Shown in pieces: positions 1 through 53,690 of a stretch of 53,690 nt of DNA. The stretch is from Chitinophagaceae bacterium (GTDB lineage: Bacteria; Bacteroidota; Bacteroidia; Chitinophagales; Chitinophagaceae). Each line of letters begins with the position of its first letter. Position 1 is the stretch's first letter. Location: NCBI GenBank assembly GCA_013140985.1, contig JABFRU010000038.1, forward strand, positions 1 to 53,690. The letters are read 5' to 3'. Below the pieces are notes generated by a model. That model had not been told where the DNA came from, ran no database searches, and saw only the letters and a list, made by a program, of their open reading frames with translations. The translations under genes and the position numbers were made by a program.

Positions 1-3000
1 TGATCCTGGCCGGTACAAACAACGCAAACACACAGCCTGCTGTTATTCCCGACACAGCTAATTTCACCCTTGTCATTAATGCACCAACCAATACTGTTGT
101 ATTTACCAATACATCCACTATTGGAAATTTACCCGGTCCCCGAAAAGCTTATTGGCATTTTGGCGATGGTGCTGTTCAGCAAACACCTCCCTTGCAGGGA
201 ACGCAGCATCAATACACTGCTCCCGGCACTTATACTGTTTGCCTGAAGATATACCGGTATTTTCCCAACAACAATGATTCTGTTTTAACATCGCAGATCT
301 GCAAGACCCTGGTGATCCAACCATCAGCAGTGTGCCAGGCCAACTTTACCACCGTTAATGTTGCTTCCACCCCGCTGGGAAAATATTTTGTTGCTCAACC
401 ATCACATAGTCAGAATAAAAAACCTGTCCGTATCTGCTGGAATTTTGGCGATGGACAAGATACCTGTATCCAATATCCGACAAGTTACACTGGTAACTAT
501 GGAGTATATCATCAATATACCCAGCCGGGCTTATATAATGTATGTGTGAACATTCTCTATGAAGGAGGTTGCCAGGCCAATAAATGTAATAATGTGCAGG
601 TTGGCAATCCCGACAGTTGCCGGGCAGATTTTGAAAGATTACCCGTATCTGCTACGGCAAATCCTTTGACTGTTATTTATAAAGCATTACCATGGCATAA
701 CAATAACAAAAAGCCAACCCGCATTTGCTGGGACTTTGGCGATGGCAGGGATACCTGCATTAATTACACCAATAGTTATACAGGGCCTTACAATGTTGCA
801 CACACCTACCAGCATCCCGGTTTGTATAATGTATGTGTGAAGATCACTTATGCAGGAGGTTGTTATGCTGCCAAGTGCAAACCGATACAGGTTGGCCCGC
901 CCGATACCTGCAAAGCAGATTTTGAAAGATTGCCACTCATTTCTGTCAACAATCCTTTACAAGTTGCGTTCAAAGCATTGCCGCAACATAATAATAACCG
1001 CAAGCCTGCGAGAATATGCTGGCAGTTTGGTGATGGCAGCGATACCTGCATCAATTATCCTGAGAATTATAATGGCCAGTATATCGTCACGCATCGCTAC
1101 GATCATCCGGGCATATATGAAGTATGCGTAAATATTAAATACTATGGTGGTTGCGAAGCAAGAAAATGTAAACCGGTAGTTATTACAAGGCCTGATACTT
1201 GCAAAGCAGACTTTGAAAGATTACCTGTTACTACTAATAACCCGTTGCAGGTTTATTACAAGGCATTGCCGCAGCATAATAATAACAAGAAGCCCTCTCA
1301 AATATGCTGGAAATTTGGCGACGGCACCGACACTTGTATAAATTATACAAACAGTTATACCGGGCCTTATGCAGTGGGTCATCGTTACAATCATCCCGGC
1401 CTGTATGAAGTATGCGTTAAGATCACTTATTTCGGAGGTTGTGAAGCAAGAAAATGCAAACCTATCCAGGTGGGCAGACCTGATACCTGCAAAGCAGACT
1501 TTGAAAGATTACCCATTACTACCAATAATCCGCTACAGGTTTATTACAAAGCATTACCACAACATAATAATAACCGCAAGCCTTCCCAGATATGCTGGAA
1601 GTTTGGCGACGGCACCGACACCTGTATAAATTATACAAACAGTTATACCGGGCCTTATGCAGTGGGTCATCGTTACGAGCATCCCGGCCTGTATGAAGTA
1701 TGCGTTAAGATCACTTATTTCGGAGGTTGTGAAGCAAGAAAATGCAAACCTATCCAGGTGGGAAGACCTGATAGCTGCAGGGCTGATTTTGAAAAGTTAC
1801 CCATCACTGCTGCCAACAATCCATTAGTAACAGTATTCAAAGCATTACCACAGCATAATAACAACCGCAAGCCTGCAAGGATATGCTGGGAGTTTGGTGA
1901 TGGCCGCGACACCTGTATCAACTATCCTGAGAATTACAATGGCCAGTATATCGTAACACATCGTTACAACCATCCCGGTGTGTATGAAGTATGTGTGAAT
2001 ATTAAATACTATGGCGGTTGTGAAGCAAGAAAATGTAAACCGGTCGTCATTGTAAGACCTGATAGTTGCAGTGCTGATTTTGAAAGAATGCCAACCGTTG
2101 CTTCAACACCATTGACAGTTGGATTCAAAGCAATACCCGGTCATAATAATAACCGCAAGCCTGCGAGAATATGCTGGCAGTTTGGTGATGGCAGGGATAC
2201 CTGTATCAATTATCCTGAAAATTATACCGGTCTGTACAACGTCACTCATCAGTACAATCAGCCCGGTCAATATGAAGTATGTGTAAAGATCCTTTACTAT
2301 GGCGGATGTGATGCAAGGAAATGCAAACCTGTTGTCATTCCTCCACCGCCTGTAAACTGTACAGTAAAATTATTTGAGATAACGCCGTCTGTTACCAGTC
2401 TTGTCCGTGGATTTATGGCAGTGCCGTTATCTCCCACACCTAACAACAGGCCTGTGCGTATCTGCTGGTTCTTTGGAGATGGAGAAGACACCTGCATCAT
2501 GCTGAACAATACAGTACCGCAACCTTATTATATCATCCGTCACACTTATCCCGGCCCCGGTGTCTATAGGGCTTGTGTGAAAGTGAGATTTGAGAATGGT
2601 TGTGTGGCCGAAGATTGTAAAGAAGTAGTGATCCGCAGCGCCAACAGTATTTGCGGCGGATTCATGATCGACTCATTGATGGCGCCAAGAACATTCAAGT
2701 TCAAAGGACATAGCATCAATGCACCGAATGATGAAGTGATACATTACCGCTGGACATTTGGTGATGGCACCAGTGCACTCGGCAGGGAAGTAACACATAC
2801 TTACGCTGCTGCCGGCAACTATGAAGTGTGCTTATATATTAAAACAAGATTAGGATGCGAAACAAGGATATGCAGAACAGTAAGAGTGCCGGGCAATAAT
2901 CAGCCAGCATTGGTGCTGACACCCAACCCGGTCATAACGGTACTGAATGCAGCCTTCTTCTCAACGCATACCGAGCCGGTCAATATCAGGATATTGAACT

Positions 3001-3152
3001 CGACAGGCACTGTAGTAAGATCTTATGTGCGCAATGCGAATGTGGGACCGAATACCTGGAGTTTTGATCTGACCACTTTATTGCCGGGAGTTTACACAAT
3101 GATCGTTCAATCACCGAATCAATTATCAAGCGCAATATTTATGAAGCAGTAA
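1..3152 (+). CDS. Multi-PKD secreted protein with T9SS sorting domain (5' end outside window)
   Basis: The frame is open from base 3, so the true start lies upstream; about 1049 residues are visible. It contains ten PKD (Ig-like) units with a period near 290 bp, recognised by W-x-F-G-D-G. Units 2 to 9 share a cysteine pattern: DTC or DSC at the unit start, ICWxFGDGxDTC, then VCVKI and GGCxAxKCKP, about six Cys per unit. Unit 10 (YRWTFGDGTSALG) lacks the DTC. The last 80 residues (TPNPVITVLNAAFF to IFMKQ) look like a T9SS type A sorting domain, so the protein is probably exported and anchored or released at the surface. Its role is not shown by the sequence; adhesion or polysaccharide contact is the usual guess for PKD arrays. 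Units 5 and 6 are nearly identical at DNA level, which suggests recent unit duplication. An intrinsic terminator follows. Confidence 0.9.
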   Translation, partial: ILAGTNNANTQPAVIPDTANFTLVINAPTNTVVFTNTSTIGNLPGPRKAYWHFGDGAVQQTPPLQGTQHQYTAPGTYTVCLKIYRYFPNNNDSVLTSQICKTLVIQPSAVCQANFTTVNVASTPLGKYFVAQPSHSQNKKPVRICWNFGDGQDTCIQYPTSYTGNYGVYHQYTQPGLYNVCVNILYEGGCQANKCNNVQVGNPDSCRADFERLPVSATANPLTVIYKALPWHNNNKKPTRICWDFGDGRDTCINYTNSYTGPYNVAHTYQHPGLYNVCVKITYAGGCYAAKCKPIQVGPPDTCKADFERLPLISVNNPLQVAFKALPQHNNNRKPARICWQFGDGSDTCINYPENYNGQYIVTHRYDHPGIYEVCVNIKYYGGCEARKCKPVVITRPDTCKADFERLPVTTNNPLQVYYKALPQHNNNKKPSQICWKFGDGTDTCINYTNSYTGPYAVGHRYNHPGLYEVCVKITYFGGCEARKCKPIQVGRPDTCKADFERLPITTNNPLQVYYKALPQHNNNRKPSQICWKFGDGTDTCINYTNSYTGPYAVGHRYEHPGLYEVCVKITYFGGCEARKCKPIQVGRPDSCRADFEKLPITAANNPLVTVFKALPQHNNNRKPARICWEFGDGRDTCINYPENYNGQYIVTHRYNHPGVYEVCVNIKYYGGCEARKCKPVVIVRPDSCSADFERMPTVASTPLTVGFKAIPGHNNNRKPARICWQFGDGRDTCINYPENYTGLYNVTHQYNQPGQYEVCVKILYYGGCDARKCKPVVIPPPPVNCTVKLFEITPSVTSLVRGFMAVPLSPTPNNRPVRICWFFGDGEDTCIMLNNTVPQPYYIIRHTYPGPGVYRACVKVRFENGCVAEDCKEVVIRSANSICGGFMIDSLMAPRTFKFKGHSINAPNDEVIHYRWTFGDGTSALGREVTHTYAAAGNYEVCLYIKTRLGCETRICRTVRVPGNNQPALVLTPNPVITVLNAAFFSTHTEPVNIRILNSTGTVVRSYVRNANVGPNTWSFDLTTLLPGVYTMIVQSPNQLSSAIFMKQ

Positions 3153-3213
3153 TGTCTGACCGTCCCGGTCTGACACGAAGTTCAAATCTTTCTTACGTCA
3201 GGGCTAACACACA

Positions 3214-3248
3214 AAAAGCCGTCTCTTAATTGGGGCGGCTTTTGCTTT
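3214..3248 (+). terminator. Intrinsic terminator after the PKD gene
   Basis: AAAAGCCG at 3214-3221 pairs with CGGCTTTT at 3236-3243, loop of 14 nt, followed by more T. It sits 60 bp after the PKD stop codon. Confidence 0.75.
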
Positions 3249-3278
3249 TTGGTTAATGGTCTCCGTATTATCAGGGTC

Positions 3279-3330
3279 TTGTCATTTCGATACTTCGTTC
3301 CTCAGTACAGGCTGTGGAGACATCTCTTGT
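3279..3330 (+). repeat. Left half of an intergenic repeat, outer edge of the restriction island
   Basis: The stretch begins TTGTCATTTCGA and runs through a GAGACATCTC-like tail. Its first 12 bases match the reverse complement of TCGGGATGACAA at 6260-6271 at 10 of 12 positions. From memory, Bacteroidota genomes carry dispersed intergenic repeats that start TTGTCAT and end ATGACAA; here the two ends lie about 3 kb apart with the restriction genes between them. Confidence 0.45.
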
Positions 3331-3427
3331 TGTTTAGGATTTGTTGACTTTACATTCGGTGGTTGGTGGAAGAAAACACCAACACGGTGTGCTATTTTAC
3401 AGGCAATAAAAACGCTAAATTTGACAG

Positions 3428-4852
3428 ATGATAAAAACAGGCGAAATTTTCCCTTCTGAGCGACAACTACTTTTTGACCGACTAGCAGACAAATTGGAAA
3501 CAGCCTACAACCTAAGCCGAAAAGTTGTTAGCTTTCAAGCTAACAAAGACGAACCCATATACAGGTGGTTCAAATACAAAGAAGGTTTTTCTTCTGCACT
3601 TGTTAAATACTTCCTTTCTGAATACTCACCAAAACCTGGTAAGGTCTTAGACCCTTTTGCTGGTTCAGGTACGACACTTTTCGCCGGACAGGAAATTGGC
3701 TGGGAATCACATGGGATTGAACTTTTGCCTGTTGGCTCTTTTGTTATGGAAACAAGAGAAGCTCTAAACAATATTGACACAGATAAGTTAAAAGCAACAA
3801 TAAAAACTCTGTGGACAGACATTACTAAACTTAAAAAGTACGATAATCATATTGTCCATATTTCAATTACAAAAGATGCTTTCCCTGAAGAAACAGAAAT
3901 TTCTATAAATAAGTATTTGACCTATTGTTCAAAACTCAAAGACAAAAGAATTCAAACCCTTTTGAAATTTGCAGCTTTTTCAGTTTTAGAAGAAATAAGC
4001 TACACAAGAAAAGATGGCCAGTATTTACGCTGGGACTATCGTTCAAAAAGAGATCTTTCCGGTAAGCCATTTGATAAAGGAAAAATTTTAATTTTTGAAG
4101 ACGCTGTCAAAACTAAACTGCAAAATATTGTTCAGGACCTTTCATCAACTCAAAACACTTCACTATTTGAGCAGTTTGAAACTAAAGGGCTTGAAAAATT
4201 CCCTGTTAATATTCTTTCTGGTTCTTGTCTTGAAGAATTGCCAAAACTTAAAAGCAATTCATTTGATTTTGTTGTAACCTCACCACCTTATTGCAACCGT
4301 TATGATTATACACGGACTTACGCATTAGAATTGGTTTTTCTTGGTAACAATAATGACCAAGTTCGCAATCTTCGGCAATCAATGCTTTCATGCACAGTTG
4401 AAAATAAAGAGAAAATTGATTATTTAAAAGAACTCTATACTTCAATCGGACAGCAGAAGGGCTTTGAAAAAGTTTTAGATGTTTATAACAATTCGGCAGC
4501 AATGACAGAGGTTAATTCAATCCTCGATGAGCTTAACAAACTTGAAAAGTTAAACAATAGCAACATAGCCAGAATGGTTAAAAATTATTTCTTTGAAATG
4601 TGTTTTGTAATTTATGAAATGGCAAGAGTTACAAAAAGCGGTGGTCATTGCGTTATGGTAAACGACAATGTTCGGTACGGTGGTGAAGAAATACCGGTAG
4701 ATTTAATTTTATCAGAGTTTGCAGATAACTTTGGCTACAATATTAATAAAATTTTTGTGTTACCTAAAGGCAAAGGAAACAGCAGCCAACAGATGGGTAA
4801 CTATGGACGAACTGAAGTTCGCAAATGTGTCTACTTATGGCAAAAAAGATAA
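3428..4852 (+). CDS. DNA methyltransferase of a type II restriction system (N4-cytosine or N6-adenine class)
   Basis: 474 residues. The SAM-binding motif I, DPFAGSGTT, lies at residues 75-83 and the catalytic motif TSPPY at 284-288, followed by a GGHCVMVND segment near residue 410. The order motif I before motif IV with about 200 residues between them fits an alpha-like layout, and the TSPPY form is common in N4-cytosine enzymes (family knowledge). It should protect the host against the endonuclease encoded next; the two frames overlap by 16 to 28 bp, so they are translationally linked. The base composition is visibly more AT-rich than the flanking genes. The specificity cannot be read from the sequence, but the partner endonuclease suggests CYCGRG. 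Confidence 0.88.
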   Translation: MIKTGEIFPSERQLLFDRLADKLETAYNLSRKVVSFQANKDEPIYRWFKYKEGFSSALVKYFLSEYSPKPGKVLDPFAGSGTTLFAGQEIGWESHGIELLPVGSFVMETREALNNIDTDKLKATIKTLWTDITKLKKYDNHIVHISITKDAFPEETEISINKYLTYCSKLKDKRIQTLLKFAAFSVLEEISYTRKDGQYLRWDYRSKRDLSGKPFDKGKILIFEDAVKTKLQNIVQDLSSTQNTSLFEQFETKGLEKFPVNILSGSCLEELPKLKSNSFDFVVTSPPYCNRYDYTRTYALELVFLGNNNDQVRNLRQSMLSCTVENKEKIDYLKELYTSIGQQKGFEKVLDVYNNSAAMTEVNSILDELNKLEKLNNSNIARMVKNYFFEMCFVIYEMARVTKSGGHCVMVNDNVRYGGEEIPVDLILSEFADNFGYNINKIFVLPKGKGNSSQQMGNYGRTEVRKCVYLWQKR

Positions 4853-5802
4853 TCGTTACTCCGGTCATTAAATCTGCAAGCGATCTAGTTACATCACGAG
4901 AAGAAACCAGAGCTGGCTTTATCGCAATGGCTTTGGAGAAAAACTACATTGCCGTTCCATATATTGAAGAAGCAAAGGCGTTAAAAGCACTTGCATCGAA
5001 AGTAAAAAAGCCAAAAGACCTTTTGAAGATAAAAGATTTAAGAGTCGGTTTGTTAACAGCATCAGGACTTTCTGATAAGTCATTGAATTATTTGAATGAT
5101 GATGACAGAATTATTGCAATTCAAGGTCTAATAGAAAAATTTCTTGAACCTGCCGGGAAAGATTTTATAGATGAATTAGTTTACCGTTATCTGCTGACAA
5201 AGGGGGATGCTCTTGGAGGCAAAGCAAGAAACCTTGCAGGTTCTCTTGGCGAAAGAAAATTTTTGCGTTCATTACTTTCTGTTTTCAATATTTCAGGCAT
5301 CAATTATAAATGGAAAGACAACGACACAAACACATGGCTTGACAAACCAATTGACAACACCGATATTGAAAAACGCATCAAAGCAATTTATTGGAAAAAG
5401 AAGAGTGATAGGTTGATGATTTTAAATATCAATATTCCTTTGGTAAACAAAAATGTTGACCTCACAATTTTGCATTGCAAAATTGAAGATTTAAAAGCAG
5501 GTAAACAATCAATTATTCATCAACCGGGCAAATACGTTGCGTTAGGTGAGCTCAAAGGCGGCATTGACCCTGCCGGCGCAGACGAACATTGGAAAACAGC
5601 TCACTCTGCTTTGAATAGAATTAGAACAAGCTTTGGCAAGAAGAAATTAAACCCACAAACATTTTTTATTGGTGCAGCAATTGAGAACGCAATGGCAGTG
5701 GAAATTTACAAGCAACTTAAAACAGGCGCAATGAACCATGCGGCGAACTTGACGAATGACAAACAATTAACTACTACCTGTGACTGGATAATCAATCTCT
5801 AG
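4837..5802 (+). CDS. Type II restriction endonuclease, AvaI/BsoBI-like
   Basis: 321 residues from the ATG at 4837; an in-frame ATG at 4825 would add four. The region GELKGGIDPAGADEHWKTA is characteristic of the BsoBI/AvaI family. As I remember it, BsoBI uses Asp212, Glu240, Lys242 and His253; here D208, E238, K240 and H251 occupy the same places, with E, K and H at exactly the same mutual spacing (0, +2, +13). The family cuts C^YCGRG, so this is the inferred specificity. The gene starts inside the 3' end of the methyltransferase and shares its AT-rich composition. It has no frameshift or stop, so the pair looks functional. Confidence 0.85.
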   Translation: MAKKIIVTPVIKSASDLVTSREETRAGFIAMALEKNYIAVPYIEEAKALKALASKVKKPKDLLKIKDLRVGLLTASGLSDKSLNYLNDDDRIIAIQGLIEKFLEPAGKDFIDELVYRYLLTKGDALGGKARNLAGSLGERKFLRSLLSVFNISGINYKWKDNDTNTWLDKPIDNTDIEKRIKAIYWKKKSDRLMILNINIPLVNKNVDLTILHCKIEDLKAGKQSIIHQPGKYVALGELKGGIDPAGADEHWKTAHSALNRIRTSFGKKKLNPQTFFIGAAIENAMAVEIYKQLKTGAMNHAANLTNDKQLTTTCDWIINL

Positions 5803-5809
5803 TTCATTT

Positions 5810-6076
5810 ATGGCAAAGAAGATTCTTTATTTATTGGGTGCAGGTGCTTCTCACGCCGAAGTAATGACTACAACTAATGAGAGCACAACCGATAAAAACG
5901 GCATCTTAATTTCCAATGTTTCCTCAAGGGTTATGGAAAAGGCATTCATGGCTAAAAAATGGTCTAGGAAACCGCTCAATACAATCAGTTCAAAGAAAGG
6001 AGATTTTAATATTGAGCTACTTATAAGTCTATTAGAGGCAAATAGAATTTTCTTCCCAGCCGAGTCTCACCTGTAG
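5810..6076 (+). pseudogene. Truncated SIR2-like protein, N-terminal fragment
   Basis: 88 residues starting 8 bp after the endonuclease. The N-terminus ILYLLGAGASHAE is the glycine-rich nucleotide-binding start of SIR2-like (NAD-binding Rossmann) proteins found in defence systems, and FNIELLISLLEA resembles the conserved segment that follows in that family. Full-length relatives are several hundred residues, so only the beginning remains. After the stop a different frame stays open for about 28 codons (6077-6160), possibly more of the same protein, so a frameshift plus a large deletion is the simplest reading. It may have been the third gene of the island. A real short protein cannot be excluded. 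Confidence 0.5.
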
Positions 6077-6217
6077 AGTTTTCAAATTACCATGACTCTA
6101 CTGGTGGACTCGGCGCTTTAGAGCGGCGAGTCCGGCCACTAATCTCTTTATTTTACTAAACACTGCTGGCCGAGACATCGCCTATGAATGTTGTGAAAGT
6201 ACACTCGGCAGGGAAGG
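6077..6217. other. Degraded spacer between the SIR2-like fragment and the galactanase debris
   Basis: No convincing gene. It contains GC-rich words such as GGCGAGTCCGGCC unlike the island on its left, and a GGCCGAGACATCGCC stretch that may be part of a decayed intergenic repeat. Confidence 0.35.
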
Positions 6218-6246
6218 AAAATCATTCGCCTTCCCCTTATCATCAA
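6218..6246 (-). repeat. 29-bp exact copy of part of the GH2-GH53 gene
   Basis: Bases 6218-6246 are identical to 7064-7092, which code for part of the C-terminal tail of the GH2-GH53 enzyme. Just to the right, from about 6298, lies a second and diverged copy of the same tail. An exact match of this length points to a recent copying event. Confidence 0.8.
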
Positions 6247-6271
6247 TCCCTCGCTCCGCTCGGGATGACAA
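6247..6271. repeat. Right half of an intergenic repeat (ends CTCGGGATGACAA)
   Basis: The segment TCCCTCGCTCCGCTCGGGAT followed by GACAA resembles the end of dispersed Bacteroidota intergenic repeats. Its last 12 bases are an imperfect inverted copy of 3279-3290. It also contains a CTCGGG word, which matches the inferred CYCGRG restriction site. Confidence 0.45.
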
Positions 6272-6290
6272 TTCATCTCCGGGAGTCGTA

Positions 6291-6398
6291 TTACTTTAAA
6301 TACTTCTTGCTTATTTCATCATATATTTTCAAGTAATCGTTTGATCTGCCTTTGTCGTCGAAAAACTTTTCCCAGATGCTGAGGGGCTTCTCATCAAT
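6291..6398 (-). pseudogene. 3' remnant of a GH53 galactanase gene
   Basis: Read on the minus strand this gives PLSIWEKFFDDKGRSNDYLK and then IYDEISKKYLK with a stop at 6291-6293. The GH2-GH53 protein ends PLSTWEKFFDDKGKANDFLK and LYDEFSKKYLGK. The similarity starts immediately beside the mazF stop codon (6394-6396). It is therefore the tail of a second, lost GH53 gene or a duplicated end of the neighbouring one. I judge the DNA identity at roughly 70 percent by eye. It has no start of its own. Confidence 0.85.
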
Positions 6399-6717
6399 AC
6401 CTGAAAAATTCCCGTAGCAGATCACAAACAACCCGGCTTGTTTTTTCATCCATCCTTCCCAGCCTTTTTACAAGCCTTGTTTTATCTGCCGCTCTCATTT
6501 GATCGAGAGCTATTTGCCCTTGTCTTTTCTGAAATACACAAACTACCCTGGTCGGGTAAGGCCTGATGGTAGATGTAAGTGGCGCAATAACGATCGTATC
6601 GAGGTGCTTATTGGCCACATCCGGAGAGATAACAATCGCAGGTCTTGTTTTTCGTATTTCGCTGCCAATGGTGGGATCAAGGTTTACCAACCAGACATCA
6701 AAGCGTTTAACTACCAT
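6394..6717 (-). CDS. mazF: MazF/PemK-type toxin (mRNA endoribonuclease)
   Basis: 107 residues from the ATG at 6717; an in-frame ATG at 6723 would add two. The start VVKRFDVWLVNLDPTIGSEI and the following RKTRPAIVIS segment are the hallmark of the MazF/PemK fold, with a typical TSTIRPYPTRV segment near residue 55 and length normal for the family. Such toxins cut mRNA at short sequences when released from their antitoxin. The frame overlaps the end of the antitoxin gene (6711), the usual arrangement. The stop codon abuts a GH53 gene remnant, which suggests the pair replaced part of a galactanase gene. Confidence 0.9.
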   Translation of the reverse strand: MVVKRFDVWLVNLDPTIGSEIRKTRPAIVISPDVANKHLDTIVIAPLTSTIRPYPTRVVCVFQKRQGQIALDQMRAADKTRLVKRLGRMDEKTSRVVCDLLREFFRY

Positions 6718-6968
6718 GTCCATTCTTTTTTGTCAAAAGAATTGGAAAAACTTCCTAATAAAGCAGCGGCCGGATGGTGTCCTGCTTTTTTGGCCGCTTT
6801 GAACTGCTCTTCCCATTTTTCACGGGGCCTGGCCTTTGCCGGCATGATGAGCAACCCATCTGCCTGCGCTATGATCTCTACTTCGTCTTCAAACTGGTAT
6901 TGCTCCAGTAAAGATTTTGATAATGTGATGCCTTTGGAATTACCGATCTTTTTCAGTTTCGTTTTCAT
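6711..6968 (-). CDS. mazE: MazE-like antitoxin with AbrB-type DNA-binding domain
   Basis: 85 residues. The N-terminal KLKKIGNSKGITLSKSLLEQ is a SpoVT/AbrB (MazE) swapped-hairpin domain, used for DNA binding and autorepression; the C-terminal half, rich in Lys, Ala and Trp, is the usual flexible toxin-wrapping part. It precedes and overlaps mazF. A perfect 13-bp inverted repeat lies 12 bp upstream of the start codon and could be the operator. Confidence 0.88.
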   Translation of the reverse strand: MKTKLKKIGNSKGITLSKSLLEQYQFEDEVEIIAQADGLLIMPAKARPREKWEEQFKAAKKAGHHPAAALLGSFSNSFDKKEWTW

Positions 6969-6980
6969 GAAACTAAAGTT

Positions 6981-6993
6981 ATAACAATGTTAT
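6981..6993 (-). promoter_or_regulatory. Candidate mazEF operator (inverted repeat)
   Basis: ATAACA-A-TGTTAT is a perfect 6-bp palindrome around one central base, just upstream of mazE. On the minus strand the overlapping word TAACTTTA, with TTGG about 19 bp before it, is a weak match to the Bacteroidota promoter. MazE-type proteins normally repress their own operon; binding here is inference. Confidence 0.35.
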
Positions 6994-7018
6994 TACATCT
7001 CCAATTTGTCGAAGCAAA

Positions 7019-10000
7019 TTATTTTCCCAAGTACTTCTTACTAAACTCATCATACAATTTCAAAAAATCATTCGCCTTCCCCTTATCATCAAAGAATTTT
7101 TCCCAGGTGCTTAATGGTTCCCAGATGCAGGTGCCTTTTCCTTTTCCATCCCGCACTTCAAATGCGATCTTATTTACTTCTTCTTTTTTCGCAGAATATT
7201 CGACAACGATAATATCCTTACCATAGCGCAGAACAAGATCATCAATATTGTCCCGCAGATCATCCAGTGTACCATGCCATTTGGGATAATAGGATAAACC
7301 CAGCACATCAAAATGAACGCCTCTTGCCATCATATTATTAACAAAGAAAACGGTTTCATCATTCTGCCCGCCCAATGCCACATGCAGCATCATCTGGATA
7401 TTCGGATCAACTGCTTTTGTAGCCGCCGTTCCTGCATTTACCAATTGCGCCAGCCCATCAAAATTGGCCACATTCCCTTCCGGCCAGATGATACCATGAT
7501 TGATCTCGTTACCTATTTGCACCATGTCCGGAGTAGTGCCCTGTTCCTTTAATTGCTGTATCACATCTCTGGTATAATCATATACGGCTTTCTTCAATTC
7601 TTCAAATGATAGATTCCTCCATGCATAGGGTTTATATTGTTTGCCGGGGTCGGCCCAGTAATCACTGTAATGGAAGTCTAAGAGAAGCTTCAAGCCATAA
7701 GCCTTTAGCCGCTTAGCCATCTTTAGAGTGTTCGAAAGATCGCAAAATCCTTTGCCGGGTGAGTATCCGCTGTCTCTTGCGGGTTCATTGAAAATTCTCA
7801 ACCGTACATAATTAAACCCATGATCTTTTAATATCTGTATCGCATCTTTCTCCACGCCATTATCAGAGAATTTCATTCCTCTTGCTTCTAATTCGGGTAA
7901 AAAAGAAATATCGGCGCCCAACATTTTGTCAACGGGTCTGCTTGCAGCTTGTGGCTTGCTGCTTGAAGCCTGAATTAAATACTTGGTATCAATAGTAATA
8001 CTTGCTACACTCTCCGGAGAAATTGTCTGTATGTCTGTTCCCCCGCTCCACAAGCCGGTTGCTTTTGCATTGAACTTGATCATATCAGGCTTTGTGCCTG
8101 CTTGTATGATGACCTGGCATTTTCCATTGAACAATCTTCTTTGCCAGGCACCATCAGGACATTTATCAGGTTCATGGCTGCTGGGATCGCCATTGCCTAC
8201 ACCAATTATTTTTCCATCGCCTTCTATTTCAAAATAGATCATGTTATCGGCATCGGGCACTTCTCTTCCTTCCCTGTCCATCACCGTAACATTGATCACC
8301 GTGGCATCTTTTCCATCGGCGAGGATGGTTGTTTTATACGGCGTGACCACCACTTCAACCGGCATCCCCGTTGTCTGCACTTTCTTTGTCAGCTTCTTTC
8401 CCTTCTTATAAGCAATGGCTTCGATGGTTCCCGGCTCATAATTGATCGTCCATTTCAAATGACTGTTGCGGGGCATATCTTTTTTGCCTTTGCTCTTTCC
8501 ATTTAAAAACAATTCCACATTATCTGCATTGGTATTCACCCATACATCAATGGAATCACCTACCGGTTTATTCCATCCCGGCCCTTTCTCCCTGAAATTC
8601 CAATGCGGAGAAATATGCAGCACATCTTTATCCGTCCACCAACTTTGATAGTAGTAATAAATATTTTTCGGGAAGCCGCACATATCCATGATGCCGAAAT
8701 GCGAATTGATATTGGGCCATTCATACGGCGTTGGTTCACCACGGTAATCCATGCCTGTCCATATAAAACCACCGAGCCAAAAATCATTGGTGGCTGCGAG
8801 TGTCCACCATGTTTCGGCAGTACTTGCCCACCACGGAGCAGTAATATCCTGGTCAGGCACATACCCTCTCACCGTATCTTTTTCATAGATGCCTCTTGTG
8901 GTAACAGTGCTTCCCATTTCTGTCCCGATGATCGGTTGCGTTGGATGATCCCTGTGATAATCCGCCACCGCAAATTGTCTGTAATTAAAACTGCGTACCG
9001 GTATCACTTCATTGATACCATTGTAAACATTGGGAACATCGGCTGCATAGGTGCAGGTCCTTGTGGGGTCTAATTCTTTTTGTTTGGCAATAAATGTTTG
9101 TGCAATTCTTTTACCGACACTGGTAGTATGTATCCAGCCTTCTTCATTTCCTATTGACCATATAAAAACAGAAGGATGATTGCGGTCCCTTTTGATGAGT
9201 CGTTCAAACTGGCTCATGTATTCGGGACTGCTGTTGAGCAAACGCTGCTCATCCATGACCAGCATACCAAGGCTATCACAGGCATCCAGTAATTCAGCAG
9301 TTGGTGCATTATGACTGGTACGATACGCATTCACTCCCATATTCTTTAATAAGCGGGTGCGATAGTATTGCAAATAATCCGGCAATGCAGATCCTACACC
9401 TGCATGATCCTGGTGATTATTTACGCCGAATAATTTTACATGTTTTCCATTGAGAAAAACGCCATTGGGTTTTATATCAATATGACGAAGACCGAAGCGG
9501 ATCTTTTGCTGATCGATCAATTTACCATTTGATCTTAGTTCAACGATCACCCTGTATAAATAAGGATCGTCCAGTGTCCAGCTCCTGAAATTTACCAGCG
9601 TAAGATTATTGACGGTCGTTATATTTTTATTTATGTCAACAGAAATGGTTTGATCTTTTGCCCTGGCTACGATCCTTCCATCCCTGTCGGTCATATAAGC
9701 CGAAACGATAACAGGTGATGCGGCTGATGATTGGTTCTGTACTGTCGTTTCTACATTGATCGCTGCTTTATTGCTGTTGATAGCCGACCATGCAAATACT
9801 CCATCTGTAGCGATATGTACATTATCGTATTTATTCAGCCATACATGGCGATAGATACCTGCGCCCTCATAGAACCATCCTTCATATTGCGTGGCATCGG
9901 CTCTTACTACTATTACATTATCTTTTCCGAAGTTGATATAATCCGTGATATCATACGACTCGCCTACATAACCGCTTTTATTATTGCCTAAAAAGAAACC

Positions 10001-10432
10001 ATTGATCCAGATATTGGCATCACGGAAAATCCCATCGAATTGTATTTGAAATCTTGAACCCGAATCCTGTCTTGCTATGGTGAAATGTTTTCTGTACCAG
10101 CCGATGCTTGTCTCGGGAAATAAACCACCGACGGGTTTATAGCCATGCGCCATCACATCAAAATTATCTTTGTAAACAAAGGGCAACTCAACTGCCCAGT
10201 CATGCGGAAGTTGCACCGTTCTCCATGCACTGTCTTTGAATCTTGGATCGATGGCCGTTCTTGCTGCACCACCTGATTTGGAAAAAATAGTAGCGATGGT
10301 ATAATTAAAATCTTTTTCCGCATTGGCGGCATGACCGAAGTGGAATTTCCAGTCGCTGTCGAAGTTTATTTTTTGGCGTTGTGCTGAAGAAAAGATGGGT
10401 AATAATAAAAGAAGAAAGAGGATTTTTCTCAT
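7019..10432 (-). CDS. GH2 beta-galactosidase fused to GH53 endo-beta-1,4-galactanase
   Basis: 1137 residues with an N-terminal signal peptide ending near SSAQ. The first 600 residues form a GH2 enzyme: sugar-binding domain, Ig-like domain and TIM barrel with the acid/base E430 in IWSIGNEEGW and the nucleophile E505 in IIGTEMGS. Ig-like domains follow (about 630-800). After a Ser/Gln/Ala linker near residue 825 comes a complete GH53 domain (about 838-1130) with acid/base E976 in VQIGNEINHG and nucleophile E1078 in VVEYSA. One chain could thus cut beta-1,4-galactan internally and trim galactose from the ends. It is the last gene of the galactan locus; the preceding gene encodes a separate GH53 lipoprotein. 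No frameshift is seen, so the fusion is genuine. Location is probably periplasmic. Confidence 0.92.
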   Translation of the reverse strand: MRKILFLLLLLPIFSSAQRQKINFDSDWKFHFGHAANAEKDFNYTIATIFSKSGGAARTAIDPRFKDSAWRTVQLPHDWAVELPFVYKDNFDVMAHGYKPVGGLFPETSIGWYRKHFTIARQDSGSRFQIQFDGIFRDANIWINGFFLGNNKSGYVGESYDITDYINFGKDNVIVVRADATQYEGWFYEGAGIYRHVWLNKYDNVHIATDGVFAWSAINSNKAAINVETTVQNQSSAASPVIVSAYMTDRDGRIVARAKDQTISVDINKNITTVNNLTLVNFRSWTLDDPYLYRVIVELRSNGKLIDQQKIRFGLRHIDIKPNGVFLNGKHVKLFGVNNHQDHAGVGSALPDYLQYYRTRLLKNMGVNAYRTSHNAPTAELLDACDSLGMLVMDEQRLLNSSPEYMSQFERLIKRDRNHPSVFIWSIGNEEGWIHTTSVGKRIAQTFIAKQKELDPTRTCTYAADVPNVYNGINEVIPVRSFNYRQFAVADYHRDHPTQPIIGTEMGSTVTTRGIYEKDTVRGYVPDQDITAPWWASTAETWWTLAATNDFWLGGFIWTGMDYRGEPTPYEWPNINSHFGIMDMCGFPKNIYYYYQSWWTDKDVLHISPHWNFREKGPGWNKPVGDSIDVWVNTNADNVELFLNGKSKGKKDMPRNSHLKWTINYEPGTIEAIAYKKGKKLTKKVQTTGMPVEVVVTPYKTTILADGKDATVINVTVMDREGREVPDADNMIYFEIEGDGKIIGVGNGDPSSHEPDKCPDGAWQRRLFNGKCQVIIQAGTKPDMIKFNAKATGLWSGGTDIQTISPESVASITIDTKYLIQASSSKPQAASRPVDKMLGADISFLPELEARGMKFSDNGVEKDAIQILKDHGFNYVRLRIFNEPARDSGYSPGKGFCDLSNTLKMAKRLKAYGLKLLLDFHYSDYWADPGKQYKPYAWRNLSFEELKKAVYDYTRDVIQQLKEQGTTPDMVQIGNEINHGIIWPEGNVANFDGLAQLVNAGTAATKAVDPNIQMMLHVALGGQNDETVFFVNNMMARGVHFDVLGLSYYPKWHGTLDDLRDNIDDLVLRYGKDIIVVEYSAKKEEVNKIAFEVRDGKGKGTCIWEPLSTWEKFFDDKGKANDFLKLYDEFSKKYLGK

Positions 10433-10462
10433 AGTATAAATTTATTGAAAAATCAATGTGCC

Positions 10463-10552
10463 GATTTGAAGATTTGATAATTTGAAAATGGTTAAAAAAA
10501 TATAACCCGTTTTATCCACGTTCCATTCTCCAAATTATCAAATCGTCAAATC
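10463..10552. repeat. Long inverted repeat between the two galactanase genes
   Basis: Bases 10463-10484 and 10531-10552 are inverted copies of each other over 22 bp with one mismatch, built from 8-bp units of the form GATTTGAA. Transcribed, this would make a large stem-loop between the GH53 lipoprotein and GH2-GH53 genes and could act in mRNA processing or differential expression. Confidence 0.7.
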
Positions 10553-10554
10553 TA

Positions 10555-11607
10555 TCAGTTAAAAGCATTCAACGCAACCGTTGGCTTACCGCTATTATCA
10601 AAAGCACCCTTGGTATAACTTTTCCAGTTGTTATAGCTCTGCGGTTCCCAGTAAAAAACGCCCAGCCCGTTATTGCCCAGTGATTTTGTTTTGGTGATCA
10701 GATCAGCGAGGAAAGAATTGCAGGCAGCGGCCTGGTCCCAGCTCATTCCTACTTCGGCGATCATTACCGGTTTGCCATGTCTTGCCACCATATCATTCAT
10801 ATTGGAAAGACATTGTGCATTCATCGTGGCCCAATTAGCAGGATCAGGATACAACGACATGCCGGTAATATCCCACTTGCCACCATTACTTTTTAATCCA
10901 TCCAGTATCCAGCGGAATAAACTATTGTCATGCCCATTGGAAATATGAATAATGACCTTGATATTGTTGTCAACCGCTTTTACTGCATCATAACCTTTAT
11001 TGACAAGAGCAGCGAAGTTGGCCATATTCACGGAAGCTTTTCCATCGGGCCATAACATTCCATCATTGGTCTCATTACCTACCTGTACCCATTCAGGCGT
11101 AACACCATTTGTTTTTAAAGCAGTGAGAACATTGAAGGTGTGATTGTAAACAGAGCTTTGCAATGTTGCAAAATTTTGTGCGGCCCATGCGGCAGGTTTT
11201 GTTTGCTGGCCCGGGTCGGCCCATGAATCACTGTAATGAAAATCGATCATGATCCTCATGCCGAGATTTTTTGCCCGGATCGCTTTAGCGACCACATCGG
11301 CTGTATTGTTCCATCCGCCGGCCGGATCAACCCATACCCTCAACCGGATTGAATTCATGCCCAAATTTTTTAGAATCAACATGCATTCCTGTGCGGTGCC
11401 ACTGCTATTATAAAATGTTCTTCCGGCTCCTTCCATTTCTGTCAACCAGCTTATGTCCGCTCCTTTTGCAAATTGTATCGTTGGTGTTACAGGGTTTCCG
11501 CCGCCTCCATTATTATCAGGACTGGATTTACTGCAGCCAAAAACAGCGAGGAATATAAGCGGTACTAATGTGTTTTTGCTCAATAACATTTTGAACGATC
11601 TTATCAT
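10555..11607 (-). CDS. GH53 endo-beta-1,4-galactanase, surface lipoprotein
   Basis: 350 residues; a second ATG at 11589 is also possible. The lipobox AVFGC places the lipidated Cys at residue 25, followed by an Asn/Gly-rich linker, so the protein is probably on the outer membrane. The GH53 barrel has the expected catalytic glutamates: acid/base E179 in VQVGNETNDG and nucleophile E285 in IAEVGMSW, plus DFHYSDSWADPGQQTKP-type family signatures. It would cut galactan outside the cell into oligosaccharides taken up by the SusCD pair. It follows the SusE-like gene, with a terminator-like hairpin between the two. Confidence 0.93.
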   Translation of the reverse strand: MIRSFKMLLSKNTLVPLIFLAVFGCSKSSPDNNGGGGNPVTPTIQFAKGADISWLTEMEGAGRTFYNSSGTAQECMLILKNLGMNSIRLRVWVDPAGGWNNTADVVAKAIRAKNLGMRIMIDFHYSDSWADPGQQTKPAAWAAQNFATLQSSVYNHTFNVLTALKTNGVTPEWVQVGNETNDGMLWPDGKASVNMANFAALVNKGYDAVKAVDNNIKVIIHISNGHDNSLFRWILDGLKSNGGKWDITGMSLYPDPANWATMNAQCLSNMNDMVARHGKPVMIAEVGMSWDQAAACNSFLADLITKTKSLGNNGLGVFYWEPQSYNNWKSYTKGAFDNSGKPTVALNAFN

Positions 11608-11612
11608 GGGTC

Positions 11613-11646
11613 AAAAAAAGCGGCTCCTTATTCAGAATACCGCTTT
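11613..11646 (-). terminator. Terminator-like hairpin between the SusE-like and GH53 genes
   Basis: On the minus strand AAAGCGG, a 16-nt loop and CCGCTTTTTTT form a hairpin with a T-run. It lies inside the apparent operon, so it may lower expression of the downstream enzyme genes relative to susCDE. Confidence 0.55.
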
Positions 11647-11668
11647 GTGAACAATGCTTATTTAAAAA

Positions 11669-12760
11669 TCAGTTCTTTTTCAACTTGTAGGAATAGTTTC
11701 CTGCGATACCGATATTAAGCGTAATGGTATAATTGCCTGACGAAGCAACAGGTATGTTCGAACCGTCATATTCAGGTTTATTATCGTTCGGGTTATCGTT
11801 ATCTCCAAAATTGGCAAACCAATCGTCATTGGCCCTGAATTTCAATTCACCTGCTGTAAGGTTGGTAGTTATTGACCATGATCCATTGCCTGGGCTAAAG
11901 GTCATTGGTGTGCTGGCACCCCAGCCGCCTGGTGTTGCACTACCGATGATACCGAATGTATTTACTTTATAAAAGCTCCATGTCATTGTAGTGGTATTGG
12001 CTCTTATCCTGTATAAACCAGTGAGCCCTGCGCCGCCTGATGGCAACGTAAGATTTGGTCCGCCATTTCCTAAAGTACCTGCACCGGCGCTACCATAATC
12101 TCCCGCACCCCAGTTATTCCCTTTTACCATTTTGAATTCTGGTGTTGCGTTGTTGAAAATGATATAGCCTTCATATCCTGAATAGCCACCATTCCTTACC
12201 CTGGCAATCTGTGGTGAAGTAGGAGGATCCCATTGGGGGTTTTGGCCATTGCCTGCAATATTCATCGCATCAGGAAAACCATAGCTAACAATATCGAGGT
12301 AAGAAGTAAGTGTTATTTTGGCCACATTGGAATAAATAGGGGCAACACCTGATCCGACATCTGCTTTTACTCTCACATCAATTTGTGTAGCGATGCCGTC
12401 TGTAATGATCTCCTGCATTTTTGCATTGAGTTCACCCACTTTCATTGTTTTTGAAAGGGCTGTTCCAACTGTAAGCTCTGTTGTAGTAGCAGGGCTTGAA
12501 AAGTTCGTTCCTCCTTTGCAGAACTGGATAGTGTACGTTATAGCGGCCTTGTAACCAAAGTCGGCTGCTGACCAACTGAAGCTTCCTGCATTGTTATTAG
12601 CGTTTGGCTGCAGCAGTACCAGCGTTGTGATAGTAGTGTTGAACATGGGGGCTGCTCCCGGGTTGAGGTAGGCCTTAATGTCCTTGCTTTTTGTGCAAGC
12701 CGAGAAAATTGTGGCTGAAGCAATCAACAACAGCATTGAGCTTTTTAATGTTGCTTTCAT
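11669..12760 (-). CDS. SusE/SusF-like outer-membrane glycan-binding lipoprotein
   Basis: 363 residues. The lipoprotein signal ends in IFSAC (Cys 21). The N-terminal part (about 35-150) resembles the SusE Ig-like domain (NNNAGSFSWSAADFGY, TTTELTVGT), and the C-terminal part (about 150-363) repeats motifs of SusF-type starch-binding modules such as RIRANTTTMTWSFYKV and WSITTNLTAGELKFRANDDW. It directly follows SusD. Such proteins hold the polysaccharide at the surface; here the ligand is probably galactan, inferred from the GH53 neighbours. Confidence 0.85.
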   Translation of the reverse strand: MKATLKSSMLLLIASATIFSACTKSKDIKAYLNPGAAPMFNTTITTLVLLQPNANNNAGSFSWSAADFGYKAAITYTIQFCKGGTNFSSPATTTELTVGTALSKTMKVGELNAKMQEIITDGIATQIDVRVKADVGSGVAPIYSNVAKITLTSYLDIVSYGFPDAMNIAGNGQNPQWDPPTSPQIARVRNGGYSGYEGYIIFNNATPEFKMVKGNNWGAGDYGSAGAGTLGNGGPNLTLPSGGAGLTGLYRIRANTTTMTWSFYKVNTFGIIGSATPGGWGASTPMTFSPGNGSWSITTNLTAGELKFRANDDWFANFGDNDNPNDNKPEYDGSNIPVASSGNYTITLNIGIAGNYSYKLKKN

Positions 12761-12810
12761 GGTAGAGTTTTTATAATCCGTTTTAAAATTAATACTGTTT
12801 AATTATAGAA

Positions 12811-14397
12811 TCAATATCCTGTATTTTGTACCAGGTTTGGATTAGCAATCAGGTCTGATGCAGGGACCGGGTAAAGGTTACGATGGCTTCCTACAGCTTG
12901 TCCATTAAATGTATTTCCCTTCCATGCCCAGAGATAAGCTCCTGTTGTAAATTGTCCATAACGGACAAGGTCGGTGCGGCGAACTGCTTCCCAATGCAAT
13001 TCTTTGGCCCTTTCATCAAGAATGAATTGCAGATCAAGCTGGCCTGCTGTAATATTTCCCGATGCATTGCCATAAGCTCTTTGCCGAAGCATATTGATAT
13101 AATTCAACGCAGTGGCAGCATCTCCGCCAGCCCCACCTCTCAATACTGCTTCTGCATAGTTCAGGTATATCTCAGCCAACCGGAACATCGGGAAATCTGT
13201 ATCTGTCCATGTAGGATTAGAACCATTGCCACCACCAGATGTTTTATTACTGAACTTGACAATTCCATATCCGTCTGTTGCGGTACCTATATCATTGATA
13301 TCAAGATTCTGGCCACTGGTATAAAAATTCATTCTTGAATCGCCGGCAGGCCCAGCAAATTTTTGTACGAATTGTTTTGTGGTGCGGATACCACCCCAGC
13401 CGAAATCAACCCCGAAACTGTTTGGGTTCATAGAACCTACGATCGGCGCATGGATCAGGTAAGTAGTCCCCCCCCATGTTCTTGATTTGCTTCCGTCGAA
13501 TGTGATCGGGAAAATAATTTCATTCGCTCCTGTCAAATTATTATCTGCTACAAATAAGTTTCTCCAGTTGCCTGTTAATGAATAAGGCGCTGTGATCACT
13601 TTGTTGGAATAAGTAATAGCCTCGGTATATCTTGAAGTACCGGTATATATTTCCGCATTCAAATAAAGCCTCGATAATAATGCCCATGCTGCGGCCTTGT
13701 CGGCCCGTCCATATTCATTGGCTTTTGCATCCTTCAAAGTGGTCTCGATCGCTTTCAATTCTGATTCAACATAATTAAAAAGAGCAGTACGGGTAATGCG
13801 GGGAGGCAGGAAAGCTCCGACAGCATCGTTCTCTGTAACAAAGGGAACATTGCCATAAAGATCCAACGCATGATAATAACTCAACGCTCTCAGGAATTTT
13901 GCTTCTGCTCTCATAAAACCGATTTCGGCAGCATCGGCGCCTGCGATATTGCGTTCAGCTAATTTAGATGGATCACTTTCCCTGATAAATTCATTACATA
14001 AAGCAATCTGGAAATACATCCTGTAATACAATGCTCTTAAGAATACATCGCTGGAACTCCATGTCATAAAATGAAAGTCCTTAATGGTGGCATCGTTCCA
14101 GGCGATAACAGCTTCATCGGTTGATAATTCCTGCGCCTGCCAGTATTGTCTTAAATAGCTGGAGAAACCTTCATCTATACCACGGATATCTCCCTGGCCA
14201 TCTGGTCCGGAATTACCGGTCAATGAAAGACCTGCATATAATTTAGCAAGCACTTGTTTATAACCGGCAAGGTCTTTATATACCTGTGCAGAAGAAAAGT
14301 CATACGGTGGCAACCTGTCAAGGTCTTTGGTGCAGGAAACCATCAGCAGGCTTGTGATCGCCAGTAGTCCAAATGCTTTGAATATTTTATTTTTCAT
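12811..14397 (-). CDS. SusD/RagB-family glycan-binding lipoprotein
   Basis: 528 residues from the ATG at 14397, chosen because MKNKIFKAFGLLAI and then a lipobox ending VSC (Cys 22) follow; the frame is open 45 bp further upstream. The sequence has the SusD signatures: RAEAKFLRALSYYHALDLYG (TPR-like part), a C-terminal FILDERAKELHWEAVRRTDL box and a terminal HRNLYPVPASDLIANPNLVQ segment. It caps the SusC pore and binds oligosaccharides. It lies between SusC and the SusE-like gene in one operon. Confidence 0.95.
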   Translation of the reverse strand: MKNKIFKAFGLLAITSLLMVSCTKDLDRLPPYDFSSAQVYKDLAGYKQVLAKLYAGLSLTGNSGPDGQGDIRGIDEGFSSYLRQYWQAQELSTDEAVIAWNDATIKDFHFMTWSSSDVFLRALYYRMYFQIALCNEFIRESDPSKLAERNIAGADAAEIGFMRAEAKFLRALSYYHALDLYGNVPFVTENDAVGAFLPPRITRTALFNYVESELKAIETTLKDAKANEYGRADKAAAWALLSRLYLNAEIYTGTSRYTEAITYSNKVITAPYSLTGNWRNLFVADNNLTGANEIIFPITFDGSKSRTWGGTTYLIHAPIVGSMNPNSFGVDFGWGGIRTTKQFVQKFAGPAGDSRMNFYTSGQNLDINDIGTATDGYGIVKFSNKTSGGGNGSNPTWTDTDFPMFRLAEIYLNYAEAVLRGGAGGDAATALNYINMLRQRAYGNASGNITAGQLDLQFILDERAKELHWEAVRRTDLVRYGQFTTGAYLWAWKGNTFNGQAVGSHRNLYPVPASDLIANPNLVQNTGY

Positions 14398-14437
14398 GTG
14401 TAAGTTTTTTTGTTTGTTTTTTGGCCACATGTTGTCC

Positions 14438-14489
14438 GACATTAAAAAATATTCACTCCTATAAAGAATAATGAATATTTTTTAATGTC
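14438..14489. repeat. Perfect 17-bp inverted repeat between susC and susD
   Basis: GACATTAAAAAATATTC at 14438-14454 and its exact inverse at 14473-14489, with an 18-nt loop. In RNA it would form an AU-rich stem between the two coding regions. It could be a processing site, a weak bidirectional terminator or a binding site; the sequence does not decide. Confidence 0.8.
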
Positions 14490-14532
14490 TCGGTTCATAT
14501 CGGAAGCTTTTATTTTTATAACTACGATTATT

Positions 14533-17490
14533 TTAAAATTCAAGATTAAAGCCTAATGAATAGACACGGGGACGAGTATAAAAACTATTGTCAATGCCGC
14601 CGGCTATTTCGGGATCTAATCCGCTGTATTTAGTTAATGTGAATACATTCTGAACGATAATAGAGGCCCTCAGCGTTGCCCTGTCATTCATGATCTTTCC
14701 AAAATCGTAGGAGGCAGACAGGTTATCCATTTTTAAGAAAGTGGCGTTTTCAACGAAATAGTCTGAGAAATACTGGTTGTTCTTGAAACCGGTCTTCAAA
14801 TGACTGGCTGAAACATTATAAAGATAACCTAATGAGTTAGTGGTAAATGCTGCTCCTGAGGCCACATTGTTGTACATATAACCCCCGATATTGCTTCTTA
14901 TAAGGGTTGAGAATACCCAGTTACCATAACTAACCTGGCTGTTTATCCCCAGGAAAATATCCGGATCTGCTTTTTCATAGCGGTAATAATCGCTGTTATT
15001 GATGATACCGTCTCCATTCCTGTCAACATATAAACCTTCGATGGGGTTGTTCTTTGAATCGTACACTTGTTGTAAGAGATAGAAAGTATTCCTTGGAAAA
15101 CCAACTGAATTGATCTGGGCTGTATTTCCAACACCTCCTGATATTCCGCCTACCAATAAACCGGCAAATGTTGGGTCATCTACCTGGGTTAGTTTGGTTA
15201 TTTCATTTTTATTATACGTAAAATTAAATCCGAGGTCCCAAGTTGTCTTTCTTTTTTTCAGTACTGTAGCATTGATAGAGAACTCAATTCCTTCGTTCTC
15301 CATATTGCCTACATTGGTCAATAATTCATTACTGAAATTTGTGCCCGCAGGAATAGGGATAATGCTCAGCAGGTCTTCTGTTTTCTTTTTATAAATATCG
15401 ATGCTTCCATTAAGCCTGCCTTTGAAAAAGCCAAAGTCCAATCCCAAGTTATAAGTAGAAGTTTCCTCCCATTTGATATTAGCATCGTATGCTACAGGCC
15501 TATAAACTGTATAGAAGCTATTACCAAACTGGTATTGTGCTGTATTGTTTCCGATAGTATATCTGGCTATATAGGGATAATCACCACCAATATCCTGCTG
15601 ACCTGTCTCACCATAACCCACTCTTAGTTTAAGATTGGAAATGGCAGAATATTTTTTAATACCTTTTTCTTCAGACAATACCCATGCAAGTGATACACCC
15701 GGGAATGTTTTCCAGCGAACATCAGGATTGAATCTTGAAGATCCGTCGTGACGAACGTTCACTGTTAAAAGATATTTACCCATTAAAGAATATCTGAGAC
15801 GGCCATAGTAAGAGATCAGTGTATTCTGACTTTCAAAAGGAAACGCATTGGCCGGGAATGATTCAACACCATTGGCTCCTTTGGAAGCGAACGTAGGCGC
15901 TTGTGTTAAGAAATCCTGGTACCCGTATCCGGCCATTAGATCAATATTACTCCTGATGCTTTTAATGTTTTTTGTATAATTTATAAAAGCGTCTAATAAT
16001 TTATTTTTCTTGTCCTGTTCGTATTGATTTTGTACACCGCTAGTTTGTGCACCTGAGGGTGAGGTAGCTAAATAGGCCTGGGCTGCTGAATCAGGTACGT
16101 TGATGGTTCCTTCCCCATGTGATTTGTCGAAACCAATATTAATATTAAATCTAAGATCGGGTAACCAATGCAGTTTATAGTCCAGCTGGATGTTTCCAAT
16201 GAGCCTGTTCACATCACTTTTGTCTTCCCTTAGTTCCAATAAAGCCACAGGATTCCGCGGAGCCAAACCATAAGGCTGATTATTCTGCATCCATTCAAAA
16301 TAACCGCCAAACCTCGGCCCTGTCACCGGTTGTGTAGGATCAAAAGCAGCTGCGGAACCAATAGCGCCTTCATTGGCAAATCTTGTATTGGTCATCCCTG
16401 CCCTGAAATTAAGATCGATCTTCAGGTGATTTTTCAATAACGTAGGAGAAAGATTAACAGATCCTGAAAAACGGGAAAGCTTTCCTGTTCTCAATATGCC
16501 GGATTGGTTTAAATAACCTAGTGAAAAACGATAGGGTAGCTTTTCAATACCGCCGGTCAAACTAATATTATTATCAGTACCAAAAGCTGTTTGATATACT
16601 TCATCCTGCCAATCGGTATTAGATGTTCCCAATAAAGCATTTTGAGCCGGATTTCCTTTTGTGTTTATCATGTTCCTGAATTCGTCAGCAGAAAGCACAT
16701 CCATCGTATTGGCTACTGTATATACTGAATTCAGCGTACTGAAACTTACTTTCACTTTTCCTGCTTTTCCTTTTTTGGTAGTAATGAGAATGACACCATT
16801 GGAAGCCCTGTTACCATAGATGGCTGTGGCTGCGGCATCCTTTAATATAGTAAAAGACTCGATATCATTCGGATTAATAAGACTTAAAGGATTAGCAGCA
16901 CCTGATATCCCATTATTATCAAGTGGTACATTGTCAACAACGATCAGTGGTGAATTTGAAGCACTGAGTGAAGCGCCACCACGGATCAAGATCCTGGCGC
17001 CGGCACCGGGAGCTCCGCTGGGAGTGGTGATCTGCACACCAGCTACCCGGCCATTGATCAATCCCTCCGGGGTAGTGATGGGCCCTTTTGTAAAATCTTT
17101 AGAAGTAATTGTACTAACAGCACTGGTAAGGTCTTTTCTTCTGACACTACCATAACCAGTTACTACTACCTCATTCATCGTTGCATTGGTTACAACCAAT
17201 GAAACATCTACAGAGGCTTTACCTGCAACAGAAACTTCCTGTGCGGCAAATCCAACAGATGTGATGACAAGTGTGGTGGAACCAGCCGGTACTGTGATAC
17301 TGAAACTACCATCAGCAGCAGTTTGTACAGCAGTACGGGTATCTTTTACAGTAACAGTTGCACCCGGCACACCCGAACCATCGGCTGAATTAGTAACTTT
17401 TCCGGTAACCTTTGTTTGTGCAAAAGAGATTTGCGATACCAGCAGCATTATAACGACAGCAGCTGCACGGAAATTTTTTTTCAGAGACAT
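14533..17490 (-). CDS. SusC/RagA-family TonB-dependent outer-membrane transporter
   Basis: 985 residues from the ATG at 17490; a TTG at 17496 is also in frame. A signal peptide (to about SFAQ) is followed by a carboxypeptidase-regulatory-like domain (TKVTGKVTNSADGSGVPGAT), then the segment EVVVTGYGSVRRKDLTSAVS, a plug with the LIRGG and PLIVVDNVPLDN words, and a long beta-barrel ending in GFNLEF. The barrel-plug protein imports oligosaccharides with energy from TonB; SusD forms its lid. Galactan oligomers are the inferred cargo from the adjacent GH53 and GH2 enzymes. Confidence 0.96.
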   Translation of the reverse strand: MSLKKNFRAAAVVIMLLVSQISFAQTKVTGKVTNSADGSGVPGATVTVKDTRTAVQTAADGSFSITVPAGSTTLVITSVGFAAQEVSVAGKASVDVSLVVTNATMNEVVVTGYGSVRRKDLTSAVSTITSKDFTKGPITTPEGLINGRVAGVQITTPSGAPGAGARILIRGGASLSASNSPLIVVDNVPLDNNGISGAANPLSLINPNDIESFTILKDAAATAIYGNRASNGVILITTKKGKAGKVKVSFSTLNSVYTVANTMDVLSADEFRNMINTKGNPAQNALLGTSNTDWQDEVYQTAFGTDNNISLTGGIEKLPYRFSLGYLNQSGILRTGKLSRFSGSVNLSPTLLKNHLKIDLNFRAGMTNTRFANEGAIGSAAAFDPTQPVTGPRFGGYFEWMQNNQPYGLAPRNPVALLELREDKSDVNRLIGNIQLDYKLHWLPDLRFNINIGFDKSHGEGTINVPDSAAQAYLATSPSGAQTSGVQNQYEQDKKNKLLDAFINYTKNIKSIRSNIDLMAGYGYQDFLTQAPTFASKGANGVESFPANAFPFESQNTLISYYGRLRYSLMGKYLLTVNVRHDGSSRFNPDVRWKTFPGVSLAWVLSEEKGIKKYSAISNLKLRVGYGETGQQDIGGDYPYIARYTIGNNTAQYQFGNSFYTVYRPVAYDANIKWEETSTYNLGLDFGFFKGRLNGSIDIYKKKTEDLLSIIPIPAGTNFSNELLTNVGNMENEGIEFSINATVLKKRKTTWDLGFNFTYNKNEITKLTQVDDPTFAGLLVGGISGGVGNTAQINSVGFPRNTFYLLQQVYDSKNNPIEGLYVDRNGDGIINNSDYYRYEKADPDIFLGINSQVSYGNWVFSTLIRSNIGGYMYNNVASGAAFTTNSLGYLYNVSASHLKTGFKNNQYFSDYFVENATFLKMDNLSASYDFGKIMNDRATLRASIIVQNVFTLTKYSGLDPEIAGGIDNSFYTRPRVYSLGFNLEF

Positions 17491-17526
17491 AAGCAATCAT
17501 TAAGTGTTTTAGCAATTCATTTTTTC

Positions 17527-17572
17527 ATACACAGTTTCTTCTTATAAAATCAAAATGTGTATAAAGCACACA
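17527..17572 (-). promoter_or_regulatory. Candidate operator upstream of susC
   Basis: ATACACA at 17527-17533 is the exact inverse of TGTGTAT at 17556-17562, and TGTGT at 17556-17560 also pairs with ACACA at 17568-17572 (TGTGTATAAAGCACACA). They lie about 40 to 80 bp before susC, next to the Nudix-type regulator gene, and are a plausible binding site for it. No known operator sequence is matched. Confidence 0.3.
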
Positions 17573-17695
17573 ACGTTAATACAATTTTAAATTTGTAAAA
17601 AATTTATTTTTTGATTCCCGCAAAAAACCGCAAACTTTTTTTGTCAGATGCCCTTTTTGGAACTCAAACTGATGGCCAAATGCAATTTTTCCCCC

Positions 17696-18433
17696 TCACA
17701 ATGACATTTGCTTTATCGGGGCGGCCTTCTTCCGGCCGCTTTTCTTCCTGAATTCAGGCTTAAGCTTGTATAATTTCCCCGGTCTGTGGGGTACATCGCT
17801 TTCCATTTCATCTATGTCAACCAGCCATTCTTTGATGGACATTTTTTTCCTGAAATTCCTGCGATCTAATTCTACACCGAGTATGGCTTCATATAATTCC
17901 TGCAGTTCTCTCAATGAAAATTTTTCGGGCAATAAATTAAAAACCACCGGGTAATCCATCACCTGTTGCTGGAGGCGGATCAATGAGGTGTCTAAGATTA
18001 TTTTATGATCAAATGCGAGTTTCCTGATATCATTTACAGGTTGCCAGCTCAATTCATTATGACTTAATTGTAGTTTATGATGTTTTATATCGATCAGCGA
18101 ATAGTATGCAATAGTAATTACACGGCCCGATGGGTGACGGTCAACACTGCCAAAGGCCTGCACCTGTTCGAGATAGACATCATCCATACCCGTCCTCTCT
18201 TTCAATACCCGGTAAGATGCAGATTCAATATCCTCATCTGGTTTTACAAGGTCTCCCAACAGGGAATATAATCCCTCGAATTCTTTAAAATCCGATTTGA
18301 TCAGCAGTACTTTTAATTCCTTATCATCATAACCAAAAATGACACAGTCAACAGAGATCGCAATATTGAAATAATCAAGATGGGTTATTTTTTCGATCTC
18401 CGCTGTCTTCATACGCATTTCTCTTTCTGTCAT
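17696..18433 (-). CDS. Nudix-type transcriptional regulator (NrtR/AraR-like), probable regulator of the galactan locus
   Basis: 245 residues: an N-terminal Nudix domain (about 20-150) and a C-terminal winged helix (about 160-230, FSLRELQELYEAILG and FRKKMS). The Nudix box GDLVKPDEDIESASYRVLKE plus RTG keeps the outline but has Val and Arg where catalytic Glu residues normally stand, so hydrolase activity is probably lost. In this family the degenerate Nudix domain senses a sugar or nucleotide ligand, for example AraR of Bacteroides (family knowledge). It starts 17 bp after the GH13 gene and is followed by susC 200 bp later, so it probably controls one or both; galactose or a galactan product as ligand is inference. 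Confidence 0.85.
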   Translation of the reverse strand: MTEREMRMKTAEIEKITHLDYFNIAISVDCVIFGYDDKELKVLLIKSDFKEFEGLYSLLGDLVKPDEDIESASYRVLKERTGMDDVYLEQVQAFGSVDRHPSGRVITIAYYSLIDIKHHKLQLSHNELSWQPVNDIRKLAFDHKIILDTSLIRLQQQVMDYPVVFNLLPEKFSLRELQELYEAILGVELDRRNFRKKMSIKEWLVDIDEMESDVPHRPGKLYKLKPEFRKKSGRKKAAPIKQMSL

Positions 18434-18450
18434 ACAAAAATTTTTACCGG

Positions 18451-21342
18451 TTATTGAATGATCATTTTTACAGTCACAATTTTGTTTGATGCGTTTATTC
18501 TTACTAAATAAGTTCCCGAAGGTAACCCTGAAATTTTATCCTGTAATTGCAAAACATTTCTTCCTTTGATCAACACTCCTTTAAAAGCAGTGCATACAAG
18601 CTGTCCTGTTTGATTTATTATGCTTATCTCCGCTGCTACTGTTTTGGCTGCAAGTATTTCCAAAGAAGAATTGGAGACCGGGTTGGGATATACCGTTGCC
18701 TTCCAATCATCCGCATTATTGACATTGCTAACTGAAGTTACTACCGCATTAATAAGATTCCTGTTCAGATAGACATGATATTCTCCCGGCTGCAATGTGA
18801 TGTTCTGGGCAGAGCCGGTTGCAGTAATTGTTCCACCATTGAGGTAATCATACCAGGTGCCGGCAGTCGGGAAAGTAAATGAACTTGTCTGCGCTGTCAC
18901 TTCAAAATTCCCGATCACCGCCATCATCGATGAATCAGTGGCACTTCGAACCGTTAACCATTTGAAAGCGCCGCTCATATTGCGGCTAATGGTTGTACCA
19001 TTAGCAATGAATACATCTTTGTACCAGCCATGTGCTCTTAACTTTAGTACGGCTGCATAAATATCATAAACTCTTTTTCGCTGCACCTGCTGCAGGTAAT
19101 CCCAACGAATGGGTTTGGGATCAAGGCGGCAATTATTATCAATTGTTCCATTCACACAACGGTTGATCGAAAAATCATATCCCAACTCACCAAACTCCCA
19201 GATCATTTTCGGCCCGGGCATAGATAATAAAAATGCTGCCGACATTTCGGATCGTTTCAATGCAGTAGTAAGATCCCTTACATTATGCGATGCATTCGAA
19301 TTATTACCGAATTGCAGGTTCTTATACATGATCCTTTCTTCATCATGACTTTCCATATATCCTACCAGGTAGGGATTGGCCCAACTCCTTGTAGTATGCA
19401 GCAAATGATCAAAATTAGAATTGGGAATATATCCCATCGTAGCTTCCTGGAAATTGAAAGAAGCATTGCCCCACAACATCAACCCGTAATTAGAAAGTTC
19501 TGTCTCTTCTGTATTATCAGCAAAATGTTCCAATATGCAGTAGGTCCCCGGTGATTTTAACTGCATAGTGTCGTAATATCTTTTCCAGATAGCCACCCTG
19601 TCGGCATGATACGCAGCGATACAACTTTCGTTAGTGGTGCTTCCACCGCATTGTGTGTTTTGAGTGAATCCTTTTGAAAGATCCCAGCGAAAACCATCCA
19701 GTTTGAATTCAGTTAACCAATGCTCAATGACACGACCTGTAAAATATCTTGTTGCCAGGCTCTCATGATTAAAATCATTGAATACATTATATGGATGGGT
19801 AGCCGATACATTGAACCATGGATTATTAGCAGCAGGCTGATTGGTGGTACTATTCCAGTATAAGGCCGCCAGCGGACAAGTTCCTGTTGCATGATTCAAT
19901 ACAATATCCATGATAACAGCAATACCCCTGCTGTGACAAGTATCAATAAATCTTTTCAATGCATTCTTGGGACCGAACCATTTATCGGGAGCAAAAAAGA
20001 AATTCGGATCATAACCCCAGCTTCCCTGGTAATCTGCATCATGAAATGGCATGATCTCGATCGCATTCACGCCAAGGTTTTTTAAATAATTCAATGTATC
20101 CCGTAATGTATTCCAATCATGTGCTAACAAAAAATCCCTCATCAGCAATTCATATACTACCAGGTTTCTTTTATCGGGTCTCGAAAAACTGTTATTGGTC
20201 CAGGTATAACCCGGAGCATTGGTTTGTACAATACTCACAATACCAGACTGACCGGCAGGATATGATCTTAACCCCGGGTACGTTGCTGCACTGATCTGCG
20301 GGTCCCAATTAGGATCCAATACTTTTTCAGCATAAGGTTCCGCTATTTTCAAAGCACCATCCACCAAATATTGAAATGCATACTCAGTTCCCGGTGTCAA
20401 TCCTGTTATTTTGAGCCACCAGTAATTTCCATCCGGTGTTTTGTTCATCAGATAATTGTTTTGCTCTACCCAATTGCTACCCGGAAATTCTCCAATAACA
20501 GAAACCCGGTTTTTTCCCGGAGCATATAATACCAATGTGATCTCAGTATTAATAACAGAGTAGTTTATTCCATCTCTTACTCCTGGAGGAAGCGGGGCAA
20601 TTGTTACGGTGGGAGAAACAAAAAACCTGAGTGTGTCACTGGCAAAACCCCCACCCGTTGCATCCAGTATTATTTCTGTATTGCCAGATGTTGTTAATGT
20701 TGGATTGGCAGAAATGGTTGTTGCGCCGTTTGCAGTTTGTATCAGGTTTCCATTCAACCATAACCTCATGTTGGATGAAGCGCTGGCAATACCTGCCAGG
20801 CTGATGTTATCTCCAACATTTTTACTGATTGGTTCAGGAATGCGAACATAGGTTGGCTGATAAAGCGGAACAGAGAACCGGGCCGCCAATGCGGAAGTAT
20901 AAACCGGAACATACATATCACTTGCGTCAGCATTACGCTGAACCGAAGTACCGGCGCCGTTACGAAACAGGATGGCAATTCTTTTTATTCCAACGCCAGC
21001 TGTTACCCCAAAAAAACTCCTGATACTTCCTGTAATAGTATATGTCCATTTATTACTGCCGATATAAGTTGCCTGCGCTGCAACCGGAGTTGTGCCCCAT
21101 GTGAATTTTGTATAATGCCAGTTAGTTGGACTTGTGCTTGAATCGGTGATCAATCCTATATGAACATATACATCTGATGTTGGTGTATATCCATTTAATC
21201 CCTGGTTGCCTTTTGTAGCATCCATAGTGATAACGATGGGATCGGTGTCTTTGGCAAAGTCGGATGTCCAGGTTAGTAATTGGGCGGATGCCGTACAAAC
21301 AATTAGCACAAACGCTGCGATCAGCGCAAATATCTTTTTCAT
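18451..21342 (-). CDS. Secreted GH13 alpha-amylase-family enzyme with T9SS sorting domain
   Basis: 963 residues from the ATG at 21342, where a clean signal peptide (KKIFALIAAFVLIVCTASAQ) begins. N-terminal beta-domains (about 20-250) precede a CBM48/E-set-like domain (near 260-370) and the GH13 barrel (about 400-830). The conserved regions are present: DIVLNHA, GFRWDLS with nucleophile D554, ILEHFADN with acid E605, and ESHDEER with D667. The last 85 residues form a T9SS type A domain (ATVYPNPVSNSSLEI), so the enzyme is secreted. It should act on alpha-glucans such as starch or glycogen, unlike the beta-galactan enzymes beside it; it may be a separate unit that happens to share the regulator. 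Confidence 0.92.
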   Translation of the reverse strand: MKKIFALIAAFVLIVCTASAQLLTWTSDFAKDTDPIVITMDATKGNQGLNGYTPTSDVYVHIGLITDSSTSPTNWHYTKFTWGTTPVAAQATYIGSNKWTYTITGSIRSFFGVTAGVGIKRIAILFRNGAGTSVQRNADASDMYVPVYTSALAARFSVPLYQPTYVRIPEPISKNVGDNISLAGIASASSNMRLWLNGNLIQTANGATTISANPTLTTSGNTEIILDATGGGFASDTLRFFVSPTVTIAPLPPGVRDGINYSVINTEITLVLYAPGKNRVSVIGEFPGSNWVEQNNYLMNKTPDGNYWWLKITGLTPGTEYAFQYLVDGALKIAEPYAEKVLDPNWDPQISAATYPGLRSYPAGQSGIVSIVQTNAPGYTWTNNSFSRPDKRNLVVYELLMRDFLLAHDWNTLRDTLNYLKNLGVNAIEIMPFHDADYQGSWGYDPNFFFAPDKWFGPKNALKRFIDTCHSRGIAVIMDIVLNHATGTCPLAALYWNSTTNQPAANNPWFNVSATHPYNVFNDFNHESLATRYFTGRVIEHWLTEFKLDGFRWDLSKGFTQNTQCGGSTTNESCIAAYHADRVAIWKRYYDTMQLKSPGTYCILEHFADNTEETELSNYGLMLWGNASFNFQEATMGYIPNSNFDHLLHTTRSWANPYLVGYMESHDEERIMYKNLQFGNNSNASHNVRDLTTALKRSEMSAAFLLSMPGPKMIWEFGELGYDFSINRCVNGTIDNNCRLDPKPIRWDYLQQVQRKRVYDIYAAVLKLRAHGWYKDVFIANGTTISRNMSGAFKWLTVRSATDSSMMAVIGNFEVTAQTSSFTFPTAGTWYDYLNGGTITATGSAQNITLQPGEYHVYLNRNLINAVVTSVSNVNNADDWKATVYPNPVSNSSLEILAAKTVAAEISIINQTGQLVCTAFKGVLIKGRNVLQLQDKISGLPSGTYLVRINASNKIVTVKMIIQ

Positions 21343-21408
21343 AGCAAGCCGTTTGATTTTTGAAAACAGTATTTCGAAGATAATAAATATGTACTTAAAA
21401 CACATTGA

Positions 21409-23559
<2,151 letters not shown>

Positions 23560-23564
23560 GTATT

Positions 23565-23650
23565 AGATAAAAACTAATAGATAATAGATAAAAGTTCTGC
23601 CAGGAGTGCAACTCCTTCTTTTAAAAACTTTCATCTATTAGTTTTTATCT
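23565..23650. repeat. Perfect 18-bp inverted repeat after ligA
   Basis: AGATAAAAACTAATAGAT at 23565-23582 is the exact inverse of 23633-23650. Inside it are AAAGTT/AACTTT (23591-23596 with 23626-23631) and a tight hairpin AGGAGTGCAACTCCT at 23602-23616. The arms contain 7-bp units (ATAATAG, ATAAAAG). It could end ligA transcription, but it looks like a dispersed intergenic repeat. Confidence 0.8.
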
Positions 23651-23769
23651 TTTATCTCAAAAAATAATATTGGCAATCCTCCAAAGTTGTCTAACTTCAG
23701 ATAGCTCCTGATAACCTTATCGTACCACCGTTATTAGCTGCATCCTGTCCCTGGCTAAAAAAAATTTTT

Positions 23770-24342
23770 ATGCTCAAAAAATTAGCCGGTGAAGTCTGGA
23801 AGCCGCTTAGTTTTTCCGGATGGAGGCATCTCCGCAACAGATATGCAGTTTCCAGCACTGGACGCATAGCCAGCTATAAAAAAAATGTACTGGATGATGG
23901 TAAACTACTCAGTGGTTCATTGACCACCGGCTATCGTACATTGAATTTGCATCGCCCCAATAACAAAGGCACTTTGTATATCCATCGTGAAATGGCAAAA
24001 CTTTTTTTAAAAAGATCTTCTGCTGCCCACAAGTATGTGGTTCACCTCAATCACAATAAACTGGATAATAATATTAAGAACCTGAAATGGGCAACACTCG
24101 AACAAATGATCGAACATCAACAAGGCAGCCCGGCCAAAATGGCTTATAAAGAAAAACAGGCTAACAAAACCGAAGGATTAAAGTTGACCGCCACCCAGGT
24201 AAAAAAGATCAAAAAAATTCTCAACGATAAAAACCGCGGTATTACGATCAGGAAATTAGCAGAAAATTATGGAGTAAGTGAAATGACAATGTACCGTATC
24301 AAAAGCGGTGAGAACTGGGCGAGGATACAGAAAGAACCATGA
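23770..24342 (+). CDS. NUMOD4/HNH homing-endonuclease-like protein
   Basis: 190 residues. EVWKPLSFSGWRHLRNRYAV SSTGRIAS is a NUMOD4 motif, followed by an HNH-type segment (YIHREMAKLF and VVHLNHNKLDNNIKNLKWAT) and a C-terminal helix-turn-helix-like part (GITIRKLAENYGVSEMTMYR). Such modules occur in phage homing endonucleases and as free-standing genes in Bacteroidota. The usual D/N-H pair of the HNH motif reads H-L-N-H here, so nuclease activity is uncertain. It is not inside another gene, so it is not an obvious homing insertion. Its function here is unknown; DNA binding is likely. Confidence 0.75.
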   Translation: MLKKLAGEVWKPLSFSGWRHLRNRYAVSSTGRIASYKKNVLDDGKLLSGSLTTGYRTLNLHRPNNKGTLYIHREMAKLFLKRSSAAHKYVVHLNHNKLDNNIKNLKWATLEQMIEHQQGSPAKMAYKEKQANKTEGLKLTATQVKKIKKILNDKNRGITIRKLAENYGVSEMTMYRIKSGENWARIQKEP

Positions 24343-24365
24343 TTTCTATGATTTAACAGGATTAG

Positions 24366-24381
24366 GAGGAAAGCTTCGCTA
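24366..24381 (+). repeat. Intergenic repeat copy 1 (GAGGAAAGCTTCGCTA)
   Basis: The 16-base word recurs exactly at 25454-25469, in both cases between a stop codon and the next start and followed by a TTTTATT-like tail. AGCTTCGCT can fold into a small hairpin. Confidence 0.7.
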
Positions 24382-24406
24382 ATTTTATTCTTTTTAATTC
24401 CTGTCT

Positions 24407-25438
24407 ATGCTTCAACGACCGATCAGCATTACTTTATCTATCATTATTTGCTTTGCACTAACTACAGCTGCACAACAACCCCGTAATATTGTTTTTGAAG
24501 GTGCCGGCATCCGTGGCATTGCTTATTGCGGCGCCTTGCAAAAAATGGAAGAAAACAATTGGCTCCAAAATGTGCAAAGAGTGGGAGGCACTTCAGCCGG
24601 CGCAGTTACAGCATTGACAGTTTCTCTTGGTTATACCAGCGAAGAGATCGAACAGCTGATCAGGAATACTGCTTTTAAAAAATTAAATGACGGTAATCTC
24701 TTTTTTGCCGGCGGCATCAACCGGTTGAAAAAATATTTCGGATGGTACAGGAATAAAAAAACAGATGAATGGCTAATAAGGATCATTAAGGCCAAAACCG
24801 GTAATGCGGATATCACTTTCCGGCAACTAATAGAAAAGGGGTTCAAAGAATTGTATGTTACCGGCACTTCTTTGAACAAACAACAGCTTATCATCTTTTC
24901 CCATGAGACCTATCCTGATATGAAGATCAGGGATGCGGTAAGAATATCCATGAGTATTCCCCTGTATTTTGAAGCAACTTTTATTGATTCAAAAGGAAAT
25001 ACTTTTTATCATCCAAAGAACAAAGAAGGCCTGGATGTGGTAGTAGATGGAGGTATCACCGGCAATTTCCCGATCAGGATGTTTGACAGTACAAAGTATA
25101 TTGCCGGTAATTCATCAGTCAATCAGTTTGTTATTAATAGCGAAACCATTGGCCTGCGTATTGACAGAGATGAACAGATCAGCAAAGACAAGAACAATGA
25201 GAATAGCCTGGCGCCTTTCAATGTCAACTCCCTTAAAGAATACCTGGCGGCTTTCTACGCTATCGCCATCGAAAATCTGAACCGGCAAACGCTTACAAAA
25301 GATGACTGGTCAAGAACAATATTTATCAGCAACGGGAATATTGCACCAAGGATCAGGAAAATGAAAAAACAGGAGATCGAATTGCTGATCAATAACGGCA
25401 TTAACGGGTTCAATCAATACAGAAGCAGGATCTTTTAG
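24407..25438 (+). CDS. Patatin-like phospholipase
   Basis: 343 residues with a signal peptide (to about TTAAQQ), so probably periplasmic or surface-bound. It has the patatin oxyanion loop FEGAGIRGIAYCGAL, the nucleophile elbow GGTSAG with S63 and the catalytic DGG with D214, the dyad typical of these serine lipid acylhydrolases. Substrate lipid is not indicated. The gene sits between two copies of a short intergenic repeat. Confidence 0.9.
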   Translation: MLQRPISITLSIIICFALTTAAQQPRNIVFEGAGIRGIAYCGALQKMEENNWLQNVQRVGGTSAGAVTALTVSLGYTSEEIEQLIRNTAFKKLNDGNLFFAGGINRLKKYFGWYRNKKTDEWLIRIIKAKTGNADITFRQLIEKGFKELYVTGTSLNKQQLIIFSHETYPDMKIRDAVRISMSIPLYFEATFIDSKGNTFYHPKNKEGLDVVVDGGITGNFPIRMFDSTKYIAGNSSVNQFVINSETIGLRIDRDEQISKDKNNENSLAPFNVNSLKEYLAAFYAIAIENLNRQTLTKDDWSRTIFISNGNIAPRIRKMKKQEIELLINNGINGFNQYRSRIF

Positions 25439-25453
25439 ATTTTCCGGGATATA

Positions 25454-25469
25454 GAGGAAAGCTTCGCTA
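25454..25469 (+). repeat. Intergenic repeat copy 2 (GAGGAAAGCTTCGCTA)
   Basis: Exact second copy of 24366-24381, between the patatin and DUF2461 genes. Confidence 0.7.
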
Positions 25470-25518
25470 TTTTTATTTCATCAAAATCCTATTCAATCAT
25501 TCTAATCCCAGTTCTCTT

Positions 25519-26184
25519 ATGCTGCAATCATCAACACTTAAATTTCTCAAAGACTTAAAGAAGAATAATAACAAACCCTTGTTTGAGAAGAACCGTAAAG
25601 TGTATGAAGAGGCCAAAACTGATTTTGCTGCCTTTATTCAAAAAGTGATCGACCAGCATGGAAAAAACGATCCTACAATAAAATCTGTTGTTGCAAAAGA
25701 CTGTATGTTCCGTATCAACCGTGATGTTCGTTTTTCAAAAGATAAATCTCCTTACAAAACGAATATGGGTGCTTATATCAACCGCGGAGGTAAAAAATCT
25801 TTGTTTGGCGGATATTATTTTCATTGCGAGCCGGGCCATGCTTTTACCGGCGGTGGCTTATGGATGCCAATGCCTCCTGAATTAAATAAAGTAAGACAGG
25901 AGATCGATTACAATTTTGCAGATTTTAAAAAAATAATTGCTTCTAAAAAATTCAAATCGGTTTATAAAGATCTTTCCCGTGATGCAGAGTATGTTCTTAC
26001 CCGTGTGCCCAAAGGTTATGAAGCAGATAATCCTGCCGCTGAATATTTGAAATTAAAAAGTTTTGTAGCCCTGGTTCCTTTTAAGGACAGCGACCTTACT
26101 TCAAAGGATCTTGTAAAGAAAACGGTTGCTGCTTTTGAAGCATTGCAACCTGTTATAGAATTTATTAATAATACAATTGAATGA
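25519..26184 (+). CDS. DUF2461 / TIGR02453 family protein
   Basis: 221 residues, normal for the family. The signatures are LKFLKDLKKNNNKPLFEKNR at the start, FRINRDVRFSKDKSPYKTNM and the GGYYFHCEPGHAFTGGGLWM stretch. The family is widespread and its biochemical role is not known to me. No signal peptide, so cytoplasmic. It converges with asd, the two stops being 27 bp apart. Confidence 0.9.
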   Translation: MLQSSTLKFLKDLKKNNNKPLFEKNRKVYEEAKTDFAAFIQKVIDQHGKNDPTIKSVVAKDCMFRINRDVRFSKDKSPYKTNMGAYINRGGKKSLFGGYYFHCEPGHAFTGGGLWMPMPPELNKVRQEIDYNFADFKKIIASKKFKSVYKDLSRDAEYVLTRVPKGYEADNPAAEYLKLKSFVALVPFKDSDLTSKDLVKKTVAAFEALQPVIEFINNTIE

Positions 26185-26210
26185 TCATAGCTAAAGCCCA
26201 CGCTGATTTT

Positions 26211-27200
26211 TCATAATAAATTTTTCGCAAGCAGATACTCGGCGATCTGCACTGCATTAGTGGCAGCTCCTTTTCTTAAGTTATCTGAGACGATCCACAT
26301 GTTAAGTGTATTGGGTTGTGATTCATCTCTCCGTAATCTTCCCACAAACACTTCATCTTTTTCGTGTGCATCCATAGGCATTGGATATTGTTGATTTATG
26401 ATATCATCCACTACTACAATTCCCGGTGAAGATTGCAGCAACGATCTTACTTCATCCAGGTCAAAATCTTTTTCAAATTCCACATTCACACTTTCACTAT
26501 GTCCTCCCATTACCGGGATACGAACAGTGGTGGCCGTAACTCTGATCGAATCATCCCGCATGATCTTACAGGTTTCTTTTACCATTTTCATTTCTTCTTT
26601 TGTATATCCGTTTTCCAAAAACACATCTATCTGCGGGATCACATTCAGGTCAATCGGGTATTTATAAGCCCTCTCTCCTTCTATTCCCTGCCGTTCATTC
26701 ATTAGTTGTGTTACCGCTTTTACGCCGGTGCCTGTCACACTTTGATAAGTGCTGACAACAATTCTTTTGATCCTATATTTTTTATGCAGGGGATTCAATG
26801 CAACCACCATTTGAATGGTCGAACAATTCGGGTTCGCAATGATCTTATCATTTGCAGTCAATACATCTGCATTGATCTCCGGAACAATCAATGGTTTGGC
26901 AGGATCCATTCTCCATGCCGATGAATTATCAATGACAGTGATGCCTGCTTCGGCAAACTTTGGCGCCCATTCCAATGAAGTGCTGCCGCCCGCAGAAAAA
27001 ATTGCAACTGCCGGTTTCATTGCAATAGCATCAGCCATACTTACTACTTTATGTTTCATTCCCCTGAATTCAACTTCCTTTCCTACTGATCTTTCTGAAG
27101 CTACCGGCACTAATTCAGTGACCGGGAAATTTCTTTCGGCTAATACCTGAAGCATTTTAGAACCAACTAATCCTGTGGCGCCTACAACTGCAACTTTCAT
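26211..27200 (-). CDS. asd: Aspartate-semialdehyde dehydrogenase
   Basis: 329 residues from the ATG at 27200, where MKVAVVGATGLVG (Rossmann motif) begins; the frame is open 57 bp upstream without further homology. The active-site cysteine is C126 in NPNCSTIQM, and GGHSESVNVEFE holds the catalytic His. It makes aspartate semialdehyde, the branch point to Lys/diaminopimelate, Thr and Met. The 170 bp upstream hold a leader-peptide ORF and alternative hairpins that look like a transcription attenuator, which would couple asd to the charging of those amino acids. Confidence 0.97.
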   Translation of the reverse strand: MKVAVVGATGLVGSKMLQVLAERNFPVTELVPVASERSVGKEVEFRGMKHKVVSMADAIAMKPAVAIFSAGGSTSLEWAPKFAEAGITVIDNSSAWRMDPAKPLIVPEINADVLTANDKIIANPNCSTIQMVVALNPLHKKYRIKRIVVSTYQSVTGTGVKAVTQLMNERQGIEGERAYKYPIDLNVIPQIDVFLENGYTKEEMKMVKETCKIMRDDSIRVTATTVRIPVMGGHSESVNVEFEKDFDLDEVRSLLQSSPGIVVVDDIINQQYPMPMDAHEKDEVFVGRLRRDESQPNTLNMWIVSDNLRKGAATNAVQIAEYLLAKNLL

Positions 27201-27255
27201 TTGTTTTTTGTTTATTATTAAAAAAATTTTGTCAGACAGAGACCGCCAGACAAAC

Positions 27256-27281
27256 AAAAAGCCTCCCGGTTAAGGAAGGCT
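27256..27281 (-). terminator. Attenuator terminator upstream of asd
   Basis: On the minus strand AGCCTTCC, loop TTAACC and GGGAGGCT form an 8-bp stem (one G-T pair) followed by TTTTT. It stands between the leader peptide and the asd start codon, where a terminator makes sense only as a regulated one. Confidence 0.75.
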
Positions 27282-27354
27282 GCTAAATTTTTATGTTGGT
27301 ACATACATTACGCAAACCTTCCCTCAGGAATGTTTCTTATTGCGTTTTGTATGT
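27274..27354 (-). promoter_or_regulatory. asd leader with mutually exclusive hairpins
   Basis: Read on the minus strand: arm 1 (27341-27354, inside the leader ORF) pairs with arm 2 (27301-27316) through ACATAC/GTATGT and ACGCAA/TTGCGT. The segment GGAAGGTTTGC (27312-27322), which overlaps arm 2, can instead pair with GCAGCCTTCC (27274-27283), which is the left arm of the terminator. This is the classic 1:2, 2:3, 3:4 layout of ribosome-mediated attenuation: stalling in the leader ORF would free the antiterminator. Confidence 0.65.
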
Positions 27355-27368
27355 TTCATTTTTGTCAT
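27324..27368 (-). CDS. asd leader peptide MTKMKHTKRNKKHS
   Basis: A 14-codon ORF ending 124 bp before asd. Of its residues five are Lys, two Thr, two Met and one Asn, that is, mostly products of the aspartate pathway that asd serves. A second in-frame ATG at 27359 would give 11 residues. The ORF starts at or within a few bases of the predicted transcription start, so it may be leaderless. Codons 6 to 9 overlap arm 1 of the attenuator hairpin. Coding is inferred from position, composition and RNA folding, not from homology. Confidence 0.6.
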   Translation of the reverse strand: MTKMKHTKRNKKHS

Positions 27369-27373
27369 CCCGG

Positions 27374-27405
27374 CAAAAATAGGCTGGCACCAGCTTTATA
27401 ACAAA
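27374..27405 (-). promoter_or_regulatory. Promoter of the asd leader transcript
   Basis: On the minus strand TTTG (27402-27405) is followed after 20 bp by TATTTTTG (27374-27381), an exact match to the Bacteroidota sigma-70-type consensus TTTG-N19-20-TAnnTTTG. Transcription should start about 5 bases later, around the ATG of the leader peptide. Confidence 0.6.
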
Positions 27406-27466
27406 TAATCAGCAGAAATTTTATTGGCCTTATTTGTATTACAACCGTTTGTTTTACCTTGTATCT

Positions 27467-29176
27467 ATGAAAATGGTTCGCCTGCTGTTGCTGATCTTTT
27501 TATTTCCATCATACTTATCTGCACAAAACAGGTATGATGTAGTGATTGATGAAATAATGGCTGATCCAACACCACAAGTCGGTTTACCTAATAATGAATG
27601 GCTTGAATTAAAGAATACAACTACAGCTCCTATCAATTTACAAAACTGGAGAATTGGTGATGCGACAGGACAAAGCGGGCCAATGCCTAATTTCACTTTA
27701 CAACCTGATAGTTTTGTCATTGTTTGTACCGGAAGTGCCGTAGCAGCCATGAGTGCATTTGGTACAACCATTTCTGTTACAAGTTTTCCCTCACTGGATA
27801 ATGATGGTGACCAGCTATTTTTAAGAGCAGCTAATGGAAGAACTATTCATGCAGTTAGTTATACTTCCGGCTGGTATCAAAATGAAGTAAAAAAGGATGG
27901 AGGTTGGACATTGGAGATGATAGATACCAAAAGTCCCTGTGCAGGTAGCAGTAACTGGAAGGCAAGTATCAATGCAACCGGAGGAACACCCGGAAAGAAA
28001 AATTCTATTGATGCTATTAATACAGATGCAACCGCTCCGCAATTAAAAAGAGCTTATACAACAGATAATATAACGATCATCCTCGTATATGATGAGCCGG
28101 TGGATAGTTTAACAGGAGCAACACTTGCTAACTATTCTATTGACGGGGGGTTACTATTGACCAGCGCAACAGCTATTGCTCCTTTGTTTAATTTGGTTCA
28201 GTTAAAATTAAGTACACCCATGCTGGCCAATACTGTTTATACCATTACAGCCAGTAATGTGAAGGATTGTAAGGGCAATACCATCGGCGCTGCGAACAAA
28301 GTCAAAGTTGGACTGCCCGCAGATGCGGCTGCAGGCGAATGGATCATCAATGAAATATTATTCAACCCAAGATCCGGTGGTTTTGATTTTGTAGAATTCT
28401 ACAATAACAGCAATAAAATATTTGATGCTTCCAAATTATATATTGCTAACCGCAATACAAGTGGTGTGATCAGCTCTGTAAAAGCATTGAGTACCGTTCC
28501 TTTTTATGTTTTTCCCGGCGATCACATTGTAGAAACAGAAGATGCAGAAAACCTGGCGCTCCAATATCTTGTAAAGAACCCTGACAATGTATTGGTCATC
28601 TCTTCTCCCCCATCTTTTTCCGACGATGAAGGTGATGTGATTGCTCTCAACTTCCAGGGAAATGTGATTGATGAAGTAAAATATAAAGACGACTGGCATT
28701 TCAAACTCATAGATAATGAGGAAGGTGTTTCCCTGGAAAGAATTGATCCTGCAGGAACATCACAGGATGAAACGAACTGGCATAGCGCAGCATCAACAGC
28801 AGGTTTTGCAACACCTACTTATAAAAATTCTCAATACAAATTATTGAACAGCATTACTGCGACTGTTGAAATTGTTCCCAAAGTTTTTTCTCCCGACAAT
28901 GATGGCTTTGATGATATTGTTACCATTCAATATGCAGTAACCGAACCAGGCTATGTAGCCAATGTTACCATCTTTGATGCAGCCGGAAGACCCATCCGTA
29001 ATTTTGTCCGCAACGGCACATTGGGATTAAAAGGTTATTGGAACTGGGACGGCCTTGATGATAAAGGGTTGAAATTACCAGTGGGCACTTATGTTATCTT
29101 CACCGAAATATTTAACCTGCAAGGAAAAAAACAACATTTTAAAAATGCTGTAGTACTTGCAAGAAAATTAAACTAA
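27467..29176 (+). CDS. Lamin-tail-domain surface protein with FlgD/CHU_C-like C-terminus
   Basis: 569 residues from the ATG at 27467, followed by a signal peptide (VRLLLLIFLFPSYLSAQ). Two lamin-tail domains are visible: residues about 20-140 (IDEIMADPTPQVGLPNNEWL) and about 285-420 (WIINEILFNPRSGGFDFVEF). An Ig-like unit lies between them (APQLKRAYTTDNITIILVYD). The C-terminal 100 residues (KVFSPDNDGFDDIVTIQYAV and GYWNWDGLDDKGLKLPVGTY) resemble gliding-motility/T9SS C-terminal and FlgD Ig-like domains. It is thus likely exported by T9SS; role unknown. Confidence 0.85.
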   Translation: MKMVRLLLLIFLFPSYLSAQNRYDVVIDEIMADPTPQVGLPNNEWLELKNTTTAPINLQNWRIGDATGQSGPMPNFTLQPDSFVIVCTGSAVAAMSAFGTTISVTSFPSLDNDGDQLFLRAANGRTIHAVSYTSGWYQNEVKKDGGWTLEMIDTKSPCAGSSNWKASINATGGTPGKKNSIDAINTDATAPQLKRAYTTDNITIILVYDEPVDSLTGATLANYSIDGGLLLTSATAIAPLFNLVQLKLSTPMLANTVYTITASNVKDCKGNTIGAANKVKVGLPADAAAGEWIINEILFNPRSGGFDFVEFYNNSNKIFDASKLYIANRNTSGVISSVKALSTVPFYVFPGDHIVETEDAENLALQYLVKNPDNVLVISSPPSFSDDEGDVIALNFQGNVIDEVKYKDDWHFKLIDNEEGVSLERIDPAGTSQDETNWHSAASTAGFATPTYKNSQYKLLNSITATVEIVPKVFSPDNDGFDDIVTIQYAVTEPGYVANVTIFDAAGRPIRNFVRNGTLGLKGYWNWDGLDDKGLKLPVGTYVIFTEIFNLQGKKQHFKNAVVLARKLN

Positions 29177-29188
29177 ACCACCAACAAC

Positions 29189-29881
29189 ATGAGCAACAAT
29201 CCGCAATTTATCAAGGGTGCAATCATCACCGTCATCATTGCCGGTGCCATCGGCGCACTTACTGTACTGGCTGGCGACAGTTTCGGTGTGGCTACCGGCG
29301 ATTTTACCGGCAAACTTTTTTTAACCAGTTTTTCGCTGATCTTTTTTGGCATCACCGGCGCCATTTGCATGGTGGTTACAGAAAAACCTGAATACAAAGG
29401 ATTGGGGAATGCCGGTATGATTGTTTCTTCCATCGGTTTTTTCATCACTCTTATATTAATTTTTGTGGGAGTAAAAGATGAGGACGGAGATGCGACTGTA
29501 CCGAAACTCGCCATCTCATTCTTCCTCGCCTCTATTGCCCTTGCACATATCAGCCTGCTGTTTCACTTCAACCTTCGAAACAGGCATGCACATAATGCAA
29601 GGATGACTGCGACCATTTTTATTTCCATCTTTACCTTTGCGCTCATTATACTGGTGTTCAGCGGCCGTGGTTTATTTACCGGTGTTACTGATGCACAGAC
29701 AATGGCCAAGATAATAATGGTATCATTAGTGATTGATCTCGCTGCCACTGTATTAGTACCGCTTTGCAACAGGCTGCCCGCAGATGAACAGCCCAGCCTC
29801 AGCTTCGATAATGATAATAAGCCGGCAGAAACACAACCTGAAGCGCCCCAGCAAACCGGCGACAACAATACTACTGCGTAG
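29189..29881 (+). CDS. Six-helix membrane protein of unknown function
   Basis: 230 residues with about six hydrophobic helices (near 9-29, 44-66, 74-94, 104-125, 139-158 and 171-190) and a polar C-terminal tail rich in Gln, Pro, Asp and Asn. No family motif recognised. It starts 12 bp after the lamin-tail gene, so the two are likely co-transcribed, and a strong bidirectional terminator follows. Confidence 0.8.
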   Translation: MSNNPQFIKGAIITVIIAGAIGALTVLAGDSFGVATGDFTGKLFLTSFSLIFFGITGAICMVVTEKPEYKGLGNAGMIVSSIGFFITLILIFVGVKDEDGDATVPKLAISFFLASIALAHISLLFHFNLRNRHAHNARMTATIFISIFTFALIILVFSGRGLFTGVTDAQTMAKIIMVSLVIDLAATVLVPLCNRLPADEQPSLSFDNDNKPAETQPEAPQQTGDNNTTA

Positions 29882-29901
29882 TATTGAGAAGCTAAATAAA
29901 A

Positions 29902-29934
29902 AAAGCCCCGCTTAACTTTTATAAGCGGGGCTTT
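29902..29934. terminator. Bidirectional terminator between convergent genes
   Basis: AAAGCCCCGCTTA at 29902-29914 and TAAGCGGGGCTTT at 29922-29934 form a perfect 13-bp stem with a 7-nt loop, with A-runs and T-runs on either side. It serves both the membrane-protein gene and the kinase gene. Confidence 0.9.
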
Positions 29935-29954
29935 ACAATTTTTACCTGTCACTA

Positions 29955-30878
29955 TTATACTAACTCTATCTCAAAACTCACCAGGTCTTTGAACTGTTGT
30001 ATCCTGCCCGAAATATCAGAAGCAGTGATTTCTTTTAATCTTGTTGGTCCAAATTTTTCTACGCAGAAACTTGCCATGGCAGAGCCAACAATAATACCTC
30101 TTTTCATATTTTCAAAAGATATATCACCTGTTCTTGCCAAATGACCGATAAATCCGCCGGCAAATGTATCACCGGCGCCTGTCGGGTCGAATACATCTTC
30201 TAATGGCAATGCAGGAGCAAAGAACACATCCGCACCGTGGAATAATAATGCCCCATGCTCTCCCTTTTTAATGATAAGATATTTTGGCCCCATTTGCATG
30301 ATGCTCTTCGCCGCTTTTACCAATGAGAACTGGCCGGTAAGTTGTCTTGCTTCAGCATCATTTACCAGCAGCAGGTCAACATACTTTAATACGATCTGCA
30401 GTTCGGGCATGGCAGTTTCCATCCAGAAATTCATTGTGTCCATCACAATGAGTTTTGGCCGCTGTTTTAATTCCTGTATCACATTCATCTGGATTTTTGG
30501 CGCCAGGTTTCCCAGCATTAAAAACTCTGCGCCCTGGTAACTGTCCGGAATTTTGGGATCGAAATCAAGCAATACATTCAGGTCAGTGATCAATGTATCC
30601 CGGCTGTTCATGTCCTCATGGTAACGGCCACTCCAGAAAAAAGATTTTTTATCTTTTACGATCTCCACACCGTCCAAATGCACTCCCCTTTTTCTCAACT
30701 CATCCATTTCTTCCTTCGGAAAATCATATCCCACAATAGATATCTGCTGAACAGGTTTCACAAAATTGCTGGCGGCATATGCCACATAAGTAGCCGAGCC
30801 CCCTACAATTCTATCTACTTTTCCAAATGGGGTTTCAATTGCATCAAAGGCCATAGTGCCAACGGTGATCAAAGACAT
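29955..30878 (-). CDS. PfkB-family carbohydrate or nucleoside kinase
   Basis: 307 residues. The N-terminal glycine-rich GGSATYVAYAASNF and the PfkB signature 2, DPTGAGDTFAGGF with catalytic base D237, identify the ribokinase fold. It transfers phosphate from ATP to a sugar or nucleoside; the substrate cannot be told, and adenosine or ribose are possibilities. Cytoplasmic, monocistronic. Confidence 0.88.
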   Translation of the reverse strand: MSLITVGTMAFDAIETPFGKVDRIVGGSATYVAYAASNFVKPVQQISIVGYDFPKEEMDELRKRGVHLDGVEIVKDKKSFFWSGRYHEDMNSRDTLITDLNVLLDFDPKIPDSYQGAEFLMLGNLAPKIQMNVIQELKQRPKLIVMDTMNFWMETAMPELQIVLKYVDLLLVNDAEARQLTGQFSLVKAAKSIMQMGPKYLIIKKGEHGALLFHGADVFFAPALPLEDVFDPTGAGDTFAGGFIGHLARTGDISFENMKRGIIVGSAMASFCVEKFGPTRLKEITASDISGRIQQFKDLVSFEIELV

Positions 30879-31044
30879 GTGTTACTATTGAAGTTTTAAA
30901 AAGTCGTGCAAACGTACATGAATTTATTGTCTGAAAAAAGCAACCTTGTTATGCCTGTCCGCCTCTATTTACGTATTGCTATTCTGCCCCGTAAGAGTAA
31001 TTTTGTCCAAACGGACTTCTTCGGAGATAAAGATCATCCATAAC

Positions 31045-31590
31045 ATGCTAAGAGAGTTTTTCATATCAGCGATCATTGTTTTTTCCCTGCAGTCTTCTCA
31101 TGCCCAGTTTGATACGGTATTTGCTAAAACAAATATTCGGATCTGTGCCGACAGTATGACAACCGGTTTTAAAACAAAGAATTGGGATCTGTACACCCGT
31201 TATGTTTACCCGGCCATGATCGGTTCGATGGGTGGCAAAGCAGAAATGATAAAATTCCTGGACAACAATTTTGCATCTGTACCCGCCACAGCATGGAAAG
31301 AATACAAGCCCGGTAAGATTTTACAGGTAATAAAAACTGCCGGCGACCTGCAGGCTGTGTTAGAATTAAGATCAATACTTGAATGGCAGGGTCAACGGAT
31401 CATTACAACCACACATATGATCGGTGAATCATGGGACGGTGGTTTATTCTGGACATTTTTTGATTCGGAAGGTGATGTAAATACTGCTAAAATGATCAAA
31501 CCTGATCTCAGCGATCAACTGGTTATTCCGGCGAAAACAGAAAAAGCAGAACCGCTTTCTTCTCCCGCTCAAAAAACAAAGAACAACTGA
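31045..31590 (+). CDS. Secreted protein of unknown function
   Basis: 181 residues from the ATG at 31045, which begins a clear signal peptide (LREFFISAIIVFSLQSSHAQ); an upstream in-frame start at 30946 would bury it. The mature part (FKTKNWDLYTRYVYPAMIGS and ITTTHMIGESWDGGLFWTFF) recalls small NTF2-like folds, but this is a guess. It precedes the TetR gene by 45 bp. Confidence 0.75.
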   Translation: MLREFFISAIIVFSLQSSHAQFDTVFAKTNIRICADSMTTGFKTKNWDLYTRYVYPAMIGSMGGKAEMIKFLDNNFASVPATAWKEYKPGKILQVIKTAGDLQAVLELRSILEWQGQRIITTTHMIGESWDGGLFWTFFDSEGDVNTAKMIKPDLSDQLVIPAKTEKAEPLSSPAQKTKNN

Positions 31591-31624
31591 TATTCAGGTC
31601 AACTTCTTTTAAAACATGGTTCAT

Positions 31625-31632
31625 TATCTTTG
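31625..31632 (+). promoter_or_regulatory. Promoter -7 box before the TetR gene
   Basis: TATCTTTG fits TAnnTTTG exactly and lies 3 bp before the ATG, so the transcript would be leaderless or nearly so. I do not see a good -33 box. Confidence 0.4.
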
Positions 31633-31635
31633 AGT

Positions 31636-32223
31636 ATGGCCACAGCTCAACGAAAAAAGGCTTCCAAAAAAGAACTGATCACAAGAAAAGCATCTGCTAT
31701 GTTCCGGGAAAAAGGTTTTCCCGCTGCCTCTATGCGGGACCTTGCTGATGTAGTTGGTCTTGAAGCGGCCAGTTTGTATAATCATATTAAATCCAAATCA
31801 GAAATTTTACAGGAGATCATTTTTCGTATTGCCAATGATTGTAATGTTCATCTCGAAAGCCTTGAAGGCAACGGAATGACAAGTATTAAAAAGATCGAAT
31901 CCCTGATACGTTTTCATGTGCAGATGATGCTTACCCGGTTTGATGATTATTGTGTGATGATCAATGAATGGATCCATTTGACAGAACCTTACCTGACAAA
32001 TTTCACCACACAGCGACGCAATTATGTTCAAAAGATGGAATCCATCATTGAAGAAGGTGTTAGTAATAAAGAAATGAGGCCCGTAATGCCTTATGTAGCC
32101 ATGCTTACCATTCTTTCTTCTGTGAGAGGATTGGAATTCTGGCATCGCAGCGCCAAAAAAATTTCAACCCAGGTGATGGAAGATAATATGGTCAACTATC
32201 TTATCAATGGTTTAAAAAAATAG
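31636..32223 (+). CDS. TetR-family regulator, probable repressor of phenylacetate genes
   Basis: 195 residues from the ATG at 31636; a TTG at 31630 is also in frame. The N-terminal helix-turn-helix reads ITRKASAMFREKGFPAASMR followed by DLADVVGLEAASLYNHIKSK, a standard TetR DNA-binding domain; the rest is a helical ligand domain. It lies 18 bp before paaE, and TetR (PaaR-type) regulators of phenylacetyl-CoA genes are known, so phenylacetyl-CoA is the inferred ligand. Confidence 0.85.
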   Translation: MATAQRKKASKKELITRKASAMFREKGFPAASMRDLADVVGLEAASLYNHIKSKSEILQEIIFRIANDCNVHLESLEGNGMTSIKKIESLIRFHVQMMLTRFDDYCVMINEWIHLTEPYLTNFTTQRRNYVQKMESIIEEGVSNKEMRPVMPYVAMLTILSSVRGLEFWHRSAKKISTQVMEDNMVNYLINGLKK

Positions 32224-32241
32224 AATCCCTTATATATAATT

Positions 32242-33321
32242 ATGTCTATCCATTTTCATCCGCTTACTATCAAAGAGATCAAAAAAGAAACAGCGGATTG
32301 TGTATCTGTACAGTTTGACATCCCGGAACATTTAAAAGATAATTTTTCATTTCATCATGGACAAAGCCTGACGATGAGGGCCACTATCAATGGTGAAGAA
32401 GTAAGACGGACCTATTCTCTTTGCAGTTCCCCGTTAGATGATCAATGGAGAGTGGCCATCAAAAAAGTGGATGGTGGTTTATTTTCATCTTTTGCCAATA
32501 ATGAATTAAGAAATGGAGATGTGATAGAAGTAATGGAGCCGGTTGGCAAATTTTATACGCCGCTTGATCCATCCAATAAAAAGAATTATCTCGCATTCGC
32601 TGCAGGCAGCGGTATCACCCCTGTTCTTTCTATTATCAAAACAACATTGAGAACAGAGCCGCAAAGCAATTTCACATTGGTATATGGCAACCGGAGCAGG
32701 AGTTCTATTATTTTCTTTGAAGAACTGGAGGGTTTGAAAAATAAATTCATTGATCGTTTTACATTCATTAATATCCTGAGCCGGGAAAGAACAGAAGCCA
32801 CCATTAATTTTGGAAGAATTGATACCGAAAAATTAAAAGAACTGGGTAAACTGATCAACTATTCCGCTATTGACGAAGTTTTTCTCTGCGGGCCGGAAGA
32901 AATGATCTTTTGTGTCAAAGATTTTTTACAGCAAAAAAGTATAATCGAAAAAAACATACACTTTGAGCTTTTTACGAGTTCGGCAGCCCCAAAATCTAAA
33001 ATCCAAAATCTAAAATCTAAAATCGAATCTGGACCTTCCAGTAAAATAGCTGTGAAAGTGGATGGGCGGAGTTTTGAATTTGATCTGCCACTGAACAGTG
33101 ATACTTCTATCCTTGATGCTGCATTGAAACAAGGCGCCGATCTTCCCTATGCCTGCAAGGGAGGCATGTGTTGCACCTGCAAAGCCAAATTACTGGAAGG
33201 TGAAGTGCTGATGGATGTTCATTGGGGACTGGAAGAAGAGGAAATTGAGAAAGGGTACATTCTTACCTGCCAGGCGCATCCCAAAACAGAAAAAGTGTCG
33301 GTGGATTTTGATATTAAATAG
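32242..33321 (+). CDS. paaE: 1,2-phenylacetyl-CoA epoxidase reductase subunit PaaE
   Basis: 359 residues: FAD domain (RRTYSLCSSP near residue 54), NAD(P) domain (AFAAGSGITPVLSIIK near 115, VFLCGPEEMI near 213) and a C-terminal plant-type [2Fe-2S] ferredoxin with CKGGMCCTCKAKLLEG and a later Cys in ILTCQAHP. It passes electrons from NADPH to the PaaABC oxygenase, which epoxidises phenylacetyl-CoA. The linker between reductase and ferredoxin (about residues 250-262) is encoded by a five-unit 7-bp repeat that keeps the frame, seemingly an intergenic repeat inside the gene. It is separated from paaABCD by three unrelated small genes. Confidence 0.93.
   Translation: MSIHFHPLTIKEIKKETADCVSVQFDIPEHLKDNFSFHHGQSLTMRATINGEEVRRTYSLCSSPLDDQWRVAIKKVDGGLFSSFANNELRNGDVIEVMEPVGKFYTPLDPSNKKNYLAFAAGSGITPVLSIIKTTLRTEPQSNFTLVYGNRSRSSIIFFEELEGLKNKFIDRFTFINILSRERTEATINFGRIDTEKLKELGKLINYSAIDEVFLCGPEEMIFCVKDFLQQKSIIEKNIHFELFTSSAAPKSKIQNLKSKIESGPSSKIAVKVDGRSFEFDLPLNSDTSILDAALKQGADLPYACKGGMCCTCKAKLLEGEVLMDVHWGLEEEEIEKGYILTCQAHPKTEKVSVDFDIK
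32991..33025 (+). repeat. Five 7-bp tandem units inside paaE
   Basis: AAAATCT AAAATCC and three further AAAATCN units run without interruption. Related units precede the paaI start codon at 39054. The repeat codes for the Lys/Ser/Gln-rich linker of PaaE. Confidence 0.85.
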
Positions 33322-33347
33322 TTTCGCTGCCCGCTAAATATTCACCA

Positions 33348-33809
33348 ATGAAAAAAATTTTTTACTCATTGCTTTTCCCCTTTGCTTTTTTTGCCTGTAA
33401 AGAAAATGACAACAAGAATTACAGAACAAACCAATTAGCCAAAGAATGGAAAAAACACCTGAGTCCGGAAAATGAAAAAGTGAATGTGATAAAAGAAGGA
33501 AAGACGTTTGCTCTTGAAAGCAGTGAAGTGCAGGGCATAGATCATGAACGTTGGAAAGAATTTGATTACTGGAAAGAGATAGATAATAGTTTTTTTGAAC
33601 GGGTTGACGAGAAAGTATTCAGCAATCCTGATGAAGACGGCGGCACCGCTACTACTCTTGAGATCTTTAAAGCCATTAAGAAAGGCGAAACAGAGATTCG
33701 TTTTTATAAAAGACATTATTACAGTCCCCGCAACCCGGTAAATGATACGCTGACAGTAAAAGATACCGCCGCTTATCTTTATAGTACTTATAAATTCAGG
33801 ATCGAATAA
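33348..33809 (+). CDS. Small lipoprotein of unknown function, possibly chagasin-like
   Basis: 153 residues with a lipoprotein signal (MKKIFYSLLFPFAFFAC, Cys 17). The segment GGTATTLEIFKAIKKGETEI and then RFYKRHYYSPRNP faintly resembles the C-terminal loops of chagasin-type (I42) cysteine-protease inhibitors, but the N-terminal loop typical of that family is not clear. It sits 26 bp after paaE and 16 bp before another secreted protein gene. Confidence 0.75.
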   Translation: MKKIFYSLLFPFAFFACKENDNKNYRTNQLAKEWKKHLSPENEKVNVIKEGKTFALESSEVQGIDHERWKEFDYWKEIDNSFFERVDEKVFSNPDEDGGTATTLEIFKAIKKGETEIRFYKRHYYSPRNPVNDTLTVKDTAAYLYSTYKFRIE

Positions 33810-33825
33810 CTTTTAAATAATAAAC

Positions 33826-34404
33826 ATGAAAAAGATTATTCTTGTTCTGCTTGTTGCCAGCAGCCAATTACTGTATGCTCAAACAGAAACCGATATTCGT
33901 AGTCATTACAATGAAATCAATAAAAAGATACAGGAGTCTGTTGAAAATGGTTATGAAGGATCTTTATACAATAATCATTGGGAAACCAATAAGAATGGAA
34001 AAAGCTGGCCGGCTGTAGGCCGTTATTCTGAAATAACAGATTTCTGGTATGAGGATGATCCTAATCATTTGCCCGATACAGAAAGAAATCCAAAAAATGT
34101 TTTGCTGAAAGTAAATGTTACCCGCCATTCATCTCACCTTACCACCAATGAAGAATACCTGTATAAAGATGGAAAGCTGCTATTCTGGTTTTCAAGCCAG
34201 GCCGAAGAAGGGAGTACATGGGAAACAAGGGTATATTTTAATTCGAAAGGTGTTATGTTCAAAAGCAGTGTAAAAGCAAACGAGAAAGAATTAACTGCTA
34301 AAGATCTTACCACCGAAGAATACAAAGACCTTAAGCCAGATCCGGCAGCCATAATGGCGAATGGCAAAGAATACCAGGAACTTTTTGTGAAAAGTATGCT
34401 TTGA
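33826..34404 (+). CDS. Secreted protein of unknown function
   Basis: 192 residues with a signal peptide ending LLYAQ. The mature part is rich in aromatic and charged residues (SLYNNHWETNKNGKSWPAVG). I do not recognise a family. It directly follows the small lipoprotein gene and is probably co-transcribed with it; nothing ties it to phenylacetate chemistry beyond position. Confidence 0.75.
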   Translation: MKKIILVLLVASSQLLYAQTETDIRSHYNEINKKIQESVENGYEGSLYNNHWETNKNGKSWPAVGRYSEITDFWYEDDPNHLPDTERNPKNVLLKVNVTRHSSHLTTNEEYLYKDGKLLFWFSSQAEEGSTWETRVYFNSKGVMFKSSVKANEKELTAKDLTTEEYKDLKPDPAAIMANGKEYQELFVKSML

Positions 34405-34486
34405 TCTTTCTCTTAATTTTTCAATAATATACCGGTTACGAATAGGCCAGAGTGATTTTGCAACCTATATTTAGCCAAAAAAAATT

Positions 34487-35038
34487 ATGAATGTAACTAA
34501 ATGGATGAGTTGGGAAGGCGGCATTGATCTTGTCGCTGTCACCTCCCCCGATCTTAAAATGCCCAATGTGATAGTACATCTTGGACGCATGGTGAGTACA
34601 CCTGTGGGAAATGCAGCCAGCGGAATGATCTTGTGGCAACCCGATCCGAATGCAATGCCCGCTGTAATGGGTTTTGTAAGTACCAATCATGAGGTTGGTA
34701 AATATTTTGGACCTAATATTTTTGCCGGCACCCCTTTTGAACAGGCACCGGTTCTTGATGCGAAGATCGACATACAGGTGTATGCTGATAAAGCTATTTC
34801 AACCTGTGTAGTGAATGGTTATACATTCGAAGTTGAAATGAGTGACTTTAGTGCGCCCTATTTGATCGACAGAAAACCGGCAGTCATGCCTCCCTTCTAC
34901 CAGCAAGGTGTGGAGATACATGCAAAAAAAGTTTCATTGAAAGTGAATGGAGAATTGATCAATATTATTGTTCCTCCTGTGGGTATTACCGGTGGACCGG
35001 CTTCGGTAGTGGCTCCAAATGGTGTGTATGCAAGATAA
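34487..35038 (+). CDS. Conserved-looking cytoplasmic protein of unknown function
   Basis: 183 residues, no signal peptide. It reads as a mainly beta protein (MNVTKWMSWEGGIDLVAVTS; PVGNAASGMILWQPDPNAMP; ISTCVVNGYTFEVEMSDFSA). No motif I can name. It ends before a strong terminator that isolates it from paaA. Confidence 0.75.
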   Translation: MNVTKWMSWEGGIDLVAVTSPDLKMPNVIVHLGRMVSTPVGNAASGMILWQPDPNAMPAVMGFVSTNHEVGKYFGPNIFAGTPFEQAPVLDAKIDIQVYADKAISTCVVNGYTFEVEMSDFSAPYLIDRKPAVMPPFYQQGVEIHAKKVSLKVNGELINIIVPPVGITGGPASVVAPNGVYAR

Positions 35039-35059
35039 AAGCGGCCTATAACTGTTTTA

Positions 35060-35088
35060 AAGGCGGCCTTTATGGCCGCCTTCTTTTA
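35060..35088 (+). terminator. Intrinsic terminator upstream of paaA
   Basis: AAGGCGGCC at 35060-35068 and GGCCGCCTT at 35074-35082 form a perfect 9-bp stem with a 5-nt loop, followed by CTTTT. It ends the preceding gene. Confidence 0.85.
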
Positions 35089-35090
35089 TG

Positions 35091-35098
35091 TAAATTTG
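35091..35098 (+). promoter_or_regulatory. Promoter -7 box of the paaABCD operon
   Basis: TAAATTTG fits TAnnTTTG exactly, just after the terminator and 17 bp before the paaA ATG; transcription would start near 35104. The -33 position falls in the terminator loop (CTTTA) and is weak. Confidence 0.5.
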
Positions 35099-35115
35099 CC
35101 ATCTAACTTTTTGCT

Positions 35116-36057
35116 ATGTCGGTACAGGAATTAGAAAAAATATTTCAGCAAAGGATCGATGAAGAAACAAAGATCGAACCCAAAGATTGGATGCCTGATG
35201 CTTATCGCAAAACAAATATCCGGCAGATCAGCCAGCATGCACACAGCGAAATTGTGGGAATGCTGCCTGAAGGAAATTGGATCAGCAGGGCTCCTTCCTT
35301 AAAAAGAAAAGCTATTCTTATTGCCAAAGTACAGGATGAAGCTGGTCATGGCTTGTATCTATACTCTGCCGCTGAAACACTGGGCATGAGCCGTGAAGAA
35401 ATGATCAATGATCTCCACAGTGGCAAAGCAAAATATTCTTCCATCTTTAATTATCCTACATTGACATGGGCTGATATGGGTGCGATCGGCTGGCTGGTAG
35501 ATGGTGCGGCTATCATGAACCAGGTGATGCTGACAAGAACTTCTTATGGTCCTTATGCAAGAGCCATGGTAAGAATTTGCAAAGAAGAAAGTTTTCACCA
35601 GCGCCAGGGTTTCGAAGCTTTGCTGGTATTATCACAAGGAACCAAAGAACAAAAGGAAATGTGCCAGGATGCCATCAATCGCTGGTGGTGGCCTTCGCTG
35701 ATGATGTTCGGCCCGAAGGACTCGGAATCTACCAACAGTGATCAAAGCATGAAGTGGAAAATAAAAAGAAAAAGTAATGATGAGTTGCGCCAGAATTTTG
35801 TGGATATGATCGCAGAGCAGGTAAAGGTATTAGGCATGACATTACCTGATCCTGAATTGAAATGGAATGCAAAAACAAAACATTATGATTTTGGTGAGAT
35901 CAACTGGGATGAATTCTGGAATGTGGTAAAAGGAAATGGCCCTTGTAATAAACAACGACTGGATGCAAGAAGAAAAGCATGGGAAGAAGGTGAATGGGTA
36001 AGAGAGGCCGCGGCGGCTTATGTTGATAAAAGAAGTAAAAAGCTTAAAATAGCTTAA
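35116..36057 (+). CDS. paaA: 1,2-phenylacetyl-CoA epoxidase catalytic subunit PaaA
   Basis: 313 residues. This is the ferritin-like di-iron oxygenase subunit; helices carry [20 protein letters not shown] and [16 protein letters not shown], the two E-x-x-H type iron-binding motifs, and the long family signature [17 protein letters not shown] is present. It adds oxygen to the aromatic ring of phenylacetyl-CoA together with PaaB, PaaC and PaaE. First gene of the operon. Confidence 0.96.
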
Positions 36058-36069
36058 TTATTATTTATT

Positions 36070-36084
36070 GATTATTAATTATTG
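36070..36084 (+). repeat. Left inverted repeat of the four-helix-bundle element
   Basis: GATTATTAATTATTG lies 13 bp after the paaA stop codon. Its inverse occurs twice on the right side of the gene (36457-36470 and 36473-36486). Confidence 0.75.
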
Positions 36085-36085
36085 T

Positions 36086-36466
36086 GTGGCGACTTATAAC
36101 CATTACTATGAATTGCCGGTTTATAAAACATGCAGAGCTTTTCGAAAGAAGATCTCGGCTATTGCCAGAAAAAATTTTCCAAAATTGGAAGAATATCATT
36201 TAAAGATGCAGGTTCTCGATTCGAGCAGGTCAATAACAGCCAATATTGCTGAGGGTTTTGGGAGGTTACACTACCAGGAAAATATCCGGTTTTGCAGACA
36301 GTCAAGAGGTTCATTCAGTGAAACGCTGGAGCATATGATAACTGCTTATGATGAAAAATATATTGCAAGGGAAATATTGAGCGAAATTAATAGAGATTGC
36401 CTGAAACAGTTAAATGGCTATATCAAATATCTAAAAGCTGCGAAATTGGGAGGAAACAATAATTAA
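36086..36466 (+). CDS. Four-helix-bundle protein of the S23/IVS type (TIGR02436-like)
   Basis: 126 residues from the GTG at 36086; a TTG at 36068 is also in frame. The signatures are LPVYKTCRAFRKKISAIARK, SSRSITANIAEGFGR and SFSETLEHMITAYDEKYI, as in proteins encoded by intervening sequences of bacterial 23S rRNA genes. The biochemical role is unknown; relatives form pentameric helical bundles. Here the gene lies between paaA and paaB on the same strand, so it interrupts a normally tight operon. It is bounded by inverted AT-rich repeats that would pair in RNA, just as rRNA intervening sequences are bounded by a stem. This suggests insertion of a mobile-like element. Confidence 0.85.
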   Translation: MATYNHYYELPVYKTCRAFRKKISAIARKNFPKLEEYHLKMQVLDSSRSITANIAEGFGRLHYQENIRFCRQSRGSFSETLEHMITAYDEKYIAREILSEINRDCLKQLNGYIKYLKAAKLGGNNN

Positions 36467-36486
36467 TAATAAAATAATTAATAATC
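36457..36486 (+). repeat. Right inverted repeats of the four-helix-bundle element
   Basis: CAATAATTAATAAT (36457-36470) and AATAATTAATAATC (36473-36486) are both inverse copies of the left repeat. The stop codon of the element's gene lies inside, and the paaB ATG follows 2 bp after it. Confidence 0.75.
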
Positions 36487-36487
36487 T

Positions 36488-36850
36488 ATGGGCTTTGGAG
36501 TAAGACTATTTTACTACGGTGACATCCCCGAAGAAAAAGGCGGCGGAAAAACAGATGCAAAAGCCTCCGGGCATGACTGGCCGCTCTGGGAAATTTTTAT
36601 CCGCAGCAAGCAAGGTCTCGATCATAAGCATGTGGGCAGCCTCCATGCTACCGATGCACAAATGGCCATTGAGAATGCAAGGGATGTATATACAAGAAGA
36701 ATGGAAGGAGTCAGTATTTGGGTAGTAGAAAGTAAATATATCACTGCCTCCAATCCTGAAGAAGCTGGTGAATTATATGAACCCGCTATTGATAAGGTTT
36801 ATCGTCATCCTACTTTTTACATTTTGCCGGACGAAGTCAACCATATGTGA
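36488..36850 (+). CDS. paaB: 1,2-phenylacetyl-CoA epoxidase subunit PaaB
   Basis: 120 residues. WPLWEIFIRSKQGLDHKHVG and SLHATDAQMAIENARDVYTR are the family core. PaaB bridges subunits of the PaaABC(E) complex and lacks a metal site of its own. The start ATG stands 2 bp after the AT-rich repeat that ends the four-helix-bundle element. Confidence 0.93.
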   Translation: MGFGVRLFYYGDIPEEKGGGKTDAKASGHDWPLWEIFIRSKQGLDHKHVGSLHATDAQMAIENARDVYTRRMEGVSIWVVESKYITASNPEEAGELYEPAIDKVYRHPTFYILPDEVNHM

Positions 36851-36868
36851 ACCAATTATTGATTACTT

Positions 36869-36927
36869 ATTATTAATTATTGACAATGCATACGAGAATA
36901 ATCAATAATTAATAATTAATAATTAAC
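36869..36927. repeat. AT-rich inverted repeat between paaB and paaC, without a gene
   Basis: ATTATTAATTATTG at 36869-36882 is the exact inverse of CAATAATTAATAAT at 36903-36916; the right side continues in 7-bp TAATAAT steps. It uses the same words as the repeats around the four-helix-bundle gene one gene upstream and could be an empty or solo relative of that element. Confidence 0.75.
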
Positions 36928-36931
36928 GATC

Positions 36932-37669
36932 ATGAACGACTCTCTTATTTCTTATACTTTACACCTGGCGGACACCACTTTGATCCTTTCTCAAAAAAAT
37001 TCGGAATGGTGCGGGCATGGGCCAATACTTGAACAGGATATTGCCATTACCAATATTTCTCTTGACCTGCTGGGGCAATCAAGAAATTTTTATCAGTACG
37101 CTGCTGCATTGACCGGCGGTGATGCCACAGAAGACTCTTTAGCCTACTTAAGAAAAGAAAGGGAATTTAAAAACCTGTTGCTGGTGGAGCAACCCAATGG
37201 CGATTGGGCTCAAACTATTTTACGGCAATATTTATTCAGCCAGTTCCAGTATTTATTGTTTGATAAATTACAAACCAATAAAGACGAACAAATAGCGGCA
37301 ATTACGACTAAAGCCTTGAAAGAAACGGCCTATCATGTTCGCTGGAGCAGTGAATGGGTGATACGGTTGGGGGATGGAACAGAAGAAAGTCATACCAGGA
37401 TGCTGAAAGCACTTGATGAATTATGGAGATATACAGGAGAAATGTTTATGCCCGCCGGATATGAAAAAGAAACAGGGATTGATATCAATTCATTAAAAGA
37501 TCCCTGGCTGAAAAAAGTAAAAAATATTTTTGATGAGGCCACATTGATCCTGCCCGAAAAGGTCTTTATGCAGGAAGGTGGTAAAAAAGGAAATCACACC
37601 GAGCATCTTGGTTATATTCTTGCAGAACTACAGTATGTTCAGAGAACCTATCCCGGGGCAAAATGGTGA
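36932..37669 (+). CDS. paaC: 1,2-phenylacetyl-CoA epoxidase structural subunit PaaC
   Basis: 245 residues. It is the second ferritin-like subunit, paired with PaaA; SEWCGHGPILEQDIAITNIS at the start and KALKETAYHVRWSSEWVIRL are typical. It supports PaaA and has no catalytic iron. Its stop is 37 bp before paaD. Confidence 0.93.
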   Translation: MNDSLISYTLHLADTTLILSQKNSEWCGHGPILEQDIAITNISLDLLGQSRNFYQYAAALTGGDATEDSLAYLRKEREFKNLLLVEQPNGDWAQTILRQYLFSQFQYLLFDKLQTNKDEQIAAITTKALKETAYHVRWSSEWVIRLGDGTEESHTRMLKALDELWRYTGEMFMPAGYEKETGIDINSLKDPWLKKVKNIFDEATLILPEKVFMQEGGKKGNHTEHLGYILAELQYVQRTYPGAKW

Positions 37670-37706
37670 GACTTTACACTTCCCTAAAGGGAGACTTATA
37701 AAGATC

Positions 37707-38219
37707 ATGGACAAAGAGATATTATCATTTAAGCAAGAACAAAAAAAGCTCTGGTCGATACTGGAAACAGTAACAGACCCGGAAGTACCTGTACTTACTG
37801 TTACCGATCTTGGCATTATCAGGGAGGTAAAAATCAGCGATGATGAAATTGAAGTTATCATCACTCCCACCTATTCCGGTTGCCCGGCTATGGATATGAT
37901 CGCTGCCAATATTAAAATGGCTTTGCTGGAAAATGGTTATCAAAAAATAAAAGTCACTTCTGTTTTGTCTCCTGCATGGACAACTGACTGGATGAGTCTG
38001 GAAGGAAAAAGAAAATTGAAAGAATACGGTATTGCTCCGCCTGATCCAAAACAGCAAGTTTGCAAACAAGAATTATTTGCTGCTGATGAAGCCATTCAAT
38101 GCCCGCATTGCAATTCATGGCATACACACCGCATCAGTGAATTTGGCAGTACGGCCTGTAAAGCATTGTATCAATGCGATGACTGCAAAGAGCCGTTCGA
38201 TTATTTCAAATGTCATTGA
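37707..38219 (+). CDS. paaD: Phenylacetyl-CoA epoxidase maturation protein PaaD
   Basis: 170 residues from the ATG at 37707; the frame is open upstream into paaC but without homology. An N-terminal MIP18/DUF59 domain (ETVTDPEVPVLTVTDLGIIR; TYSGCPAMDMI) is followed by a C-terminal zinc-ribbon-like CPHC and CDDCKEPFDYFKCH. It is thought to help load iron-sulfur clusters on the epoxidase system. Last gene of the tight paaABCD block. Confidence 0.93.
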   Translation: MDKEILSFKQEQKKLWSILETVTDPEVPVLTVTDLGIIREVKISDDEIEVIITPTYSGCPAMDMIAANIKMALLENGYQKIKVTSVLSPAWTTDWMSLEGKRKLKEYGIAPPDPKQQVCKQELFAADEAIQCPHCNSWHTHRISEFGSTACKALYQCDDCKEPFDYFKCH

Positions 38220-38259
38220 GGCGTTCAAATAAATTATCTTCGTTATCAAAATACAATTC

Positions 38260-39033
38260 ATGTCCTCTATTCACTTTGAGATCAATGACCATATTGGATT
38301 CATTACTTTGAATCGTCCTGATAAACTCAATTCCTTTAACCGGGAGATGGCGTTGCTGATGCAGGATGCCCTGGATCTTTGCAAAGACAAAAAGGTCCGC
38401 TGCGTTTACATCACCGGCGAAGGAAAAGCTTTCAGCGCCGGTCAGGATCTCACTGAAGTGGTTGACCCTAAGGGCCCGGGCATGAAAAAAATATTGAGCG
38501 AACATTACAACCCGATCATATTGCGGATAAGAAGACTGGAAAAACCGGTGATAGCTGCTGTGAATGGTGTAGCGGCAGGCGCCGGCGCCAATATTGCCTT
38601 ATGTTGCGATGTGGTAGTTGCATCAGAAGCCGCCTCTTTTTTACAGGCTTTCAGTAAGATTGGTTTGATACCGGACAGTAGTGGTACTTATTTTTTGCCA
38701 AGATTGATCGGTTGGCAAAAAGCTTCGTCGCTGATGATGCTGGGAGAAAAAGTGCCGGCGGCAGATGCGGAAAAAATGGGAATGATCTATAAAGTTTTTT
38801 CATCTGATTCTTTTGCTGAGGAAAGTAAAAAGATAGCAATAACGCTGGCACAAATGCCGACAAAAGGATTGTTTTATACCAAACATGCATTGAATAGTTC
38901 ATTTGTTAATTCCCTGGCAGAACAACTGGAGCTTGAGGATGATTACCAGCAAAAAGCAGCAAAAACGGATGATTACGAGGAAGGAGTTAAAGCGTTTTTG
39001 GAAAAAAGACAACCAAAGTTTAATGGTGAGTAG
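38260..39033 (+). CDS. paaG: Enoyl-CoA hydratase/isomerase family, PaaG-like ring epoxide isomerase
   Basis: 257 residues of crotonase fold: GKAFSAGQDLTE (oxyanion loop), AAVNGVAAGAGANIALCCD and LIPDSSGTYFLPRLIG with the aspartate used by PaaG. It would turn the ring epoxide made by PaaABCE into the oxepin. PaaB/other crotonases are alternatives, but the PDSSGT segment and position favour PaaG. Confidence 0.88.
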   Translation: MSSIHFEINDHIGFITLNRPDKLNSFNREMALLMQDALDLCKDKKVRCVYITGEGKAFSAGQDLTEVVDPKGPGMKKILSEHYNPIILRIRRLEKPVIAAVNGVAAGAGANIALCCDVVVASEAASFLQAFSKIGLIPDSSGTYFLPRLIGWQKASSLMMLGEKVPAADAEKMGMIYKVFSSDSFAEESKKIAITLAQMPTKGLFYTKHALNSSFVNSLAEQLELEDDYQQKAAKTDDYEEGVKAFLEKRQPKFNGE

Positions 39034-39053
39034 GGAGTAGCAAGTAGGAGATG

Positions 39054-39081
39054 AAAATCCAAAACCTAAAATCAAAAATCT
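39054..39081 (+). repeat. 7-bp tandem units directly before paaI
   Basis: AAAATCC AAAACCT and two further AAAATCN units end 2 bp before the paaI ATG. Same unit as the repeat inside paaE. Confidence 0.75.
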
Positions 39082-39083
39082 AA

Positions 39084-39515
39084 ATGACAGAGACCAATAA
39101 TAAAGACCGGCTGGCCAATAATGTAGTAAGTCATATGATGCAGCATGATCTTTTCAGTCAATGGCTGGGGGTAGAGGTAATAGAAATAAAAGAAGGTTAT
39201 AGTAAGATAAAAATGACAGTTCGCAAAGAAATGATCAACGGTTTTGGTATTGTGCATGGTGGTGTTCCGTTTTCGTTAGCCGATTCAGCTTTTGCATTTG
39301 CCTGTAATAACCGGAATGTTTTATCTGTTGCACTGGATACTTCCATCAATTTCATCAAACCGGTTCATGTGGGCGATGTATTAACTGCTGAAGCGAAAGA
39401 ATTACACAATGGGAAATCAACCGGTCTTTATCATATTTCTATTACCAACCAAAAACATCATGAAGTGGCAGTATTTAAAGGTCTTTGCTACCGGACTGAT
39501 AAAAACCTGATCTGA
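39084..39515 (+). CDS. paaI: Hotdog-fold thioesterase PaaI
   Basis: 143 residues. INGFGIVHGGVPFSLADSAF is the PaaI/hotdog core with its conserved HGG and Asp. It hydrolyses dead-end hydroxyphenylacetyl-CoA esters, a housekeeping step of the pathway. It lies 50 bp after paaG, the gap holding a heptamer repeat. Confidence 0.9.
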   Translation: MTETNNKDRLANNVVSHMMQHDLFSQWLGVEVIEIKEGYSKIKMTVRKEMINGFGIVHGGVPFSLADSAFAFACNNRNVLSVALDTSINFIKPVHVGDVLTAEAKELHNGKSTGLYHISITNQKHHEVAVFKGLCYRTDKNLI

Positions 39516-39587
39516 TCAGGTCTGCCTCATGGAAAAGCTCTTTGTATGTCTCATTTCGTAACTTTCATTCCCTCAAAATAAATTCTC

Positions 39588-41735
39588 ATGAGAAATAAAC
39601 ATTGCATTTCTGTTCTCTTTTTGTCCTTTTCCTTTCTGTTGGCAGAGGCCCAATTGACTGCACCTGTAGCAAAAAAACAACCAAAGGTTTTTGATGAGCA
39701 TGGCACAAAACGGGTTGACGACTATTACTGGCTCAGCGATAAAAAGGACACTGCTGTCATCAATCACCTGAAAGCAGAGAATGCTTATTTCGAAGCATCG
39801 CTCAGGCACACTGAGGCATTTCAGCAAAAATTGTACGACGAACTGGTTTCCCGGATACCGCAAAGGGATATTTCACTGCCTACCCGGAGAAATGGTTACT
39901 GGTATTACAACCGGTTTGAAGAAGGAAAACAATATCCTTATTATGTAAGAAAAAAAGGTACTCTCAGCGCTGCTGAACAAGTGCTCCTTGACATACCCGA
40001 GATGGCAAAAAATCACCAGATATTCCTTCTCAGGGGTACGAATAATTCGCCCAATGGCGGTATTCTCGCATATTCAGTTGATACGTCAGGAGATCGTTTG
40101 TCCACTCTTTATTTCAAAGATCTGGGAACAGATAAATTATATCCTGAAACAATTTCAAATACAAGCGGCAGCACAGCATGGTTCAATGATAATAAGACCA
40201 TTTATTATGTGGTGAACGACCATACTGTACGGGCCTATAAAGTGATGAGACATCTGCTTGGCACAGCTCCATCCACGGATACAGAAATTTATACTGAAAA
40301 GGATAGCACCTATAGTGTCAGTGTTTCAAAATCAAAGGACAACAAATATATTTTTATCGGCTCTTTCAGTACAAATACAAGTGAGTATCGTTTTATTGAT
40401 GCAAACGATCCGGCTTCATCAGTTAAAATTGTTCAGCCCAGGACGCTTAATGTTGAATACTATCTCCGCAGTTTTGAAGGAGATGTTTTTCATATTCTAA
40501 CCAACAAAGATGCAAAGAACTTCAAGCTGGTCACTGCTCCCGTCAAAGACCCCTCTATGAAAAACTGGAAAGATCTCATTCCTCATAACCCAAAAGCCTA
40601 TTTGGAAAGCTATGAGATTTTAAAAGACTATATCATGGCGCAAACAAAGGAAAACGGTTTAACACAGATCAGGTATTTAGACCGGAAAAGAAAACAATGG
40701 CAACAAGTGAATTTTGGCCAGGATGCTTATGTAGCCAATATGTATATGGCAACGGATGATTATGCCACAGACAGTATCCGCTATAATTTTAATTCACTCA
40801 CAACTCCTTCAAGCGATTACTTATACAACCTGTCAACACAACAAAAACAACTTTTAAAACAACAAAAGGTTGGTGATGCCTTCAACCCTGACTTATATGA
40901 AACCAAACGGATATGGGCAACTGCTACCGATGGAACAAAAGTTCCTGTTTCAATAGTTTATAAAAAAGATAAATTCAAAAAGGATGGAACCATGCCTTTA
41001 TACTTATACTCCTATGGTTCATACGGCTCTAACTCCGATCCTTATTTTAATTCAGCCGCTATCAGCTTACTTGATCGTGGCGTTTCTTATGCTATTGCAC
41101 ATATCCGTGGTGGACAGGAATTGGGCCGTGACTGGTATGAACAAGGGAGAATTTTGACAAAAAAAAATACATTCACCGATTTCATTGACGTTGCCGATTA
41201 CATGGTGAAGGAAAAATACACATCAGCAGATAGAATGTTTGCCAATGGCGTAAGCGCCGGCGGTATGCTGATGGGTGCAATTACCAATATGCGTCCTGAT
41301 CTTTTCCGCGGAATTATTGCCGAAGTACCCTGGATGGATGTGATAACTGATATGTTTAACACCGATCTTCCATTGACAACATTGGAATATGACGAGTGGG
41401 GTGACCCGAATAAACCGGAGCATTACAAGTATATGCTTTCATGGTCGCCAATGGATAATGTAAAACCGGCGAAATATCCGGCCATATTTGCAACCGGGGG
41501 ATTGAATGATACACAGGTACCTTATTTTTCCCCGGCAAAATGGGTAGCAAAGATCAGGGAGAACAATACCGGAACGAACCCCGTTCTCTTCCGAATAGAA
41601 ATGGGAGCTGGTCACGGCGGTCAGTCAGGAAGATTCATCCGCCAGAAACTGACTGCACAGAAATTTTCCTTTGTGCTTGACCAGCTTGGCTGGAATGAGG
41701 AGACAAAAACATTCAATACCCTTAAAGGATTTTAG
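39588..41735 (+). CDS. S9A prolyl oligopeptidase family, oligopeptidase B-like, exported
   Basis: 715 residues with a signal peptide (to about LLAEAQ). An N-terminal propeller (KRVDDYYWLSDKKDTAVINH) precedes the alpha/beta hydrolase domain with catalytic S556 in NGVSAGGMLMG, D641 in GGLNDTQVPY and H676 in GAGHGG. Oligopeptidase B cuts short peptides after Arg or Lys; the signal peptide places this one in the periplasm. It lies between paaI and paaY but has no evident link to that pathway. Confidence 0.93.
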   Translation: MRNKHCISVLFLSFSFLLAEAQLTAPVAKKQPKVFDEHGTKRVDDYYWLSDKKDTAVINHLKAENAYFEASLRHTEAFQQKLYDELVSRIPQRDISLPTRRNGYWYYNRFEEGKQYPYYVRKKGTLSAAEQVLLDIPEMAKNHQIFLLRGTNNSPNGGILAYSVDTSGDRLSTLYFKDLGTDKLYPETISNTSGSTAWFNDNKTIYYVVNDHTVRAYKVMRHLLGTAPSTDTEIYTEKDSTYSVSVSKSKDNKYIFIGSFSTNTSEYRFIDANDPASSVKIVQPRTLNVEYYLRSFEGDVFHILTNKDAKNFKLVTAPVKDPSMKNWKDLIPHNPKAYLESYEILKDYIMAQTKENGLTQIRYLDRKRKQWQQVNFGQDAYVANMYMATDDYATDSIRYNFNSLTTPSSDYLYNLSTQQKQLLKQQKVGDAFNPDLYETKRIWATATDGTKVPVSIVYKKDKFKKDGTMPLYLYSYGSYGSNSDPYFNSAAISLLDRGVSYAIAHIRGGQELGRDWYEQGRILTKKNTFTDFIDVADYMVKEKYTSADRMFANGVSAGGMLMGAITNMRPDLFRGIIAEVPWMDVITDMFNTDLPLTTLEYDEWGDPNKPEHYKYMLSWSPMDNVKPAKYPAIFATGGLNDTQVPYFSPAKWVAKIRENNTGTNPVLFRIEMGAGHGGQSGRFIRQKLTAQKFSFVLDQLGWNEETKTFNTLKGF

Positions 41736-41747
41736 ACCCGCAGCTCT

Positions 41748-42335
41748 ATGGCCATCTACGAATTTCACGGATTTAAACCAGTCATTGATCTTTCTTCATT
41801 CGTTCATCCACAAGCAGCCGTTACGGGCAATGTCATCATCGGCAAAGACTGTTATATTGGTCCCGGTGCAGCTTTAAGAGGTGATTGGGGGCAAATTATT
41901 TTAGAAGACGGATGTAATGTGCAGGAAAATTGCATCATCCACATGTTTCCGGGCATAACGGTTCTTTTAAAAGAAGGTTCGCATATCGGTCATGGCGCTA
42001 TTATTCATGGGGCCACTATCGGAAAAAATTGTTTGGTAGGTATGAATGCAGTGGTAATGGACAATGTACAACTGGGCGATGAAAGTATTGTTGGCGCATT
42101 GACATTGATAAAAGAAGGAGAAATAATTCCGCCGCGAAGTATTGTAGCGGGTAATCCCGGGAAGATCATTAAACAGGTAACAGATGAAATGCTGGCTTGG
42201 AAAACTGAAGGCACTGATCTTTATCAAAAATTGCCGGCGGAATGTTTTGAAACACTCCGTCCCTGCGAACCTTTACGGACTATTCCTGAGGATTTACCAG
42301 CTCAACCTGCGTTTTATAAACCCCTCAAGGGATAA
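41748..42335 (+). CDS. paaY: Hexapeptide-repeat protein PaaY (gamma-carbonic-anhydrase fold)
   Basis: 195 residues. The left-handed beta-helix repeats are visible (NVIIGKDCYIGPGAALRGDW, ENCIIHMFPG, GSHIGHGAIIHGATIGKNCL) with the His residues that bind metal in this family, and the C-terminal LAWKTEGTDLYQKLPAEC tail is typical of PaaY. PaaY is a thioesterase that frees CoA from stalled intermediates. It starts 12 bp after the S9 peptidase gene. Confidence 0.9.
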   Translation: MAIYEFHGFKPVIDLSSFVHPQAAVTGNVIIGKDCYIGPGAALRGDWGQIILEDGCNVQENCIIHMFPGITVLLKEGSHIGHGAIIHGATIGKNCLVGMNAVVMDNVQLGDESIVGALTLIKEGEIIPPRSIVAGNPGKIIKQVTDEMLAWKTEGTDLYQKLPAECFETLRPCEPLRTIPEDLPAQPAFYKPLKG

Positions 42336-42429
42336 ATCATTGCCATTTATAAAAATTTTGTTGAGGAAACGGCAAATTGTTGTAATTTAAAGTTGCTCTT
42401 TAAAAAATTATAAATCAAAAAATAAGACT

Positions 42430-43677
42430 ATGAGAAAAGGTTTACTCTCTGTATCGCTTCTTACAGGAGCCGTGTTACTTACTACCCTTCTTTCCGCACA
42501 GCAAGCCTCTAAGGTTGCTTATACCATGACAGATGTTCCGCAGCAAAATGGCAATTGGGTCTATTTGCGCACACTGAACATGGAAACGGGCACATTCAGT
42601 GGTTCTCTTTTGAATGGCAGCGCCGATCAGCAAATTGCTTTTGATGCCACTACCAAAAAACAGATCACTGATTTTGGTATCAACAAAATGGGATTTAATC
42701 AGCAACCTGCTTTCAGCAGTGGCGTAGCCGCTATTGCTTTTGACAGTAAACATTCGAGGATATATTATACTCCGATGTTCATTGATCAGCTGCGTTATTA
42801 TGATATCAAATCACAGCAGGTTTATTACCTGGCAGTACCCTTCACCAATAGTCCAATGAAGGCTTCCAACCAGGGAAATATTATTACCCGTATGGCCTTC
42901 GCATCAGACGGCAATGGTTATGCTATGACAAATGACGCAACGCAACTACTTCGTTTCACTACAAATAAAAAACCAGAGATTGTTGATCTTGGAGCAATTG
43001 TGGATGATCCGAATAACAAAGGCGTTTCCATTCATAATTCCTGCAGCAGCTTCGGTGGCGATATGATTGCTGATGATGATGGCAACCTGTATGTTTTCTC
43101 TGCCCGCAATCATGTATTCAAAGTAAATATTGAAAGCAAAGTAGCTACTTACCTCGGTGCAGTAACAGGTTTACCCAATGGTTTTACCATCAATGCTGCT
43201 GCTGTGAATGAAAACAACCAGGTGTTGGTCGGCAGTGCTGTTGAAACAACTTCACTCTTTACAGTTGACGTAAAAACATTAGTTGCTACTACTTTCAAAA
43301 TAAACGGAACCGTATGGCATACTTCTGATCTTGCCACCAGCAACTTATATGAATCCGGCAATAAGCCAAAAGCAACCACAATTGATCTTATTTCCAGGGG
43401 TACTGATCTTGGCGATAACAGGATAAGCATTTTCCCTAATCCTGTAACCAATAATCAGTTCAGTATTCAGTTCAGCAATGTTGAGACAGGAAGTTATACT
43501 GTGCAGGTAACTGATATGATGGGCCGCCAAATTTTACAGCAGATAGTAAATGTAGGTTCAGAGAATCAAACACAATCAATCAAATTGCAGTCAACAACTG
43601 CCAGAGGAATGTACCTGATCAAAGTGACGGATCAGTCAAGCAAATCAGTGTTCGATACAAAGATCGTTCTTCAATAA
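42430..43677 (+). CDS. Secreted protein with T9SS sorting domain and propeller-like body
   Basis: 415 residues. A signal peptide (to about LLSAQ) is followed by a body with repeating beta blades (AAIAFDSKHSRIYYTPMFID, RMAFASDGNGYAMTNDATQL, GDMIADDDGNLYVFSARNHV), and the last 80 residues form a T9SS type A domain (ISIFPNPVTNNQFSIQFSNV). Function unknown. Confidence 0.85.
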   Translation: MRKGLLSVSLLTGAVLLTTLLSAQQASKVAYTMTDVPQQNGNWVYLRTLNMETGTFSGSLLNGSADQQIAFDATTKKQITDFGINKMGFNQQPAFSSGVAAIAFDSKHSRIYYTPMFIDQLRYYDIKSQQVYYLAVPFTNSPMKASNQGNIITRMAFASDGNGYAMTNDATQLLRFTTNKKPEIVDLGAIVDDPNNKGVSIHNSCSSFGGDMIADDDGNLYVFSARNHVFKVNIESKVATYLGAVTGLPNGFTINAAAVNENNQVLVGSAVETTSLFTVDVKTLVATTFKINGTVWHTSDLATSNLYESGNKPKATTIDLISRGTDLGDNRISIFPNPVTNNQFSIQFSNVETGSYTVQVTDMMGRQILQQIVNVGSENQTQSIKLQSTTARGMYLIKVTDQSSKSVFDTKIVLQ

Positions 43678-43697
43678 ACAATGTCCCTGACAAAAGA

Positions 43698-43728
43698 AAC
43701 AGTCCCGCCTAAGGTGGGACTGTTTTTA
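43698..43728. terminator. Bidirectional terminator between convergent genes
   Basis: AACAGTCCC at 43698-43706 pairs with GGGACTGTT at 43716-43724, followed by TTTATTTA. It lies between the T9SS protein and the DUF6970-like gene and overlaps the stop codon of the latter. Confidence 0.85.
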
Positions 43729-44100
43729 TTTAGAAGGTTCTCTCCAGATCAGTTTCACATGTTTGGCGATGCTGTCAAAATCTTTACACTTGCCATCACC
43801 ACTCCCGGTAAAACCTCCTGACGGCGCACAGATAGCTTTGCAATTATCATCGTATAACATATTATATTGATCGCAGCATTGAGCGGTGAAGAGGTAAACT
43901 TTTTTCTCTTTATACAAGTATGCATCGATCTGCACAGGAGCATCCATCGGTTCTTTACCGATCAATGCTCTTACACAAGCCGGAATGGAATCTTTCACCT
44001 GTTGTTCATTTTCTGTTTCCGGTACAGCTTTCGTTTTATTCTTTCCGCATTCGTTAGCGGTAAGAAAAGGAACTAACAATAAAGCAAGAAGATATTTCAT
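43726..44100 (-). CDS. Small secreted protein, DUF6970-like
   Basis: 124 residues from the ATG at 44100, which begins the hydrophobic leader KYLLALLLVPFLTANEC. The core FTAQCCDQYNMLYDDNCKAI and then CAPSGGFTGSGDGKCKDF, with conserved Cys pairs, resembles the DUF6970 family as I remember it. Role unknown. It is divergent from obg. Confidence 0.7.
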   Translation of the reverse strand: MKYLLALLLVPFLTANECGKNKTKAVPETENEQQVKDSIPACVRALIGKEPMDAPVQIDAYLYKEKKVYLFTAQCCDQYNMLYDDNCKAICAPSGGFTGSGDGKCKDFDSIAKHVKLIWREPSK

Positions 44101-44125
44101 TACTGATGTTTGATTATTGATAAGG

Positions 44126-44133
44126 TATATTTG
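44126..44133 (+). promoter_or_regulatory. Promoter -7 box of obg
   Basis: TATATTTG fits TAnnTTTG exactly, 31 bp before the obg start. The -33 box is unclear. Confidence 0.4.
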
Positions 44134-44164
44134 CAATAACTGTACCTGAAGTAAAAATACAATT

Positions 44165-45166
44165 TTGGAAAAAAGCAACTTTGTTGATCAGATACGCATT
44201 TTTTGCCGGAGTGGCCATGGGGGCGCCGGCAATAAGCATTTTATGCGTAATAAATTCACCGCCATGGGTGGCCCGGATGGAGGCGATGGCGGACGTGGCG
44301 CTCATATCATTTTAAGAGGTAATAGCAACCTGTGGACATTACTGCACCTTCGCTATTATAAAAATGTATTGGCCGAAGATGGAGAGAAAGGGGGTTCTAA
44401 TAATTCAACCGGCAGAGATGGGAAAGATATAGTCATCGAGGTGCCTTTAGGAACTATTGCAAGAGATGAAGAAACAGGAAAGCAAGAAGTAGAAATATTA
44501 GAAGACGGGCAGGAAGTTATTTGGATGGCAGGAGGAAGGGGCGGCCTTGGTAATTCCCATTTTGCTACTTCGACCAACCAGGCACCCGAACATGCGCAGC
44601 CCGGTGAGGACGGCGTTGAAGGATGGAAAGTACTTGAATTAAAAGTACTCGCCGATGTCGGGCTTGTTGGTTTTCCTAATGCTGGTAAATCAACTTTGTT
44701 GTCTGTTATTACTGCGGCAAAACCAAAGATTGCTTCCTATGCTTTTACAACCATCACCCCCAACCTTGGAATGGTAGAATACAGGGATGGAAAAAGTTTT
44801 TGCATAGCCGACCTGCCCGGTATCATTGAAGGCGCTGCAGAAGGAAAAGGATTGGGCCATCGTTTTCTCCGCCATATTGAAAGAAATCCTGTTCTTCTTT
44901 TTTTGATTCCCGCCGACAGCAATGACCATAAAAAAGAATTTGAGATACTGGTAAATGAACTGGAACAATACAATCCAGAGTTGTTGCACAAACAATTCAT
45001 CATCGCCATCAGCAAAAGTGATATGCTGGATGATGAACTGAAAGCTGCGATCGAAAAAGAGTTACCGGCGAATATCCCTCACTTGTTTATTTCTTCTATC
45101 ACCCATAAAGGCCTGACTGAATTGAAAGACCTTTTATGGAAAGTATTAAATGAACCGGCAGGTTGA
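44165..45166 (+). CDS. obg: Obg-family GTPase (ribosome assembly, stress response)
   Basis: 333 residues. The glycine-rich Obg fold ([54 protein letters not shown]) precedes the G domain with GFPNAGKST (G1), DLPG (G3) and a SKSD (G4) motif. The start is TTG at 44165: no ATG occurs in frame at a suitable place and the homology begins immediately ([16 protein letters not shown]). The protein lacks the long C-terminal extension seen in some relatives. Confidence 0.96.
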
Positions 45167-45213
45167 CCGGAATTAAATAGAAGGGAAATAGTTTTAAAGA
45201 TGTACTTTAGAAC

Positions 45214-45738
45214 ATGCTGCGAAAACTAACAGCCATTATATTCATTCTCATTTTTGCATTCAATGTTGCAGGATATTACCCGCTGTTTAAAATAAAACAA
45301 CAGAAAATAAGGAAAGAGGTAAGGAAAAGAATTAAGAACGCAATCCCGAATGAGGAATTGACTTTATTTGTTTTTGATACTTCGTCAGAAGAGTTTAAGA
45401 AGATCCAATGGGTTGAAGAACATGAGTTCAGGTATCGTGGATCGATGTATGATATTGTGCGGCAATCGTCCGGTGAAAATGGTACCCTGTCATTTTACTG
45501 TATAAATGATGAACATGAAGAAAAGCTGTTTACCAGTCTTTATAAATACATTGAAGATCTTTCGGGAGGGAATGAAAATGAAACAGAAAACGATTCATTG
45601 AAGATCATTAAAGATTATCTTTTATATCCCTGTTTCTATTTTTTCTCCAATGACCGCAATCCTGGTTATCCCCCCGTTTCTTTTCCACTTTCTACGATAA
45701 TATTATGTATCCCAACTCCGCCGCCGGTCAAAGTATAG
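45214..45738 (+). CDS. Membrane-anchored protein of unknown function
   Basis: 174 residues. An N-terminal membrane helix (LTAIIFILIFAFNVAGYYPL) is followed by a basic segment (KIKQQKIRKEVRKRIKNAIP) and a mixed domain. A second short hydrophobic stretch at the end (PVSFPLSTIILCIPTPPP) closes it. No family named. It precedes the haem-protein gene. Confidence 0.7.
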   Translation: MLRKLTAIIFILIFAFNVAGYYPLFKIKQQKIRKEVRKRIKNAIPNEELTLFVFDTSSEEFKKIQWVEEHEFRYRGSMYDIVRQSSGENGTLSFYCINDEHEEKLFTSLYKYIEDLSGGNENETENDSLKIIKDYLLYPCFYFFSNDRNPGYPPVSFPLSTIILCIPTPPPVKV

Positions 45739-45758
45739 CTGGTCATATTTCCCTTCTT

Positions 45759-45781
45759 TATAATTGCGAGCAACAATTATA
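45759..45781. promoter_or_regulatory. Inverted repeat upstream of the two-haem protein, candidate operator
   Basis: TATAATTG at 45759-45766 is the exact inverse of CAATTATA at 45774-45781, 7 bp apart, 36 bp before the next start codon. A dimeric repressor site is possible; no known consensus. Confidence 0.35.
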
Positions 45782-45816
45782 CGACCGCTATTAATTAAAC
45801 TTAATCTTTGAAGTCT

Positions 45817-46287
45817 ATGCATAAAACCTATGCTGTTATTTCCATATTGGTAACTTTTGTGATCCTTTTTTCTCAATCGTGTGATACAGAGGCCGACAAA
45901 AGCAATGCAAGCCGGCATGGCGAAAGCAAAAGTCATCTTTCAGGGTACGCCTGTATGTACTGTCATCAGCCTAATGGACAGAGCAAAAACAAGTTTAGTG
46001 TTGCCGGTACTATTCTAAATGAAGCCCGTTCGGCGATACAGCCAACAGCTGTTATAAAACTTTATACAAAAAGTAAAGGCCAGGGCAAACTTATCGCTAC
46101 CATTAAGACGGATGCACTTGGTAATTTTTATACGACCAAAGAAATTGATTTTAAAGCCGGGTTGTTTCCTACGCTGTTAGGCACCCCGGGAGTTAAGGAA
46201 GATACCAAGCATATGAAAAGGCGAATATTTAACGGCAATTGCAATGGCTGCCATGGGCCCGCAGCAGAGAGACTTGGAATAGACTGA
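45817..46287 (+). CDS. Lipoprotein with two c-type haem motifs
   Basis: 156 residues from the ATG at 45817; a TTG at 45808 is also in frame. A signal with lipobox FSQSC is followed by CMYCH (near residue 45) and, close to the C-terminus, CNGCH, the two CxxCH sites for covalent haem. Between them lies a beta-rich stretch (AVIKLYTKSKGQGKLIATIK) that looks like a carboxypeptidase-regulatory or transthyretin-like fold. The wide separation of the haem sites is unusual for a diheme cytochrome. It is followed 23 bp later by a PepSY membrane protein, so an electron-transfer pair at the envelope is plausible. Confidence 0.75.
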   Translation: MHKTYAVISILVTFVILFSQSCDTEADKSNASRHGESKSHLSGYACMYCHQPNGQSKNKFSVAGTILNEARSAIQPTAVIKLYTKSKGQGKLIATIKTDALGNFYTTKEIDFKAGLFPTLLGTPGVKEDTKHMKRRIFNGNCNGCHGPAAERLGID

Positions 46288-46310
46288 CAAGAACCACTAA
46301 CAAAATTTGT

Positions 46311-46898
46311 ATGACAACAACAAAATCGCCGCATCACAGGTCGGTGGTCCTGATCAGAATCCTGAGAAAAATTCACAGGACCATCGCAATTTTTTTATTT
46401 GTTTTCTTTTTGATCATTTCTGTCACTGGTCTTTTATTGGGATGGAAGAAAAAAGCCGGCATCCTTCCGCCCGCTGCTAAAGGGGTTTCTGCCGACCTGA
46501 AAACATGGTTGCCATTTGATAGTCTGCATACGATTGCTGTGAATACTTTGCGGGATTCGGTTTCCCCGGGTATATCGCCTGACCTGGACAGGATAGACGC
46601 CCGTCCGCAAAAAGGAACTGTGAAATTTGTTTTTTCCGATCGATATTGGGAAATACAAGTAGATGGTACTACCGGTAAAGTGCTACGCATTCATAAACGG
46701 ACCTCGGATATTATAGAGAACATCCATGATGGAACAATCCTCGACGTAATATTCAATACAAAGAATGAAAATTCCAAGCTATCCTATACAACCATTATGG
46801 GTCTTTCATTGCTGATGCTTACGCTTTCCGGCTTCTGGCTTTGGTATGGGCCTAAAAGACTGAGAAGAAAAAAGAAAAAAAGGGATATGGAAGAGTAG
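46311..46898 (+). CDS. PepSY-associated membrane protein
   Basis: 195 residues from the ATG at 46311; the frame is open upstream into the haem-protein gene without homology. An N-terminal membrane helix (RTIAIFLFVFFLIISVTGLL preceded by RKIHR), an extracytoplasmic PepSY-like domain (WEIQVDGTTGKVLRIHKR), a second helix (IMGLSLLMLTLSGFWLWYGP) and a basic tail are seen. Small PepSY membrane proteins often accompany iron or redox systems. It is the partner of the upstream two-haem lipoprotein. Confidence 0.85.
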   Translation: MTTTKSPHHRSVVLIRILRKIHRTIAIFLFVFFLIISVTGLLLGWKKKAGILPPAAKGVSADLKTWLPFDSLHTIAVNTLRDSVSPGISPDLDRIDARPQKGTVKFVFSDRYWEIQVDGTTGKVLRIHKRTSDIIENIHDGTILDVIFNTKNENSKLSYTTIMGLSLLMLTLSGFWLWYGPKRLRRKKKKRDMEE

Positions 46899-46912
46899 CT
46901 ATCCGGATACTG

Positions 46913-46948
46913 CTCCCTGTTCGATCCTTGCTAACAGGGAGTTTTATT
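46913..46948. terminator. Bidirectional terminator between convergent genes
   Basis: CTCCCTGTT at 46913-46921 pairs with AACAGGGAG at 46933-46941, followed by TTTTATTTT. It separates the PepSY and GH18 genes. Confidence 0.85.
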
Positions 46949-46951
46949 TTA

Positions 46952-48301
46952 TTAATATGATCGTCCCACTGTATCACAAGCTGCTTTCAGCAATGAATTA
47001 TTATCGATCGCATCCTGCCACTTTTCCCACATCATTACTCCGTTGGCGATATCCTTTGCCAGTTTTGCTTTTCGCTTTACGGTGTATTGGCCGTTGTAGT
47101 AAATAGTATAGTTAGTAAACCCTCCGGCTGTTACGATAGCAGAATCCAATTGGGGGTTACCACCCTGCGATAGAATTGTTTTATACGTCAGTACTGTTCC
47201 TGTTTGGGTAATGCCCGATGGTCTTCCGTAAGCAGGTAATCCCAGCACAGCTTTGGCCGCAGGCATTGATCTCGTATTCAGCCAATAGTTCAGGCAAACT
47301 GTTGCCAGCGTATAATCACTGTGATGCCTGTAAGGAACCGTTGTATTGAAATCATCATAAGCCATGATATTGAAAATGTCAACATAAGGAAAGATCTCAT
47401 TGCGGATAGCATCTCTTATTCCACCGGCATATTTACCAGCTGTAATAGCTGCTGATAAATAATAACGGCCATCCCGGTGCAATGAATCAGACAGTTCTTT
47501 CATCAGCAAAGTAAATGTTGCATCTGTCCCGTCTGTGGTGGTAGGAAATTCCCAGTCCATATCTATTCCATCAAGATTATTAGCTCTCACAGTATTCATC
47601 ACATCTTTGATAAAATTATTTCGGCCTGCAGCCGTAGCCGCCATATTTTTAAAATTGGTTTTACCATCCCCGCTACCATCATTGATACCAAGAAATACTT
47701 TAGCTCCATTTGTCCTTGCTTTATCCCGCACAGCAGTCAATGAAGCGGCAGGCGATGAAGGAGCTGACAGAGTACCCGAAGTGTTTACCCCATAAAAAGC
47801 ATATACCACTACATTCGTCATCCTGAATTTTACATCAGGTACATCTGCTAAACTTCTGTATGATGGAAAGTAACCGACAACATAATAACCAAAAGCCGGC
47901 GGTACTTGTATGATAGTTGCTATAAATGATGTGGCTGCTGAACTACAGCCTGTAGCTCCGCCGGTAGTATTTTTGGGCTGTACATACCAATATAATGACT
48001 GGCTTTGAGCAAAACCGGGTATTGTATAATTATAACTGGTTCCTGATACATTACTTGCTATCACTGTTGCGGTAGCAGCTGAAGTACCCAGGTACACATC
48101 ATAACCAGTAGCGCCACTTACTGCTGCCCAGCTTAAGGTTACCGATGTTGCTGTTATGAAAGAGCCATTGGCCGGTGATGTATTGGATGCACAACCGGGA
48201 ACTGTGGGGCCTGAAGGTGGATTATCCGTACCGCCTTTTTTACTACAACTATAACCAATCACTATTATAAGTAATATGCAAATAAAAAGTCTTGAACTCA
48301 T
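46952..48301 (-). CDS. GH18 glycosidase lipoprotein with fibronectin-like domain
   Basis: 449 residues. A lipoprotein signal (lipobox GYSC, Cys 19) is followed by a Fn3-like domain (about 40-130, TSVTLSWAAVSGATGYDVYL). The GH18 barrel (about 138-445) has the catalytic motif LDGIDMDWEF with E251 and the end strand GVMMWEKWQD. Chitin or N-glycan type substrates (beta-1,4-GlcNAc) are typical for the family. The enzyme is probably on the outer membrane. Not part of a visible operon. Confidence 0.92.
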   Translation of the reverse strand: MSSRLFICILLIIVIGYSCSKKGGTDNPPSGPTVPGCASNTSPANGSFITATSVTLSWAAVSGATGYDVYLGTSAATATVIASNVSGTSYNYTIPGFAQSQSLYWYVQPKNTTGGATGCSSAATSFIATIIQVPPAFGYYVVGYFPSYRSLADVPDVKFRMTNVVVYAFYGVNTSGTLSAPSSPAASLTAVRDKARTNGAKVFLGINDGSGDGKTNFKNMAATAAGRNNFIKDVMNTVRANNLDGIDMDWEFPTTTDGTDATFTLLMKELSDSLHRDGRYYLSAAITAGKYAGGIRDAIRNEIFPYVDIFNIMAYDDFNTTVPYRHHSDYTLATVCLNYWLNTRSMPAAKAVLGLPAYGRPSGITQTGTVLTYKTILSQGGNPQLDSAIVTAGGFTNYTIYYNGQYTVKRKAKLAKDIANGVMMWEKWQDAIDNNSLLKAACDTVGRSY

Positions 48302-48372
48302 GTCTTATTGGTTTGGTTTTTTAAAATTAGCGGATTTAAAAGGAAATCAGTTCTTAGATTCTTCTTTTTGTG

Positions 48373-48380
48373 TAGGTTTG
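48373..48380 (+). promoter_or_regulatory. Promoter -7 box of the S46 peptidase gene
   Basis: TAGGTTTG fits TAnnTTTG exactly, 19 bp before the ATG. Start of transcription near 48386. Confidence 0.4.
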
Positions 48381-48399
48381 CCTCCTAAAATTCCACACA

Positions 48400-50574
48400 A
48401 TGAAGAAATTTTTTATAACGATCGTATTATTCATCAGCCTTGCCTTTAAAACAATGGCCGACGAAGGCATGTGGCTGCCACTGCTGCTCGGTCAGCAAGT
48501 ATATGATAATATGAAGAAAAAGGGGTTGATACTTACTAAAGAACAACTCTATGCTATTAACAAACCATCCCTGAAAGATGCTATCATCATTTTTGGCGGT
48601 GGATGCACCGGCGAGATCGTCAGTGCCGAAGGTTTGATATTTACCAATCACCATTGCGGTTATGATGCTATTGCATCGGCCAGCTCGGTTGATCATAATT
48701 ATCTGCAGGATGGTTTTTATGCAAAAAGTAAAAGCGAAGAAATTCCCAGTAATCTTTCTGTACAATTTTTATTGCGTATTGATGATGTGACCAAAGAAGT
48801 AATGGATTCTTTAAAAGGACTCAGTGGAGCTGAAAGAGTGGCCAAACAAGGTGCGGTGCTGGCTGCCATCAATAAAAGAATGAGTGATGCCAGCAAGAAT
48901 ATTGAAACAAGAGTAAGTGCCTTATTCAAAGGCAACCAGTTTCTCGCATTTGTTTACCAGCGTTATTTTGATGTACGTTTGGTAGGTGCACCGGCAGAAA
49001 GTGTAGGAAAATTTGGTGGTGATACAGATAACTGGGAATGGCCCCGCCACACCGGTGATTTCTCCATTTTCAGAGTATATACAAAGCCTGATGGAAGCCC
49101 TGCCAAAGCTGGTGAAGCAACCGATGGAAATATTCCTTTGAAACCAAAATGGTATTTGCCTGTTTCTTTACGACCATTAAAAGATGGTGATTTCTCAATG
49201 ATATGGGGTTATCCCGGCGGCACTAACCGTTATGAAAGTTCTTATGGTATCAAATTGTCCATTGATATCAACAATCCAACATTGGTCAAGCTGCGTGATA
49301 TAAGATTAAAATACATGTTCGAAGAAATGAAGAAGGATCCTGCCATCAAATTGCAACTGGCTTCTTCTTATGCGGGTATTGCCAATTACTGGAAATTCTT
49401 TGATGGCGAGACTAAGCAACTGGTGAAATATGATATATTCGGCCAGAAGAAAACAGCAGAAGCAAAATTCAATGCATGGGCAAAAGGAAAACCGGAATTT
49501 GAGAATGTGTTTGCTGACTGGGGTAAAGCTTATGAAGCATGGTTGCCGTATGCAAAGCACCGCATGTATATGAATGAAGGCATTTACGGTTCTCCCCTTG
49601 TCTCTTTTGCTTCTGCGTTGATACAACTTGAAGCTCTCCTCGTAAAAACAGGAGTGCCCCAGGCTGATGTTAAGAAAGCCGTTGAAGCTGCTAACCAGCA
49701 ACGCAAAGCTTTTATGGAAGGAGAAAATATTGCCTCTGATAAAAATATTGTTGCAACAGTTACCCGCATGTATTATGAAGATGTTGCCAAAGAGCAGCAT
49801 CCTGTTGGTTTTTTTGGCTCATTGAAAAATACTTACGGCCCGCTGGAGGATGATGCGACCTATAAAAAATATGCGAATGAGATCTTCAGTAAAACAATGA
49901 TACTGGATGATGCTAAATGGAATGCCTTTGTTGCTAATCCTGATGCGGTAAAATTGCAGGACGATCCTGCATTTGCACATGCTGCTGCCTTTGCAAAAAA
50001 TTATACCTCCAAGTACGGTCCCCTGTTCCAGCAGTTCAATGCAAAGAATGCAGAGTTCGGAAGACTGTATTTAAAAGGCATCATGGAAATGGATCCTGTA
50101 AAAGCGAAGATGATGTATCCGGATGCCACCTTCACAATGAGAGTAAGCTATGGAAATGTAAAATCATACCAGCCGAGAGATGCAGTATTCTATGACTATG
50201 TCACTACATCAAGAGGTTTATTGGAAAAATATAAACCCGGTGATTATGAATTTGACCTGCCGGCCAATCAAATTGAATTATTGAAGAAAAAAGATTTTGG
50301 CCAGTACATGGACCCCACCCGCAAAGACCTGGTGATCGGCTTTATCACCACCAACGATATTACCGGTGGTAACTCGGGTTCTCCCGTTATTAATGCAAGA
50401 GGAGAATTGATGGGTCTTGCTTTTGATGGCAACTACGAAGCATTGAGCCACAAACTGGCATTTGATAAAGATCTTAACCGCACCATTTGTGTTGATATCC
50501 GTTATGTGTTGTGGTGTATTGATAAATTAGGCGGTGGTGCTAATATTATCAAAGAACTGAAGCTAATGAAATAG
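48400..50574 (+). CDS. S46 dipeptidyl-peptidase, DPP7-like
   Basis: 724 residues, normal for S46, with a signal peptide. The family triad is visible: His in TNHHCGYDAI (H84 or H85), D220 in RHTGDFS and S659 in GGNSGSP. In this family the residue 18 positions after the Ser sets P1 preference: Gly in DPP7 (hydrophobic), Arg in DPP11 (acidic). Here it is G677 in LAFDGNYEA, so the DPP7 type is predicted. The enzyme removes dipeptides from peptides in the periplasm, as in asaccharolytic and predatory Bacteroidota. Confidence 0.94.
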   Translation: MKKFFITIVLFISLAFKTMADEGMWLPLLLGQQVYDNMKKKGLILTKEQLYAINKPSLKDAIIIFGGGCTGEIVSAEGLIFTNHHCGYDAIASASSVDHNYLQDGFYAKSKSEEIPSNLSVQFLLRIDDVTKEVMDSLKGLSGAERVAKQGAVLAAINKRMSDASKNIETRVSALFKGNQFLAFVYQRYFDVRLVGAPAESVGKFGGDTDNWEWPRHTGDFSIFRVYTKPDGSPAKAGEATDGNIPLKPKWYLPVSLRPLKDGDFSMIWGYPGGTNRYESSYGIKLSIDINNPTLVKLRDIRLKYMFEEMKKDPAIKLQLASSYAGIANYWKFFDGETKQLVKYDIFGQKKTAEAKFNAWAKGKPEFENVFADWGKAYEAWLPYAKHRMYMNEGIYGSPLVSFASALIQLEALLVKTGVPQADVKKAVEAANQQRKAFMEGENIASDKNIVATVTRMYYEDVAKEQHPVGFFGSLKNTYGPLEDDATYKKYANEIFSKTMILDDAKWNAFVANPDAVKLQDDPAFAHAAAFAKNYTSKYGPLFQQFNAKNAEFGRLYLKGIMEMDPVKAKMMYPDATFTMRVSYGNVKSYQPRDAVFYDYVTTSRGLLEKYKPGDYEFDLPANQIELLKKKDFGQYMDPTRKDLVIGFITTNDITGGNSGSPVINARGELMGLAFDGNYEALSHKLAFDKDLNRTICVDIRYVLWCIDKLGGGANIIKELKLMK

Positions 50575-50608
50575 ACCGCTGATCACATTGATTAAATGAT
50601 TAAAATGA

Positions 50609-50634
50609 AAAGCAGCCTTAGGGCTGCTTTTTTA
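50609..50634 (+). terminator. Intrinsic terminator after the S46 gene
   Basis: AAAGCAGCC and GGCTGCTTT (50609-50617 and 50622-50630) with a 4-nt loop, then TTTTA. Confidence 0.85.
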
Positions 50635-50698
50635 TTTTGCCACGAAAGCACACAAAAACATACGAAGTTTTTTCCTTTCGTGTCAATTCGTGGCAAAA
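50635..50698. repeat. Palindromic intergenic repeat (GCCACGAA type)
   Basis: TTTTGCCACGAA at 50635-50646 is the exact inverse of 50687-50698; inside, CACGAAAG (50641-50648) also pairs with CTTTCGTG (50676-50683). GCCACGAA-type intergenic repeats are frequent in environmental Bacteroidota, as I remember. It directly follows the terminator. Confidence 0.7.
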
Positions 50699-50723
50699 AA
50701 TTATTCAGTAACATTGTAAACAA

Positions 50724-51395
50724 ATTCATTCCCTGTTCAAACCCATTACCATATTTTCATTTTTCGTTTTGTTATCCGTTGGCGTTTACAGTCAAACCCA
50801 ATTCAGCATTGCCACTGATCTTGGGTTGCAGCGCAGCTTTAAAAAAGAACAACAGTATTGGGCAGTAGGTCATACTGTCCAGGCCCAGTTTCATTTTACC
50901 CCGAAAGATGGCGCTTATGCCTGGATATCTTATTACAGTGCCGGTAAATTCAGGAACCATCTTACCGCTTCGGCAAAATCCGTATCCACCATTCCGCAGC
51001 AAATAAATTATGATAACGACGGAGAAATGCGCTTCAAGCAGTTGTCTATCGGCTGGAAAAAATATCTTAAAGGTTCCTGCCAGGCGGAAGAGGGATGGAA
51101 TTTGTATGCCTATGCAGGATTCGGCTTACTACTTGGAAGGATCTCCAATATTCACTCAACTGTTATCGATACGAATAGCTACAATGTACCTGTCAGGGTT
51201 GGAAAAGCCAACTTCAAACGATTGACAGCTGATCTCGGCCTGGGTTGGGAAACTCCTATCGGCGCTGATATTTTTTTATATACCGAAGGAAGAGTATGGA
51301 TACCTACTACTGATTATCCCAGCAAATTCATTTTTATAAATGATAATGCACCGCTGGTAGCGATGCTGAATGCTGGTATCCGTATTCTCTTTTGA
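50724..51395 (+). CDS. Outer-membrane beta-barrel protein, start codon uncertain
   Basis: Mature sequence of about 205 residues with alternating beta-barrel strands (SIATDLGLQRSFKKEQQYWA; AYAWISYYSAGKF; TADLGLGWETPIGADIFLYT) and a C-terminal aromatic residue (GIRILF). A signal peptide is visible in frame (KPITIFSFFVLLSVGVYSQ), but it has no ATG, GTG or useful TTG: the only TTG (50769) lies inside the hydrophobic core. The coordinate given uses the first sensible upstream codon, ATT at 50724; CTG (50733) and ATA (50751) are alternatives. The frame is open from 50712. A sequencing error or start mutation is possible. Confidence 0.65.
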   Translation: MHSLFKPITIFSFFVLLSVGVYSQTQFSIATDLGLQRSFKKEQQYWAVGHTVQAQFHFTPKDGAYAWISYYSAGKFRNHLTASAKSVSTIPQQINYDNDGEMRFKQLSIGWKKYLKGSCQAEEGWNLYAYAGFGLLLGRISNIHSTVIDTNSYNVPVRVGKANFKRLTADLGLGWETPIGADIFLYTEGRVWIPTTDYPSKFIFINDNAPLVAMLNAGIRILF

Positions 51396-51419
51396 GGTTT
51401 CAGAGGTCTAAACTCTGTA

Positions 51420-51950
51420 TCACTGTATCCTCACATCAAAGCGTCCTTCTGTTACAGAAAGAACTCCCGCATTGTAAATACTTCCCGCATTGAACTGGAA
51501 AGTACCCGATACGATCCTGTTTACCGCATCAATCCTGGTAACAGTTACGCTGCCGGTATGCGTAGCAGAGGTCAGCCATTCATCTTCGGGTGTCACTTTT
51601 CTTTTTACATAGTAACCATAACTTGATGTGCCATTCGGATGTGTTACATTGATGTTGAGAGGATAAACACCGGGGCTGGTTACATTATAAATGGTTAGCT
51701 GAAATTCTGTTTCATTAGGCGATGAAGCAAAGTTGCGGGCATTGATCACAATATCGCTACCAGACATTCTTGCTTCAAGAATATCATTGGCAGGTAAAGA
51801 CCCAAAACCCTGCGGCACCCATAGATCGCCATTTACTTTAGCGCCAAATGTATGTGCGCCGGACTGGGTGGCTGCCGGCAATTCATCAACATCTTTTTTG
51901 CAGGAAATCAATACGATAAGTGGCAGAAGGGCAATCAGGATTCGTTTCAT
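51420..51950 (-). CDS. DUF6252-like lipoprotein
   Basis: 176 residues from the ATG at 51950, giving a lipoprotein signal (KRILIALLPLIVLISC). The core ATQSGAHTFGAKVNGDLWVP, with its G-A-x-T-F-x-x-x-V-N-G-x-x-W pattern, is what I associate with DUF6252 proteins of Bacteroidota. Predicted beta-sandwich, outer-membrane or periplasmic. Role unknown. Confidence 0.75.
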   Translation of the reverse strand: MKRILIALLPLIVLISCKKDVDELPAATQSGAHTFGAKVNGDLWVPQGFGSLPANDILEARMSGSDIVINARNFASSPNETEFQLTIYNVTSPGVYPLNINVTHPNGTSSYGYYVKRKVTPEDEWLTSATHTGSVTVTRIDAVNRIVSGTFQFNAGSIYNAGVLSVTEGRFDVRIQ

Positions 51951-52032
51951 AGATATTGTTGTGAGCATAAAACGTTTTTTTTAATGGCTTGGTATATAAA
52001 AGACGAATTAATATGGCAAAAACAAGGCCATT

Positions 52033-52081
52033 CTGGATGCTGGATTCTTGATTCTTGTGCCTTGTATCTTGTATCTTCTTT
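52033..52081 (+). repeat. 7-bp tandem repeat upstream of the dipeptide epimerase
   Basis: Seven units with period 7: CTGGATG CTGGATT, then CTTGATT, CTTGTGC, CTTGTAT twice and CTTCTTT. It ends 15 bp before the ATG. Same period as the units at 32991 and 39054 but a different word. Confidence 0.8.
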
Positions 52082-52096
52082 AATATCTTGTGTTAT

Positions 52097-53212
52097 ATGA
52101 GTAATAAATTGACTATTCAGCTGGTAGAATTGTACCGGCTTTCGATTCCTTTAAAAGAACCATTCATCACATCATTGGGAACAGAGACCAGCGCTGAAAA
52201 TGTGCTGGTAAAGATCATTACAGATGAAGGCATTATTGGTTTTGGTGAATGCAGTCCGTATATGCCCATCAATGGCGAGAGCCAGGACACTTGTTTTATG
52301 GTGGGGCAATATTTTGCGAAAGCATTGAAAGGAAAGAACCCGCTGAACATTGAAAAGTGCATCCAGCTAATGGATAAGATTATTTATGCCAATACCAGTA
52401 TCAAGAGTGCATTTGATATAGCGTTGTATGATATTGCTTCACAACATGCCGGGGTGCCGTTGTATAAATTTATTGGTGGAGAAAATAATAAAACGATCAT
52501 CACTGATTATACTGTCAGTATTGATGAACCGGCAAAGATGGCGGCGGATGCATTGAAAATAAAAAATGAAGGCTATCCTGCTATCAAGATAAAACTGGGT
52601 AAGGATGGAAAAAAAGATGTGGAAAGAATAAGAGCTATCCGTGCCGCTGTTGGCAATGAAATTCCAATCCGCATTGATGCCAACCAGGGATGGAAAGTAA
52701 AAGAAGCGATTGAAACATTGAACGCATTAGCCGAATTTGATATCCAGCATTGCGAAGAACCCATTGCCCGCTGGAAATACATGAAGTTGCCGAAAGTGAA
52801 AAAGAATTCTCCTGTTCCTATTATGGCGGATGAATGTTGCGGAGATGAACATGACGCAGAACGACTGATCGAATTGAATGCATGTGATTATTTCAATATC
52901 AAGCTGGGAAAATCCGGCGGCATATTCAAAGCACTGAAGATGGTGAGAATGGCGGAAGAGGCCGGTATTCATTTGCAAATTGGCGCTATGCTTGAATCAA
53001 GATTAGCTATGACAGCATTTGCCCATTTTGCTTTATGCAGTCCGAATATCGAGCATTATGATTTTGATACAGCCCTAATGTTCATTGAAGATCCTGTTAC
53101 CGGTGGAATTGTTTATGAGAAGAATGGGGTAATAAAAGTGCCGGATATAAATGGATTAGGTGCAACGATCAATGATAATTGGCTGAACAAGATGGAAAAA
53201 ATTATTATTTAA
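52097..53212 (+). CDS. Dipeptide epimerase-like enolase-superfamily enzyme (muconate-lactonizing subgroup)
   Basis: 371 residues from the ATG at 52097. The active-site pattern is complete: K164 and K166 in IKIKLG, metal ligands D194 in IDANQGW, E220 or E221 in CEEP and D245 in MADECCG, and K269 in NIKLGKSGG. This lysine pair on both sides is typical of L-Ala-D/L-Glu (dipeptide) epimerases, used in recycling of cell-wall peptides. The exact dipeptide cannot be told. It starts just after a heptamer repeat and is followed 4 bp later by the DinB-like gene. Confidence 0.88.
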   Translation: MSNKLTIQLVELYRLSIPLKEPFITSLGTETSAENVLVKIITDEGIIGFGECSPYMPINGESQDTCFMVGQYFAKALKGKNPLNIEKCIQLMDKIIYANTSIKSAFDIALYDIASQHAGVPLYKFIGGENNKTIITDYTVSIDEPAKMAADALKIKNEGYPAIKIKLGKDGKKDVERIRAIRAAVGNEIPIRIDANQGWKVKEAIETLNALAEFDIQHCEEPIARWKYMKLPKVKKNSPVPIMADECCGDEHDAERLIELNACDYFNIKLGKSGGIFKALKMVRMAEEAGIHLQIGAMLESRLAMTAFAHFALCSPNIEHYDFDTALMFIEDPVTGGIVYEKNGVIKVPDINGLGATINDNWLNKMEKIII

Positions 53213-53216
53213 CGAT

Positions 53217-53690
53217 ATGAGCATTTCAGCACAAATAGCAAAGCATTTAAGAGATGTTCATTTCGGAGGTAACTGGACATCTGTTAACCTGAAAGAAACA
53301 TTGAGCGATGTAACCTGGCAACAGGCTGCTACAAAAGTTCAATCGTTCAATACCATTGCGGCACTGGTTTATCATATGAACTATTATCTTGACCTTGTAA
53401 TAAAAGTAATGCAGGGCGGACCATTGGATGGAAAAGATAAATACAGTTGGGAGATGCCGCCAATTACCAATGAAGAAGAATGGCAGCAATTATTGAACAA
53501 AACATGGAGCGATGCTGAAACATTGGCCGGGCTGATCGAAAAATTCCCCGAGGATAAACTCGCCAAAGATTTTTTGGATGGAAAATATGGAAGCAATTTC
53601 CGCAACCTCGAAGGAATTGCAGAGCATTGTCATTATCATTTGGGGCAGATAGTGATACTAAAAAAATTAACTTTACCGGAAAATCAAAAT
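53217..53690 (+). CDS. DinB/DUF1572-like four-helix protein (3' end outside window)
   Basis: At least 158 residues are open to the window end. The ATG at 53217 lies 4 bp after the epimerase stop, so the two are co-transcribed. LVYHMNYYLDLVIKVM and IAEHCHYHLGQIVI carry the His residues that bind metal in the DinB-like superfamily. Members are often thiol-dependent enzymes or of unknown role. Only the last few residues should be missing. Confidence 0.8.
   Translation, partial: MSISAQIAKHLRDVHFGGNWTSVNLKETLSDVTWQQAATKVQSFNTIAALVYHMNYYLDLVIKVMQGGPLDGKDKYSWEMPPITNEEEWQQLLNKTWSDAETLAGLIEKFPEDKLAKDFLDGKYGSNFRNLEGIAEHCHYHLGQIVILKKLTLPENQN

Follow-up and report, generated by a model that had tools for sequence, protein, structure and literature searches.

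A putative leader-peptide attenuator rich in lysine codons upstream of asd in Chitinophagaceae

The asd gene of a Chitinophagaceae bacterium is preceded by a short leader that very probably acts as a ribosome-mediated transcription attenuator. Computation gives the parts of this leader, their conservation and co-variation, the coding constraint on its reading frame, and a match between leader codons and biosynthetic pathway at asd, dapA and hisG.

Leader-peptide attenuation is textbook knowledge for enteric bacteria. The evidence for it is thin in Bacteroidota, a phylum without classical sigma-70 promoters and, for the most part, without Shine-Dalgarno sequences. The control usually ascribed to lysine genes is a riboswitch; a leader working through lysine codons would extend attenuation to a further amino acid.

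Results

Parts of the asd leader

The window is the whole stretch of DNA analysed, 53,690 nucleotides of contig JABFRU010000038.1. The asd gene was identified by two protein-family models, TIGR01296 asd_B (428.7 bits, cut-off 324.2) and NF011456 (450.3 bits, cut-off 223), in agreement with the assignment in an earlier note on this DNA. The same note had described a promoter, a leader ORF, an antiterminator, a terminator and a third hairpin over the leader codons. When the sequence was re-read, all of them lay at the coordinates it had given (Table 1). A gene for a TIGR02453 family protein (25519-26184, plus strand) is convergent with asd.

Table 1. Features of the asd leader and gene in the window.
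Feature	Position	Strand	Basis
-33 promoter element TTTG	27402..27405	-	sequence; 20-nt spacer to the -7 box; consensus in part of PMC7366714
-7 promoter element TATTTTTG (TAnnTTTG)	27374..27381	-	sequence
Predicted transcription start, 1 nt before the leader ATG	27369	-	inferred from the box position, after part of PMC9723704
Leader ORF MTKMKHTKRNKKHS, 14 codons, ATG 27368-27366, TGA 27326-27324	27324..27368	-	sequence, homologous ORFs and synonymous pattern
Region 1, 5' arm of the 1:2 (protector) hairpin, codons 5-9	27342..27354	-	pairs with 27301-27313; co-variation
Region 2, GGGAAGG (antiterminator arm, 27323-27317), then 3' arm of the 1:2 hairpin	27301..27323	-	sequence and comparisons
Regions 3 and 4, intrinsic terminator stem-loop AGCCTTCC...GGGAGGCT	27260..27281	-	terminator scan; co-variation
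T-rich tract of the terminator, TTTTTGTTTG	27251..27260	-	sequence
asd, aspartate-semialdehyde dehydrogenase, 329 aa	26211..27200	-	protein-family models

The antiterminator pairs GGAAGG (27322-27317) with CCTTCC (27279-27274) and is extended by GC with GC (27313-27312 with 27283-27282). The 5' arm of the terminator (region 3) can also pair with region 2, and the common arm proposed for antiterminator and terminator is confirmed at these positions. The third hairpin joins ACATACAAAACGC (27354-27342, from the last base of codon 5 to codon 9) to GCGTAATGTATGT (27313-27301) by 11 pairs with 2 mismatches. A terminator scan gave 2 overlapping sites at this stem-loop, versus 0.3 in shuffled sequences. 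The leader fold has a z-score of -2.7, and equally good folds were seen in 4 of 200 shuffles.

Promoter and start of the message

A sigma-70 scan of the window's leader region found no promoter, as expected for Bacteroidota. The two elements in Table 1 do match the Bacteroidota consensus TTTG / TAnnTTTG, given in parts of PMC7366714 and PMC9723704, exactly as had been claimed. In 76 of 131 asd leaders, versus 3.1 expected, TAnnTTTG lies no more than 25 nt ahead of the leader ATG. Its distance to the ATG is 7-9 nt in 54 of these 76 and 5 nt in the window. The box lies at -12 to -5 in the Flavobacterium psychrophilum data presented in part of PMC9723704, so transcripts would begin 1-5 nt before the AUG. 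The promoter position implies that the leader ORF is translated from a nearly leaderless message. The earlier note mentioned neither this nor the leaders before dapA and hisG described below. In the parts of two studies that deal with them, messages of this kind are in the minority among Bacteroidota (5.5%, PMC9723704) and 5' UTRs shorter than 10 nt make up about 3.7% (PMC7366714).

Conservation of the leader

Loci of asd were taken from 58 relatives, from the best 80 matches of a scan of named genomes, and from the 109 of 184 family genomes with asd whose Asd is most similar to that of the window; the window's own genome was additional. After removal of duplicates and of loci with less than 90 nt of upstream DNA, 219 loci gave 203 distinct upstream regions. 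Five of the 219 failed the start-codon pattern and are left out of the 203; four of these five carry the leader.

A profile seeded with the window leader and then iterated detected the leader in 133 of the 203 regions, window included. By source, it was found in 94 of 100 regions from the family sample, 25 of 76 from named genomes and 14 of 27 from relatives. An ATG-initiated leader ORF of 13-23 codons is present in 131 of the 133, which bears out the 14-codon ORF proposed for the window. The remaining two are L199, which keeps the peptide motif and is missing the ATG, and L220, which looks spurious. All 131 leaders have a terminator 24-51 nt past the leader stop codon. Of 655 dinucleotide shuffles subjected to these terminator criteria, 27 (4%) pass, and none scores as high as its native sequence. 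The presence of the leader in 133 of 203 regions, with conserved ORF and terminator, is not due to chance.

Among the best 80 named genomes listed, the Asd proteins closest to that of the window (82-89% identity) come from Flavihumibacter, Limnovirga, Filimonas, Niabella, Niastella and Sediminibacterium, which we take to be members of the Chitinophagaceae. Leader carriers include all six, among them the culturable Niastella yeongjuensis (L045), Niabella ginsengisoli (L041) and Sediminibacterium roseum (L051). Among the matches listed, the leader was not found at the asd loci of Mucilaginibacter, Pedobacter, Sphingobacterium, Spirosoma, Dyadobacter or Hymenobacter.

Four genomes of 1.8-2.6 Mb from one genus have asd without the leader (L016, L017, L019 and L024). 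An Asd match was absent at E 1e-40 from 12 of the 58 relatives, many of them small. Absence of the leader from small genomes may possibly reflect loss with genome reduction.

Coding constraint on the leader peptide

The peptide core is K-H-T-K-R-x-K-K, and KHTKR occurs in most asd leaders. We compared 61 disjoint pairs of leaders over the eight-codon core. In the leader frame, 76 of 123 single-base codon changes (62%) are synonymous, versus 13 of 120 (11%) and 26 of 146 (18%) in the other two frames. Codon position 3 accounts for 81 of the 123 differences. By this pattern the leader ORF is under coding constraint, and its translation is predicted. Both AAA and AAG are used in the Lys columns. 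The third codon after the conserved Thr encodes Thr in 61, Ile in 28, Asn in 16 and Ser in 11 of 131 leaders, and all four Thr codons are used there.

Co-variation of the alternative stems

To compare native stems with mismatched ones, arms were swapped between species in the 131 leaders. The duplex energy was -12.6 for native and -9.6 for swapped arms in 1:2, -14.3 and -12.6 in 2:3, and -18.0 and -14.8 in 3:4. The native advantage was reached in 0 of 10,000 permutations for each stem. Apart from comparisons of disjoint pairs, these and our other statistics treat related species as independent; the native advantage likewise held on 79 leaders less than 80% alike. In disjoint pairs of 62-70% similarity, native arms were better in 59, 53 and 62 of 64 pairs for 1:2, 2:3 and 3:4, respectively. 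The corresponding numbers were 41, 35 and 50 of 60 at 70-80% similarity, and 14, 12 and 24 of 36 at 80-95%. In this last band the remainder were mostly equal for 1:2 and 2:3 (for 1:2, native better in 14, equal in 15, worse in 7).

Among 40 aligned leaders, 11 of the 21 pairs of 1:2 and 3:4 have changed on both sides, a value reached in 0 of 500 shuffles. The protector hairpin, which overlaps the regulatory codons, is thus supported by both the native-arm and the co-variation tests. For 2:3 alone, co-variation on these 40 closer leaders did not go beyond shuffles (140-174 of 500 reach the observed values). This is because 2:3 hardly varies; 97.5% of its cells are paired in the 40 leaders. In 129 of the 131 leaders, the native 2:3 arms form a duplex of -5 kcal/mol or lower. 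Compensatory changes had been proposed as a check on the attenuator; they are found in 1:2 and 3:4 and are weakest for the 2:3 antiterminator. The alignment with relatives could have refuted the claim, and the claim survives it, with leader ORF and stems conserved.

A purine-rich motif is present in 124 of 131 leaders and starts between -14 and +6 nt from the stop codon. Folding was modelled on RNA cut short of the 3' arm of the terminator. With a ribosome on Lys codon 5 or 8 (window numbering), the predicted probability of 2:3 has a mean of 0.89. With the ribosome at the stop codon the mean is 0.05, a result that is partly geometry by construction, and the stalled value is higher in 131 of 131. 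In the model, the stop codon lies where a ribosome would mask the antiterminator arm. An equilibrium model without a ribosome predicts antitermination (2:3 mean 0.69; 0.98 in the window). Ribosome-free RNA is thus not predicted to terminate. Either 1:2 has to fold ahead of 2:3 while the RNA is being made, or leaders that are not translated are read through.

Leaders of the same architecture before dapA and hisG

A covariance model, R1, was built from the 40 asd leaders. R1 rests on an RNAalifold structure of their alignment that is mixed and lacks the 1:2 stem; it serves for detection and makes no statement on structure. At E up to 1e-5, R1 matches 224 of 394 family genomes and 70 of 101 genera; these matches were assigned to genes in part, so some of the 224 may have hisG or dapA leaders only. 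In a sample of the phylum, 13 of 395 genomes match at E up to 1e-6. Eleven of the 13 belong to the window's family; the two matches outside it, L243 and L245, are plain terminators and were rejected.

We re-ran R1 on 29 family genomes with two or more matches and obtained 60 places. Leaving out G756:C81 and G699:C7, 58 were assigned to a gene: 28 to asd, 14 to dapA and 16 to hisG. For 41 places (11 asd, 14 dapA, 16 hisG) the assignment was by the first downstream gene, with identity checked against NCBIfam for one dapA and one hisG; the 17 further asd places were assigned by coincidence with known asd positions. Among the 58, the leader recurs only before these three genes. The dapA places (L239, L246, L248, L251, L257-L259, L261-L263, L265, L267, L269 and L277) span five genera labels (g25, g108, g52, g47 and g59). 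Their leaders are rich in Lys (mean 4.6, minimum 3). Leaders of the same architecture before hisG (L250, L252-L256, L264, L266, L268, L270, L272, L274-L276, L278 and L279) are poly-His, with a mean of 5.0 and a minimum of 4 His codons, for example MKQTTHTHHHHLPIG. No Rfam family matched three of these hisG loci (L250, L255 and L268) at gathering score.

In both the dapA and the hisG set, 3:4 co-varies. Co-variation of 1:2 is clear at dapA (5 of 5000 permutations) and weak at hisG (183 of 5000). For 2:3 there is none at dapA (2196 of 5000) and a weak signal at hisG (312 of 5000). A model made from asd leaders only thus found dapA, the first gene dedicated to lysine, with Lys codons and hisG, the first gene of histidine synthesis, with His codons, which indicates that the codons, rather than the peptide or an aptamer, carry the specificity. 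This match is the strongest argument for specificity borne by codons.

The window's own genome has 12 R1 matches at E up to 1, of which the asd leader alone is convincing. This was judged from the sequence of L223 and L225 and from ORF lists of L226-L229, with four matches left out. L223 and L225 are terminator-like regions, and L224 is the opposite strand of the asd leader. By eye, no such leader stands before the two aspartokinase genes of this genome or before the one of its two dapA-like genes that is above cut-off. No hisG was found at E 1e-10 in this assembly, which is given as complete; the organism is perhaps a histidine auxotroph, or there is a gap.

Amino acid sensed by the leader

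The earlier note had named Lys, Thr and Met as signals. Each of the 131 asd leaders has three or more Lys, although the set was gathered by sequence similarity and favours Lys-rich ones. Its presence in all of these and in 14 of 14 dapA leaders makes lysyl-tRNA the likeliest signal. Since dapA makes products of the lysine branch only and its leaders keep Lys, lysine is probably the main signal if the leader is an attenuator. The proposal for Thr is plausible, and that for Met finds no support: 42 of 131 leaders have no Met beyond the start codon, and on the attenuator reading Met is a very unlikely signal. His and Arg were also rejected as signals, as they are missing from 15 and 35 of 131 leaders, respectively.

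Whether threonine is sensed as well is a closer matter. The leader may sense lysine alone, pairing in the 1:2 stem being all that preserves its Thr codons. Codon 7, the Thr codon ACA, lies within this stem, where pair 31-85 is invariant in 40 leaders. Thr is missing from 9 of 131 asd leaders and Lys from none, and Lys-rich leaders also stand before dapA. Against this, we compared the two leaders in 12 genomes that have both. Three codons after the conserved Thr, Thr is found by eye in 12 of 12 asd leaders and 0 of 12 dapA leaders. In the whole peptide, the Thr count is higher at asd in 7 genomes, equal in 5 and lower in none (Wilcoxon p 0.016). The 12 genomes span three genera only, so a Thr input at asd is suggested rather than proven. 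All nine leaders without Thr have Ile; Ile is missing from 35 of 131, and no leader is without both. Thr with Ile as its alternative recalls thrL. On balance we lean slightly towards threonine as a real co-signal at asd within the attenuator reading, and consider sensing of lysine alone a tentative, less probable alternative.

Discussion

The earlier proposal that asd is attenuated through a leader peptide bearing codons of its end products is well supported by the comparative evidence. From this evidence we infer the identity of the signal, the stalling and the direction of control, as follows. Transcription would start at the leader AUG or within a few bases of it, and the leader would be translated from the nearly leaderless mRNA as RNA polymerase proceeds. 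When lysyl-tRNA, and probably also threonyl-tRNA, is charged, the ribosome would reach the stop codon and cover GGGAAGG in region 2. The terminator would then form and transcription would end about 115 nt into the message. When charged tRNA is short, the ribosome would stall within K-H-T-K-R-x-K-K, at one of its Lys or Thr codons. The stalled ribosome would block the 1:2 hairpin, allowing 2:3 to pair and asd to be transcribed.

A different source of stalling would be the nascent peptide itself, K-H-T-K-R-x-K-K arresting the ribosome, perhaps with a ligand. The core is well conserved, down to its His and Arg, neither of which the pathway makes. However, His and Arg are each missing from part of the leaders (see above), and most of their codons lie in the 1:2 stem, whose pairing can hold them and to which we attribute their conservation. 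The same architecture also bears the wholly different poly-His peptide before hisG. We regard peptide arrest as very unlikely.

Still less probable is a riboswitch that binds a ligand, with the ORF incidental. A structured, conserved 5' leader before a lysine-pathway gene is where lysine riboswitches sit in other bacteria. Yet Rfam gave only two sub-threshold matches at 27100-27600 of the window, Phe_leader at 21.4 bits (threshold 55) and rliB, and only a tRNA at threshold in eight related loci. Membership of a known leader or riboswitch family (Thr_leader, His_leader, Phe_leader, Lysine riboswitch, T-box) was rejected, with no match at gathering score. The coding constraint also argues against a riboswitch, and no aptamer core can be seen in the pairs, all of them local arms of alternative hairpins. 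This explanation is extremely unlikely.

With Lys encoded by AAA or AAG, intergenic DNA that is AT-rich commonly has short ORFs full of Lys, and some relatives are missing the leader, but a chance ORF beside an ordinary terminator with no regulatory role is hardly conceivable given the conservation, the synonymous pattern, the terminator scores against shuffles, the co-variation and the recurrence before asd, dapA and hisG only among the assigned places.

The asd leader resembles thrL, hisL and trpL of enteric bacteria, which likewise have a short ORF rich in end-product codons, a protector, an antiterminator and a terminator with common arms, and the terminator before the first gene. E. coli thrL has eight Thr and four Ile codons, according to part of PMC12925634. 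Unlike these leaders, the one described here precedes asd (dapA in some relatives), has Lys codons first and belongs to a different phylum. Its ORF starts almost at the predicted transcript start, and it has no Rfam match at threshold. A precedent for such a leaderless start is the ilvBNC leader peptide of C. glutamicum, whose start codon, as stated in part of PMC11857589, is one nucleotide from the transcription start. This placement agrees with our prediction, whereas the codons there are for branched-chain amino acids and the organism is one of the Actinobacteria. The lysine riboswitch (L box) of lysC likewise controls lysine-pathway genes at the RNA level. In contrast to the predicted leader, it binds lysine directly, and no Rfam lysine-riboswitch match was found in the window even at E up to 5.

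Attenuation is known; what is new here is the gene (asd, dapA), the amino acid (Lys) and, given the hints from F. psychrophilum, to some extent the phylum. Part of PMC9723704 reports 'strong clues' of leader-peptide attenuation before amino-acid biosynthesis operons in F. psychrophilum, of the same phylum as the asd leader and a different family; gene and amino acid are unnamed in that part. According to part of a 2010 survey (PMC2965389), leader-peptide attenuation had been known from Proteobacteria and Actinobacteria only, until that survey added a case in Firmicutes. In those parts of the open-licence PMC literature that came up in our search, there was no lysine-codon leader attenuator and no asd or dapA leader in Bacteroidota; Lopatovskaya et al. 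2010 may have related predictions. The case is evenly balanced for the wider claim that a leader-peptide attenuator here senses lysine for the first time, that it gates the branch-point gene asd with two inputs (Lys or Thr) and is translated from a leaderless message, and that it is one of a Chitinophagaceae-wide set whose common architecture is re-coded by pathway (Lys and Thr at asd, Lys at dapA, His at hisG).

For the organism, this arrangement means that the asd enzyme is probably made only when lysine, and perhaps threonine, is short. The step is common to lysine, threonine and methionine synthesis, and the question of two inputs is directly testable. For the family, the leaders of asd, dapA and hisG amount to a natural codon-swap experiment.
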